From the NCBI GenBank assembly GCA_009885695.1, contig VFKE01000040.1:1-57093 (forward strand): a DNA stretch of 57,093 bases, given 5' to 3'. The translations under genes were made by a program, and so were the position numbers. The notes under the pieces are model-generated. The model ran no database searches, was not told where the DNA came from, and worked only from the letters and a program-made list of their open reading frames with translations. Numbering within the stretch: the first letter of the stretch is position 1; the number at the start of each line of letters is the position of its first letter. Positions 1 through 57,093 of the stretch are shown piece by piece. Source of the stretch: Verrucomicrobiota bacterium (GTDB taxonomy: Bacteria; Verrucomicrobiota; Verrucomicrobiia; Verrucomicrobiales; Verrucomicrobiaceae).

Positions 1-393
1 AAGATCGAGAGATGCCGCAAACGGCTTGAGGAAATCAGTCCGGGTTGCACGAGCAGGAAGCGGCGCAAGGCGGCTTATAAGAATAGTTATTTCGGCGACA
101 GAACACTAGTTGGTGACAGCATCCGTTACAAACGTGCTGAAAAAAGCGGCCCGATCCTGCTGGCCCATGCCACGGGTGCCACCGTGACCGTCATTACGCC
201 CGATGGCACCTTCACAGCCAGGGCTCAAGACATCTATTATCGCGGCCCATCCGACGAAGTGCTGCTGGAACGTCCATATTATGTTCGTTCCGGCGATCAG
301 CATCTGAGACCCTCCAAGGACAACTCCCTCATGAAGCTGAACTTCAAGAAGCGCAGTGTTACATTCAGCGGCCGCGGATCGGTAGATCGGTGA
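1..393 (+). CDS. Partial CDS (5' end outside the window), unknown function
   Basis: Frame 1 is open from base 1 to TGA at 391-393; no family recognised. Confidence 0.45.
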   Translation, partial: KIERCRKRLEEISPGCTSRKRRKAAYKNSYFGDRTLVGDSIRYKRAEKSGPILLAHATGATVTVITPDGTFTARAQDIYYRGPSDEVLLERPYYVRSGDQHLRPSKDNSLMKLNFKKRSVTFSGRGSVDR

Positions 394-430
394 ATCAGTG
401 AATCAGTGAATCAGCAGGTAAAAATAAAGC

Positions 431-1165
431 ATGCCTCCCGCTTCCCAACACTGGCTCGACGCGCCGCTCACCGAGCCTTACCGCTGGACGATGCTGGGCG
501 CGATTGCATTGAGCGCGTGTTATTGGCTGGTAAAATCGAAACGCGAGCCCGCGCTGCTGCCGATCTACATCGGTGCACTCGGCGGCGCGTTTCTCGGCGC
601 CAAGCTGGCTTATCTTTTTGCGGAAGGCTGGCGCGACTGGCCGATGCCTGATCACTGGCAGCGTTTGTTCGCTGGCAAGAGTGTGATCGGTGGCTTGCTC
701 GGCGGGTATGCCGGCGTGGAGTTGATGAAATTATTCACCGGCTACAAAAAATACACCAGCGATCTGTTCGCTCTCGTGGTCCCGCTGGGCATCGCTTTAG
801 GTCGCGTCGGCTGCTGGCTGCAAGGCTGCTGCTTGGGCAAGCCGACGGCGCTGCATCTTATCGCGGCGCGCGACAAGCTCGGCATCGAACGCTGGCCTGC
901 GTCGCGGGTGGAACTGATCTTTCAGCTTGTGGTGTTTGCCGTCTTCCTTGTGCTACGACGCCACGCGACATTCACTGGCCGGCTCATCTTCGTCTACTTC
1001 GCTGTCTACGGCATCTTCCGATTCTTCCACGAGTTCATGCGTGATACGCCGCCCTTGGTTGCGGGCATCACCGGATATCAAATCCTCTCGCTCATCACGG
1101 CGGCGACTGGTGTCGGAATGTTCATCAAGCGCGGCAGAAAGACTGCGCACTGGTGTGCTGCATGA
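431..1165 (+). CDS. lgt: Prolipoprotein diacylglyceryl transferase-like membrane protein
   Basis: Multi-TM protein with Lgt-like GxxxGRxGCxxxGCC...GKPT and a 'FHEFMRD' C-terminal segment. Confidence 0.7.
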   Translation: MPPASQHWLDAPLTEPYRWTMLGAIALSACYWLVKSKREPALLPIYIGALGGAFLGAKLAYLFAEGWRDWPMPDHWQRLFAGKSVIGGLLGGYAGVELMKLFTGYKKYTSDLFALVVPLGIALGRVGCWLQGCCLGKPTALHLIAARDKLGIERWPASRVELIFQLVVFAVFLVLRRHATFTGRLIFVYFAVYGIFRFFHEFMRDTPPLVAGITGYQILSLITAATGVGMFIKRGRKTAHWCAA

Positions 1166-1213
1166 CTTGACCAAGGGGCGCTCCGATGTTCAGTCACATC
1201 CGTAATCAACACG

Positions 1214-2215
1214 ATGGATTTGGCATTTTTCAGGCTTCCCGATGGACGCGCATGGATCGGTGAAGGCCCCTTCACGGAAGCGGCGACGCCAACTGACGGC
1301 GCGTCATTTTACATCAATGACTTTGTGCTGGCTGATGCGAAACCGTGGAAGGTGCCGTCCCGGTTATTTGAAATCAATAGCACGGCTGATTTCGATCGCT
1401 TCCTGCCGGCATCGAAACCCTTGCGTATTACCTGGCAGATGCCCGGCACTGAGTGGTTCAAGATGGTCTTCCGTCGTATTCGCCGCGACGTGCTGGCGCA
1501 GCGTCTCCGCAAGATGGTTCCGGTGCTGACTGAAACTGGAGTCGTAGTTGAGGGTGATCCAGCATCGCTGCTGCGCCGCGCGTTCGCTGCGCCCACGGGA
1601 TTCTGGGCTTACGCGCGCATTGAGAACGGAGGAGGACTAGTCGGCGCGACTCCGGAGATGCTGCTCACTCGAACGGATTCGAATTTACAAACGATGGCGC
1701 TGGCCGGCACCGCCAAGCCATCGGGCGCGGAAGATTTCACCACCGACTTGAAGGAAATCGAAGAGCATGAGCTGGTGGCAAATTTTCTTGAGGAGACTCT
1801 GAGTCAAGTGGGTGAAGTCGTGCGCGACCAGCGCGAAATCAGCGTAGCTGGAGGGCTGACTCATTTTCGCACCCGATTCACTGCCGTGTTGCGGAATGTC
1901 CGTGATGATGGCGCGCTCGTGCGGCTGCTTCATCCCACGCCTGCGGTGGGATGCCTGCCGCGTGACGAACCTTCGCTAAGCAAGTTGATGGAGTATCGGC
2001 ATCAACTGGGTGCGGGAGATTTCTTTGGGGCGCCCTTTGGATTTCGCCATGCCGGCGAGTTTCACTGTGCAGTCGCCATTCGTGGAATCTCGTGGTCAGG
2101 GAGCGAGGTCAAGCTGCCCTGCGGCTGCGGCATCGTGGCCGGAAGCGCCTTCGATCACGAGTGGCGCGAGCTGCGGCAGAAGCGCGATGCGGTGGCAAAA
2201 TTATTCGGAGTGTAG
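1214..2215 (+). CDS. menF: Isochorismate synthase (chorismate-binding family)
   Basis: LAGTAKPSG...TDLKEIEEHELV...LHPTPAVGCLPRDE...GAPFGF: chorismate-binding signature; directly upstream of menD. Confidence 0.85.
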   Translation: MDLAFFRLPDGRAWIGEGPFTEAATPTDGASFYINDFVLADAKPWKVPSRLFEINSTADFDRFLPASKPLRITWQMPGTEWFKMVFRRIRRDVLAQRLRKMVPVLTETGVVVEGDPASLLRRAFAAPTGFWAYARIENGGGLVGATPEMLLTRTDSNLQTMALAGTAKPSGAEDFTTDLKEIEEHELVANFLEETLSQVGEVVRDQREISVAGGLTHFRTRFTAVLRNVRDDGALVRLLHPTPAVGCLPRDEPSLSKLMEYRHQLGAGDFFGAPFGFRHAGEFHCAVAIRGISWSGSEVKLPCGCGIVAGSAFDHEWRELRQKRDAVAKLFGV

Positions 2216-2220
2216 CAGCA

Positions 2221-3797
2221 TGAACAGTAACACCGCAGTCATTCGAGCCTTGTTCGATGAGACCGATGCGCTTGGCGTGCGCGAGTTCTGCGTCTGTGCG
2301 GGAGCGCGCAATTCGGCGATCATTGATGCCTTGGTTCAGAGGGGTTCGATCATTCGCAATTTCTTTGACGAACGCAGCGCTGCATTCTTTGCGCTGGGTC
2401 GCGTGAGGCAGACTCGCGCGCCGGTCGCGGTCGTTACAACATCCGGCACGGCGGTTGCGGAGTTATTTCCTGCGATCATCGAGGCGCACTATCAAAATCT
2501 TCCGCTATTGGCGATCACCGCCGACCGGCCTTCCCGTTACACCGGGAGTGGTGCGCCGCAGGCGATTGAACAGCAGGGGATATTCGGGGATTACGTTTCT
2601 CGAACCTTGGAGATCGAGTGTAACGCCGATGGGGGATTTCAGTTGTCTGATGCAGGCTGGCTCTCTGATGGCCCGGCGCATTTCAATGTGCGGCTGGAAG
2701 AAGGGATGGAGACTGGTGTTGGTGCCAGCCTAGCCCCCAAGCCTATGTGTGCTGGCAGCCCACAATACCTTTCTACATTCGATCAGCACTGCTGGCGTGA
2801 GTTCTGGGATGAGGATGGTGACCTAGTAGTGCTCGCAGCCGGACTGCATCCTGCAGATGTTCCGGCGGCGCGGGATTTTCTTTTACGGCTCAATGCTCCG
2901 GTCGTGGCGGAGGCGACGGCGAACCTGCATGATGAGGATTCTCTGAAGCATCTGATGCTGCGCGGTGGCGAGAAGATGCTTCAGGCATCAGGCTTCAGGC
3001 GCGTGTTGCGACTTGGCGCGGTTCCTTCGTGGCGCTGGTGGCGCGATCTTGAATCTCGGAGTGAGATCAGAGTCCTGAGCATTTCTCAGGCGCAATTTCC
3101 AGGGCTGGCCAGGTCTGAAAATGTTGGCGCGGTGCCGTGGGAGATGTTGCAGAAGTCAGAAGTCAGAGGTCAGAAGTCAGAACTTGCCGTTGTGGCGGCT
3201 GCGGTCATCGCGGCAAAACTTGACGCGCTGATTGCAGCGAATCCAAAATCCGAACCTTCGTGGATGCGTCATCTTTCGCGCATCATCGGAACGGATGCTT
3301 CTGTCTTCCTCGGCAACAGTCTTCCTATCCGCGAGTGGAACTTGGCGGCTGGTGAGCCGCAGTGTGGCGTTGAGTTCTACGCCAATCGTGGTGCCAACGG
3401 CATTGACGGCCTGGTGTCAACCTGGCTGGGCGTATCCGCCGAAGCGAAGGAGGCCTGGCTCATCGTGGGTGATCTGAGCGCGATGTATGACATGAATGCG
3501 CCATGGATTTTGTCGCAACTACCAGCAGCGAAACGCCGCATCGTGGTGATCAACAATGGTGGCGGGAAAATTTTCTCGCGCGTTCCGTGGCTCAATCAGA
3601 TGTCATCAGATGCGAAGCGCGTCATGGAGAATCCGCACACGTTCAGCTTCGAGCCTTGGGCGCGGATGTGGGGGATGGACTATCGTTTGTTCACTGATTC
3701 ACGCGATGTGCGCGATAACGATGCTGCGTGTTGCGTCTGGGAGATTCGTCCGGACGCGGCTCAGACCGCGGCATTCTGGCAGTCGTGGCAGGGCTAG
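2221..3797 (+). CDS. menD: 2-succinyl-5-enolpyruvyl-6-hydroxy-3-cyclohexene-1-carboxylate synthase
   Basis: ThDP-enzyme layout: CAGARNSAIIDAL, FFDERSAAFFALG, TTSGTAVAELFPAIIEA, ADRP; C-terminal GDLSAMYDMN...INNGGGKIFSRVP. ATG at 2221 preferred over the longer ORF. Confidence 0.92.
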
Positions 3798-3941
3798 AGC
3801 GGTATAAATAATTTCGTAGCCGCGCTCGTGTTGCGCAGCCGCGAAGCGAAAACGCGGGAAATAAGCATGCTTCGTTGGTTGCCGTGACTTCTTCCCGCAC
3901 TCTTACGAGATGCGGCTACGTCTTTTTAAAATATGCTCTAG
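3794..3941. repeat. Intergenic imperfect inverted-repeat element (~148 bp)
   Basis: Ends CTAGAGC (3794-3800) / GCTCTAG (3935-3941); inner CGTAGCCGC / GCGGCTACG pair. Confidence 0.6.
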
Positions 3942-4900
3942 ACCGGCTTGCGGGCGGAGCTTCTGGATTGATCTGAGATATTCATCAGTCGGACGAGCAG
4001 TGAATCCAAGACAACCATCGAGGAGACATGCGCCGAACCGTTGGTGACCGTGGCCAGCGGTGCGGCGGATTTTCGGAGAATCTGCAAACAGCACAGTGCC
4101 GGATCGGTCGGCGCGACGTATGGTGCGGGCTGCGTGAACTGACGGACAAAGCGGTCGCGCGGCGGATCGGGTGGAAGTCCCGCCGCGTCAAGAAAGCCGA
4201 TGACTTCTCCATTTTCATCAAGCACCGGATGATAGCGCGGCGTGTTTTGCGTCGAAATCTGCAGCACTGCGGTGAGTGGCATCCCGGCTGGCATCGCGCT
4301 CACAGCATCCAGTGGCAGCGCGACATCTTGCGCAAAGAGCGCGGAAAATTTCGCGTAGTTAGCCAGAAGGGCGGCGGCGTTCTCAGAAAGGAGCTTCAAC
4401 GAGATGATGTTGTCCGAGAGCAGGCGAACTCCGGCGCGGGATTCTATGTCGATTTCGGCTGTCAATACGGTGGCCGGTTTGCGCTTGAAGATGCGCCATG
4501 GCAGCGTGGTAGCCCTGAGCAAGGTCAGGACAAATGTAAGTCGTCGCAGCGAACGGAAAGGGAAAAGGCGGAACAGCGCCTTCGGTGCCAGCTCGAGCCC
4601 GATGATGAAGACCGGCACCGCGATGACCATCGCCACCAGTATTCCCCAGAGTCCGATCGTGTTCTGGCAGAGCAGCACGACGATGGCAAAGGCAATGATG
4701 GAACATAAATGATGTGCCGTCATCGCGGCACGTAGCAGTTCCTGCCTTTGCTCCAACAGTTGCGCGAGCCGAACCGCAAGTTTGCCACCGTCGTCCGCCG
4801 CATGACGGACGCGCACGCGGCTTACGCCGATCAATGCGCTCTCGATGCCGGCGAGCAGTGCGGCTGATACTTGAAAAAAGATCAAGGCGGCCCAGATCAT
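3938..4900 (-). CDS. CNNM/DUF21-type membrane protein with CBS-like region
   Basis: Hydrophobic N-terminus with CNNM-like 'GLELAPKALFRLFP'; overlaps a second hemolysin-type gene by 4 bp. Confidence 0.65.
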   Translation of the reverse strand: MIWAALIFFQVSAALLAGIESALIGVSRVRVRHAADDGGKLAVRLAQLLEQRQELLRAAMTAHHLCSIIAFAIVVLLCQNTIGLWGILVAMVIAVPVFIIGLELAPKALFRLFPFRSLRRLTFVLTLLRATTLPWRIFKRKPATVLTAEIDIESRAGVRLLSDNIISLKLLSENAAALLANYAKFSALFAQDVALPLDAVSAMPAGMPLTAVLQISTQNTPRYHPVLDENGEVIGFLDAAGLPPDPPRDRFVRQFTQPAPYVAPTDPALCCLQILRKSAAPLATVTNGSAHVSSMVVLDSLLVRLMNISDQSRSSARKPV

Positions 4901-6132
4901 GATGCGTCCTCCGGGTTCTCCAAGGCCACGCGCACTTCCATCTGGAGGATGCGGTTGCGCGCGATGCGCCTTATCTTGATAGACAGTCCGTCGAGATCGA
5001 TCTTTTCGCCCGGCTTCGGCAGATAGCCGAGACGGTTGAAGACAAGCCCGCCAATGGTGTCGATGCCACCGGCTACCAACGATACGTCGAGCTCATGATT
5101 CACCTCGTCCACGCGCGCCATGCCAATGACGAGGTAGCGACCGTTCCCGATGGGCTGCACCGCCGTCTCCGTGTTGCGGGTGGGTGCAATTTTTTCCAGC
5201 AGTCGCTCGACTAGATTGCGCCGTGTCAGGAGGCCTTCGAAGCCGCCGTATTCATCCACGATGACAACGGCTGATGCTGCGTCGGGCAGGTAACGCCGCA
5301 GTGCATCAAGCGCGGGCATCGTCTCCGGCACGAACACCGGCTTGCGGGCGATGGTTTTCCAATCGGGCCGTCCCGTGAGCCTCCAGGCATCCGTGTCCAC
5401 CATTCCGGTGATGGCATCCGCGCGCTCGTCGAACACTGGCACATGGCGGAACCGCGCGTTCTGAAGCATCTGTGTGGCGTCTTCGTCATTGGCATCGTGC
5501 GGCATGAGCGGCAGATCCACGCGCGGCGTCATGCAGTCGCTCACGGTTTGCGAGTGGAGGTTGATGATCTCCTGCATGACGGTTGCATCCTCGGTGGTGA
5601 TGGCGCCTTGCTCCTCTCGCATCTCGATGAGCGTTTCGATTTCTTCGATGGCGAGGCCCAGGCGCGGCTTGAGTCTTTTGGGCACGAGCCGACGAACCAG
5701 TTTGTCGCTTGATCGCGTGAGCAGAACGGCTGCGGGCGAGAGAAATCGCTGGGCCAGTTTTAACAGGGGCAAGCTGAAGCGCAAGGCGCGGTCCGGCGCG
5801 CGAAGGGCGAAGGTCTTGGGCAGAATTTCCACTGCGAACATTCCGAGTCCGAACACGAGTGCGGCACCAAGCCAGGGGTTAACCTCCAGCGCGCGCAGGG
5901 GTCCCGTGACAAACCAAAGACCCAGCGCAGTCAGCAGCAGGTTCGAGATCGCACCGAAGAGCAGTGACTCATTGAGAAGCGCGACGGGATTACGCGTGAT
6001 CTCGGCTCGATGCGGCGTGTTCCCGTTCTTGGGGTTATCCCGCAGCAGCGAGAGCACGGTCTCCAGCGCGGAAAATCCCGCTGCTGCCGTCAGCAGCAGA
6101 AGAAAGAGCGTGCCAAGAAGGATGCTCATCAT
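4897..6132 (-). CDS. Hemolysin/CorC-type protein (CNNM + CBS pair + CorC_HlyC domain)
   Basis: EILPKTFALRAPDRA, MTPRVDLPLMP, VIVDEYGGFEGLLTRRNLVE, GIDTIGGLVFNRLGYLPKPGEKI. Confidence 0.88.
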   Translation of the reverse strand: MMSILLGTLFLLLLTAAAGFSALETVLSLLRDNPKNGNTPHRAEITRNPVALLNESLLFGAISNLLLTALGLWFVTGPLRALEVNPWLGAALVFGLGMFAVEILPKTFALRAPDRALRFSLPLLKLAQRFLSPAAVLLTRSSDKLVRRLVPKRLKPRLGLAIEEIETLIEMREEQGAITTEDATVMQEIINLHSQTVSDCMTPRVDLPLMPHDANDEDATQMLQNARFRHVPVFDERADAITGMVDTDAWRLTGRPDWKTIARKPVFVPETMPALDALRRYLPDAASAVVIVDEYGGFEGLLTRRNLVERLLEKIAPTRNTETAVQPIGNGRYLVIGMARVDEVNHELDVSLVAGGIDTIGGLVFNRLGYLPKPGEKIDLDGLSIKIRRIARNRILQMEVRVALENPEDAS

Positions 6133-6141
6133 TTCGTGCGG

Positions 6142-7389
6142 TCAGTCCAGTGTGTGGATGAACAAACCGCTGCGCAGCTTCGGCTCGAACCAGGTGCTCT
6201 TGGGCGGCATGATCTGGCCGGCGTCGGCGATGTCCATGAGCTGCGTCACCGTGGTGGGATACATGCTGAAAGCCACGGCGAACTTTCCGGCGTTCACCAG
6301 CTTCTCTAATTCGGCGACGCCGCGGATGCCGCCGATGAAATCAATGCGTTCGCTGGTGCGCGGATCGTCGATGGCGAGCACGGGTGCCAGCAGGCGGGAC
6401 TGGAGTATTTCCACGTCGAGCGCATCCACGGGTGACTTGGGATCGCCGGCATCCCTGCCGGCAATTTTCATATCGAGCTGATACCACTGGCTCCCCAGCA
6501 ACATGCAGCATTGGCCGGGTTGCGCGGGTTCCTTTTTGTTGTTCGGGATCATGTTGAAGATGGATGACACTGATTGCAGGAACTGTTCCAACGTGTGGCC
6601 ATTTAGATCGCGCACCACACGATTGTAGGGGAGAATTTTCAGTTCGCTGGCTGGGAAAAGCACGTTGAGAAACCAGTTGTAGTTCTCCTGGCCCGTGTGG
6701 GCTGGATTCTTCTCACGCCGTTCCTTGCCCACGCGCGCAGCGCTGGCGCTGCGATGATGGCCGTCGGCGACGTAAGCGAGTGGAATTTCCTTTTCAAAGA
6801 GGTACGTGATTTTCGCGCAAGTGTCGGCGGGCAAACGCCAGACCTGGTGCCGGATGCCGTCGGGTGCGGTAAAGTCGTTGATGGGTGTGTCGTCAGTTTC
6901 GCAGTGCTTCGTCAAGGCCAGCACGCCTGCGTGATCGCGATAGGTCAGGAAGATCGGCCCCGTGTTCGCGCTAAGTGCATCCACCAAGCGCGTGCGGTCG
7001 TCCTCTTTAACCTTGCGCGTCTTTTCGTGCTTCCGGATGATGTCGTTCTCGTAGTCCTCGATGTGACACACGGCGACGAGACCAGTCTGCGCGTGGCTTC
7101 CCATGATCTGCCGGTAAAGATACATTGTCGGAGCGGTCTCCCGGACGAGCACGCCATCGTGCTGGAGTTTCTGGAAGTTCTCGGACGCCCTTGCATAGAC
7201 ACTGGCGTCGTAGGCATTCACATCATCTGGCAGATCGATTTCCGCGCGATCCACATGCAGAAGGCTCACTGGATTGCCTGTCGCGAGCACTTTTGATTCT
7301 TCGCGATTGACCACATCGTAGGGCACGGCGGCCACGGCGGCGGCTTTGTCAGGGGTGGGAACGAAACCTTGGAAGGAGCGAAGGCGCAT
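6142..7389 (-). CDS. DUF1015 family protein
   Basis: MRLRSFQGFVPTPDKAAAVAAVPYDVV...YVADGHHRSASAARV...NWFLNVLFPASELKILPYNRVV. Confidence 0.85.
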   Translation of the reverse strand: MRLRSFQGFVPTPDKAAAVAAVPYDVVNREESKVLATGNPVSLLHVDRAEIDLPDDVNAYDASVYARASENFQKLQHDGVLVRETAPTMYLYRQIMGSHAQTGLVAVCHIEDYENDIIRKHEKTRKVKEDDRTRLVDALSANTGPIFLTYRDHAGVLALTKHCETDDTPINDFTAPDGIRHQVWRLPADTCAKITYLFEKEIPLAYVADGHHRSASAARVGKERREKNPAHTGQENYNWFLNVLFPASELKILPYNRVVRDLNGHTLEQFLQSVSSIFNMIPNNKKEPAQPGQCCMLLGSQWYQLDMKIAGRDAGDPKSPVDALDVEILQSRLLAPVLAIDDPRTSERIDFIGGIRGVAELEKLVNAGKFAVAFSMYPTTVTQLMDIADAGQIMPPKSTWFEPKLRSGLFIHTLD

Positions 7390-7410
7390 GGGTGGTGCTA
7401 TGGTGTCAGA

Positions 7411-7548
7411 TCAGGGCGTCTCGATGTTGAGAGCGGGGAAACCTGTCTGAAGTCGTTTGGAGTCGAGAAACTGTGCCGGTGCGGCTCCGAAATTCGGATC
7501 AGAATCGGCGATGTCAATCAGCAGGCAGGTGTCAAGGATCCAGGCCAT
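7411..7548 (-). pseudogene. Truncated PIN-domain (VapC-like) toxin remnant, 45 aa
   Basis: Translates to MAWILDTCLLIDIADSDPNFGAAPAQFLDSKRLQTGFPALNIETP*: PIN N-terminus (LDTcllID) then an early stop; ATG overlaps the antitoxin stop (TGATG). Confidence 0.6.
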
Positions 7549-7766
7549 CAGTTCTCATCTCCTGCGCGAAGTTCCGCCATCCATTCAGCGGTGGTCTTTG
7601 GCCTGGCGTGGAATTTTCGTGCGAAACCCAGCATGGCCATGGCACCTTTTGGCTTGGCGGAATGGACTGCATGTTTTGCCTGCGCCCCGATCCAGGCCAG
7701 CAGACGCAAGGCGGCTGGTTCATCAAGATGACGAACCCTTTCGATGGCGGCTTCAATGACACTCAT
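7548..7766 (-). CDS. Putative antitoxin of a VapBC-type module
   Basis: 72 aa, stop overlaps the start of a PIN-like ORF; gene order fits antitoxin-toxin. Confidence 0.5.
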   Translation of the reverse strand: MSVIEAAIERVRHLDEPAALRLLAWIGAQAKHAVHSAKPKGAMAMLGFARKFHARPKTTAEWMAELRAGDEN

Positions 7767-7866
7767 GTTTCATTCATACCACAATTAGAATGGCAAGCCA
7801 AGCGCTTGATGACCCAAGTGCGCTGGCTTTGGGCAATACAACGCGACTTCAACGCTTCTGGTTCTG

Positions 7867-8772
7867 TTACGGCTTCTTCACCGGCGCATACCCTTCGAGC
7901 ACAATCGGCACGACTTTATCGGTGGGGAAATCTTTCGGCACTTCCGCAGTCGCTTTCACGGCACCGGATGCGGCCCATTCGGCGCTGCGCTGGAGGATGA
8001 AGTAGAAACCGCGCTCCAGCATGGAGTAGTCGGCATGGCCGAGGGTGTTGTGAACGACGCGGCCTTTGCCGTAGTTTCGGACCATGAGATTGGGCTCATC
8101 TTTTCCGGTGGTGTCGGAGAGCGAGGTGGAGAGGATTTCTACCTCGGCGGGGCCGCGGAGTTTGCTGTAGAGCTCGTCTTTGGCGTGCAACCATTTCGTG
8201 GGCAGTCCCTTGGTGATGGGATGATCGGGGTTGCGGATTTCGACGATAAACTCATGCTGCTTGCCGTGTCCGCCGCCAGAACCCGGTGATTCATCTCTGA
8301 ACAGCTTGCCGTCTTTCACATAGAGCCAGGGGCCAGATTTTTCATTGCGACCACCCCAGCCGCCGACGCCGATCATCTCGTTGTAAGCCTTCCAGTTTGG
8401 AAAGGAATTGTCCGCAGCGTGGATGCAGATGAAGCCGCCGCCGTTCTTCACGAAGGATTCGAAGTCCTTCTGCACGGCTTCAGGCCAGTCCAGGCCGTTG
8501 TAGTTGCTCACGACCACGGCGTAGTCGCTGAACTTCGGATGCCAGTCGTTCCATGCCTCTTTAGGCGCCTTGCTGTCCGGGGTGGTGCTGACGGTGACGG
8601 CGAAGCAGCCAGCGGTCTCCAGTGCGTTCACCAGCACGGGTGTGGTCTCCTTCCACTTGTGGTTGTTCTGTCCGTCCAGGATGAGGACTTTTATTTTGTC
8701 CGCAGCGGACAAACCCGATGTGAGAAATGCGGCGAGGGCGCAAAGGAGAAGGAGGCGTCGTTTCATGCGCAA
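7867..8772 (-). CDS. Secreted ThuA-like domain protein
   Basis: Signal peptide; KVLILDGQNNHKWKETTP...GGGFICIHAADNSF...HPITKGLP...NTLGHADYS. Confidence 0.88.
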   Translation of the reverse strand: MRMKRRLLLLCALAAFLTSGLSAADKIKVLILDGQNNHKWKETTPVLVNALETAGCFAVTVSTTPDSKAPKEAWNDWHPKFSDYAVVVSNYNGLDWPEAVQKDFESFVKNGGGFICIHAADNSFPNWKAYNEMIGVGGWGGRNEKSGPWLYVKDGKLFRDESPGSGGGHGKQHEFIVEIRNPDHPITKGLPTKWLHAKDELYSKLRGPAEVEILSTSLSDTTGKDEPNLMVRNYGKGRVVHNTLGHADYSMLERGFYFILQRSAEWAASGAVKATAEVPKDFPTDKVVPIVLEGYAPVKKP

Positions 8773-8804
8773 CTGCTAGGACGGGCGTGCCTTTTGGCAA
8801 GCGA

Positions 8805-10058
8805 TCAGTTGAACCAGATGGCGAAACCGAGGAACTCACCGCGAAAGATGCGGTTGGTCGTGGCCCAGAAGTCTGGGGAGGTGATGGTGCCTTTCTCCAG
8901 ATAGGGTGCGGCGCCGGTGCCCTGGATCCAGAGGATCAAATCAAGCGTCCCGGGCTCGGTGAAGACGCGGCGGAGATTGATGCCGCGGCCATCAGCCTCG
9001 CGCCAGAAGGGCAGGAGTGTTTTTCCCATCAGGATGGCGTCCATCTCATTGAGGAAGTCAAACCAGGCTTTGATCATTTCCGGTGTCACTTTCGCGCTGT
9101 CGAGGACGCTGGTCTGATTCGGATTCGGAAGCCACTCGTGATCATCATCGGTTTCGGCGAGGATGGCCTTCCATGACTGGCGGCTGAGCTGGGTGACCTC
9201 CTCGAGATGGTGCAGCGCGGAAGTCATGCGCTGCGGTTCCTTCACGGGGAAGCTCAGCAAATGAATGAAGGCGATGCCGTCAAGGATATCATCTTTGTGG
9301 GCGAAGATGCCGCCCTGGTGGTTCTTCACCCGTTGACGCAGGAAGTCGAACGGGGTTTCCGCATCCGCAAAGAAGAGAGGCGCGGTGTGCTGGAAGAGCT
9401 TTTCCGTGTCATGGGCGAGCATGACGTCACCGATGGCCGAGAGCAGATGGCAGTAGCCCTGGAGCCAGCGCACATCGCCCAAGTCGAACTTCACGACAAA
9501 GCCATCGACTTCCGCGCGAGCCACGCGCGCTCCGGGGACGAGTCGCACGAAGACCTGCCAGAGGGCTTCATCTTCACCAGCCTTTCCGTCACCGTTAAAA
9601 TCAAGCCGCACGAGCGCCGGCCGCAGCGTTACTTTTATCTGCGCGTCTTCACCAACCTTTGCGAGTGTGTTCGCGATCTCGCCGAGCCGCGCGATGAAGT
9701 CGCTGATAACTTTGCGCCCGGATTCGTTCGTCACGCGCTCGGGCGTCGCGTTCTGCGGCACGGGCAGGCGCAGAAAGGGAATCAGGTCTCCGAAAAGCGA
9801 GTCGTGCAGGCCGAGGCGGTGCCAGTCCTGTTCCAGCTTCTCCAGTGCGCCGAAGAATTGCGCGATGCCGAGCTGGAACTGCAAGGAGGCATTCTTGCCA
9901 GCCGCGAGCGCGGTTTCGAGCGCCTTGCGTCCCTCCGCGAGCCGGCCTTCTTCGAGATAGCGGCCTATGATGTCATTGCTGTCATTAGCGGCCTGCAGAA
10001 CCGGTTCGGAGGCGAGCGATGCGGCAAGGGCACAAAGAAGAAGGAGGCGGTGGTTCAT
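8805..10058 (-). CDS. Secreted hypothetical protein with EF-hand-like loop
   Basis: Signal peptide; 'DFNGDGKAGEDEALW' calcium-loop-like motif. Confidence 0.6.
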   Translation of the reverse strand: MNHRLLLLCALAASLASEPVLQAANDSNDIIGRYLEEGRLAEGRKALETALAAGKNASLQFQLGIAQFFGALEKLEQDWHRLGLHDSLFGDLIPFLRLPVPQNATPERVTNESGRKVISDFIARLGEIANTLAKVGEDAQIKVTLRPALVRLDFNGDGKAGEDEALWQVFVRLVPGARVARAEVDGFVVKFDLGDVRWLQGYCHLLSAIGDVMLAHDTEKLFQHTAPLFFADAETPFDFLRQRVKNHQGGIFAHKDDILDGIAFIHLLSFPVKEPQRMTSALHHLEEVTQLSRQSWKAILAETDDDHEWLPNPNQTSVLDSAKVTPEMIKAWFDFLNEMDAILMGKTLLPFWREADGRGINLRRVFTEPGTLDLILWIQGTGAAPYLEKGTITSPDFWATTNRIFRGEFLGFAIWFN

Positions 10059-10155
10059 GCAGCAACCTTGGTCAAAGGGCCGCGGCTAGGCAAGTGCGAA
10101 AAATCTGGACACATACGGCGTTTACACTCGTCCGGCGTGGTGCTAGTCATCACGC

Positions 10156-10428
10156 ATGGCCCAAGCAATCATGGATCCCGAGGAGGTGCGGCGCTTCGCC
10201 AAGGAGTTGAAGCGCTTCAACGACGACACGCAGCAAAAGGCGTCCTCGCTTCAGGCGAGATTTTCGGCACTAGGCGCCACGTGGCAGGATCAGGAGCACG
10301 AGAAATTCGCCGAAGAATTTTTGACCACCATGAAAGTCATCCGGAAGTTCATGGAGATTTCGGAAAAGCACACGCCTTACCTCATGCGGAAGGCGCAGCG
10401 GATCGAGGAATACCTCGACCAACGTTAA
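10156..10428 (+). CDS. WXG100-like small helical protein
   Basis: 90 aa, almost all helix-forming, central ATWQDQEHEKF at the position of the WXG turn; first gene of the cluster with an FtsK/EssC-like ATPase. Confidence 0.7.
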   Translation: MAQAIMDPEEVRRFAKELKRFNDDTQQKASSLQARFSALGATWQDQEHEKFAEEFLTTMKVIRKFMEISEKHTPYLMRKAQRIEEYLDQR

Positions 10429-10431
10429 TCC

Positions 10432-10953
10432 ATGGCCACCGAGGCCAAGGTCCGCTCAGTGGACGCGCTGGAATCATTCCGCGCGAGCCTCATCATCTTT
10501 GTCACCCGGGCCCGAAGGGCGATCGACCAAGTGGGCGAGGAAGTATCGCGCACCCGACAGTGGGTTCTGACCGACCAGCGCATGCACTGGACTGAGCAGC
10601 TTCGTAAACGGACGCGTGCGATCCAGCAGGCGGAGCAGGAACTTTATTCAGCTAAATTTTCCACGCTCAAGGATTCAGTGAACATGCAGGAACAGGCGGT
10701 GCGCAAAGCGAAGCGGCATTTTGAAGAGGCGGAATTGAAGATGAGGAATGTGAAGATCTGGAATCGCGATTTCGACCGCATAGCCGATCCGCTGGTGAAT
10801 AAGCTCGACAGCGTCCGTCAGTTCCTTGAACACTCCATGCCCAAGGCCATCGCCTATTTGGAAACGACGCAGCGTATTCTCGATTCGTATGCCGAGGCAC
10901 CGCCGCCGATGTCCGCGCCTTCGCCGCCTGCGGAGCCGGAAAAGATGGCATGA
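10432..10953 (+). CDS. Coiled-coil protein in WXG100/EssC-like cluster, Pro-rich tail
   Basis: Starts 3 nt after the preceding stop; heptad-rich; tail APPPMSAPSPPAEPEK. Confidence 0.6.
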   Translation: MATEAKVRSVDALESFRASLIIFVTRARRAIDQVGEEVSRTRQWVLTDQRMHWTEQLRKRTRAIQQAEQELYSAKFSTLKDSVNMQEQAVRKAKRHFEEAELKMRNVKIWNRDFDRIADPLVNKLDSVRQFLEHSMPKAIAYLETTQRILDSYAEAPPPMSAPSPPAEPEKMA

Positions 10954-10999
10954 CCATGCTTGTCTTTGTCCAAAAACGATTATTCTTCGCACTCGCAAC

Positions 11000-11212
11000 A
11001 TGAGCACCCGTGTCAGTTCCACCAATCTTGAAGAAGCCGTGAAAAAACTCTCCGCCGAGTGGCAGGAGACGCGCGGTTATTGGATGGATGCGAAGAGCCG
11101 CGAGTTTGAACACGATTATCTCGCCGAACTCCCGAACCTCGTTTCCCAGGCAAGGACAGCCGTGGAGGAGCTGGATGCTTTCCTTAGAAAGGTCAGGAGC
11201 GCCTGTGAGTAA
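11000..11212 (+). CDS. Second WXG100-like small helical protein (70 aa)
   Basis: MSTRVSSTNLEEAVKKLSAEWQETRGYWMDAKSREFEHDYLAEL...; W-x-D-x5-F motif as in the 10156 ORF; overlaps the GTG start of the ATPase gene. Confidence 0.6.
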   Translation: MSTRVSSTNLEEAVKKLSAEWQETRGYWMDAKSREFEHDYLAELPNLVSQARTAVEELDAFLRKVRSACE

Positions 11213-14200
11213 CGGAATGGAACTGCGGGTCAGCCGGAGCCTGGAATTGCTGGGCGGACTGAGAAAAACTGTCTCTGACTTCGCGAAGCGGGAGGAGGTG
11301 ATGGTGCGCGAACTCAAGGCGCGACGTTACGCGATCGAGCAAAAGCACCAGGGTGCCGCGGACCAGACAGAAGCCGGACTGGTAAAATTGTTTGAGGAGG
11401 CGCGCGTGAAGTTCGACGAGCAGGAGCAGCGCATTCACGCTCGATTTGAAAATCGCCGCGCGCGCATCGAGCGACTGAAGCTCGTGATCTCGCGCAACAT
11501 CCCGCGACGGGCGAAGCAGGCCCGCACTGAGTGGCTGGGTGCTTTGCAAATGAAGCGATTCAAGATCGAGCGGCAAACGGCTCTGGATATCGACTCCGCT
11601 GGCACTGGTGTTGCTGGTTTTCTGCCGCAACTTGAAACACTGCGCGAAAAATTGGTCACGCTCGACCGCAGTGCGCGGCAAAGTTTCGGCGGTTGCAGAG
11701 CCTTCCAGCGAATGCTAAAACGAAAGCGCTGCGTGTCCGAAGGTGAAAGTTCGGAGCCTGTCGCGATGCTCGCCGCCACGCAGGATCACCTGAATAGCGC
11801 GGACATGAAGTTGGACGAATTTGCTGAATTTCCACTGCCTCGTTTCTTCTACTCGGTTTCGCCGTTCATCATCTTTCTCGGCATCATGGTTCTCTCCATC
11901 GGGCTTGCTTACGCGCTGAGTCCGCAAAAACAAACTTTATTTACCTTGGGAGTTTCAGGCATTGTCGCGGCGGCACTGACTCTGTTACTGCTCATCATCT
12001 ACCAGACGGGCATCGGCAAGGCTCGCCCCTTGGCCACGGAGATATCGACCCATCTTGCGGACGCGCGGCGACTGATCGTGGCGTGTGAGACAGCCACCAG
12101 CGGATTCAGTGATGCGGACCGCCGCCGGTTGCAGGAACGATGCGATCGGGAACGCGCGGCCATCGATGAGGAAAAAGTCCAGGCGGATGTCATCGAATCG
12201 GATTTCATGCGATCTGCGGAAACAAAGCTGGCCGCTCAGGTGCCGAGGGCGCTGGCAAAAAACGAGGAGTGGCTCAGGTCCAGGCTCGCGGTCATTGAGT
12301 CAGCGCGAGACGCCAGCCTCGGTCGATTGACTGGAGACGCCACATCTCGGCAGGGTGAACGCCACGTGGAGCGAAAGTCGGACATGAGCGCATGGTTCGC
12401 CGAGGAGGGCCGGCGCTGGAATGAAGTCGAAGGCTTATGGAAGCGCGAAATCGCCTCCTATTATGATGCTATTGCGAAGATGAACGCCGAGGTGGCCGGG
12501 CGATTCCCGGCAGTGGACAAGTCATTTGTCGAGAACTGGTGTCCGCCCGCTGAGTTCACTCCCGTGGCGCCATTCGCGCATCTCAAAGCTGACCTGTCGA
12601 AGCCGGCGGAATTCCTGCCCAAGGATCCGCGTCTCGCCCTGCCTGGCGCATCACAAGTTTCGCTCCCACTGTCGCTCGTATTTCCGCAGCAGGGTTCATT
12701 GCTGTTTGAAACCAGCGAATCCGCTTCAAACTCTTCCGTTGGTGTGCTGAATCAAGTGGTGCTGCGGCTGCTCGCGGCCAACCCGCCTGGCAAGCTTGCT
12801 TTCACCATCATTGATCCGGTCGGACTGGGTGAGAATTTCGCCGGTCTGATGCACCTTGCCGATTACGAGGAGAGCCTGATCAACCGGAAAATCTGGACGC
12901 AAAACGATCAGATCGATGACCGGCTCGCGGAACTCAATGAGCATATTGAGAAGGTGATCCAGATGTATCTCCGCAACGAATACGCGTCGATCACAGAATA
13001 CAATGCTCATGCCGGCAGTATCGCGGAAAAATATCATTTTCTGGTCGTCGCTGATTTTCCGGCGAATTTCAGCGAGACAGCGGCCAAGCGTCTTCAGAGC
13101 ATCGTTGCCAGCGGCCCGCGCTGCGGCGTGTTCACACTGTTGCATTGGGACCAGCGACTACAGATGCCTGACGGACTGGTGCCGGATGAACTGCGCAGAA
13201 ACAGCGTCTGCCTCAAGCGGGATGGGAATGCGTTTATTGTCGGAGGCGAGCAGATTGAAGCGGGTGCTGTGCTGGAGTTTGAGTCGTATCCCGACGAGGA
13301 TCTTGCCGCCGCACTCGTTCACAAAATCGGCAAGGCGAGTATTGATTCCAATCGCGTTGAGGTTCCCTTCTCGCAAATCGCACCCAAGCCATCGGAGTTA
13401 TGGATGGCAGACACGACGAACGAACTTAGGATCGCTATCGGGAGGACGGGTGCCACCAAGCACCAATATATGGCCATCGGCAAGGGCACTCGCCAGCATG
13501 CGTTGATTGCGGGCAAGACGGGTTCGGGTAAGTCCACGCTCTTTCATGTTATCATCACCAACCTCGCGCTCGCGTGCAGTCCTGACCAGGTGGAGTTCTA
13601 CCTTGTCGACTTCAAGAAGGGCGTTGAATTCAAGTGCTACGCCACCCATCGACTGCCGCACGCCCGGGTCGTTGCCATCGAGAGCGACCGCGAGTTTGGC
13701 CTGAGCGTTTTGCAGCGTGTCGATGAGGAATTAAAGCGCCGCGGCGACATGTTCCGCAAACTGGGCGTGCAGGATATTGCAGGCTACAAAAAGGCGGGCG
13801 GCAAGGAGCCCATCCCGCGCACGCTGCTCATCATCGACGAGTTTCAGGAGTTCTACACTGAGGACGACCAGATCGCGCAGAACGCATCTGTGCTTTTTGA
13901 CCGCATCGTGCGCCAGGGGCGTGCATTCGGCATCCATGTGCTGCTGGGATCCCAGACGCTGGGCGGTGCATACACTCTCGCCCGAGCCACGCTCGGTCAG
14001 ATGGTCATCCGCGTCGCTCTCCAGTGCAACGAGGCCGACTCCTACCTCATCATGGACGAGAACAACTCTGCGCCGCGCCTGCTCTCGCGCCCAGGCGAAG
14101 GCATCTACAATGATGCCGCTGGCGCGCTCGAAGGCAACAGTCCATTCCAAGTGGTCTGGATCGGCGATGAAGAGCGTGATGTGTATCTCAATAAAATCCG

Positions 14201-15095
14201 GTCACTGGCTGACGAACGGCACAATCGACATACGGCGCCGATTGTTTTCGAAGGCAACGCCCCCGCGGAAATCCGCGAGAACAGCGCGCTGGCCGCTGCG
14301 CTGGAGACGAAGCCCGAGAAGACGCCTTTTGCCGCCCGTTGCTGGCTTGGCGCGCCGAATTCAATCAAGGGACCCACCGAGGCCGTTTTTCAGCGACAAA
14401 GCGGCAACAATCTGCTCATCGTCGGCCAGCGCGAGGAGACAGCGATGACTCTGCTCGGGCTTTCGCTCGTGGCGCTGGCTGCGCAATATCCCGTTGGCAA
14501 TGCGAAGTTCTACTTCTTCCAAAGCGCTGCGCCGGGTTCGCCGGACGCGGAGTTTCTGGAGAACATCTTCAAGTTCATCCCGCACGGAGTTACCATTGCG
14601 CGGAGTCATGAGGCGGGCGACGTGATGAACGACATTTCAGATGAGTTGAAGAAGCGCGGCGCCGGGGATGAATTGTCAGGAACGGCGATGTTCGTGTTCA
14701 TTCATGGTCTGCAAAAATTCAAAAAACTCAAGCAGGATGACGACTTCAGTTTCTCCAGCAGCGATGATGGCGCCGCCAATCCCGGCGCGCAGTTGGGCGC
14801 GCTGCTGAGCGAGGGTGCCAGCCTCGGCATCCATCTCATCATCAGCGTGGACACATTCAACAATGTTGGCCGATTCCTCAGCCGCAAGGCGCTCACCGAA
14901 TTTGAGATGCGCGTTGTCTTCCAGATGAGCGCGAATGATTCCGCCAGCCTGATTGATTCGCCTAAGGCAGGCAATCTCGGTCTTCATCGTGCGCTGCTCT
15001 ACAATGAACACGAAGGCCAGATGGAAACCTTCCGGCCTTATGCCGCGCCCGATGCTGCATGGTTTGAGGACGCCGCTGCCAAACTTGCGAGATAA
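11205..15095 (+). CDS. FtsK/SpoIIIE-type ATPase, EssC/EccC-like, with N-terminal coiled coil and two TM segments
   Basis: TM pair FFYSVSPFIIFLGIMVLSIGLAYAL / LGVSGIVAAALTLLLLIIY; Walker A GKTGSGKST, Walker B TLLIIDEFQEF; a second FtsK-like domain with degenerate P-loop. GTG start at 11205 or ATG at 11217. Confidence 0.85.
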   Translation: MSNGMELRVSRSLELLGGLRKTVSDFAKREEVMVRELKARRYAIEQKHQGAADQTEAGLVKLFEEARVKFDEQEQRIHARFENRRARIERLKLVISRNIPRRAKQARTEWLGALQMKRFKIERQTALDIDSAGTGVAGFLPQLETLREKLVTLDRSARQSFGGCRAFQRMLKRKRCVSEGESSEPVAMLAATQDHLNSADMKLDEFAEFPLPRFFYSVSPFIIFLGIMVLSIGLAYALSPQKQTLFTLGVSGIVAAALTLLLLIIYQTGIGKARPLATEISTHLADARRLIVACETATSGFSDADRRRLQERCDRERAAIDEEKVQADVIESDFMRSAETKLAAQVPRALAKNEEWLRSRLAVIESARDASLGRLTGDATSRQGERHVERKSDMSAWFAEEGRRWNEVEGLWKREIASYYDAIAKMNAEVAGRFPAVDKSFVENWCPPAEFTPVAPFAHLKADLSKPAEFLPKDPRLALPGASQVSLPLSLVFPQQGSLLFETSESASNSSVGVLNQVVLRLLAANPPGKLAFTIIDPVGLGENFAGLMHLADYEESLINRKIWTQNDQIDDRLAELNEHIEKVIQMYLRNEYASITEYNAHAGSIAEKYHFLVVADFPANFSETAAKRLQSIVASGPRCGVFTLLHWDQRLQMPDGLVPDELRRNSVCLKRDGNAFIVGGEQIEAGAVLEFESYPDEDLAAALVHKIGKASIDSNRVEVPFSQIAPKPSELWMADTTNELRIAIGRTGATKHQYMAIGKGTRQHALIAGKTGSGKSTLFHVIITNLALACSPDQVEFYLVDFKKGVEFKCYATHRLPHARVVAIESDREFGLSVLQRVDEELKRRGDMFRKLGVQDIAGYKKAGGKEPIPRTLLIIDEFQEFYTEDDQIAQNASVLFDRIVRQGRAFGIHVLLGSQTLGGAYTLARATLGQMVIRVALQCNEADSYLIMDENNSAPRLLSRPGEGIYNDAAGALEGNSPFQVVWIGDEERDVYLNKIRSLADERHNRHTAPIVFEGNAPAEIRENSALAAALETKPEKTPFAARCWLGAPNSIKGPTEAVFQRQSGNNLLIVGQREETAMTLLGLSLVALAAQYPVGNAKFYFFQSAAPGSPDAEFLENIFKFIPHGVTIARSHEAGDVMNDISDELKKRGAGDELSGTAMFVFIHGLQKFKKLKQDDDFSFSSSDDGAANPGAQLGALLSEGASLGIHLIISVDTFNNVGRFLSRKALTEFEMRVVFQMSANDSASLIDSPKAGNLGLHRALLYNEHEGQMETFRPYAAPDAAWFEDAAAKLAR

Positions 15096-15137
15096 CACTT
15101 GGCTTGACGTTATATTGAAAGCAGGCGATTTCGATGA

Positions 15138-15719
15138 ATGCTCGATGACGCGCTGGAACGCTACCCGGTTACTCTTCGAATCGAAGATAACATCGAATGT
15201 GTCGTGCGTCCGCTCAAGGCGGAGGATGAAAAAGCGTTTGTGAGTTTTTTGCGGGTAGTGCCTGAGATCGAGCGACTCTTTATCAAGCCCCGGCTGGGGA
15301 GCGAGGACTTCAGTAAACAGTGGTTTGGTGATCTCGACTATGACAGCGCCCTGCCGCTCGTCGCCTTCGCCCACGGGCATATCATAGGCAACGCCACGCT
15401 TCAGCAGCGTGACGGTGGCTGGAAGCGGCACATCGGCCGCGTGCATTCACTCACCCATCCTGAGTATCGCGACGTTGGCATCAGTGGAATGCTGATCCAG
15501 GAGATCATCCATATCGCGCGACATACTGGACTCACGCGGCTGGAGGCTGAGTTTAATGGCGAGCGTGAGGCCGCAAAGAATTGTTTCAAGCACGCTGGTT
15601 TCCAGGAAATGCTCCGCGTGAAAGGCTATCTCAAGGACATGAAGACCGGCAGCCACGACTGGGTGCTCCTCGGGATGCAGCTTCTGCCCGACCAGGAGTT
15701 CACGGCCGCGGGTGACTGA
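15138..15719 (+). CDS. GNAT-family N-acetyltransferase
   Basis: VRPLKAEDEKAFVSFL...GNATLQQRD...RVHSLTHPEYRDVGISGMLIQEIIHIAR...CFKHAGFQE. Confidence 0.8.
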   Translation: MLDDALERYPVTLRIEDNIECVVRPLKAEDEKAFVSFLRVVPEIERLFIKPRLGSEDFSKQWFGDLDYDSALPLVAFAHGHIIGNATLQQRDGGWKRHIGRVHSLTHPEYRDVGISGMLIQEIIHIARHTGLTRLEAEFNGEREAAKNCFKHAGFQEMLRVKGYLKDMKTGSHDWVLLGMQLLPDQEFTAAGD

Positions 15720-15724
15720 CATGT

Positions 15725-15874
15725 TTAACAGCCTGTTGAAAAACGAGGTAACACGGGCTTCCAGCCTGTGATGTTGATCAGGCCTCTGGCCTGATGCGTA
15801 GGAGAAACGACAGGCTGGAAGCCTGTCGTACACTCAGCCATGATGGCCGAGTTACTTTTTCAACAGGCTGTTAA
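15725..15874. repeat. MITE-like nested palindromic element with perfect 19-bp terminal inverted repeats
   Basis: TTAACAGCCTGTTGAAAAA (15725-15743) / TTTTTCAACAGGCTGTTAA (15856-15874); inner 14-bp arms at 15756-15769 / 15810-15823; central hairpin 15777-15795. Confidence 0.9.
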
Positions 15875-16166
15875 GGGTCACTCGTTCCTACAGGTGAACT
15901 TGTGATAGTTTAGAGACTCAAGTGGGTTCAGCAACGTCCGCGCAACGATGTTCGGACGTCATGCACGAAGCTTGAAGGATTGGCGACCGGTGATCGTGAT
16001 TGGAGGCAAAGAAAATTGAACTCCTGTCTTCCCGCCGCATGACAAGATGGGAGGCTCAGCCACTGAAACTCCGACTGGGCTGATGCACGACCAGACTGCG
16101 TTTTCTTGTTCTGGTATTCGCCAAATAATCAGCTGACGGCACTCAAATTTCCCCGGTCGGAATCCA

Positions 16167-17273
16167 TCATGGCTCGACTGGTTGATCACCCGTAATTTTC
16201 AGGCCGATATTACTGTGAAGCTGACGTTCGATTTCGCTCACCCTTCGCGCGAGTTGTGGCAGTCGTGAGACGGCGGCGATGCGACGTCGTTCTGTTTTCG
16301 AAGGCGCGGCTGGGAAACCAAGGTAAGAAGCATCAGGCGCGAGATCTTTGGTGACACCTGAACGCGCGCCCAAAGTGGAACGCGAGCCTACAGTCACATG
16401 ACCGGCCACCGCAGCTTGACCGGCGATCACAACGTAGTCACCGATCTCCGCGCTGCCGGCGATGGCCACGAAAGCGACCAGAATGCAATGTTTGCCGATG
16501 ACTGCGTTGTGCCCAATTTGCACCAGATTATCGATTTTGGTGCCTTCTCCAATCCATGTCCTGCCGAAACGCGCACGGTCAACAGTGCTGTTGGCGCCAA
16601 TCTCCACGTCGTTGTCGATCTGCACGATGCCGGTCTGGGCAATCTTGCGATGCCGGCCATTTTCAAATTCGAATCCGAAGCCGTCCCCGCCGATCACGAC
16701 CCCGCTGTGCAGGAACACACGTTCACCCAGCACGCAGTCGTCATGGACCGTCACGTTGGCGAACAAGGTTGAATGGCTGCCGATGCGCACGTTGCGGCCT
16801 ACGAAACATCCCGCGCCAATCCGGACTCCATGGCCAATCTCGGCGCCATCCTCGATGACGGCGCAGGCGCCAATGGCGACCTGTGTTGGATCGAATATGA
16901 CCGATGACGCGATAACGGCTGCTTCATGCACTCCGGCACGAAAGGGTGGTGGTATGTAGCCATACTTTTCCACCAGTGTGCCAAAGGCCTGACTTGGCAG
17001 CTTCACGGCGATGCATACCGCGTGGGAACCCAGGTCATGCATATCCATGGGAACCAGCACGGCGCTGGCTTTTGTATTGATGAACTGTTTTCGATGCCGT
17101 TCGCTTGTGAGGAAGCTCATGTCGCCGGATCGGGCGTCATTCAGTGATGCAAAACCGAAGATCAGTGTTTCTTCCCCACCATCTCTAAGTTCACCGTGAA
17201 TGTAGGCGGCAAGCTCACCCACTGTCGTTCCGCCAAGTGCGGTATCGTTCCGCCGTTTTGTATCGTCGATCAT
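16167..17273 (-). CDS. lpxD: UDP-3-O-acylglucosamine N-acyltransferase
   Basis: Left-handed beta-helix hexapeptides (VIGKHCILVAFVAIAGSAEIGDYVVIAGQAAVAGHVTVG) and LpxD N-terminus. Confidence 0.88.
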   Translation of the reverse strand: MIDDTKRRNDTALGGTTVGELAAYIHGELRDGGEETLIFGFASLNDARSGDMSFLTSERHRKQFINTKASAVLVPMDMHDLGSHAVCIAVKLPSQAFGTLVEKYGYIPPPFRAGVHEAAVIASSVIFDPTQVAIGACAVIEDGAEIGHGVRIGAGCFVGRNVRIGSHSTLFANVTVHDDCVLGERVFLHSGVVIGGDGFGFEFENGRHRKIAQTGIVQIDNDVEIGANSTVDRARFGRTWIGEGTKIDNLVQIGHNAVIGKHCILVAFVAIAGSAEIGDYVVIAGQAAVAGHVTVGSRSTLGARSGVTKDLAPDASYLGFPAAPSKTERRRIAAVSRLPQLARRVSEIERQLHSNIGLKITGDQPVEP

Positions 17274-17411
17274 GTGTTTGAAACCACCAGTAAGCCTAGA
17301 TAGGATAAGCCAGATGGGCTCAGGCTAGTGTGAACCGCCTTGCCTGTCAATTTGCATGGTTCACGGACATCCGCTCTATATGTATGGACTCCGGCGCACC
17401 CTGTCATCGGG

Positions 17412-18185
17412 TCAATGGGAGGGCGTTGCAGTGGAAGCGGGAGCGGCTTTGGAACACTCCAGCACCAGGTGGGAGCCGTCCTCTGTGATATGCCACGCGG
17501 TAATTTTTTTAAGTGTATCGGCGATTCTTGCGTTCTCTGATTTTGCCAAACTCAACATATCCCCCCATCCGGCAATCTGTAGATTTTGAACAAAGCCTTT
17601 GCTGACTGGCTTGCCTGGGACTGTAATGGCATCGATTTTTACGACAAATGAACCGTTGTCAAAATCAGGTTTGAAAGTGGCGCTACCGACAAGCAATCGA
17701 ATTTCTTTAGGGGGCTGTCCCGTGAAAGAGTTTATGATATTGACCAGAGTTAGTTTTTGAATTGGATAGCGTAAGTCTGTTTCTAATGCCGCACTCACTG
17801 CATCAAATCGCTTAATTCGGATTATGTCCGGATAAACCTGACTACCATTTTTTCCACCGATACCAGCTTCGGTAGCAAGTGCGAGCAACGCATTGCAATC
17901 TTTCACCTCGAGTGAAAGCTCCGTCTTCTCATCGCCTTTGTCCACATTGTCTGCGAAGGAGATCAATTTCTTGCGTAACAAGAGCTTGTCTTCATCGCCA
18001 ACATCAAGTTGCGGCAGAGGAGAAGCATTTTCTACTGTGAATGTTGCGATCTGGCGATCTTGCGCAATGCCGGAATAGATCATCCACGTCACGATCCCTC
18101 CGAAGGTCAGGATCATGATCGCAAATATCGCGCAGCCATAGCCGGGATGAAATTTGCCGGTGGGGACTTTATGTAACTCTGCCAT
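17412..18185 (-). CDS. Hypothetical single-TM membrane protein
   Basis: Long ORF, N-terminal TM 'GCAIFAIMILTFGGIVTWMIYSG'. Confidence 0.55.
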   Translation of the reverse strand: MAELHKVPTGKFHPGYGCAIFAIMILTFGGIVTWMIYSGIAQDRQIATFTVENASPLPQLDVGDEDKLLLRKKLISFADNVDKGDEKTELSLEVKDCNALLALATEAGIGGKNGSQVYPDIIRIKRFDAVSAALETDLRYPIQKLTLVNIINSFTGQPPKEIRLLVGSATFKPDFDNGSFVVKIDAITVPGKPVSKGFVQNLQIAGWGDMLSLAKSENARIADTLKKITAWHITEDGSHLVLECSKAAPASTATPSH

Positions 18186-18270
18186 CTGTTACCGATGGCG
18201 AGGGAACGCATCATGGCAACTCGGACAGTGCCTCTTGCCTTGATGATTTGATGCCTCATGTTGCGACATC

Positions 18271-19347
18271 ATGAAGATTCTCGCCGCGCTGTCCGGAGGC
18301 GTGGACAGCAGCGTGGTCGCCGCGCTGCTCGTCCGCGAGGGGCACGACGTATCCGGTGCCTACATGAAGAACTGGATCAACGAGGAAAATATCATCGGCC
18401 ACTGCCCGTGGCAGCAGGACATCGAGGATGCGCGTGCTGTCGCGGACCGGCTCGGCATCGAATTTAGAGTGGTGAATCTGATGCAAGAGTATCGGGAGAC
18501 GGTTGTTAGATATCTTCTGGAAGGTTACACGCATGGCGTCACGCCAAATCCGGATGTGATGTGCAACCGCGAGATGAAGTTCGGCGTGCTCTGGGACTGG
18601 GCGCGCGAGAACGGCTTCGAGGCCATCGCCACCGGACACTATGCAAGAAAGGATGAAAGCGGCATCCTGAAGGGTCTCGATCCGAACAAGGATCAAACCT
18701 ATTTCCTGGCGATGCTGCGTCCCGAACAGGTGCAGATCGCGCGGTTTCCCATCGGCCATCTGCTCAAGCCGCAGGTGCGTGAGGAGGCGCGCAAGCTTGG
18801 TCTCTCGACTGCGGAGAAAAAAGACAGCCAGGGAATCTGCTTCATCGGTGAGGTGAAGATGGAGGATTTCCTGCGCACTTTTGTGCCGGACAAGCCTGGC
18901 CCGATTGTGAATTTCGAAGGCAAAGTCCTCGGTGAACATCGCGGCCTGCATCTCTATACCTTCGGTCAGCGCAAGGGCATCGGAGTCGCCAGCAATCTTC
19001 ACAAGCAGGCTTACGTGGTCGTGGCCAAACGACCGGAGGCCAACGAACTCGTCATTGCCATCGAGCAGCCGGACACGCCACTGCTCTGGGCCAAACGCTG
19101 CATCATCGGCGGCATCTCCACGACCGGTCCGGATTTGACGGGTTCGCGACGGCTTGAAGCCATGCCGCGCTATCGCAGTCCCGCTGCGGCAGCGGAATAC
19201 AGGCCGTTGGAGCGAGGTGACGGACTTGCTGCTGAAGTGCTTTTTCATGAAGCGCAACGGGCTCTCACGCCGGGGCAAATCTGTGCGTTTTACGACGGAG
19301 ACCGGCTGCTGGGCGGTGGCGTATTTGAAGAAATCTGCTACGAATGA
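18271..19347 (+). CDS. mnmA: tRNA-specific 2-thiouridylase
   Basis: [15 protein letters not shown]...[14 protein letters not shown]...ATGHYAR...DQTYFLAML...[12 protein letters not shown]. Confidence 0.95.
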
Positions 19348-20165
19348 AAACCATGTGGACCAAAATCAAGACATTCACCGACATCAAGCTGGAGAAAACC
19401 AGCGACGGCATCGCCAAGATCACCATCAACCGGCCCAAGGTGCGCAACGCCTTCCGTCCGCTGACGGTGAAGGAATTGCTCGAGGCGTTTGAAATCGCCC
19501 ATGAAGATCCCAAGGTGGGTGTTGTCATCCTTACCGGTGAAGGGCCTGATGCCTTCTGTTCCGGAGGAGACCAGAAAGTGCGCGGTCATGCGGGTTACGT
19601 TGGCAGCGATGGTGTGCCACGTCTGAATGTCCTCGATTTGCAGAAAAAAATCCGCAGCATTCCCAAGCCAGTGATTGCGATGGTGGCGGGTTATGCCATC
19701 GGTGGCGGGCATGTGCTGCACGTGGTGTGCGATCTGACCATCGCGGCTGACAACGCACGCTTCGGGCAGACCGGTCCGAAGGTCGGAAGTTTCGACGGTG
19801 GACTTGGCAGCAGTTATCTCGCGCGCATTGTCGGCCAGAAGAAGGCGCGGGAGATTTGGTATCTCTGCCGGCAATACGATGCGCAACAGGCGTTGGACAT
19901 GGGACTGGTGAACGCGGTTGTGCCCTTGAAAAAACTTGAGGCTGAGACGTTGAAATGGGCGCGGGAAATAATGCAGCATTCGCCACTGGCTTTGCGCTGT
20001 CTCAAGTCAGCGCTCAATGCCGATTGCGATGGCCAGATCGGGTTGCTCGATCTCGCAGGGAATGCCACGCTGCTCTATTATATGAGTGAGGAGGCGAAGG
20101 AGGGGAAAAACGCCTTTGTCGAAAAGCGTAAGCCTGATTTTTCTAAGTTCCCTCGGGTGCCTTAA
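19344..20165 (+). CDS. menB: 1,4-dihydroxy-2-naphthoyl-CoA synthase
   Basis: Crotonase fold; [11 protein letters not shown]...[38 protein letters not shown]. Confidence 0.95.
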
Positions 20166-20857
20166 CTGGCTGCGGTTGGCAGATCGGCCTGCAGCAGTTT
20201 TTTCAAGTCGTGATCATGTCCGTAGGCGGTCACAACATCCCCCGCCTGCACCATGGTTCGCGGGCCGGGAATGCCAGGCATCACGTCTCCATTTCGCGCG
20301 ATGGCCATGATGAGCACGCCCCAGTCCGCAGGCCGGGTTACTTTAAGCATTCGTCCTGCGAGACAGGTGTCTGGAAGAATCTCAATTTCTGACACGCAGA
20401 ATCCTGACTGGATTCGGAGCAGCAGCTCGTAGTCGAGCGCGCGAACGAGCCCGGCCTTTTCCAGCGCGTGCTGGATCAGATGGTCCAGCAGTCGCTGAAA
20501 GATGCCGATTTTAAACAAGAGGAGCAGCACAGTGATGGTTCCAACAATGGCGCCGATGGCTGTGAGCGGATTCAGCCAATTTTTATCATGCAAAACGGTT
20601 GCAATCAAGGTTACCATTCCGGAGGTCAGGCCGATGTTGCCGGCGAAGATCAGATCGCGAATGATGCGTCGTCGCACGGGATGATTCACCACCATTTCCG
20701 CCTCCTTGGTGGTGAATCCAACGCCGAAGAATGCTGAGTAGGACTGGAAACTTGCCGTGTCCCAAGACAGGCCCGTCATCATTAGCGCAGTCGAGCCAAT
20801 GCGGATGATCAGCAGCGAGATGACGGTGATGGCAAAGAGCGCGAGGATGTAGGACAT
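20162..20857 (-). CDS. Membrane protein with C-terminal TrkA-C-like domain
   Basis: Several TM segments, then [46 protein letters not shown]. Confidence 0.75.
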
Positions 20858-20913
20858 GGAGATAAAGTAGGCGAGCCCTCCAGCCTCGCAACTTGTTACC
20901 GCGCGATGAGGAA

Positions 20914-20970
20914 CGACGACACTCTTGTCGTCGCGTTGTCACCCATTCCTGGACGGCAAGAGTGCCGTCC
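20914..20970. repeat. Paired palindromic hairpins
   Basis: CGACGAC-ACTCTT-GTCGTCG (20914-20933) and GGACGGCA-AGAG-TGCCGTCC (20951-20970); loops mutually complementary. Confidence 0.75.
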
Positions 20971-21015
20971 TTCCTTCAGGATTGCGAAGCGGGACGCATC
21001 ACCTACTTTCCTGTA

Positions 21016-21902
21016 TGTCATCCCTCAAACCCTGGCTGCTTGCTGCCCGTCCGAAGACGCTCGGAGCTGCGATCGCGCCGGTGCTGGTGGGTTCTGTGCT
21101 CGGATGGAAACTCAGCGGACACTTCTGCATCTGGCTGGCACTGGCCACGCTCGGGAGCTGTGTCTGCCTGCAAATTGCCACCAACCTTTTCAATGATGCC
21201 GTGGATGGACTGAAAGGCAGTGATACGAAGGAGCGGCTCGGTCCGGTGCGCATCACGGCGTCTGGCATTATGCCGGCAAAGACCGTCATGATGGTCGCGG
21301 CGGGCGTGCTGGTGCTGGCGACCCTGCTGGCGGTGCCGCTTTTCATTTATCGCGGCTGGCCCATCGTGGCCATCGGCATTCCCTCGCTCTGGTTCTGCTA
21401 CGGATATACTGGCGGGCCGATGCCGCTGGCGTATCGCGGGCTGGGGGAGTTGTTTGTCGTGCTGTTCTTTGGCTTGGTGGCGGTGACAGGTTCTGCTTTT
21501 GTGCAGAGCGGCCAGTGGCATTTCGAGGCGGTGATCGCAGGTTTGCAAATCGGGATGCTGAGCACGGTGCTCATCGCGATCAACAATCTGCGTGACATCG
21601 AGGAGGACACGAAGACGGGGAAGCGGACTCTGACGGTGAGGCTTGGGAAGGGGTTTGCCCGGTGGGAGATACGCGGGCTGTATTTTTTCACCATTATCCT
21701 AGGTATTTACTGGATTTCTGGATACAAGATTATGTTCTCATGGCTACTTCTTCCTGTTCTCGTGCTTATGTTTGTTCAGATTGATCGCGACATCAATAGG
21801 GCTCTGCCATCAGCTCTGAATAAGACGCTTGTTCAAGCGGGTATTGGATTGTTGTTTTATTCACTTCTCTTTCTTTTCTTACTCGGATTGGAGGAACCTT
21901 GA
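21016..21902 (+). CDS. menA: 1,4-dihydroxy-2-naphthoate polyprenyltransferase
   Basis: UbiA family: ARPKTLGAAIAPVLVG...NLFNDAVDGLKGSDT...INNLRDIEEDTKTGKRTLTVRLG. Confidence 0.88.
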
Positions 21903-21911
21903 TTTTGACCT

Positions 21912-22907
21912 TTGAATAGAATCCACTATTACGATTACACTCTCCGCTCGCGCGGCTCGCTAAACGCCGTCTCGCAACGCAGCGAGTTTCATGGTGCCTT
22001 GATCAAGGTGGATGACGGCATCGGCTGCTTGCATCCGTGGCTGGAATTTGGAGATGCGCCGGTTGAGGAACAATTGAAGCTGCTGCGCGAGGGCGGCACA
22101 TCGAAGGTCATCGAGCGAGCGCTGCAAATAGCGGCAGTGGATGGTGAGGCACGAAGGCGCGGGGTGAGCTTGTTCGCGGGGCTGGAGATTCCGCCATCGC
22201 ACTATTCATGGGATCAGCATCAAGCTCCGGAGCCGCAGATGCTGCGCGTGATCGAAGAAGGCTGGAAGGCGATCAAAGGAAAGGGCACACAGAACATTGA
22301 TGAGGTGCTGCGCTGGGTGGAAGAACGGAGCGTGGGCTTTAGCCCGCAGTCTGCGGAACCTTTGCGGACTAAATTCCGCGCTCCATTCATCCGGCTCGAT
22401 CTCAATTCATGCCTCACGAAGGAGCAGTTCAAACGCTTCATGGAACTGATGCCGCCTCAATTGCGCCGGTGCATCGACTTCATCGAGGATCCATTCCCCT
22501 ATGATGCCGGTTGCTGGTTGAATTTTCAGCGCAGTTATGACATCCGACTGGCGTTGGACAAGAAGCTTCGCGGAGCCACTGAGGGCTTTGATGTCGCCGT
22601 GATGAAGCCGGGCCGCCGCGACTGGAGGAGGATGATCAACTCAGTTCCAAACAGCGCGCGCATCGTGATGACCTCCGCGATGGATCACGCCATTGGCCAG
22701 AGTTTCGCCGCCTACGAAGCGGCGCAGGCCTGGCGGGATCTTGGAAGTCGAATGGATTTATGTGGGTTGTGCACGGAGCACTTGTTTGCCAAGGATGACT
22801 TCTTCGAGCAGATCAGTTCGCATGGGGGAAATCTGCAAGTGGACCGCAAGGGCACAGGGTTGGGATTTGATGAGGTGATTGCCAAGCTGTCATGGAAGCA
22901 ATTGTAG
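21912..22907 (+). CDS. menC: o-succinylbenzoate synthase-like enolase-superfamily protein
   Basis: Between menA and menE-like genes; FIRLDLNSCLT...CIDFIEDPFPYD...LALDKKLRG...VAVMKPGRRD. TTG start predicted. Confidence 0.7.
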   Translation: MNRIHYYDYTLRSRGSLNAVSQRSEFHGALIKVDDGIGCLHPWLEFGDAPVEEQLKLLREGGTSKVIERALQIAAVDGEARRRGVSLFAGLEIPPSHYSWDQHQAPEPQMLRVIEEGWKAIKGKGTQNIDEVLRWVEERSVGFSPQSAEPLRTKFRAPFIRLDLNSCLTKEQFKRFMELMPPQLRRCIDFIEDPFPYDAGCWLNFQRSYDIRLALDKKLRGATEGFDVAVMKPGRRDWRRMINSVPNSARIVMTSAMDHAIGQSFAAYEAAQAWRDLGSRMDLCGLCTEHLFAKDDFFEQISSHGGNLQVDRKGTGLGFDEVIAKLSWKQL

Positions 22908-22966
22908 GGCGGCGGTATTGCCTGCCGATGTAAAAATATTTGGGCAGGCGGAGCGCCCGCCCTACA
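22903..22966. repeat. Palindromic element overlapping the menC stop codon
   Basis: TGTAGGGCGG (22903-22912) / CCGCCCTACA (22957-22966), inner GCCTGCC / GGCAGGC. Confidence 0.75.
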
Positions 22967-22977
22967 GTCCATGGTTT

Positions 22978-24132
22978 ATGAATCTTCTACCGGGGAATGA
23001 TGCTTTCTGGCGCGGCGATGATTGCTTCGTCGCGGTGAATTCTCTCCGCCCGCATGAAGCGGACGGACTGTCGGATTTTGCTGTGTCGAGCGATGACTTG
23101 CGCAGTCTTCTCTTCTTCCAAACCTCGGGGAGCGAGGGATCGCCGAAGTGGGTTGGATTGTTGCGCGCAGCTTTTTTGGCTTCGGCGCGTTCGGTGAATG
23201 CTCACCTCGAGGCAACGTCGCGCGACCACTGGCTCATCGCCTTGCCTCTGTATCATGTGGGTGGATTTTCCATTTTGGCGCGGTGTCACGAGAACGGGGC
23301 TGGCTTTTTTCATTGGCAGGAGAAATGGGATGTGGTGCGGTTTGCAGAGGTTTGTGCAGCGGAGAAAATATCGCTGACTTCACTGGTGCCCACCCAGGTG
23401 TTTGATCTGGTGCAGGCGAAGTTAGAAGCTCCGCCGTCATTGCGGGCCATCATCGTGGGCGGCGGATCATTGGAGAAGGATCTCGGCACGCGCGCGCGCG
23501 CACTTGGCTGGCGGGTGCTGCAAAGTTACGGCATGACCGAGACGGCATCGCAAATCGCCACTGAACCGCTGGATCATCTGCTTAGCGGATTCGATCCGGA
23601 TCGACTTGAGGTATTGGCTGGATGGAATTTGCAATGCGATGCGGACGACAGGCTCATCGTGCGGGGCGAGGCGCTGGCGTTGGGATATGCGCTCCGGGAT
23701 GATGGTGCGTGGCGCTGGGCATCCGTTGATCCGAATGCCGGGCTGATCACGCGTGATCGGGTGAAAATTTCGCAGCATGGTGCGAAGTGTTTTCTGCAGT
23801 TTCTTGGGCGCGATTCTGATTTTGTGAAGGTCTTGGGCGAACTGGTATGCGTATCAGGATTGCAGACACGACTGGAGCGGCTGCTGGAATCCATCGGGTG
23901 TTCCCCAACTTCAGCTATCATTTGGCCGGCAACGGATGCCAGGCGCGGGGTGCGGCTGCTGCTGGTGGGGGAGTTGCCTCTGACACAATTGGAGCAAGTG
24001 TGTGAGTTCTTCAATTTGTCTGCGCTACGCTTCGAGCGGTTGGAGCCTGTTCGAGAGTTGACCACGCTGCCGAGAACATCTTTAGGCAAACTGGATCGCG
24101 CCGCGATGGGGCGATTGCTTTCCGAAAGCTGA
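22978..24132 (+). CDS. menE: o-succinylbenzoate-CoA ligase-like AMP-binding enzyme
   Basis: LLFFQTSGSEGSPKWV (P-loop-like), LQSYGMTETASQIAT, LPRTSLGKLDRAAM; ATG 22978 preferred because the longer ORF reads through the palindrome. Confidence 0.82.
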   Translation: MNLLPGNDAFWRGDDCFVAVNSLRPHEADGLSDFAVSSDDLRSLLFFQTSGSEGSPKWVGLLRAAFLASARSVNAHLEATSRDHWLIALPLYHVGGFSILARCHENGAGFFHWQEKWDVVRFAEVCAAEKISLTSLVPTQVFDLVQAKLEAPPSLRAIIVGGGSLEKDLGTRARALGWRVLQSYGMTETASQIATEPLDHLLSGFDPDRLEVLAGWNLQCDADDRLIVRGEALALGYALRDDGAWRWASVDPNAGLITRDRVKISQHGAKCFLQFLGRDSDFVKVLGELVCVSGLQTRLERLLESIGCSPTSAIIWPATDARRGVRLLLVGELPLTQLEQVCEFFNLSALRFERLEPVRELTTLPRTSLGKLDRAAMGRLLSES

Positions 24133-24175
24133 AGTTGCCGTGAACTAAAAGGCGGAATATGCGAAGCTTGATTCG

Positions 24176-25879
24176 TTGTTTATGAGCCTCAGTCACTATC
24201 TCAAACTGATCGTCATATTGCTCATCATGTTGATGAGTTCATCGGCGATTGCTCACCCGCTGATTGCCGATCCCGTGGACTATCCATTGGTGTCTGGCTT
24301 CGACCGCTTTTATGCGCCGGAGGATGATGAGGGGCACATTGCGGAGGGCGGCTTGTTATTGCTTGGTGAATTACAATGTGTGTCTTGTCACGGGGCACCG
24401 AAAGCTTGGAAAGACCGTCTGCCTGCTCTCGCGAAGCTTTCGCTGGCCGGTGTGGGTTCTCGTTTGAGTGCGGATGATCTGTGGCTTTTTGTGCGCAGTC
24501 CGCAGCATCGGAAGAAGGGGACGACAATGCCGGGATTGTTCAGCGGTGATGATCGTGACGACGTGGCGCTGGAGGCGATCACGGAGTATCTCAGCTCGCT
24601 GAAGGAGCCGGTGAAAAAATATCCGCAGGGCGATGTCGAGCGTGGTCGCAAGCTCTATCACACCATTGGTTGCGTGGCCTGTCATGAGCCGGCGAAGATC
24701 GAGGACTACCGGCCCGTTGAAGCGCCGCCGAATGTCGCGGTGGAGCAGCCGGGTCTGCCGTCGGTGCCGGTTTTGTTTGCGGATCGCTACGATCGGGATG
24801 CGCTGGTGGCGTTTCTGCTGAACCCGCTGAAGATGCGTCCTAGTGGCCGCATGCCTGCGACGCAGATGACTGAACAGGAAGCGGCGGATGTGGCGGCCTA
24901 TTTACAGATCAACCAGGAGCCGATGAATGCCCAAGAGCGCGCTGTGTTAAAGATCAAGGCACCGGGCGTGGAGCAGGGGAGGCAGGCATTCATCACGATG
25001 AACTGCGTCGCGTGCCATGATGCGGGCGGCGAGCAGATCGCTGCAGAATCTCCGAAGACTCTCATGTCGTTGCAGTCTGATCACGGCTGTTTGACCTCGC
25101 AGAAGAAAGCCGGCGTGCCTGACTACGGCTTGAGTGATTTTCAGAAGCGCGCCATCAAACTGGCGCTGGCAAAAATCAAGGCCGAGCCGGTTCCGGTGGC
25201 GCAGACGGCTTCGGAGATGTGTGATGCAATTTTCGTTCGTTTGAACTGTTTCGCCTGTCATGAATGGAACGGGAAAGGTGGTTTGGAAGAGCCACGGGCG
25301 CAGTATTTCACCTGCGATCCGGCTGCGCATCAGATGGGTGAGGTCGGCCGGCTGCCACCCAAGCTGGATCAGGCGGGGCAGAAAATTACGCCGGACTGGC
25401 TCGAAAAGATGTTCTGGGGCGAGGACGGCGGCGTGCGCCCGCACATGACTGCGAGGATGCCTCGCTATGGAAAGGCGAATGCAGAGCCGCTGGTTGTCTT
25501 ACTTGAGGAGGCGAGCCGTCCCGAAAAACCGGTGAAGAAAGTTGCGGCCAGTGTAATGAAACACCCTCGCGCAGAGGATGGACGGGTGCTCATGGGAGTT
25601 GGTAAGGGCGGCTTGGGTTGTGTGAATTGCCATGGGCTGAAGGAGAGTAAATCACTGGAGATTCCGGCCATCAATCTCACGCGTACGATTCAGCGTTTGC
25701 AGCCGGATTATTTTAAGGAGATTTTATTAAAGCAACATGCGCCTCAGATTGGAGCACTGGTGCCGCCGGTGTTGATGGGTCGGAAAAATGCTGATGAAGA
25801 AATCGAGCAGATTTGGACTTATCTGAAGGAGATTGATCGTTCGCGGATGCCTGATGGGTTGGTGAAGCCGGGTCATTGA
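24176..25879 (+). CDS. Secreted multiheme c-type cytochrome (five CXXCH)
   Basis: CVSCH, CVACH, CVACH, CFACH, CVNCH; N-terminal signal sequence. Confidence 0.85.
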   Translation: MFMSLSHYLKLIVILLIMLMSSSAIAHPLIADPVDYPLVSGFDRFYAPEDDEGHIAEGGLLLLGELQCVSCHGAPKAWKDRLPALAKLSLAGVGSRLSADDLWLFVRSPQHRKKGTTMPGLFSGDDRDDVALEAITEYLSSLKEPVKKYPQGDVERGRKLYHTIGCVACHEPAKIEDYRPVEAPPNVAVEQPGLPSVPVLFADRYDRDALVAFLLNPLKMRPSGRMPATQMTEQEAADVAAYLQINQEPMNAQERAVLKIKAPGVEQGRQAFITMNCVACHDAGGEQIAAESPKTLMSLQSDHGCLTSQKKAGVPDYGLSDFQKRAIKLALAKIKAEPVPVAQTASEMCDAIFVRLNCFACHEWNGKGGLEEPRAQYFTCDPAAHQMGEVGRLPPKLDQAGQKITPDWLEKMFWGEDGGVRPHMTARMPRYGKANAEPLVVLLEEASRPEKPVKKVAASVMKHPRAEDGRVLMGVGKGGLGCVNCHGLKESKSLEIPAINLTRTIQRLQPDYFKEILLKQHAPQIGALVPPVLMGRKNADEEIEQIWTYLKEIDRSRMPDGLVKPGH

Positions 25880-26206
25880 TTGCTCTTTTATCCGAATCCG
25901 TGATGAAGCGGCGACCGGTTAGCCTCAAAATATCTCATGCCACCTTATATTTAATATGATTAATATGGTAATGATTAATTTTCAGAGTAGCGGATGAGGC
26001 CTGATAAAGAGTGGGGGTCGCGGTATTAATTGGATTTCAGAGGCTTCACGAGCGCATTAAAATATTCGCAACAAAATTGAACAAGATCATCCTGCGGGAT
26101 TCTAATTCAATACAGCGCAGGTGAGCGATTACCTCGCTGGTTTTTGAGAGTGATTGGTTGTTGTCTCTACATTCCGCTAAACGGAATAGTGTTGAGGTTG
26201 ATGCCT

Positions 26207-26234
26207 GGCCCGGCGGATGGGAGTCCGCCGGGCC
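26207..26234. promoter_or_regulatory. Strong hairpin in the leader upstream of gap
   Basis: Perfect 11-bp stem GGCCCGGCGGA-TGGGAG-TCCGCCGGGCC without T-tract; preceded by a small stem ATTCCG-CTAAA-CGGAAT (26171-26187). Confidence 0.4.
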
Positions 26235-26281
26235 TCATTATGTCCTGAAATCTCGGCCACTTGGCAGCAGGAGCTTGCTGA

Positions 26282-27412
<1,131 letters not shown>

Positions 27413-27416
27413 TACC

Positions 27417-28661
27417 ATGTCCAAGCTTTCACTTCGCGACATTAACGTCGCCGGCAAACGCGTCTTCGTGCGCGTGGATTTCAATGTCCCACAGGACAAG
27501 ACTACCGGCGCGATCACCAACACCCAGCGCATCACTGCCGCGCTGCCGACTATCCAGTTCATCTTGGAGAAGGGCGGTTCCGTGGTGCTGGCCAGCCATC
27601 TGGGGCGTCCCGATGGCCAGAAAATTGCGAAGCTCTCACTCAAGCCCGTCGCGGAAAAACTTTCCGAACTACTCGGTAAACCAGTGACGTTTCTCAATGA
27701 CTGCGTCGGACCCGAAGTCGAGCCTACCTGCGCCGCGCTGAAACCGGGTGAAGTGATTCTTCTCGAAAATCTGCGCTTCCACATCGAGGAAGAGGGCAAG
27801 GTGAAACGCGAGGACGGCACCAAGGAATCCGCCGATCCCGCAAAGGTTGCGGCGTTTCGCGCCAGTCTTTCCAAACTTGGCGACATCTATGTGAACGACG
27901 CCTTCGGCACCGCGCACCGCGCGCATTCGTCCGTGGTCGGGGTTGATCTGCCCATCAAAGCGGCTGGCTTCCTCATGGAGAAAGAACTGCTGGCATTCTC
28001 CGCCGTGCTCGACAAACCCGCGCGACCGCTGCTGGCCATTCTCGGTGGCGCGAAGATCGCGGACAAGATCCCGCTGATCAATAACCTGCTCGATAAGGCA
28101 GACGAGATCATCATCGGCGGCGGCATGGCTTTCACCTTTAAGAAAGTCCTCGAAGGCATGGAGATCGGCAACAGTCTCTTCGACGCGAAAGGCGCGGAGA
28201 TCGCGCAGGAACTTTTCGCCAAGGCCGCTGCGAAAGGCGTGAAGATCACGTTGCCTGTGGATTTCGTCATCGGCGACAAATTTGGGCCCGATGCCAATAC
28301 GAGAATCGTCACCGACAAGGAAGGCATTCCCGCAGGATGGGAAGGTATGGACGGCGGACCCGCGAGCCGTGCCTTGTTCGCCGAAGTCATCGCCCGTGCG
28401 AAAACGATCATTTGGAATGGCCCGCCCGGCGTGTTTGAATTCGATGCTTTCTCCGGCAGCACCAAGTCCATGGGCGAAGCCATCGCGGCAGCCACTGCGA
28501 AGGGTGCGATCAGTGTGGTCGGTGGTGGTGACACCGCGACCGCTGCGAAAAAATTTGGCGTGGTGGATAAAGTCACTCACGCGTCCACCGGTGGTGGTGC
28601 CAGCCTCGAACTGCTGGAGGGCAAGGAATTACCCGGAGTCGCCGTGTTGAACGACAAGTAG
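27417..28661 (+). CDS. pgk: Phosphoglycerate kinase
   Basis: [13 protein letters not shown]...[10 protein letters not shown]...[11 protein letters not shown]...[14 protein letters not shown]. Confidence 0.97.
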
Positions 28662-28704
28662 CCTTTGGCCAATCTACAATCCAAAATCTTTAATCCAAAA
28701 TTTC

Positions 28705-29508
28705 ATGCCCCCCGTATTCCGCAAACCCGTCGTCGCCGCCAACTGGAAGATGAATAATCCTCCGTCCGAAACGGAGAAATTCCTTCGCTCGTTCCTTCGT
28801 CTGATGCCGGAGAAATCAACGGTGCAGGTCATCATCGTCCCACCATTTGTCTCTCTGCCTAAAGCGGCGGAGTTGATTCAGGGCGGGCGCACAGAAGTCG
28901 TGGAACTGGGTGCGCAAAATATGAATCAGCATCCCAGCGGAGCGCACACGGGCGAAACCAGCGCGCTGATGCTCAAGGAATGCGGCGTGCGTCACGTCAT
29001 CGTCGGTCACAGCGAGCGCCGCGCGTTATATGGCGAGACCAATGCCATCGTGAATGCCAAGGTGCTCGCCGTGCTCGAGGCGCGGATGCATCCCATTCTT
29101 TGCGTCGGCGAAACCCTGGAGGAGCGCGACGGCGGACTTATTGAGAAAGTGCTGGAATCGCAGTTGCGCGAGAGCCTGGCCGAAGTCGGTTCCCGGCGTC
29201 TATTGGATGTCGTCATCGCTTACGAACCCGTCTGGGCCATCGGCACCGGTCGCACTGCTTCGCCAGAACAAGCGCAGGAGGCTCACGCTTTCATTCGCAA
29301 GGTGATTGGCGAGATGCTTGATCCCGACACCGCCAGCAAGATTCGAATCCAATACGGCGGCAGCGTGAAGCCGAGCAACATGACCGAACTCATCGCCCAG
29401 CCCGACGTTGATGGGGCGCTGGTCGGCGGCGCGAGCCTGGAGTGCGGAAGCTTCTTTGAGATCGTCAAGGCGGTCAGCACTTATCTTGTGGAGAACAAAT
29501 TAGGCTGA
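28705..29508 (+). CDS. tpiA: Triosephosphate isomerase
   Basis: VAANWKMN...VIVGHSERR...AYEPVWAIGTGRTAS...IQYGGSVKPSN. Confidence 0.97.
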   Translation: MPPVFRKPVVAANWKMNNPPSETEKFLRSFLRLMPEKSTVQVIIVPPFVSLPKAAELIQGGRTEVVELGAQNMNQHPSGAHTGETSALMLKECGVRHVIVGHSERRALYGETNAIVNAKVLAVLEARMHPILCVGETLEERDGGLIEKVLESQLRESLAEVGSRRLLDVVIAYEPVWAIGTGRTASPEQAQEAHAFIRKVIGEMLDPDTASKIRIQYGGSVKPSNMTELIAQPDVDGALVGGASLECGSFFEIVKAVSTYLVENKLG

Positions 29509-29511
29509 ACG

Positions 29512-29572
29512 GGAGGCGGGGTTTGCAACCCCGCTATATTTTCTGCGGTGCGGGGTTGCAAACCTCGCCTCC
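29512..29572. repeat. REP-like hairpin 5' of RAYT gene
   Basis: GGAGGCGGGGTTTGCAACCCCGC (29512-29534) / GCGGGGTTGCAAACCTCGCCTCC (29550-29572), one mismatch in 23. Confidence 0.85.
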
Positions 29573-29591
29573 TTTCTTTTGTTCATCGCGT

Positions 29592-30194
29592 ATGTTCCTG
29601 AACCCGTATGTGCCGGTGGAGATGCATGGGAACCGTCTGCCGCACTGGCAGCAGAACGATGTGATGATATTCGCCACCTGGCGTCTGGCTGATTCCCTGC
29701 CTCTGGCGAAGCTTGATCTCTGGCGTACCGAGCGTGAGGCATGGCTGGCGCGGCATCCGCCTCCGTGGAATGACGCAACCGACTCGGAATATCACGCACA
29801 GTTCTCGGAGCGCATCGAGGAATGGCTCGATGCAGGCGAGGGAAGCTGTGTTCTGCGCGACCCGAACGCCGCAAGCATCGTCGCCGACGCCCTGCGGCAT
29901 TTCGACGGCGACCGTTACGTCATGGACAGCTTCGTCGTGATGCCGAATCATGTCCACGTGCTCTTCCAGCCACTTCATCCACATAGGCTGGAGGAGCTAA
30001 TGCACTCATGGAAACGGTTCACCGCACGTAAAATCAACTCCGCCCTAGGCTGCAGCGGTCCGCTGTGGCAGGAGCGTTACTGGGACCGGCTCATCCGTCA
30101 TGAACTGCATCTGCTGCGTTGTCAGGACTACATCCGGCAGAACCCGGTAAAAGCGCGGCTGCGTCCGGGAGATTATCTGCTCTGGTCGAGGTAA
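29592..30194 (+). mobile_element. REP-associated tyrosine transposase (RAYT, Y1 family)
   Basis: VVMPNHVHVLF (HUH), HSWKRFTARKIN, GPLWQERYWDRLIRHE, YIRQNPVKA. Confidence 0.9.
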
Positions 30195-30196
30195 GG

Positions 30197-30255
30197 GAGG
30201 CGGGGTTTGTAACCCGCAGTTTGGAAATGAAGCGGGGTTGCAAACCCCGCCTCCT
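30197..30255. repeat. REP-like hairpin 3' of RAYT gene
   Basis: GGAGGCGGGGTTTGTAACCCGC (30197-30218) / GCGGGGTTGCAAACCCCGCCTCC (30233-30255). Confidence 0.85.
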
Positions 30256-30434
30256 CAGGTGACCCTCATCCGGCGAAAAAGATGGATCGCGCCGGAGCAG
30301 AGGATGATTGCTGCGCCGACGAGTGTCATCAGTCCGAACCTGTTGCCGTATTTTGAGAAGCGATTACTCAGGCTTCGTTCCGTCTCGGACTTCGCCTGAA
30401 TTGCCTCCAGTTGATATGTAAATCTCATGTCGTT

Positions 30435-30638
30435 CTAATTGTCGGTGAAATCGGACGATAACATGAGTTTTGCTCTATCTTGCAGAGCCGCACGATAGTT
30501 CTTCCCCGCCAGTTCCGACCTTTGAAGGCACTCTCGGTTGATGATCGCTGACAGAATGGTGACCACAATCACGATGGATAAGAACAGGATTGTCCGGGGT
30601 CGTTTCACCAATTCATCGTGTCTGATTTGCTGGAGCAT
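30435..30638 (-). CDS. Small single-TM hypothetical protein
   Basis: MLQQIRHDELVKRPRTILFLSIVIVVTILSAIINREC...; start trimmed because the longer ORF reads into a REP half-copy at 30657-30680. Confidence 0.4.
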   Translation of the reverse strand: MLQQIRHDELVKRPRTILFLSIVIVVTILSAIINRECLQRSELAGKNYRAALQDRAKLMLSSDFTDN

Positions 30639-30684
30639 AGCAAGCCACTTCCACAAGGGAGGCGGCGTTTGTAACGCAGCTTTA

Positions 30685-31572
30685 TTATTCAATCCGTCTT
30701 CGCACCGTCCGCCCTGGGTTCATCATGTCGGCGCGCTCCAGCCCAGTAATGATTTGAAACTGGCGGATGAGCCAGATGAAAACGGCCAGCATGAGGGCGC
30801 AGAGGGGGACGCCGATGACGATGGCGCTGGCCCAGTTGAGCGAACCGATGCCTTTGACAAAAGCTTCGCTGCCGGGTTCTTTCCCGCGCAGGAGCCAGAG
30901 AGCGAGCAGGAAGTTTCCAATGGAGGAGATGATGGCGGCGATGCCGAGGAACCAGGAGCCGCGGAGCAGAGTGTGCCGGTAGCGGGTTAGTTTTTCCGGA
31001 GAGTCGAGCGCGGAGTTGAGCGCGCGCAAATTGAAGATGTGGGGCTGGAGGATGAGCGCGTTGATAAGTGGCTTCCCGAGCCAGCAACTCACGGGAAACG
31101 CCGCGCCGAGCGCCAGAGGCATGACGCTTTCCTTCACGGCAAACCAGAACGCATCCAGCTTCATCAAGCCAAGCCCGCCGCTTAACAGGATCGTGATGAA
31201 GCCGAGAATGGAAAACAGATTCCATCCGGTGCCTTTCCACCAGCACCAGCCAGCGAACGCGACTGGAAACAAAAGAGAAACAATCAGCGCGCCGGCCGGT
31301 CCGAGTCGCGCGGGATCGCTCAACTGGTCGAGCACCAGTGAGGGCAGGACGATGGTGAGGATGAGGTCGGCGAGAGGGTTGGCGGGCTTCGCGGAATATT
31401 GGGAGGCGGAAAGATGGGGAGACGCGGAGACGGAAGAAACTTCTCCGTGTCTCCGTGTCTCCGCGTCTCCGTGTCTTTCTTGTGTCACCGGATGGGTCCG
31501 AAGTGGCTTGTCAGCGGCCAGTAGCAGAACAGGCCGGGGCCGATCACGTTCTGCTCTGGCACCGTGCCCCAA
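30685..31572 (-). CDS. Multi-TM membrane protein, VC0807/septation-protein-A-like
   Basis: Several TM segments (LILTIVLPSLVL, GALIVSLLFPVAFA, GLMKLDAFWFAVKESVMPLALGAAF); true start uncertain, N-terminal part reads through GGAGACR-type repeats. Confidence 0.5.
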   Translation of the reverse strand: MGHGARAERDRPRPVLLLAADKPLRTHPVTQERHGDAETRRHGEVSSVSASPHLSASQYSAKPANPLADLILTIVLPSLVLDQLSDPARLGPAGALIVSLLFPVAFAGWCWWKGTGWNLFSILGFITILLSGGLGLMKLDAFWFAVKESVMPLALGAAFPVSCWLGKPLINALILQPHIFNLRALNSALDSPEKLTRYRHTLLRGSWFLGIAAIISSIGNFLLALWLLRGKEPGSEAFVKGIGSLNWASAIVIGVPLCALMLAVFIWLIRQFQIITGLERADMMNPGRTVRRRIE

Positions 31573-32690
31573 TAGCGGCCGTCAGAGCTGTTGTAGCTGT
31601 TGTCACCGAGAGCGAAGTATTCCCTGGGTGGGGCGGAGGCCAGGGTGATGGGCAGTTCGATGCGGCGATCTGGTGAATAGCCCTGGTAGCCGTAGTAGCC
31701 TTGTTGATGGGGTGAGTTGGCGGAGTTGTCGATAACGCGGCGAAAGCCGGGTTCGACGGCAGGCATGCCGTTGTGGATGAGTTCTGGCGGTTGAATGTCA
31801 ACCGTGTCGCCAGGAACGCCACCGAGCCGTTTGATGTAATGTTGTGATCCCTGTTCGGATGGAACGTTAATGCCATCGATGTTTTTCGTCGTGAAGACAA
31901 AAACTTCGCCGCGAGTCGGCCGACGGAAGTGGTAGGCGAATTTGTTCACGATGACATGGTCACCGTTGCGCAAAATGCCGCGCGCAAGAAGCTGCCCCGG
32001 AAGGATGTGCACGCGTTCGCCGTATCGAAGTGAAGTGCTCGCGCGCATGTCAGGCGTATCCTCGTCGATCGACTTAGTTCCGGCGCGAAGATTGACGCCG
32101 AGTTGCAGTTCATCGAACAACTGGCGAATGGGTGCGTCGATTTCAATGACATGTCCGTCTGTGAAGTGCAGTTTGCAGTAAGTGCGCCAGAACCGGATTG
32201 TGTGTTCCGTCACCGGCTCGCGCATGTCGAGGTATCCATCGTGATCAGAGACGACGTTGATATATTTAGTTCCAGTGAAGATACCCAGAAACTTACCGAT
32301 GAGTCCTGGATTTGGATCTTCCACCGTGGTTTCCGCCCGGATGCCGTTGAGGGTCGGCTGCATGGAACCGGTGGGGATTTGAAAGGGCTGCGCGATGTAG
32401 GCGCGAATGCCCAGGGCGATGACGATGGAGACGAAGAATACTTCAATATTCTCTGCCAGCCATCCTGTACGGGCTTGGGGCAGGGCGCGGTCGCAGGCGC
32501 GGTTGATCTCGTCCGAGAGACTATCGAGCCGCTTTTCGTCGCGCGCCTTGATCGCCTTCTCGAGATCAGTGCGCAGACCGTTGATATCGGCGAGCCTGGC
32601 CTGGGGCAGGAGGTCGCGCTTGTAGTTCAGAAAGCGGGTGACGGCCTTGTGCAGGAGTTTCGCGCGCTTGAGGTATTTGGGCTGGAACAT
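31485..32690 (-). CDS. lepB: Signal peptidase I
   Basis: FQIPTGSMQPTL, GDHVIVNKFAYHFRRPTRGEVFVF, YIKRLGGVPGDTV, YFALGDNSYNSSDGRYWGTVPEQNVIG. Confidence 0.92.
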   Translation of the reverse strand: MFQPKYLKRAKLLHKAVTRFLNYKRDLLPQARLADINGLRTDLEKAIKARDEKRLDSLSDEINRACDRALPQARTGWLAENIEVFFVSIVIALGIRAYIAQPFQIPTGSMQPTLNGIRAETTVEDPNPGLIGKFLGIFTGTKYINVVSDHDGYLDMREPVTEHTIRFWRTYCKLHFTDGHVIEIDAPIRQLFDELQLGVNLRAGTKSIDEDTPDMRASTSLRYGERVHILPGQLLARGILRNGDHVIVNKFAYHFRRPTRGEVFVFTTKNIDGINVPSEQGSQHYIKRLGGVPGDTVDIQPPELIHNGMPAVEPGFRRVIDNSANSPHQQGYYGYQGYSPDRRIELPITLASAPPREYFALGDNSYNSSDGRYWGTVPEQNVIGPGLFCYWPLTSHFGPIR

Positions 32691-32737
32691 TTCTTAAGAA
32701 GAGGGGGAGACAAGGAGATGGGGAGACGCGGAGATGG

Positions 32738-33127
32738 CTACTGCTTGTTGGGTCGGATTGTCCACTGGGCGGGATGGTCAATCATGTTCACGAGCATGGA
32801 AAGCACTTCTTCATACAGGAAATCCAATTTCTGGTGATCTTCTTCCCGAATGTAGCCGCAGCGAAGGGCGACATCGAGGTGTGTTTGTGTCTCGGCTGCC
32901 TCGCCTTCGGAATCGCTCAATTTGCTTATCCATGCCGCAGGGTAACGCCGCTTGCGCCAGGCCTCGGCGGTGTTTGAGGGCACTGATCTGGAAGATCGGA
33001 GTATTTGGTCTGTGAGCGAAAACATCTCAGACTTTGGCCAAGTACTCGTCAGACGGAATATCTCCATCGTCGCATCCATCGCTTTTTGCCAGACGATCAG
33101 TTCACGAAATGTGCGGATGTTTCCCAT
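32738..33127 (-). CDS. Four-helix bundle protein (S23/IVS-type)
   Basis: FRELIVWQKAMDATMEIFRLTSTWP...LTDQILRSSRSVPSNTAEAW...EAAETQTHLDVALRCGYI. Confidence 0.85.
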   Translation of the reverse strand: MGNIRTFRELIVWQKAMDATMEIFRLTSTWPKSEMFSLTDQILRSSRSVPSNTAEAWRKRRYPAAWISKLSDSEGEAAETQTHLDVALRCGYIREEDHQKLDFLYEEVLSMLVNMIDHPAQWTIRPNKQ

Positions 33128-33173
33128 TTCAAATCCCTGTGTCTCATCGTCTACCCATCTCCGCGTCTTCAGA

Positions 33174-34970
33174 TTACCCGTTCTTCAGCACCTCAATAAA
33201 CGCCTCCTGCGGGATGTTGACGCGACCGACGGATTTCATGCGTTTCTTGCCCTCCTTCTGCTTGTCCAGAAGCTTGCGCTTGCGGGAGATGTCGCCGCCG
33301 TAGCATTTGGCAGTGACGTCCTTGCGCGAGGCGCTGATACTCTCGCGGGCGATGATCTTGCCGCCGATGGCTGCCTGGATGGCGACAACGAAAAGCTGTT
33401 GGGGGATGACTTCTTTGAGTTTGGCGGCGAGCGCCCGCCCCCGGGACTCGGCCTTGCTGCGATGAACGATGCAAGCGAAGGCGTCCACGGGTTCGCTGGC
33501 GATGAGCATGTCCATTTTGACGAGATCGCTGGGCTGATAACCTGCGTGCTCATAGTCCATGCTGCCGTAGCCACGGGTGACGGACTTGAGTTTGTCGTTA
33601 AAGTCCACCAGGATTTCATTGAGCGGCAGGAGGCAGTGGAGGAGCACTCGGCGGTCGTCGAGCGTCTCGGTGTGATCCATCTGGCCGCGCTTGTCCATGA
33701 CCAGCTGCATCATGTCACCGATGTATTCGTTCGGTACCATGAGAAATATCTTCACCATCGGTTCGCGGATTTCGGCGATCTCCTGCGCGGCCGGGAGGAA
33801 GGCGGGATTGTCCACGATGATTTCGTCGCCGTTGGATTTAGTGACTTCGTAGATGACCGAAGGATAGGTGGAGATCACGTCCATCTGAAACTCGCGGCGC
33901 AGACGCTCCTGCACGATTTCCATGTGGAGCAGCCCGAGGAAACCGCAGCGGAAGCCGAACCCGAGTGCGGCGCTGCTTTCGGCCATGAAGGTAAAGGCGG
34001 AGTCGTTGATCTGAAGTTTGCCCACCGCCATCTTGAGCTTTTCAAAATCCTCCGCGCTGACCGGATAGATGCCGCTGAAGACCAGCGGATGGATTTCCTT
34101 GAAGCCGGGCAAAGCCTCGAGCGCCGGGTGGCGGGACTCCGTGACGGTGTCGCCGATCTTCACGTCTGCGGCGGATTTTACATTGGCGATGAGGTAGCCG
34201 ACGTCGCCCACATGGAGCTTGTCCACGGCAAGCATCTTGGGCTTGAAGATGCCGATTTCTTTCACCTCGTAGTCGAGGCTGGTGGACATCATGCGAATTT
34301 TCTGGCCGCGCACGATGCTGCCGCTGAAAACGCGGACGTAGGTCACGACTCCGCGATAGGAATCGAAGATGGAATCGAACACCGACGCGCGCAGGTAGCC
34401 GTCATGCGGATCCTTCGGTGGCGGAATGAGTCGCACAACGGCTTCGAGAATGTCCTCGATGCCGATGCCCATTTTTGCGCTGGCGGATACTGCCTCGTCG
34501 GCTGGAAGCTGCAGGATGTCCTCCATCTGGCGTTTGCATTTCTCCACGTCCGCGCTGGGCAGATCGATCTTGTTGATCACCGGAATGACGTAGAGTTTTT
34601 GCTGCAAGGCGAGGTTCAGGTTCGCAACGGTCTGTGCTTCTACGCCCTGTGAAGCGTCCACTAGAAGAAGCGCGCCCTCACATGCTGCGAGCGAGCGTGA
34701 GACTTCGTAGGAAAAGTCAACGTGTCCGGGAGTGTCCAGCAGGTTCAGCTTGTAGATGTGTCCATCCTTCGCCTTGTAATTCATGGTCACCGGATGCGCC
34801 TTGATGGTGATGCCGCGTTCGCGCTCCAGATCCATCGAGTCGAGCAACTGATTCTGCTGCTGGCGGACGGTGATGGTGTGAGTGAACTCCAGCAGGCGGT
34901 CGGAAAGCGTGGTCTTCCCGTGGTCAATGTGCGCGATGATGGAAAAATTACGGGTGCGGGAGACGGGCAT
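33174..34970 (-). CDS. lepA: Elongation factor 4
   Basis: MPVSRTRNFSIIAHIDHGKTTLSDRLLE...DTPGHVDFSYEVSRSL...NKIDLPSAD; ATG 34970 preferred to the longer ORF. Confidence 0.95.
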   Translation of the reverse strand: MPVSRTRNFSIIAHIDHGKTTLSDRLLEFTHTITVRQQQNQLLDSMDLERERGITIKAHPVTMNYKAKDGHIYKLNLLDTPGHVDFSYEVSRSLAACEGALLLVDASQGVEAQTVANLNLALQQKLYVIPVINKIDLPSADVEKCKRQMEDILQLPADEAVSASAKMGIGIEDILEAVVRLIPPPKDPHDGYLRASVFDSIFDSYRGVVTYVRVFSGSIVRGQKIRMMSTSLDYEVKEIGIFKPKMLAVDKLHVGDVGYLIANVKSAADVKIGDTVTESRHPALEALPGFKEIHPLVFSGIYPVSAEDFEKLKMAVGKLQINDSAFTFMAESSAALGFGFRCGFLGLLHMEIVQERLRREFQMDVISTYPSVIYEVTKSNGDEIIVDNPAFLPAAQEIAEIREPMVKIFLMVPNEYIGDMMQLVMDKRGQMDHTETLDDRRVLLHCLLPLNEILVDFNDKLKSVTRGYGSMDYEHAGYQPSDLVKMDMLIASEPVDAFACIVHRSKAESRGRALAAKLKEVIPQQLFVVAIQAAIGGKIIARESISASRKDVTAKCYGGDISRKRKLLDKQKEGKKRMKSVGRVNIPQEAFIEVLKNG

Positions 34971-35164
34971 CGAGGGCGGGGCAGGGGGAGCCTTCTCAAT
35001 AGCGCGGGACGGCGGCGCTGGCAAGTGGCGCATGGGACGGCATTGGCTGAATCTCCACGACACGCGAGACGCAGTGGTAGTATGCGGTGGTGAGGTGCAC
35101 ATGAGCCTTGAGGCGCGGGGGAGTCGCATGGCCGGAAGGTGGATGGAGGGATCACTCTTACTGA

Positions 35165-35343
35165 GGGACAGGCACGAATGGCGCTTAGTTTAGTTAAGCC
35201 GTAAGGCGGACATGTTGTCCACCCTGTCTGGTGGGCTTCAAGCCCGCCTGTAACGGACTGCAAGTCCGTTAGACATGGCGGATGTCACATCCGCCTTACA
35301 CTCCGAAACACCGCCTGAACAAAGCGCCATTCGGGACAGGCAC
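35165..35343. repeat. Nested palindromic element bounded by 11-bp direct repeats
   Basis: GGGACAGGCAC at 35165-35175 and 35333-35343; CGAATGGCGCTT / AAGCGCCATTCG; GTAAGGCGGA (35201-35210) / TCCGCCTTAC (35290-35299); internal hairpins. Confidence 0.8.
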
Positions 35344-35602
35344 TATGCGTTATGCGGTTCTGAGCGGATAACCCCGCGGGCCTGTCATGCCCGGATGGCG
35401 CGACGCAACGCCACTGCCAGCATCGCGCGACGTCCTCAAGTTGCCAGTTCCGGCAGAATTTTGTGCGCCGCTCAATAATAGGAATCATTCTCGGAACACA
35501 TCTGGCTGGAATCCTGACATCCTTGCTTCAACATCTTTTTCAACAGGCTGCAAAGTGACGATTAGGAGTTGAATTCAGACATTTGTCATCTCAACTCCCG
35601 AC

Positions 35603-36040
35603 ATGGACATGTTCATGAAAGCAGCAATTGACGAGGCGCGCAAAGGACTGTCAGAAGGCGGTATTCCCATTGGCTCCGTTCTTGTGATCGACGGAAAAAT
35701 CATCGGGCGCGGCCACAACCGGCGCGTGCAGAGGGGCAGCACCATACTCCACGCGGAGATGGATGCGCTGGAAAATGCCGGTCGCCTCAATGCCCGTGAC
35801 TACCAGCGCTCCATACTTTATTCAACACTCTCGCCCTGCGATATGTGCAGCGGGACGGCTCTGCTCTACAAGATTCCGCATATCGTGGTCGGCGAGAATG
35901 TCACCTTCCGCGGTCCGGAAGACTATGTGCAATCGCGCGGCGTGAGACTGGAAATATTGCACCTCGAAGAATGCGTTGAACTCATGCGTCGGTTTATAGC
36001 CGATAAACCAAATCTCTGGAACGAAGACATCGGGATGTAG
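35603..36040 (+). CDS. Cytosine/deoxycytidylate-type deaminase resembling yeast cytosine deaminase
   Basis: HAEMDALENAGRL...TLSPCDMCSGTALLYKIPHIVVGENVTF...FIADKPNLWNEDIG. Confidence 0.85.
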   Translation: MDMFMKAAIDEARKGLSEGGIPIGSVLVIDGKIIGRGHNRRVQRGSTILHAEMDALENAGRLNARDYQRSILYSTLSPCDMCSGTALLYKIPHIVVGENVTFRGPEDYVQSRGVRLEILHLEECVELMRRFIADKPNLWNEDIGM

Positions 36041-36091
36041 GGTGTCTGTGCCAGACACCGAAGTCTCACCGTTTTTCAAAAACGGCCTGCA

Positions 36092-36928
36092 TCACGGAAT
36101 TTTGAGGACACAAACAGTCGCGTTGTCCTGGCGCGGTTGATCGGCGCAGCGCACAGCGAAGATGATGGCATCTGCGATTTTGCCAGCGGTGGTGGTTTTG
36201 CCAAAAGTGAGCATTTGCTCGAGATGCTTGTGGCTAAGCGTATGAATACCGTCGCTGGCCACGATCACGATGTCGCCACTTTTGAGTTCATAGGGATCCA
36301 TCCTCGCGTCCACGATGGTCAGCGGATGGCCCAGGCACGCGCTTTGCAAGATGTGCCGATCCGGATGGCGGGCCGCATCGGCGACGCTGAGTTCCCCGAT
36401 GCGCACGCGTTCATCGAGGATCGGTGCCAGCGAGTGATCGGCGTTCAACCGGGTCAGTTCACCAGCGCGAAAGAGAAACAAGGGCGAGTCGCCCACGCTG
36501 ACCCAGTGCAAACACTCTTTCGTTGCCGCGACCCCGACTAAGGTGGAGCCCATCGGGGCTTGTTCGGTGGCAAGTTTTGCGGATAAATCGCGCAGCTTCT
36601 CGTTGGCTGTTTCCAGCGCCACTCTTAGACGCCATGATGTCGAGAGCGTGCTGCGTTTGTAGGCCTTCACAAACTCGTCCACGATCAGATAACTCGCGAC
36701 GTTTCCGCCGACGTGCGCGCCTAGACCGTCGCCCAGCGCCACCAGCATCCGTGAACCACTGGGTTCCTTGGTCGCGGAGATGTCGCTGAATGCGTAAAAA
36801 TCTTCCTGCATTCGCCGGCCACCCACGAACTGTCTCCCGGCAAAGTCACGCTCGATCTGGAACAACGTCGCCAAGCCAGGCGCGGAATCGCCTGTGCCAG
36901 ATGTTTCAGACTGGGGGGCGCTGCTCAC
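36092..36928 (-). CDS. PP2C-family serine/threonine phosphatase
   Basis: GGRRMQEDFYAF...ALGDGLGAHVGGNVAS...HWVSVGDSPLFLFR...GDIVIVASDGIHTLS...RQDNATVCVLKI. Confidence 0.85.
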   Translation of the reverse strand: MSSAPQSETSGTGDSAPGLATLFQIERDFAGRQFVGGRRMQEDFYAFSDISATKEPSGSRMLVALGDGLGAHVGGNVASYLIVDEFVKAYKRSTLSTSWRLRVALETANEKLRDLSAKLATEQAPMGSTLVGVAATKECLHWVSVGDSPLFLFRAGELTRLNADHSLAPILDERVRIGELSVADAARHPDRHILQSACLGHPLTIVDARMDPYELKSGDIVIVASDGIHTLSHKHLEQMLTFGKTTTAGKIADAIIFAVRCADQPRQDNATVCVLKIP

Positions 36929-36942
36929 AGGTTTGCCATCGA

Positions 36943-38832
36943 TTAGTTCGCCTGCGGTGCTGCGCCCTCTTCTTTGGCTTTGGGCTTGAAAGTGCTGGCG
37001 ATGTAAAGATCGCGAAGCTGCCTGAAGTCCGCGACACCGGGGCTTTGCGTCATCAATTCCTGGCCACGGTTGTTCTTCGGGAAGGCCAGCACTTCGCGGA
37101 TGCTGTCTTCGCCAGCGGCGAGCATGACGATGCGGTCGAGACCAAGCGCCAGTCCGCCGTGCGGCGGTGCACCAAACTGAAAGGCCTCTAGAATGTGACC
37201 GAACATTTCCTTTTGATCTTCTTCGCTGACGCCAAGGATGCCGAACATCTTCGCTTGCAGATCGCTCTCGTGGATACGCAGCGAACCGCCGCCGAGTTCA
37301 GTGCCGTTGAGCACCACGTCGTAGGCGACGGCACGGATCTGGGCGAGACTGGGAGCGCTGCCACCCTTGGCGGCGTTTGAAGACTGGCCGGCAAGGGTGC
37401 CGGCACTCCCTGTATCGAGGAGATGCATGTCCTCGGATTTCGGACGTGTGAACGGATGATGCACGGCGTTCCATTTCTGATCTTCTTCGCTAAAGGCGAG
37501 AAGCGGAAAATCATAGACCCAGAGGAAATTCAGTGCGCTGGAATTTTTGGTTGTTTCCATCATCGCGGCGACTTCCAGACGCACCCGGCCGAGAATGGTG
37601 CAGGTGCTTTCCCAAGGTCCGGCGACGAAGAAGACGATGTCGCCTTCTTCGAGGTTCACCTTCTTGATCAGTGCGGCCTTCTCCTCATCGGTGAAGAACT
37701 TCCAGAGCGGCGACTTGAACTCGCCGCCTTCGTATTTGATGAACGCAAGCTGCTTCACTTCCTTCGGCAGGCCGACTTCGTGCGCGACTTCATTCAAGCG
37801 GATCATCTGGCCGGTCGTGATGCCCGCAAAGCCTTTCGCATTCACACCGCGAACCACACCGCCGTTGTCGAGGGTGTTGCGGAAAATTTTAAACTCGCTC
37901 TTAGCGAAGACATCGCAGAGGTCCGTGATTTCGTTGCCGAATCGCGTGTCCGGCTTGTCGGAACCGTAGCGATCCATTGCCTCCTTCCAGGTTATGCGCG
38001 GAAAGGGGAGAGGGATGTTCATGTGCCCGGCGGCTTGGAACATCTCCTTGAGCAAGCCTTCGACGAGACGGTAAATGTCCTCCTCAGTGATGAACGAAGC
38101 CTCGATATCGATCTGCGTGAACTCCGGCTGTCGGTCGGCGCGGAGGTCTTCATCGCGGAAGCAGCGGGCAATTTGGAAATACTTTTCCAGGCCCGCCACC
38201 ATGAGGAGCTGCTTGTATTGTTGGGGTGCCTGGGGCAGCGCGTAGAACTTGCCGGGATTAAGTCGCGCTGGGACGAGGAAGTCGCGAGCGCCTTCGGGCG
38301 TGGACTTCGACAAGATCGGCGTCTCGACTTCGACGAAATCGTTTTCTTTACTTGAGAGAAAGTCACGGGCCGCTTTCACGATCTTGTGGCGCAGACGCAG
38401 ATTGCGATTCATGCGCGGACGGCGCAGGTCAAGATAGCGATACTTCAGACGCAGGTCTTCGTTGGACAATTCCACATCGAGTTGGAAGGGGAGCACTGAG
38501 GATTTATTGAGCACCGTGAATCCGCTAACGACGATTTCGATTTGTCCGGTCGCGAGGTTGGTGTTGTCCGTTCCTTCGAGACGTTTCGAGACTTTGCCCG
38601 TGAGTTGGATCACATCTTCATCGCGCAGATGATGACTCGCTTGTGCAGTCTCGGGATTCTCCTCGGGGCGAAACACCACTTGTGTCATGCCTTCGCGGTC
38701 GCGCAGATCGATGAAGATGACGCCGCCGTGGTCGCGTGCGGAATTCACCCAGCCGGACAGGGTGACGGTCTGCCCGATGTGCTCGGGGCGGAGTTCATTG
38801 CAGTGGTGGGTGCGGTAGATGTTGGCGGTCAT
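36943..38832 (-). CDS. aspS: Aspartyl-tRNA synthetase, carrying a ~20-aa in-frame insertion
   Basis: MTANIYRTHHCNELRPEHIGQTVTLSGWVN...FLVPARLNPGKFYALPQAPQQYKQLLM...RDEDLRADRQPEFTQIDIE...GGLALGLDRIVML. Confidence 0.95.
   Translation of the reverse strand: MTANIYRTHHCNELRPEHIGQTVTLSGWVNSARDHGGVIFIDLRDREGMTQVVFRPEENPETAQASHHLRDEDVIQLTGKVSKRLEGTDNTNLATGQIEIVVSGFTVLNKSSVLPFQLDVELSNEDLRLKYRYLDLRRPRMNRNLRLRHKIVKAARDFLSSKENDFVEVETPILSKSTPEGARDFLVPARLNPGKFYALPQAPQQYKQLLMVAGLEKYFQIARCFRDEDLRADRQPEFTQIDIEASFITEEDIYRLVEGLLKEMFQAAGHMNIPLPFPRITWKEAMDRYGSDKPDTRFGNEITDLCDVFAKSEFKIFRNTLDNGGVVRGVNAKGFAGITTGQMIRLNEVAHEVGLPKEVKQLAFIKYEGGEFKSPLWKFFTDEEKAALIKKVNLEEGDIVFFVAGPWESTCTILGRVRLEVAAMMETTKNSSALNFLWVYDFPLLAFSEEDQKWNAVHHPFTRPKSEDMHLLDTGSAGTLAGQSSNAAKGGSAPSLAQIRAVAYDVVLNGTELGGGSLRIHESDLQAKMFGILGVSEEDQKEMFGHILEAFQFGAPPHGGLALGLDRIVMLAAGEDSIREVLAFPKNNRGQELMTQSPGVADFRQLRDLYIASTFKPKAKEEGAAPQAN
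37351..37410. repeat. 60-bp palindromic element inside aspS
   Basis: GGGAGCGCTGCCACCCTTGGCGGC versus reverse complement of right arm GGGAGTGCCGGCACCCTTGCCGGC: 4 mismatches in 24. Confidence 0.8.
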
Positions 38833-38924
38833 GGACGTGCGAAATGCGGGCGCGTCACATGCCAGAGAATGAGGGCGAAAGCAAGCCGCATCTCGCCCTT
38901 GCCAGACGGCGTCCGCCGAGGTTG

Positions 38925-39725
38925 ATGTGCGATATGCCGGACGCTCCACCCACCATCTTTCTCATCGGCGGCTGCAACGGCGCAGGCAAGACCACCTTCG
39001 CGCGCCGCTTGCTGCCGGGTGAGGGCGTGTTCACGTTTCTCAATGCCGATGAGATCGCGCGCGGCTTGTCGCCATTGAAGCCAGAACTCGCGGCCTTTCG
39101 TGCTGGTAGATTATTGTTGGGGGAGGCAAGACGTTTGATCGCCGAGAAGAAATCCTTCGGCCTGGAAAGCACGCTCAGTGGAAAAACTTACGAGCATCTC
39201 CTGCTGAATGCCAAGGCGGAAGGCTTTGTCATTTCGTTGCATTTTCTCGTCGTGCCTTCCGTAGACGTTTCGATTCGTCGCGTTGCTCAACGTGTAAAGA
39301 AAGGCGGACATCATGTGCCCGAGCAGGACATCCGGCGGCGGTTCCGGCGCAGCGTGGAGAATTTCCTGGAGGTGTATTTGCCGTTGGCACATGAGTGGAA
39401 AGTGTGGGACAATGAACCGCTTCGAATAGAGTGCCTAGCGACCTCCGATGACACTTCGCCCGAAGAAGTAGCCAGCCTGTTGAGAGCCATGACCGTAAAA
39501 GAGACCACGCCGCGAAAAATGAGTCCTAGCACGGATCGTGCATTGCGCGCCATGCAGCTCGCCTACGAAGACGCCAAGTCCGAGAACGCGCGCTGGGGCT
39601 TGCTCATGATTCCGCAGGAATGGGATCCAGTGCACGATGCTGGCACATCATGGGTCATCGCCGAGCGCATCGCAGCCGGACTTCCGGCGCGTGGGATCGG
39701 CACTGCTTCACGGGCTTCTGCTTGA
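38925..39725 (+). CDS. Zeta-toxin-like P-loop kinase with C-terminal extension
   Basis: IFLIGGCNGAGKTTFARRLLP...FLNADEIARGLSP...FGLESTLSGKTY...RVAQRVKKGGHHVPEQDIRRRF. Confidence 0.8.
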   Translation: MCDMPDAPPTIFLIGGCNGAGKTTFARRLLPGEGVFTFLNADEIARGLSPLKPELAAFRAGRLLLGEARRLIAEKKSFGLESTLSGKTYEHLLLNAKAEGFVISLHFLVVPSVDVSIRRVAQRVKKGGHHVPEQDIRRRFRRSVENFLEVYLPLAHEWKVWDNEPLRIECLATSDDTSPEEVASLLRAMTVKETTPRKMSPSTDRALRAMQLAYEDAKSENARWGLLMIPQEWDPVHDAGTSWVIAERIAAGLPARGIGTASRASA

Positions 39726-39816
39726 TCGCTGCGGCGACATTCGTGAGCAACGGCAGAGCACAAGTCACTGATTCCTTCACGGCCCAGGCAAGGGGAACGA
39801 TGAAGGGAACACTTCC

Positions 39817-41103
39817 TTAAGCAATCAGGTTCTTGTATTCCGACGCGGCAAAAAGCTCCGCGAGCCTGGCGCGCAGTCCGTCGGCCGGGACTTCCATCTG
39901 GTCGCGGGTGGCGAGATTTTTTATCACTAACGTTGGAAATTCAGTCCCGACGATCACCGCAAATCGGGCTTTCGCGCCTTCCGCGTGTTGAAATTGTTTT
40001 CCCATTTTCTGCGGCGTGAGGGGATAGTCCGCGCGCCATCCGGCATCGCGTAACTGCTGCAAGATGCCCAGCGCCTCGTGGCGTCGCGCTTCATCGGCCA
40101 CCACGACGAACACATCGAGCGCGCCATTCCGTTTCATCCATTCGTCCACGGCTTTTTGTGCCACAGGTGTTTCCTTGATGAGTTCGCCGAGCACCACGTC
40201 GCCCATGGCAAAACCACAGGCGGGCATGTCCGTGTCGCCGTCACTCAAGAGCGAGACAAGATTATCATAGCGGCCACCACCGGCGATGGCGCGCAAGCCG
40301 TGCTTCAAATCGAAGGCTTCGAATACGACGCCGGTATAATAGGCAAGCCCGCGCACGATACCGGGATCCACTTTGACAAATTCCCACAACCCGCGCGCAG
40401 CCAGACTGTTGCGAATCGCAGCGAACACGGGATGATTCTCGTTCACTGAGGCGATGAACGCCTGCACGGCATCGAGGCTGGTGCCCAGTGCTTTGAGTTT
40501 TTCGTCCGTGGCTTCTGGAGCAGCGCGTTCCATCTTGTCGATGACCTGAAGAAACTCACCGGCGCGTTCCACTGCGATACCAGCCTGCGATTGAAATTGC
40601 GTCCAGAGCTGGCGATCACTCAAGCGGATCGCGAAGTCGTCCTTGGTCAAACCGAAGGTGCGCAGGGAAGCGATGGCAGTCGCGATGAGTTCCGCATCCG
40701 CCGCGGGCGAGGCTTCGCCGATGATGTCCACGTTGTACTGGTGAAATTCGCGCAACCTTCCGCGTTGTTGTCGCTCGTAGCGATAGCAGGGGCCGATTTG
40801 AAACCACTTCAAAGGTTTGGAATAGTGCCGCTGTCTCGCTGCGGCCATCCGCGCCAAGCTGGGAGTCACTTCAGGACGTAGGGAAACTTCCTCATCACCC
40901 TTGGTCGTGAAACAGAAGAGTTGATGGACGATTTCATCGCCACTTTTTTTCCGAAAGAGATCGGTGCTTTCCAGTGCAGGACCTTCGTATTCGACAAATC
41001 CGTGACCCGCCGCGCTGGTGCGCCAGCGTTCGAAGATGTAGTTCCGCAACGCACAGTCTTCAGGAAAGAAATCGCGGAAGCCTTTGATGGTTTGGAAGGG
41101 CAT
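39817..41103 (-). CDS. hisS: Histidyl-tRNA synthetase
   Basis: GFRDFFPEDCALRNYIF...SLRPEVTPSLARM...GPCYRYERQQRGRLREFHQYNVDIIG...GGGRYDNL. Confidence 0.93.
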   Translation of the reverse strand: MPFQTIKGFRDFFPEDCALRNYIFERWRTSAAGHGFVEYEGPALESTDLFRKKSGDEIVHQLFCFTTKGDEEVSLRPEVTPSLARMAAARQRHYSKPLKWFQIGPCYRYERQQRGRLREFHQYNVDIIGEASPAADAELIATAIASLRTFGLTKDDFAIRLSDRQLWTQFQSQAGIAVERAGEFLQVIDKMERAAPEATDEKLKALGTSLDAVQAFIASVNENHPVFAAIRNSLAARGLWEFVKVDPGIVRGLAYYTGVVFEAFDLKHGLRAIAGGGRYDNLVSLLSDGDTDMPACGFAMGDVVLGELIKETPVAQKAVDEWMKRNGALDVFVVVADEARRHEALGILQQLRDAGWRADYPLTPQKMGKQFQHAEGAKARFAVIVGTEFPTLVIKNLATRDQMEVPADGLRARLAELFAASEYKNLIA

Positions 41104-41115
41104 TAATGAAAAAAT

Positions 41116-41202
41116 GTTATGCGTTAAGGGTTATGAGTTATGGAGAATGTCACGGCAAGCAGAATGATCTGAATTCATAACTCATAACTTCCAACCCATA
41201 AC
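41116..41202. repeat. Intergenic AT-rich inverted repeat between parA and hisS
   Basis: Arms 41116-41144 and 41174-41202 (GTTATG..GTTATGAGTTATG-type), several mismatches. Confidence 0.65.
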
Positions 41203-41215
41203 TGTTCACTTTTCA

Positions 41216-42007
41216 CTATTTATTGTGCCGCTTCGTCCATTCTGCGGCCAAGGCTCGATATGCTGTCGCACCACGGCCATTGGGTTCGTATTCGATGATG
41301 CTCTTGCCGTAGCTCGGCGCTTCACCGAGACGGATGCTGCGCGGGATCAGGGTGTCATAGACGACTTCCGTGAAATACGTCCGCACATCGTTGACGACTT
41401 GGTTGGCAAGATTGGCGCGCGAATCAAACATCGTCAGCACGATGCCCTCGAGCGTCAGGCCAGGGTTGGCGCCGGACTCGCGGATCTGCTGGACGATGTT
41501 GACGATCTTGGCCAGACCTTCGAGTCCGAAATATTCGCACTGAATCGGCACCAGCAATTCATCCGCACCGGCCAGCGCCGAGGTCATCAATATTCCGAGC
41601 GACGGCGGACAATCGATGAAGATCACATCAAAGAGCCCACTGTGTTCCAGCGGTCGCAGCACTTCGCGCACGCGGGTCAGGTGATTGCCGGCCTGGGCGA
41701 GTTCGATTTCGCAGCCCGCGAGTTCTTGATGGGAGCGGATGATGGACAGATTGGAGAGCCGCGTGCTGCGGATCACACTGCGCGCATCGGCGGTGCCGAG
41801 CAGACAGGGATACATGCTGGAGTTTTCTTCCTGCGCGATACCTAGGCCGCTGGTGGCGTTCGCTTGGGGATCGAGATCCACCAGCAACACTCGCACCCCG
41901 CTGGCCGCAAGGCTGGCGGACAGGTTCATGGCGGTCGTGGTTTTACCCACGCCTCCTTTTTGATTTGCAATGGCGACGATTCTCATGCCGGTGGTAGAAG
42001 TGCGCAC
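41216..42007 (-). CDS. parA: ParA/Soj-type chromosome partitioning ATPase
   Basis: IANQKGGVGKTTTAMNLSASLA...DLDPQANATSGLG...DVIFIDCPPSLGILM...IPIQCEYFGLEGL. Confidence 0.93.
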   Translation of the reverse strand: MRTSTTGMRIVAIANQKGGVGKTTTAMNLSASLAASGVRVLLVDLDPQANATSGLGIAQEENSSMYPCLLGTADARSVIRSTRLSNLSIIRSHQELAGCEIELAQAGNHLTRVREVLRPLEHSGLFDVIFIDCPPSLGILMTSALAGADELLVPIQCEYFGLEGLAKIVNIVQQIRESGANPGLTLEGIVLTMFDSRANLANQVVNDVRTYFTEVVYDTLIPRSIRLGEAPSYGKSIIEYEPNGRGATAYRALAAEWTKRHNK

Positions 42008-42044
42008 TTCATCACAATCCTTGCGGCAAGCGAACTAAAAAATC

Positions 42045-45000
42045 ATGCTCATCACAGAAAAAATTCTCGGCGACATCGGCGGCTGGCAGGTCATGAAGGC
42101 CGCGCGCGGGCTTTTGGTGGCAAATGTCGTGGAGAAAACCGAGCGGGCGGGGGATGATTTCCGAGGTCTGGTGCGCGAGGGGAAACGGAAATACGCGGTC
42201 ACGCTGACGGTGCAAGGACCGACGAAAGCCGAGTGCCGCTGCTCCTGCTCCGAGGCCCAACGCGGTCTTGTTTGTGCGCATGCCATCGCGGTCGCACTTG
42301 TATCCATAAGTAGCAGCCGACGTGAGGAGGCTCAAATTATCCGGCCTAGTGCGAACGAGATCGCGCGCAGCCATCACCCCGCAAAAAAGTCAGAGCCTCC
42401 TCACGTCGGCTGCTACGAAGTGCCGCCCGGGAGGTTTGATGTTTTTATTCCGGCGCAGCGGATGGAGTCCATGATCGGGGAGGGCGGACGGGTGCCCGTT
42501 TTTCTCCAGTTTCAATCCGGTGGAGACGAAATTGATCCGGTGGCGCAATGGCTCATGCAGCAGGACTTGCCCGTGCAAAGCGGGCCGCTTTCGCTGGATG
42601 TGAAGACGCTTGGCGGATTCCTCAATGTATTGCGCGATCATCCGCGGGTGTGGGAGGGTAGACCAGGCGGCGCGAAGAATCTACGTCGGCAATTCACTTT
42701 GGTTGAGGATGCTGTGGGTATGCTCGTAATACGGGCAGAATTTGCGCAGCCAAATAGCGTGACATTTTCCTGCGATGCATCGCATATCTCAAGGAGCGGC
42801 GATTGGCAATCGCCTCCGAAAACACCTTCCGCGCAGCGGGAAAATAAGATCGTAGGGGATGATACCCCGCGAACATCAAATAGAGACGCCTTGCGTTTGC
42901 AGTATGAAGGCGATTACCAATCGCCACTCCTTGTGGCTGGAGGCCGTTGGCTATTCCAACGGGAAACGCTTACGCTCGCCCCATTCTCAGTCACAGACTC
43001 GGAGGTCACCAAGCTCATTCGCGACTGCCTAGACAAAAAAAGCAGGGGAGTCGTGCGCGATCTTCGCTGGCTGGCGAGAAATCTCGATGCTCTGGAAAAT
43101 GTCATGTCGCTGGAGACGGACGAAGCCTTGTCGCATCTGCGGCTGGTTCCTGCGGAACCGCGGTTCGTCATCGAACTCGATGGCTCGCCGCGTCAGGCTA
43201 CAGCGCGGGTAGAGGTGGTCGTCGGCAGCGTGCGGCATCCGCTGTCATTGCCGAATCAGGAAACGTCAGGCGAGCCCTATCCGATTCTGGCCGCAGATGG
43301 CACTTTGACCTTCTACCAGAGGAATACCGCCCGTGAATTCCGGCTGCGAACAGAATTGGAAGCCGCCGGATTCGCCGTCAGCCCCGATGGCGGCTGGCCT
43401 CTAAAAGGCGAGCGCGAAGTGGCGGAATTCTTCGCCGTGGCGCTGCCGAGCTGGCAGAGGCGGCACGAAGTCGTCTTCTCAGAACGCTGGCTGGCGGCTT
43501 TCCGAGGCTGGAAAAGGATGGCGCCGATGGTGCGTGCCAATGAGCGGGACAGGAATGTCCCGCCTCCAGTGACTGGCTGGCTGGACATGGAGTTCGCCTA
43601 TGAAGCGGCGGACGGCTTCCGCGTGCCGCGGCATGAAGTGCTCCGGCTCATCCGCAGCGGCCAGCGGACCATGCGCGGCGCACAGGGTCAGACTTACGCG
43701 CTGGACAGCGACTCCTGCGATGAATTCGAATCACTCTTGAGCGAGTCCGGCGCGCGGCTGGGCGAGGGCCCTTCGACAAGCTCAGGGCGGGTGGAGTTGT
43801 CTGCCGACAACGGCCATATCCTGAATGAATTCCTCGCCGTCGGCCAGCCAATCTCCAAACTGGTGTTGCCGGACGAGGTGGAAGTGAGACGGCGGCTGGG
43901 CGACCTGGCCAGCAAGCTCCGGGACTATCAATTAGAAGGAGTCCGGTGGCTGATCGCGTCAGCCGAGGCCGGGCGCGGGGCGCTGTTGGCGGATGACATG
44001 GGACTGGGCAAGACTGTGCAGGTTATCGCGCTCCTGCGCTGGCTGGCAACATGTGAACAACTTTTGCCGAGATCGGCACTCGTGATCTGTCCGACATCAT
44101 TGATCTCAAATTGGAATGATGAATTAGAGCGTTTTGCTACTGAATTACACGTAAATATCATGCATGGAGAAGATCGACTTATTCACAAGTTATCTACAAA
44201 CAAATATAACGTAATATTAACATCTTATGCTTTGTTGTCAAAAGATTTACAACAACATAATGTAAGTTATTACCAAGCTGTGATCCTCGACGAAGCCAGT
44301 CACATCCGAAACCCGGACACTGCGGTCGCAAAGGCAGTATGCAGCCTGAATTCTCCCGTCCGCGTGGCCCTGACTGGCACGCCGGTCGAAAACTCCGTCC
44401 ATGACCTCTGGAGTCTGATGCGCTTCGTCCAGCCCGGGTTCCTCGGCACCCAGAAGGACTTCGCCGAGCGATATGTCAAGCCGCTGGCTTCTGCCGCCAC
44501 GGATCCGGGAGCGACCGGTAAAACGGCGCGCCGCTTGCGCACCAGATTGGGGCCGTTTGTCTTGCGCAGAACGAAAAAAGAGGTCGTTCGGGAATTGCCC
44601 GACAAGATCGAGAAGATCATCTTCTGTGACCTGTCCACCCAGCAGAAGGAGGTTTACAAGCGCCTGCTGGAGGAGGGTTGGGCCGAAATAAGAGATGCCC
44701 GACGCCGCAGCGCCAGGGCAGGGCGCATGACCATGTTCACTGTATTGCTCCGGCTCCGCCAGGTGTGCAACGATCTGCGGTTGCTGGGGCTGAACCGTGG
44801 CGACGGCGGCCCTCCGCCGTCATCGCTCATTCAGGCCGCCAAAGGCGGCGATGCTGTTTCTGACGCCGTCGAGGGCGACGGGGCCACTACCAGCGGCAAA
44901 TGGGAAGCCTTGGCCGACATCGTGGACGACGCCCTCGGCGGCGCGCACAAAATCCTCATCTTCAGCCAGTTCACCGGCATGTTGCGCCTCCTGCGCGACT

Positions 45001-45398
45001 GGCTGGACGCCCGCAGTGTCGGCCACAGCTACCTCGACGGCTCCACGCGCGACCGAGGGGCGCAGGTCGCCGCCTTCCAGACCGACCCCGCGCGGCGCGT
45101 CTTCCTCATCAGCCTCAAGGCCGGCGGCTACGGCCTGAATCTCACCGCCGCCGACCACGTCATCCTTGTTGAGCCCTGGTGGAATCCCGCCGTCGAAGCC
45201 CAGGCCATCGACCGCGCCCACCGCATCGGCCAGGCCAGCGTCGTCACCGCCAGCCGCCTCATCGCGCGCGGCACCGTGGAGGAGCGCATCCTGAAGCTCC
45301 AGGCCACCAAGCGCCAGTTCATGGCCTCCGCCGTCGAGGACGACCCGCTCACGCTGCCCGGACTGACTGACGACGACTTGGAGAGCCTGCTGGAGTGA
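42045..45398 (+). CDS. SWIM zinc-finger Snf2/SWI2 helicase
   Basis: CRCSCSEAQRGLVCAHAIAVAL (SWIM); LLADDMGLGKTVQVIALL, VILDEASHIRN, ALTGTPVENSVHDLWSLM, FLISLKAGGYGLNLTAADHVILVEPWWNPAVEAQAIDRAHRIGQ. Confidence 0.93.
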   Translation: MLITEKILGDIGGWQVMKAARGLLVANVVEKTERAGDDFRGLVREGKRKYAVTLTVQGPTKAECRCSCSEAQRGLVCAHAIAVALVSISSSRREEAQIIRPSANEIARSHHPAKKSEPPHVGCYEVPPGRFDVFIPAQRMESMIGEGGRVPVFLQFQSGGDEIDPVAQWLMQQDLPVQSGPLSLDVKTLGGFLNVLRDHPRVWEGRPGGAKNLRRQFTLVEDAVGMLVIRAEFAQPNSVTFSCDASHISRSGDWQSPPKTPSAQRENKIVGDDTPRTSNRDALRLQYEGDYQSPLLVAGGRWLFQRETLTLAPFSVTDSEVTKLIRDCLDKKSRGVVRDLRWLARNLDALENVMSLETDEALSHLRLVPAEPRFVIELDGSPRQATARVEVVVGSVRHPLSLPNQETSGEPYPILAADGTLTFYQRNTAREFRLRTELEAAGFAVSPDGGWPLKGEREVAEFFAVALPSWQRRHEVVFSERWLAAFRGWKRMAPMVRANERDRNVPPPVTGWLDMEFAYEAADGFRVPRHEVLRLIRSGQRTMRGAQGQTYALDSDSCDEFESLLSESGARLGEGPSTSSGRVELSADNGHILNEFLAVGQPISKLVLPDEVEVRRRLGDLASKLRDYQLEGVRWLIASAEAGRGALLADDMGLGKTVQVIALLRWLATCEQLLPRSALVICPTSLISNWNDELERFATELHVNIMHGEDRLIHKLSTNKYNVILTSYALLSKDLQQHNVSYYQAVILDEASHIRNPDTAVAKAVCSLNSPVRVALTGTPVENSVHDLWSLMRFVQPGFLGTQKDFAERYVKPLASAATDPGATGKTARRLRTRLGPFVLRRTKKEVVRELPDKIEKIIFCDLSTQQKEVYKRLLEEGWAEIRDARRRSARAGRMTMFTVLLRLRQVCNDLRLLGLNRGDGGPPPSSLIQAAKGGDAVSDAVEGDGATTSGKWEALADIVDDALGGAHKILIFSQFTGMLRLLRDWLDARSVGHSYLDGSTRDRGAQVAAFQTDPARRVFLISLKAGGYGLNLTAADHVILVEPWWNPAVEAQAIDRAHRIGQASVVTASRLIARGTVEERILKLQATKRQFMASAVEDDPLTLPGLTDDDLESLLE
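42310..42416. repeat. Element with perfect 24-bp inverted repeats, in frame inside Snf2 gene
   Basis: GTAGCAGCCGACGTGAGGAGGCTC (42310-42333) / GAGCCTCCTCACGTCGGCTGCTAC (42393-42416). Confidence 0.92.
42791..42932. repeat. Second nested palindromic element, in frame inside Snf2 gene
   Basis: AAGGAGCGGCGATTGGCAATCGCC (42791-42814) / GGCGATTACCAATCGCCACTCCTT (42909-42932), 2 mismatches in 24; each arm itself partly palindromic. Confidence 0.88.
43767..43791. repeat. Short palindrome of the CCTTCGACAAGCTCAGG type, in frame inside Snf2 gene
   Basis: GCCCTTCGACAAGCTCAGGGC, translated in the Snf2 frame as GPSTSSGR. Confidence 0.8.
44802..44852. repeat. Clustered hairpins inside the helicase region of the Snf2 gene
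   Basis: GACGGCGG-CCCT-CCGCCGTC (44802-44821) and GCCGCC-AAA-GGCGGC (44835-44849), with CATCGC/GCGATG around the latter. Confidence 0.65.
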
Positions 45399-45416
45399 GA
45401 GACATTGACCCTTCGT

Positions 45417-46241
45417 TCATGATTCGTGCTCCTGTCCCGCACCGCGATCACGGCGGTAAATGACCCAGTAAACCAGACCGACCATGCCAGCTCCGCCGGC
45501 GAGATTCCCGAGGGTCACAGGCACCAGGTTGTGCAGAAATCCCTGCCAGCTCACGCCGCCCTCGATGTTTTGCAAGAGCAGTCCCAGCGGGATGAAATAC
45601 ATGTTGGCCACGCAATGTTCGAACCCGCAGGCTACGAACGCCGTGATTGGGAAGACGATCGCCAGAATCTTGTCCGCCACATTGCGTCCGGCCATCGCTA
45701 TCCACATCGCCAGGCAGACGAGCACGTTGCAAAGCACCGCCTTGAAAAAGGCCTCTGCGAACGGCAGTGCGCACTTCGCCGCGGCGATCGATACGGCCGT
45801 CCGGCCCACGGCCCCGGCGTTCATTTCCCCATGACCGGACCATGCCACCAGCAGCGCCAGGCCCATGGCACCCGCCAGGTTGGCGAAGTAAACGATCACG
45901 AAGTTCCGCAGCAGCCTGGCAGCGCTGATGCGGCGCGAGACCCACCCCATAACCAGCAGATTGTTGCCCGTAAAAAGCTCCGCGCCCGCCACGACCACGA
46001 GGATCAGTCCCAGCGAAAACGCCACGCCGCCCAGCACCCGTTGCACCGCGAACCCCATCGTCGCATCGCTGGCCACCAAGGTAAAAAAAAGCGCGCCCAG
46101 CCCGATGAATCCTCCCGCCAGCACGCCCAGCGCCGCCGTGGAGAGCAGGGGCAGGGCGGCCTTGGTCACGCCCACGTTTTCCACGCGCTCGGCAATTTCC
46201 TTCGGTGAGTAGCAGTCGGCCCCGTAAATCTCGGTCGGCAT
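45417..46241 (-). CDS. Formate/nitrite transporter (FNT) family protein
   Basis: Multi-TM; GAELFTGNNLLVMGWVSRR, CNVLVCLAMWIAMAGRNVADKILAIVFPITAFVACGFEHCVANMYFIPLGLL. Confidence 0.9.
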   Translation of the reverse strand: MPTEIYGADCYSPKEIAERVENVGVTKAALPLLSTAALGVLAGGFIGLGALFFTLVASDATMGFAVQRVLGGVAFSLGLILVVVAGAELFTGNNLLVMGWVSRRISAARLLRNFVIVYFANLAGAMGLALLVAWSGHGEMNAGAVGRTAVSIAAAKCALPFAEAFFKAVLCNVLVCLAMWIAMAGRNVADKILAIVFPITAFVACGFEHCVANMYFIPLGLLLQNIEGGVSWQGFLHNLVPVTLGNLAGGAGMVGLVYWVIYRRDRGAGQEHES

Positions 46242-46524
46242 GACTGGATGTTTGATGATGCACCACCAGACCGCAAGAAGTCTTGCTGACATTATTCGGC
46301 CGGATGGGAGTCTGGTTTGTTCGCAAACCCCTGCGCTTCAGATATGCGCTATCGAAGCGGGGTGGTGCCTTTGAGGTTCCGCAACCCCGCGGAACACCAG
46401 TCTTAATAACTTTATACAATATATGTAATGTAAAATAATATGGTGTCGGGGTCGATTTGAATTGTTGATGTCGTCAATTGAATGCTTGTTTATGCTTCTG
46501 GCGGCGAGAATAATATTCCTATCT

Positions 46525-47079
46525 ATGCCCGTCCGTTTACACTTCAACGAAAGGAAGGCAACGCAAGCTGCCGCCGTTCTGCTCAGGCTTCGAGGTGCCC
46601 CCATGAGCTACATGAAGTTGATTAAGCTGATGTATTTCGCGGATCGTGCCGCCCTCTTACGTTGGGGCCGACCGATCAGCACTGATCGCTACGTTTCCAT
46701 GGATCGCGGGCCAGTGTTGAGCAGAGTTCTGAATCTCGCGTCCGAAGATCATGGTCAAAGCTCTGTTTGGTCTGACTCGATCAGTGATCCAAGCAATTAT
46801 GAAGTTCAGTTGAAGTCGGGCGTCGGCACCGACGAGCTTTCGAAGGCTGTAATCGAGCTTCTCACCGAGATTTTTGAAAAGCATGGCGCAAGAAGCCGAT
46901 GGGAACTGGTTGACCTAGCCCACGAACTTCCGGAGTGGAGAAATCCGAACGGAAGTGCGATTCCCATTGAATACCGGGACATTCTCAAGGCCGAAGGTAA
47001 AACCGATGCGGAATCAGCTGCCGTGGAATCAGAACTTGATGAATTGGCTGAAATGGACCGGCTCCTTCATGCCTGCTGA
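46525..47079 (+). CDS. Panacea/SocA-like (DUF4065) domain protein, putative antitoxin
   Basis: YMKLIKLMYFADRAALLRWGRPISTDRYVSMDRGPVLSRVLNL. Confidence 0.75.
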   Translation: MPVRLHFNERKATQAAAVLLRLRGAPMSYMKLIKLMYFADRAALLRWGRPISTDRYVSMDRGPVLSRVLNLASEDHGQSSVWSDSISDPSNYEVQLKSGVGTDELSKAVIELLTEIFEKHGARSRWELVDLAHELPEWRNPNGSAIPIEYRDILKAEGKTDAESAAVESELDELAEMDRLLHAC

Positions 47080-47081
47080 TT

Positions 47082-47480
47082 GTGGCGACGATCGGCAACA
47101 GTTACATGCTCCCGAAGCCCGGGCAGGACGTTGAGCATCTTTGGGTGCTCAACACCAGACCCGATCCGCGCACAAATCAGGCAATCATGGTCAATCTCAC
47201 GACTCAGTAGCCTCATTCCGACACCACGACGATCTTGGTGAAGGGTGAACATCCGTTCATCAAGCGACCATCTGTGATTTACTATGCGGACGCAAGGATT
47301 GTTCCGGACACGACTGCGCTGGACAAGGCTGTGGCTGGCAAAATGTGGCGCCAAAACGATGATTTTGATCAATCCCTGATCGTCCGAATTCAATCGGGCT
47401 TGATGGCTTCGCCATTCACGCCTGATAAAGTCAGGAATGCCTTTCTTGAGGCGAAGAAGAATGGCCTGGATCAATTCTAA
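47082..47480 (+). pseudogene. Partner gene of the Panacea-like antitoxin, interrupted by an in-frame TAG
   Basis: VATIGNSYMLPKPGQDVEHLWVLNTRPDPRTNQAIMVNLTTQ*PHSDTTTILVKGEHPFIKRPSVIYYADARIV...; TAG at 47208-47210, same frame open on both sides. Confidence 0.65.
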
Positions 47481-47482
47481 CC

Positions 47483-47620
47483 ATGTTCAACGATGACGCT
47501 CGCTTCCTCACTTTTAGAATTCGTTCAGAACTTCACGCGCTGCTCGCACGCTTTGATGTGAACAGCATTGAGACTGGTGGATACAAGCGATTGTTTCAAG
47601 GCATGGCAAAGGATCATTGA
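47483..47620 (+). CDS. Small ORF after the interrupted gene
   Basis: MFNDDARFLTFRIRSELHALLARFDVNSIETGGYKRLFQGMAKDH*. Confidence 0.3.
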   Translation: MFNDDARFLTFRIRSELHALLARFDVNSIETGGYKRLFQGMAKDH

Positions 47621-48177
47621 CGGATACCCTCTTTTCACTTTCACTGGTTCGACAATTCATCATGAAACTAGAATACGCTCTTGGACTTGCACTAGCAATT
47701 GCACACAATTCATCCGTGATGGCGGATGCCATACCAGCCGGTAGCGAGGTGTAGAGCGCAGCGACACCCCATGCAGGAGAAGGAAAATTCCCGCATCACG
47801 CCGGGATGCCAGACGATGGGTGCGCGCCGTTGACTGGCTGGCATCGCTCCGCGATTCAGAACGCGAAACTCATCTCAAGAAGGAACGCGAGTGTGGCGCA
47901 TGCCCACTCGCAAAACTTTCCTGCGACGCGGCAGACCCTATATTTGGCGAGTAGCCTTCGGCATACACGCGCTCCTTCTACTTTTCAATGGCTCCGCCAT
48001 GGATGAGTGGCATCGCCCGGACGGTCAATGCCCCCTCTCCTCGTGTGTCAGATTATTGCATGCTGCGCGGGCGACGCGGGCGATCTTCACGCCTCGCGAC
48101 TCGGGGAACTTGGTTTGCTTGGCTGACTGTTTCATTTTCTTACTCACGCTGCAATCACGCCGTTCATCCTCTGGTTT

Positions 48178-48286
48178 GTGGCACAGGCTTTCAGAGCCTG
48201 TGTGTATCCCGGGCATTCTGCCGGGGCGATCTGTTGATCCCCGGCCAAAATGGCCGGGCTACACACAGGTCATAGACCTGTGCCAC
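48178..48286. repeat. Nested palindromic element
   Basis: GTGGCACAGG (48178-48187) / CCTGTGCCAC (48277-48286), internal CCCGGCC-AAAA-TGGCCGGG and AGGCTTTCAGAGCCT stems. Confidence 0.8.
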
Positions 48287-48329
48287 GATCATGACCGATC
48301 CTGTCCTCAAACTCTCCCGCCCTCTCTCG

Positions 48330-49076
48330 CTACTCCAGCTTCAGCTCCAGATCATCCACTGCAAACGGCTTGACACATTCCTCGGACTCAAAGCGAAAGT
48401 GATTCATTCGCGGCGTGACGGGCCAGCTTTCCATGGCCGCAGCATCAAAGGGCACCAGCAGCTGCTGGAGCTGACTGGACGTGCTGCCGCTGTCGATCCA
48501 GGTGCGCCAGCCATCCTCCGGCAGGATGACCGGCATGCGGTCGTGCAGGGGCGCAATCAGCGAATTGGCGGCAGTCGTCAGAATGGTGAAGGTTCGGAGA
48601 TGCGCACCGACGGATGGCTCATCGGTTTTCCCAGTTCCCCTTTCCAATCTCCCATCTTCTATCTTCAATCTCCCACCCCCGAATGCTTCCTCCCACAAGC
48701 CGGCGAAGCACATCATCTGATCCCCTTTTCGGTGAAAATGCCACGGCTGTTTTCCATGCGGGACTGTCTGCCATTCGTAGAAACCGTGGGCGATCACCAG
48801 ACAGCGCCGGTGCCGGAAGGCATCGCGGAAGGCAGGCTTCTCCGCAGCCGTCTCAGACCTGGCGTTAATGAAGCCCCCCTTCCCATCCTTGGACCACGCG
48901 GGCACCAGTCCCCAGCGCAGCATCTGCAAATCAGCACGACCCTCCTTGAGCAGCACCACCGGTGCCTGCTGCGTGGGTGCGACATTAAACCGCGGCGTGA
49001 TCCCGGTTTCGCAAAGTTCCTGAAACTCACGCGGGAGCTGTTCAATCTCCGCTTTGTAACGGTATCGGCTGCACAT
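48330..49076 (-). CDS. SRAP domain (YedK/HMCES-like) protein
   Basis: MCSRYRY...PRFNVAPTQQAPVV...MLRWGLVPAWSKD...INARSETAAEKPAFRDAFRHRRCLVIAHGFYEW...AGLWE. Confidence 0.92.
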   Translation of the reverse strand: MCSRYRYKAEIEQLPREFQELCETGITPRFNVAPTQQAPVVLLKEGRADLQMLRWGLVPAWSKDGKGGFINARSETAAEKPAFRDAFRHRRCLVIAHGFYEWQTVPHGKQPWHFHRKGDQMMCFAGLWEEAFGGGRLKIEDGRLERGTGKTDEPSVGAHLRTFTILTTAANSLIAPLHDRMPVILPEDGWRTWIDSGSTSSQLQQLLVPFDAAAMESWPVTPRMNHFRFESEECVKPFAVDDLELKLE

Positions 49077-49103
49077 GACGGCTTCAGTCTGTATTTTGCC
49101 AGA

Positions 49104-49259
49104 CTATCTTTCCTTCCGTCCTTCCGTCTTCGACTCCACAGTGGGCTTGACCTCTGATTGATCGGCACGCGTGAATCGGAGATCGTGGCTTAGCAGCCAG
49201 AACCAACCGATGGTAATCGCCAGGAATAGAAGTGACAGCCAGATGACCCATAAACGCAT
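49104..49259 (-). CDS. Small single-TM protein (51 aa)
   Basis: MRLWVIWLSLLFLAITIGWFWLLSHDLRFTRADQSEVKPTVESKTEGRKER*. Confidence 0.35.
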   Translation of the reverse strand: MRLWVIWLSLLFLAITIGWFWLLSHDLRFTRADQSEVKPTVESKTEGRKER

Positions 49260-49307
49260 GGGTTATTGTGAAATATAAAATCCGTCCCGCAAGGGGAAAG
49301 AGACCCA

Positions 49308-49793
49308 CTACCCAGCCGTGTTGTGCTGAATTTGCCTGATCATCTGCGCGATGTGCGGCGCACTGTGCACGCGAGGCTTGAGGATGGCGAGGCTTTTGGA
49401 TCTGGATCCCCATTTGATGATCTGGATGTCCACCTTGCGTGAACCCCATTCATTCATCGAGTCTTTGCTAGGCTTGTAGAGGTCGATCGTCTTTGTTCCA
49501 ACCAGGGCTGAGCCGTAGTCATCAACTTCATAAAGGTGCTTGTCGCCGTCGATCTTGAAGACGGTGCCGACGGGATAGACGGACCAGTCAGCGGCGGCGC
49601 TGCGGATGGCACCGTATCTCAGAGTGCCACCTGCGGCGGTGGACACCTTGTACTTCAAGTGATCACTCTCGGTATGCGTGTAAGCGGTGGTTTTCACATC
49701 AGAGATGCGTGGCGCATGACTGCTGGTGACATTTTCGCATGAGGATGAACCAGCACCGAGTGCGGCCATGACGAGGAATTGGAATATGAGCAT
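49308..49793 (-). CDS. Secreted 3D-domain / double-psi beta-barrel-like protein
   Basis: Signal sequence; TTAYTHTESDH...YPVGTVFKIDGDKHLYEVDDYGSALVGTKTIDLYKPS. Confidence 0.65.
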   Translation of the reverse strand: MLIFQFLVMAALGAGSSSCENVTSSHAPRISDVKTTAYTHTESDHLKYKVSTAAGGTLRYGAIRSAAADWSVYPVGTVFKIDGDKHLYEVDDYGSALVGTKTIDLYKPSKDSMNEWGSRKVDIQIIKWGSRSKSLAILKPRVHSAPHIAQMIRQIQHNTAG

Positions 49794-50122
49794 TATTTGT
49801 GGGGTTTGGTTTCGGCCAGCTCCAAAATATTGGGGGCATGGTCATGATCCCTAGGGTCGCGATTATTGGCGACCACCGAGGGCTTGCTTTAGGGACGAGT
49901 TGAGACCATCCCGAACAGTTGCCGTTCAAGAAAAACGGACTAAATCCACCCCACTTTTTGCGTAATACAGCTGTCAAAAAGCCCCATACTACTTAATAAC
50001 AAGAACTTATGATGATATATAATATTCTCTAATCTGGTTCCCATATATCCAAGAGTCTTCGAAAAATTGCGATTTTACCCTTTGAAAAAGTTTGCCTCCC
50101 CCGCCCTTCCGCGCCATGAAAG

Positions 50123-52542
<2,420 letters not shown>

Positions 52543-52549
52543 GACCGCT

Positions 52550-53779
52550 TCACAAGCCCCGCGGCACACGGATGGTGAACACCGTTTCCACACCGGGAGT
52601 ACTCTGCAGAGTGATCGTGCCTTTGTGAGCTTCGATGGCACGCCGGACAATGGAGAGCCCCAGACCGGTGCCCTTGATTTCCCGGCTGCTTTCAGACCGC
52701 ATGACTCTATAAAAGCGCTTGAAAACGAAAGGCAGTTCCGCTTGAGGAATGCCCACGCCATTGTCCCGGATGTCAATCTGCATGATCCGTCCATCCGTCT
52801 TCAATTCAATCTGCACCACCAGTCCGCGCGCGAGATTTTCCTTGAGCGCATTCTGCACCAGATTGAATATAATCTGGTCCCAATAAAAACGGTCGCCGCG
52901 CAGCCGGGCGTCATAGTGCACAGGCGTCAGCACTTGCACGTCAGCTCCTTTGGAGGTGATCACCGGACTGAGTCGGTGCACGACCTCCAGCGCGCACTCG
53001 TGCAGATCGAACTCCTCGATGCGCAGGGCCTCGTCCTGCCCTGACTCCATCCGGCTGATCACCAGCAAATCTTCCACAATCTGCCCAAGCCGGTCGCCGT
53101 GCTTCTTCATCACGGCAAATGCACGCTGAATTTCCTGCGGTTCATCAATTTGATGTTCGACGAGGTTCTCCAGATAGCCGACGATGATGGAGAGCGGCGT
53201 GCGGAGTTCATGCGACGCATTGGCCACGAAATCCTTTCTGATTTTCTCAAGCGTGTGCTTGGCGGTTTCGTCACGCAGGATGAGCAGCAGATCCCCTTCC
53301 TCCGCCTGCAATCGATCGCTTTGCAACGGCACCGCCATCACCTCGTAAATGCGATCCTCGGGCGGACCGCTTGCCGGCACATGCGTTACCGGAATCTCCC
53401 CAGACTGTCGCTTCCCCTCCGCGACTGCTTTTTCAGCCAGCACCACAATCCGGGTGTGAGGGATGCACTCCACCAGCTTGCGCCCGACGGGTTCATTGAC
53501 CGGCGGAAACAAATGCTGCGCCCCAAGGTTCACAAAAAGCACGCGCATGTCCGCCCCCAGGATGAACAATCCATCTTCCAGTCCGTCAGCCAGACGGTGC
53601 AACAGTTCCGCCCGGCGCAGGGTGCGACGGAGAAAGTCAGACTCCTGAAGCCGGCGGGACTCGTTTGTAGCCCTCTCAAGCCGGAAAGCCTGGCGTTCAC
53701 GCCGCCACAACACCGCAATCACTGCTATGACCGCGAGGCAGATGGCTATGAGATACGGCATCACTGAATGGGGCGGCAC
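52550..53779 (-). CDS. phoR: PhoR-type sensor histidine kinase
   Basis: PAS-like region; FVANASHELRTPLSIIVGYLENL...NLVQNALKE...DNGVGIP...GTGLGLSIVRR. Confidence 0.88.
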   Translation of the reverse strand: MPPHSVMPYLIAICLAVIAVIAVLWRRERQAFRLERATNESRRLQESDFLRRTLRRAELLHRLADGLEDGLFILGADMRVLFVNLGAQHLFPPVNEPVGRKLVECIPHTRIVVLAEKAVAEGKRQSGEIPVTHVPASGPPEDRIYEVMAVPLQSDRLQAEEGDLLLILRDETAKHTLEKIRKDFVANASHELRTPLSIIVGYLENLVEHQIDEPQEIQRAFAVMKKHGDRLGQIVEDLLVISRMESGQDEALRIEEFDLHECALEVVHRLSPVITSKGADVQVLTPVHYDARLRGDRFYWDQIIFNLVQNALKENLARGLVVQIELKTDGRIMQIDIRDNGVGIPQAELPFVFKRFYRVMRSESSREIKGTGLGLSIVRRAIEAHKGTITLQSTPGVETVFTIRVPRGL

Positions 53780-53790
53780 GCGCGGTTCTG

Positions 53791-54519
53791 TCAGCCCGCT
53801 ACAGCGGAATCTGTGATGGGTTTCTTGAAAATGTATCCGAATCCCCTCGAAGTCTGGATCCAGTCGGCATTCGCTCCGAGCTTTTCCCGCACTCGTTTCA
53901 CATGAGTGTCCAGCGTTCGGGTGCGCACCGTATCCGCGTAGCCCCAGACTTCCCGGAGCACCGTGTCACGATCCACCACATTGCCATGATGCGAAGCCAG
54001 CAAGTACAGCAGCTTGAACTCCAGCAGCGTCAGCTCCGCCGCAACACCGTTGATAGAAAGCTGAACTGCCGGGATGTCGAAATGGAAAGGGCCAATATCC
54101 AGTTCAGAGCCGTCCGTCGTTAAACCGGAACGTCGGAGAATCGCCTGCACACGCAGTATAAGTTCCTTGGGACTGAATGGCTTGGCGATGTAATCGTCCG
54201 CCCCTTTTTCCAGGCCGGCAATGCGGTCTGCGGCCATGCCCCTGGCTGTGAGCATGATAACTGGAACTTTTTGCAAGAACTCGTCCTGCCGCAATTCCTC
54301 GCAGACCCGGAGTCCATCGCGACCCGGCATCATCACATCCAGCACGATCAAATCCGGGCGATGCGCCCTGGCCTGCCGTAGTGCGGCCAGTCCATCCGCA
54401 GCCTCCACCGTCTGGTATCCCGCGCGGGCGAGATTCAAACGCACAAGTTCACGCACGTCATCTTCGTCATCAGCGATAAGGATAAGCTGCTCGTCGGGCA
54501 TTTCAGAATTCCCTTCCAT
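53791..54519 (-). CDS. phoB: PhoB-type response regulator (REC + winged helix)
   Basis: DLIVLDVMMPGRDGLRVCEELR...GADDYIAKPFSPKELILRVQAILRR...VWGYADTVRTRTLDTHVKRVREKLG. Confidence 0.88.
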   Translation of the reverse strand: MEGNSEMPDEQLILIADDEDDVRELVRLNLARAGYQTVEAADGLAALRQARAHRPDLIVLDVMMPGRDGLRVCEELRQDEFLQKVPVIMLTARGMAADRIAGLEKGADDYIAKPFSPKELILRVQAILRRSGLTTDGSELDIGPFHFDIPAVQLSINGVAAELTLLEFKLLYLLASHHGNVVDRDTVLREVWGYADTVRTRTLDTHVKRVREKLGANADWIQTSRGFGYIFKKPITDSAVAG

Positions 54520-54567
54520 TGTTACAGAATTGCCAGCAAGCGCAAAGCGCCATTTGTGACGACTTTG

Positions 54568-55680
54568 TCACCCTTTTAATTCTTTCATGACATCAAGCCA
54601 CTTCGAAAGGTGCGCCCCCCAGGTCAGCGGCAGCATCGTCTCCCGCGCAGCCGCTCCGATCGCGGCGTGTTCGGCGGCACCCATCCCGAGCGCCCTGCGA
54701 ACTGTCGTCAGGACAGCCACGGCATCCTGTGGGTGACCGAGCAGTAAGCCATTCACACCGTCCTTCAGAAAATCGATCGCACCGTCATTCACCGAAATAA
54801 GTCCGGGCAGGCCGCTTGCCATGCTTTGCAGCACGGTGTTTGCGCAAGCATCATATAACGTCGGATGCAGAAACCAGTCGGCGGTCTGATATAGCGAGGT
54901 CATGTTCGACTGTGCGGCGATGCAGCGGATTTTTTTCTCGATGCCAAGCTTTCTAATCTTCCGCACGTGTCGTACAGAAGGTGCCCGACCAACGATCCAA
55001 AGATCAGCGTCCACTTCCGGCCAGATGTCGAGCAACACGTCCAACCCCTTTCTCCGATGGCTGAGGGAAACAAATAAAAACACCGGGCGTGTAGCATCGC
55101 TGCGGAGTCGTTCGCAAACCTTCGCCCGCAGCGATGCCCGGTCCTGCGCAGGCCGGAATCGATCGGTGTCCACTGCGGTATGGATCACGCGAAAAAGGCT
55201 CTTATCGGTGCCGTAAGTTGCGTGCAACTGTCCGGCAACCTGCGCGGAGTTCGTGATGAAAAGTTTCGTGCGCCCTGAAGTGTAAAGCTGTTTCTCAAGA
55301 TGTAGTTCCAGCCGGTTCTTCAGGTTCCAGCGCTTCCATGCCGGCAGCAGATCCGAGTAAACGCAATGGCAACCTCCGCCTGCACGATGCAGATCCTGCG
55401 TCGTGGTGCGACCGAAGCCAATGGTCGCATCCACAGGCAGCCCCCCCACCAGTTGCGAAGCCGCTCGGTCGAATTGCCACATCCGCAGCAGTGGCGAACC
55501 CTGTATCAACGGAATGCGGTGCCACGTGGCTTTGATCTTAGCTTCCACTTCCGGCGCGATGTTTGCCGATACAATGTCGAGCTCATGGCCAGCCGCGTTC
55601 AAACGAATGGCGAACTCGATCAGGTAACCTTCGAGGCCGCCACGGGGGACGAATTGATGATAGATCAGGCCGAGGCGCAT
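54568..55680 (-). CDS. GT4-family glycosyltransferase
   Basis: GGLEGYLIEFAIRLNAAGHELDIVSAN...FLFVSLSHRRKGLDVLLDIWP...LHPTLYDACANTVLQSMASGLP. Confidence 0.85.
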   Translation of the reverse strand: MRLGLIYHQFVPRGGLEGYLIEFAIRLNAAGHELDIVSANIAPEVEAKIKATWHRIPLIQGSPLLRMWQFDRAASQLVGGLPVDATIGFGRTTTQDLHRAGGGCHCVYSDLLPAWKRWNLKNRLELHLEKQLYTSGRTKLFITNSAQVAGQLHATYGTDKSLFRVIHTAVDTDRFRPAQDRASLRAKVCERLRSDATRPVFLFVSLSHRRKGLDVLLDIWPEVDADLWIVGRAPSVRHVRKIRKLGIEKKIRCIAAQSNMTSLYQTADWFLHPTLYDACANTVLQSMASGLPGLISVNDGAIDFLKDGVNGLLLGHPQDAVAVLTTVRRALGMGAAEHAAIGAAARETMLPLTWGAHLSKWLDVMKELKG

Positions 55681-55722
55681 GGCAGAAGTTCAGGGTTTAG
55701 ATTAGTAGAGTCATCAAGGCGT

Positions 55723-56523
55723 TTAGAGTGATCCATTCCTTGAACTCTGAACCTTGAACTCTGAATCCAGAACATCATTTTCATACTTCCGGCTGTAGCG
55801 CACGAAGTTGAAGAACGCCGTTGCCACCGCAATCCACAAGCCAGGAAACCCGTCGAGGAAACCGCGGCGCAGGAAGTAGGCGCGAAAGAAGCGCCACAGC
55901 GGACGAGCGACATTGGCGAACAATGACCATGACTTACCTTCCGCGATCTGCTGCTCCAGAAAGGCATCGGCAAACGGATTGATTTTTTCTATGTAGCGGT
56001 TCATGGATGGAAACGAGTAATGATGCAGATCGCCCGCCAGCAGCATCGTCGATCCATCCAGCTCCACTTTGTCGTGCGCTGCATTTCCGCCAAAGCGGCC
56101 CTTCTCACGTCGAAACAGCCGCAGCTTGCGGTCGGGATACCAGTCGCCATGCGTGATCCAGCGCCCCATAAACCACACCTTCCGATTGCATTTCACCCCA
56201 TCAAATTTCTCCGACGAGCCGTCGCGGAAGAACTGCTCGATGCTTTGCCGCATCTCCGGCGACAGTTCCTCGTCGCAGTCCAGCGCCAGCACCCACGCCT
56301 TCGTGCAGAGCTTGAGCGCCACCTGTTTCTGCCCGCTCTGCCCCAGCCAGTCCTGATGAACGACCCGCGCGCCAAAGCTCTGCGCGATCTCCCGGGTGCG
56401 GTCCTTGGAGCCGGAATCCACCACGATAATCTCCTCCGCCAGTCCCTTCGCGCTGCTGAGGCAGCGCGCGATATTCGCCTCCTCGTCGCAGGCGATGACT
56501 GATAGTGAGAGTGGGTAAGACAT
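55723..56523 (-). CDS. GT2-family glycosyltransferase (WaaE/KdtX-like)
   Basis: LSVIACDEEANIARCLSSAKGLAEEIIVVDSGSKDRTREIAQSFGARV...ALDCDEELSPE...GDWYPDRKLRLFRRE. Confidence 0.88.
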   Translation of the reverse strand: MSYPLSLSVIACDEEANIARCLSSAKGLAEEIIVVDSGSKDRTREIAQSFGARVVHQDWLGQSGQKQVALKLCTKAWVLALDCDEELSPEMRQSIEQFFRDGSSEKFDGVKCNRKVWFMGRWITHGDWYPDRKLRLFRREKGRFGGNAAHDKVELDGSTMLLAGDLHHYSFPSMNRYIEKINPFADAFLEQQIAEGKSWSLFANVARPLWRFFRAYFLRRGFLDGFPGLWIAVATAFFNFVRYSRKYENDVLDSEFKVQSSRNGSL

Positions 56524-56995
56524 CAGAGAACTCGTGTGATTGCCGGGTGCTTGTTGCCTGTTATTAAACCATCACGCAATGACCGCAAACGATTGCTCAA
56601 CCCACGTATACTTCTGTTGTAGTGCGTAAACTGCCCATAATAGCAGTTAGGAAATGGCTGATGACCGATTTATTGAGCATTGCTCAAGAGGATGACAATC
56701 TGAGAAGTAGCGCGAGAATGGTGGAACCTGCTCGCCAAGCTCTATTGCAACACGGCAAACCGCAAATTGGGCGAGTGATCCGCGACACACTCGCGCTCCT
56801 CCTGATTTTGATGCCGGTCGCTTCGTGTCATCCAATTGCGCGAAACTCAATAACATGTGCAAAAGAATTGGTGTGAGGTGTTTTGCGGAGGGGGTATCTG
56901 AGGTACACGAAAAATGTATGATACTCCATTGACCTAAACACATTCTTCGTTTACTGACACACATCCTGTGTATGAAGAATCTTCTCGCCCAAATT

Positions 56996-57039
56996 GGCAC
57001 GTCCTTGGCACGTCCTTGGCACGTCCTTGGCACGTCCTT
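56996..57039. repeat. Perfect 4 x 11-bp tandem repeat (GGCACGTCCTT)
   Basis: Four identical contiguous units read directly. Confidence 0.95.
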
Positions 57040-57093
57040 GTAAGGTAATCGCAGCACTGCTGCTGATTATTTTACCTGGGTTGGTGCATAGCC

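What the first reader, a model, noticed from the sequence alone, without database searches (positions are those of the whole stretch)
10156..15095. Minimal type VII-like cluster: three tandem WXG100-like/coiled-coil proteins plus a two-TM double-FtsK ATPase in a diderm genome
Four tightly packed same-strand genes (gaps 3 and ~46 nt, then a start-stop overlap) encode three small all-helical proteins and an EssC/EccC-like ATPase. ORF1 (ATWQDQEHEKF) and ORF3 (GYWMDAKSREF) share W-x-D-x5-F, like a WXG turn with Asp replacing Gly. The window also encodes lpxD and kdsB, so an LPS outer membrane is likely. None of EccB/D/E, mycosin, EsaA, EssA/B or YukD is recognisable within ~10 kb. Established knowledge: FtsK/SpoIIIE ATPases drive WXG100 export in type VII systems. 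The inference is a divergent, minimal type VII-like exporter. WXG100-like genes outside monoderms may already have been surveyed; novelty is unverified.
Basis: partly seen in the sequence, partly recalled or inferred. Interest (0 to 1): 0.8.

Follow-up and report, generated by a model that had tools for sequence, protein, structure and literature searches.

The report
Minimal WXG100–ATPase cassette in Verrucomicrobiota
Four adjacent genes in an outer-membrane-bearing bacterium form a conserved, stripped-down relative of the type VII protein-secretion machinery of Gram-positive bacteria; relatives of the kind were noted briefly before, but this exact four-gene version had not been described in the papers I could search and its function is untested.

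Summary
The four genes at 10156-15095 recur in the same order across at least eight verrucomicrobial families, while their flanking genes differ between genera, so the quartet is the whole conserved unit. ORF1 is a genuine WXG100 protein (Pfam 37.5 bits, cut-off 27.3; nearest structure H. pylori HP0062, also W-x-D). ORF3 is a probable short WXG-like protein. ORF2 is predicted to be a long two-helix hairpin. The ATPase has three, not two, FtsK-like domains; only the middle one keeps Walker motifs. By HMM score and predicted fold it is nearest EccC/EssC, not DNA-pumping FtsK; by tree it belongs to a separate WXG-associated clade. ORF1 occurs once per genome, never without the ATPase, even where the operon is split. 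EccB, YukC, YukD and LXG models find nothing in the genome.

The kind is known: Zhang 2012 (a footnote naming verrucomicrobia), Uchiyama 2016 (Helicobacter), Bell 2024 (CoCoNuT-linked loci). New here: the toxin-free four-gene form with a two-TM ATPase, its mainly vertical inheritance, and one genus that cleanly lost both TM helices yet kept everything else. That loss argues against a simple ATPase-formed membrane pore, so export remains an inference.

The parts
10156..10428 (+). ORF1: WXG100 protein, 90 aa
   Evidence: PF06013 37.5 bits vs cut-off 27.3; PDB best HP0062 3fx7/2gts, then EsxA/EsxB; 74-86% identity across genera of the family
10282..10290 (+). W43-x-D45 hairpin-turn motif of ORF1
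   Evidence: invariant in 32 homologues; same variant (WRD) in HP0062
10432..10953 (+). ORF2: 173-aa predicted long antiparallel two-helix hairpin (H7-75, H80-155) with Pro-rich tail
   Evidence: AF2 pLDDT 90.4; invariant R17, W44, Y153 in 29 homologues; no toxin domain and no Pfam family above cut-off
11000..11212 (+). ORF3: 70-aa short WXG-like protein with conserved C-terminal DCE
   Evidence: W28, D30, F36 invariant, D68 and C69 nearly so; sub-threshold profile match in register to HP0062/EsxA; hhalign to ORF1 family P=0.00098 with W-x-D in register but probability only 22%
11081..11089 (+). W28-x-D30 motif of ORF3
11205..15095 (+). EccC/EssC-like ATPase, about 1,295 aa: N-terminal coiled coil, two TM helices, second coiled coil, three FtsK-like domains
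   Evidence: PF01580 104.6 bits; NCBIfam EccCa/EccCb/EssC far above FtsK, though below their equivalog cut-offs; best Foldseek hit T. curvata EccC, E=1.3e-32
11865..11921 (+). predicted TM helix 1 (residues 221-239, counted from GTG 11205)
   Evidence: hydropathy; absent in genus g9
11943..11999 (+). predicted TM helix 2 (residues 247-265)
   Evidence: hydropathy; absent in genus g9
12708..13196 (+). ATPase domain D1 (residues 502-664), degenerate, no Walker A
   Evidence: domain search; motif check
13422..14123 (+). ATPase domain D2 (residues 740-973), the only domain with intact Walker A and B
13512..13535 (+). Walker A GKTGSGKS of D2
   Evidence: GKTGSGKS in 48 of the sequences aligned
13824..13844 (+). 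Walker B LLIIDEF of D2
14331..15017 (+). ATPase domain D3 (residues 1043-1271), degenerate, no Walker A
   Evidence: domain search; motif check

Best explanation
A stand-alone, four-gene, type VII-like WXG100-handling machine. The inferred mechanism: the ATPase hexamerises through its three RecA-like domains, with D2 the only ATP-burning ring and D1 and D3 serving as scaffold and substrate-binding rings. ORF1, as a homodimer or an ORF1-ORF3 heterodimer, is recognised by the cytosolic ATPase rings and is translocated, or acts as the gating or targeting factor. ORF2, a long helical hairpin, is a co-substrate or adaptor in the position where relatives carry a coiled coil fused to a nuclease. The most likely outcome is export of ORF1 (with ORF3 and/or ORF2) across the inner membrane into the periplasm. 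Shown here: the family of ORF1, the EccC-like three-domain ATPase with one active domain, the conserved gene set, co-retention, and absence of the other T7SS parts that were searched. Inferred only: hexamerisation, binding between the parts, and export.
For: WXG100 HMM hit above cut-off. ATPase nearest EccC/EssC by HMM, phmmer and predicted fold, and apart from FtsK/HerA in the D2 tree. Four-gene order conserved in at least eight families while the flanks differ between genera. ORF1 exactly once in 43 of 68 family genomes, with the type-A ATPase in all 43 and never without it (2 ATPase-only cases, both fragmented drafts), including genomes where ORF1, or ORF1+ORF2, lies on another contig. Distant relatives keep WXG100 + coiled-coil protein + 73-77 aa protein + ATPase, and in a Helicobacter plasmid the coiled-coil protein ends in a WHH/colicin-DNase domain followed by a SUKH-type immunity gene, which fits a delivery role for that architecture.
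Against: No secretion data. Both TM helices are lost, apparently once, in genus g9 while D1-D3, ORF2 and ORF3 (and ORF1, sometimes unlinked) are kept; relatives elsewhere also lack TM (PMC11090510). No inner- or outer-membrane channel gene is conserved with the cassette. No recognisable toxin, LXG protein or second WXG100 substrate in the genome. ORF1 is more conserved than the ATPase (median 79% vs 56% identity), unusual for a cargo that meets targets outside the cell, although that is also expected of a core co-secreted partner.
Confidence: 0.55

Rival explanations
1. Intracellular, non-exporting machine: the ATPase ring and the WXG100-like proteins form a cytosolic or membrane-tethered complex (stress sensing, defence, or remodelling of coiled-coil assemblies) and nothing is secreted.
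For: TM helices dispensable in genus g9 and absent in distant relatives; no channel and no toxin; homologous loci sit with VWA, PP2C, kinase, CARF or TerD genes and in CoCoNuT defence operons, whose authors note that lack of TM implies a different mechanism; strong conservation of ORF1.
Against: The window's cassette and most relatives do carry two TM helices; stand-alone, no defence genes conserved nearby; WXG100 proteins studied so far are T7SS partners or substrates; toxin-immunity pairs in relatives.
Confidence: 0.27
2. Toxin-delivery system whose effectors are encoded elsewhere or lost; the four genes are the engine plus targeting factors.
For: Relatives pair the same gene set with coiled-coil::nuclease proteins and immunity-like genes, including second copies in Verrucomicrobiota (L114, L115).
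Against: No LXG in the genome; ORF1-type WXG100 exactly one per genome across the family; ORF2 of similar length (156-194 aa) and never toxin-fused in 42 homologues; ORF2 shows no detectable homology to the nuclease proteins' N-termini.
Confidence: 0.13
3. DNA translocase of the FtsK/HerA kind with small coiled-coil accessory proteins.
For: Shares the FtsK_SpoIIIE domain; PADLOC SspH, mad8 and HerA models match weakly to moderately.
Against: EccC/EssC score far above FtsK; three tandem domains align over their length to EccC; tree separates it from FtsK, HerA and the SspH-like rows; relatives carry a separate ~880-aa FtsK; WXG100 partner.
Confidence: 0.05

Closest known systems
'Solo WXG' + YueA-like ATPase with three HerA/FtsK domains, only the middle one active (Zhang et al. 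2012, PMC3482391, Table 1 footnote 6)
   Same: WXG100 protein plus three-domain ATPase with only D2 active; verrucomicrobia named among the hosts
EssC-like ATPase/WXG100 module of extended type III-A CoCoNuT systems (Bell et al. 2024, PMC11090510)
   Same: Three ATPase domains with only D2 active, N-terminal coiled coil, two WXG100-type proteins, a coiled-coil protein
   Different: There the ATPase has no TM, the coiled coil is fused to a D-ExK nuclease, and the module lies between VWA genes in a defence operon; here no nuclease, two TM, stand-alone
H. pylori WXG100 secretion cluster HP0062-HP0066 (Uchiyama et al. 2016, PMC4978471; HP0062 structure 3FX7)
   Same: Diderm host, W-x-D WXG100 protein (nearest solved relative of ORF1) plus FtsK-type ATPase
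   Different: That cluster includes an HNH/EndoVII nuclease; ORF2-type hairpin not reported
T7SSa (EccC/ESX) and T7SSb (EssC/Ess), and T7SSc-j (Garrett et al. 2024, PMC11217815)
   Same: WXG100 plus EccC/EssC-type ATPase with tandem ATPase domains, TM near the N-terminus
   Different: No EccB, YukD or YukC found in the genome; active domain is the middle one; coiled coils flank the TM pair; no FHA domain seen; LPS diderm host

Membership tests
Type VII secretion system (T7SSa/T7SSb) | WXG100-family partner encoded with the ATPase | tested here: met
   ORF1 PF06013 37.5 bits > 27.3
Type VII secretion system (T7SSa/T7SSb) | EccC or EssC equivalog score | tested here: not met
   Best-scoring models are EccCa 117.5, EccCb 100.4 and EssC 90.8 bits, but far below cut-offs 509, 347 and 778
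Type VII secretion system (T7SSa/T7SSb) | Tandem EccC-like ATPase domains, predicted fold | tested here: met
   AF2 model best matches 4nh0 EccC, E=1.3e-32 over 903 columns, then EssC 4lya; FtsK 1e-16; interdomain arrangement differs (TM-score 0.40)
Type VII secretion system (T7SSa/T7SSb) | EssC-type Walker motifs in D1 and D2 | tested here: not met
   Only D2 has Walker A; D1 and D3 degenerate in all type-A homologues checked
Type VII secretion system (T7SSa/T7SSb) | EccB or EssB/YukC, EsaB/YukD membrane and ubiquitin-like parts | tested here: not met
   No PF05108, PF10140 or PF08817 match at E<=1 in the 92%-complete genome; EccD, EccE, EssA and EsaA not searched one by one, but no extra gene is conserved around the cassette
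Type VII secretion system (T7SSa/T7SSb) | ATPase-dependent secretion of the WXG100 protein | not testable with these tools
   needs a bench test
Solo-WXG / middle-active three-domain ATPase family (Zhang 2012; Bell 2024) | Three FtsK-like domains, only the middle active | tested here: met
Solo-WXG / middle-active three-domain ATPase family (Zhang 2012; Bell 2024) | WXG100 gene in the same operon | tested here: met
Solo-WXG / middle-active three-domain ATPase family (Zhang 2012; Bell 2024) | ATPase groups with those of other WXG-associated loci | tested here: met
   one clade of 27 rows, support 93/95, with Caballeronia, Helicobacter, Deinococcus and Rhodococcus loci
CoCoNuT-associated EssC/WXG100 module | coiled coil fused to D-ExK nuclease, flanking VWA genes | tested here: not met
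   ORF2 ends without a domain; no VWA gene in the conserved neighbourhood. Such copies do occur elsewhere in the phylum (L114, L115)
CoCoNuT-associated EssC/WXG100 module | ATPase without TM helices | tested here: not met
   Window ATPase has two; genus g9 has none
WXG100 family, for ORF3 | Significant WXG100 profile match | tested here: inconclusive
   No Pfam hit; profile E=0.09 to HP0062 and 0.5-0.95 to EsxA in register; hhalign P=0.00098 but probability 22%
WXG100/LXG family, for ORF2 | Profile match to WXG100 or to coiled-coil toxin N-termini | tested here: not met
   hhalign probabilities 0.8% and 1.9%
FtsK DNA translocase | Best scores and tree position with FtsK | tested here: not met
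   FtsK 27.9 bits vs EccCa 117.5; tree

The most novel reading that the evidence does not exclude
A distinct type VII-like subtype of LPS diderms made of only four genes, in which a single middle ATPase ring drives a WXG100 dimer together with a hairpin adaptor, and in which the ATPase's own TM helices are dispensable. The membrane route would then not be an ATPase-formed pore, separating the motor from the channel in type VII-like transport.
Probability: 0.25. Interest if true: 0.78.

Novelty: new variant of a known kind. Interest (0 to 1): 0.5.

Why it matters
Type VII secretion is taught as a Gram-positive/mycobacterial system with many membrane parts. A cassette of four genes, co-retained for long evolutionary times in bacteria with an LPS outer membrane, gives the smallest set in which to ask what a WXG100 protein and an EccC-like motor do together. 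The genus that lost the TM helices is a ready-made natural experiment on whether the ATPase is the membrane pore. Near-complete genomes with the cassette exist (for example G067, a single 8.22-Mb contig), so culture tests look feasible.

Tried and rejected
Homology of ORF2 to the N-termini of the coiled-coil::nuclease proteins of relatives: rejected, hhalign probability 1.9%. ORF2 as WXG100: rejected. A specific fold for ORF2: Foldseek gave nothing below E=0.001, only generic coiled coils. ORF2 and ORF3 against PDB profiles: nothing significant. Phage origin: no ORF1 relative in viral contigs or phage records; one remote ATPase in a contig filed as viral. Anti-phage defence: PADLOC matches SspH, mad8 and HerA through the ATPase core only, and the very long (about 1,850 aa) relatives L132 and L133, which resemble SspH in length, fall with the FtsK side of the tree. 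A conserved fifth gene: flanks compared over up to about 8 kb each side, none found across genera. The genome-contig scan with the single protein found only close or spurious relatives, so distribution outside the phylum is known only from plasmid records. Limits: hexamers and ORF1-ORF3 pairing could not be modelled (monomer predictions only); the two prediction jobs went to ORF2 and the ATPase, so ORF1 and ORF3 hairpins rest on sequence.
Full report
OBSERVATION. They are real genes: tblastn recovers them, in this order, in the other genomes of the same family that carry the system and in further families and orders of the phylum. The window is a contig of a 3.47-Mb, 92%-complete genome; a genome of the same genus is titled Verrucomicrobia bacterium. 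lpxD, kdsB and ShlB support an LPS outer membrane.

THE UNIT IS EXACTLY FOUR GENES. Clustering of neighbouring ORFs in about 30 loci shows that flanking genes differ between genera, while the quartet stays. In the family, ORF1 occurs in 43 of 68 genomes, once each; the type-A ATPase is in 45; ORF1 is never seen without it, and the two ATPase-only cases are draft genomes of 81% and 86% completeness, one of them with the ATPase cut at a contig edge (Fisher p about 4e-16, but genomes are related, so this is not 68 independent trials). In genus g9, ORF1 lies on a different contig from the ATPase in at least six genomes; in two checked cases it sits well inside a contig among unrelated genes, and in G023 the operon is split into ORF1+ORF2 and ORF3+ATPase. 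Co-retention without linkage is good evidence of a functional link.

THE PARTS. ORF1 passes Pfam's WXG100 cut-off; its nearest structures are H. pylori HP0062, then EsxA and EsxB. HP0062 also has Asp in the turn (WRD), is a dimeric hairpin and neighbours an FtsK/SpoIIIE gene (PMC3397514), so the W-x-D variant is not novel. ORF1 is the most conserved part (median identity 79% in the family, against 56% for the ATPase, 46% for ORF2 and 47% for ORF3). ORF3 keeps W-x-D-x5-F and ends in a conserved DCE; its link to WXG100 is suggestive only. ORF2 is predicted with high confidence (pLDDT 90) as two helices of about 70 residues packed as a hairpin, with no specific structural relative.

THE ATPASE. 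It carries an N-terminal coiled coil, two TM helices (residues 221-239 and 247-265), a second coiled coil and three FtsK-like domains. The coiled coils are read from the sequence, not predicted by a tool. Only D2 has Walker A (GKTGSGKS) and Walker B. In NCBIfam it scores 117.5 (EccCa), 100.4 (EccCb) and 90.8 (EssC) against 27.9 for FtsK, all below the equivalog cut-offs. The model of residues 456-1296 (pLDDT 86) matches the whole EccC cytoplasmic region first (E 1e-32), then EccC and EssC ATPases 2-3, then FtsK at 1e-16. In a D2 tree it sits in one clade (support 93/95) with ATPases of other WXG-linked loci, apart from FtsK/HerA and from EccC/YukB; several branches there are long, so order among these groups is not claimed. 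Within the phylum the tree follows families closely (4 label changes where 3 is the minimum, none of 200 shuffles as low), which suggests mainly vertical descent, unlike the 'mobile' label of Zhang 2012.

TM LOSS. In genus g9 the ATPase is 1,205-1,229 aa and the TM segment is cleanly missing; on the tree this is one loss. ORF2 and ORF3, D1-D3 and Walker D2 are intact. This is the strongest single piece of evidence against a simple reading in which the ATPase forms the membrane pore.

RELATIVES AND FUNCTION. Distant relatives on plasmids of Caballeronia, Rhodococcus, Deinococcus and Helicobacter keep an ATPase of this kind with small helical proteins. In the Helicobacter plasmid the coiled-coil protein ends in a WHH/colicin-DNase domain and is followed by a SUKH-family gene, a typical toxin-immunity pair. 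In Caballeronia and in second copies in two verrucomicrobial genomes (L114, L115) the coiled-coil protein ends in a conserved domain with a D...ExK pattern, the arrangement described for CoCoNuT-linked modules (PMC11090510). These contexts are why a delivery role is my best guess for the architecture; but the window's own system has no toxin domain, no LXG protein, no second WXG100 and no EccB, YukC or YukD.

PRIOR ART. Zhang 2012 names verrucomicrobia among lineages with 'solo WXG' and a three-domain ATPase with only the middle active, which matches exactly. Uchiyama 2016 calls WXG plus FtsK a minimal type VII set in Helicobacter; Bell 2024 describes the nuclease-bearing form and cites Anantharaman 2012 for a stand-alone version. 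Garrett 2024 extends T7SS to subtypes c-j, in Gram-positives only. The library searched holds open-licence papers only, so a dedicated description elsewhere is possible (the 2011 survey by Sutcliffe, known to me from memory, was not available).

VERDICT. Real, conserved, correctly recognised in outline; a new variant of a known but barely studied kind. Export is plausible and unproven.

Noticed in passing
L055-L063, L069 (genus g9): The ATPase has lost both TM helices by a clean internal deletion while all other conserved parts remain; the loss is a single event on the tree.
   Followed up: yes
L114:4166-10278 and L115:5489-10256: Second, different WXG100-ATPase loci in Verrucomicrobiota with a coiled coil fused to a D...ExK nuclease-like domain (and in L114 a VWA gene and a small immunity-like gene), like the CoCoNuT-linked form; G428 carries both kinds.
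   Followed up: partly
L084:5758-10160 (Helicobacter sp. NHP19-012 plasmid): WXG100-like gene, coiled coil ending in a WHH/colicin-DNase domain, SUKH-family gene, 77-aa protein and ATPase: a toxin-immunity pair embedded in the cassette of a diderm.
   Followed up: partly
L150:2586-9389: Contig filed as viral with a JAB-like protein, a ThiF/E1-like protein, a 74-aa protein, an FtsK-type ATPase, a W-N-D WXG100-like protein and a coiled-coil protein with an unknown C-terminal end; a ubiquitin-like pathway next to a WXG cassette. Assignments by eye.
   Followed up: no
L144:9936-10208, L145:9946-10218, L146:10060-10848: ORF1 (or ORF1+ORF2) relocated away from the ATPase in some g9 genomes yet retained.
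   Followed up: yes
L039-L125, ORF3 C-terminus: Almost every ORF3 ends in a conserved D-C-E; a near-invariant cysteine in a cytosolic-looking 70-aa protein is unexplained.
   Followed up: no
window 46462-47079: SocA/Panacea-domain (antitoxin-like) gene near a SNF2 helicase gene (42045-45398); possible toxin-antitoxin remnant.
   Followed up: no
G000 (own genome): No second FtsK_SpoIIIE match above cut-off, i.e. the housekeeping FtsK is not found in this 92%-complete assembly although nearly all relatives have it; probably an assembly gap.
   Followed up: no
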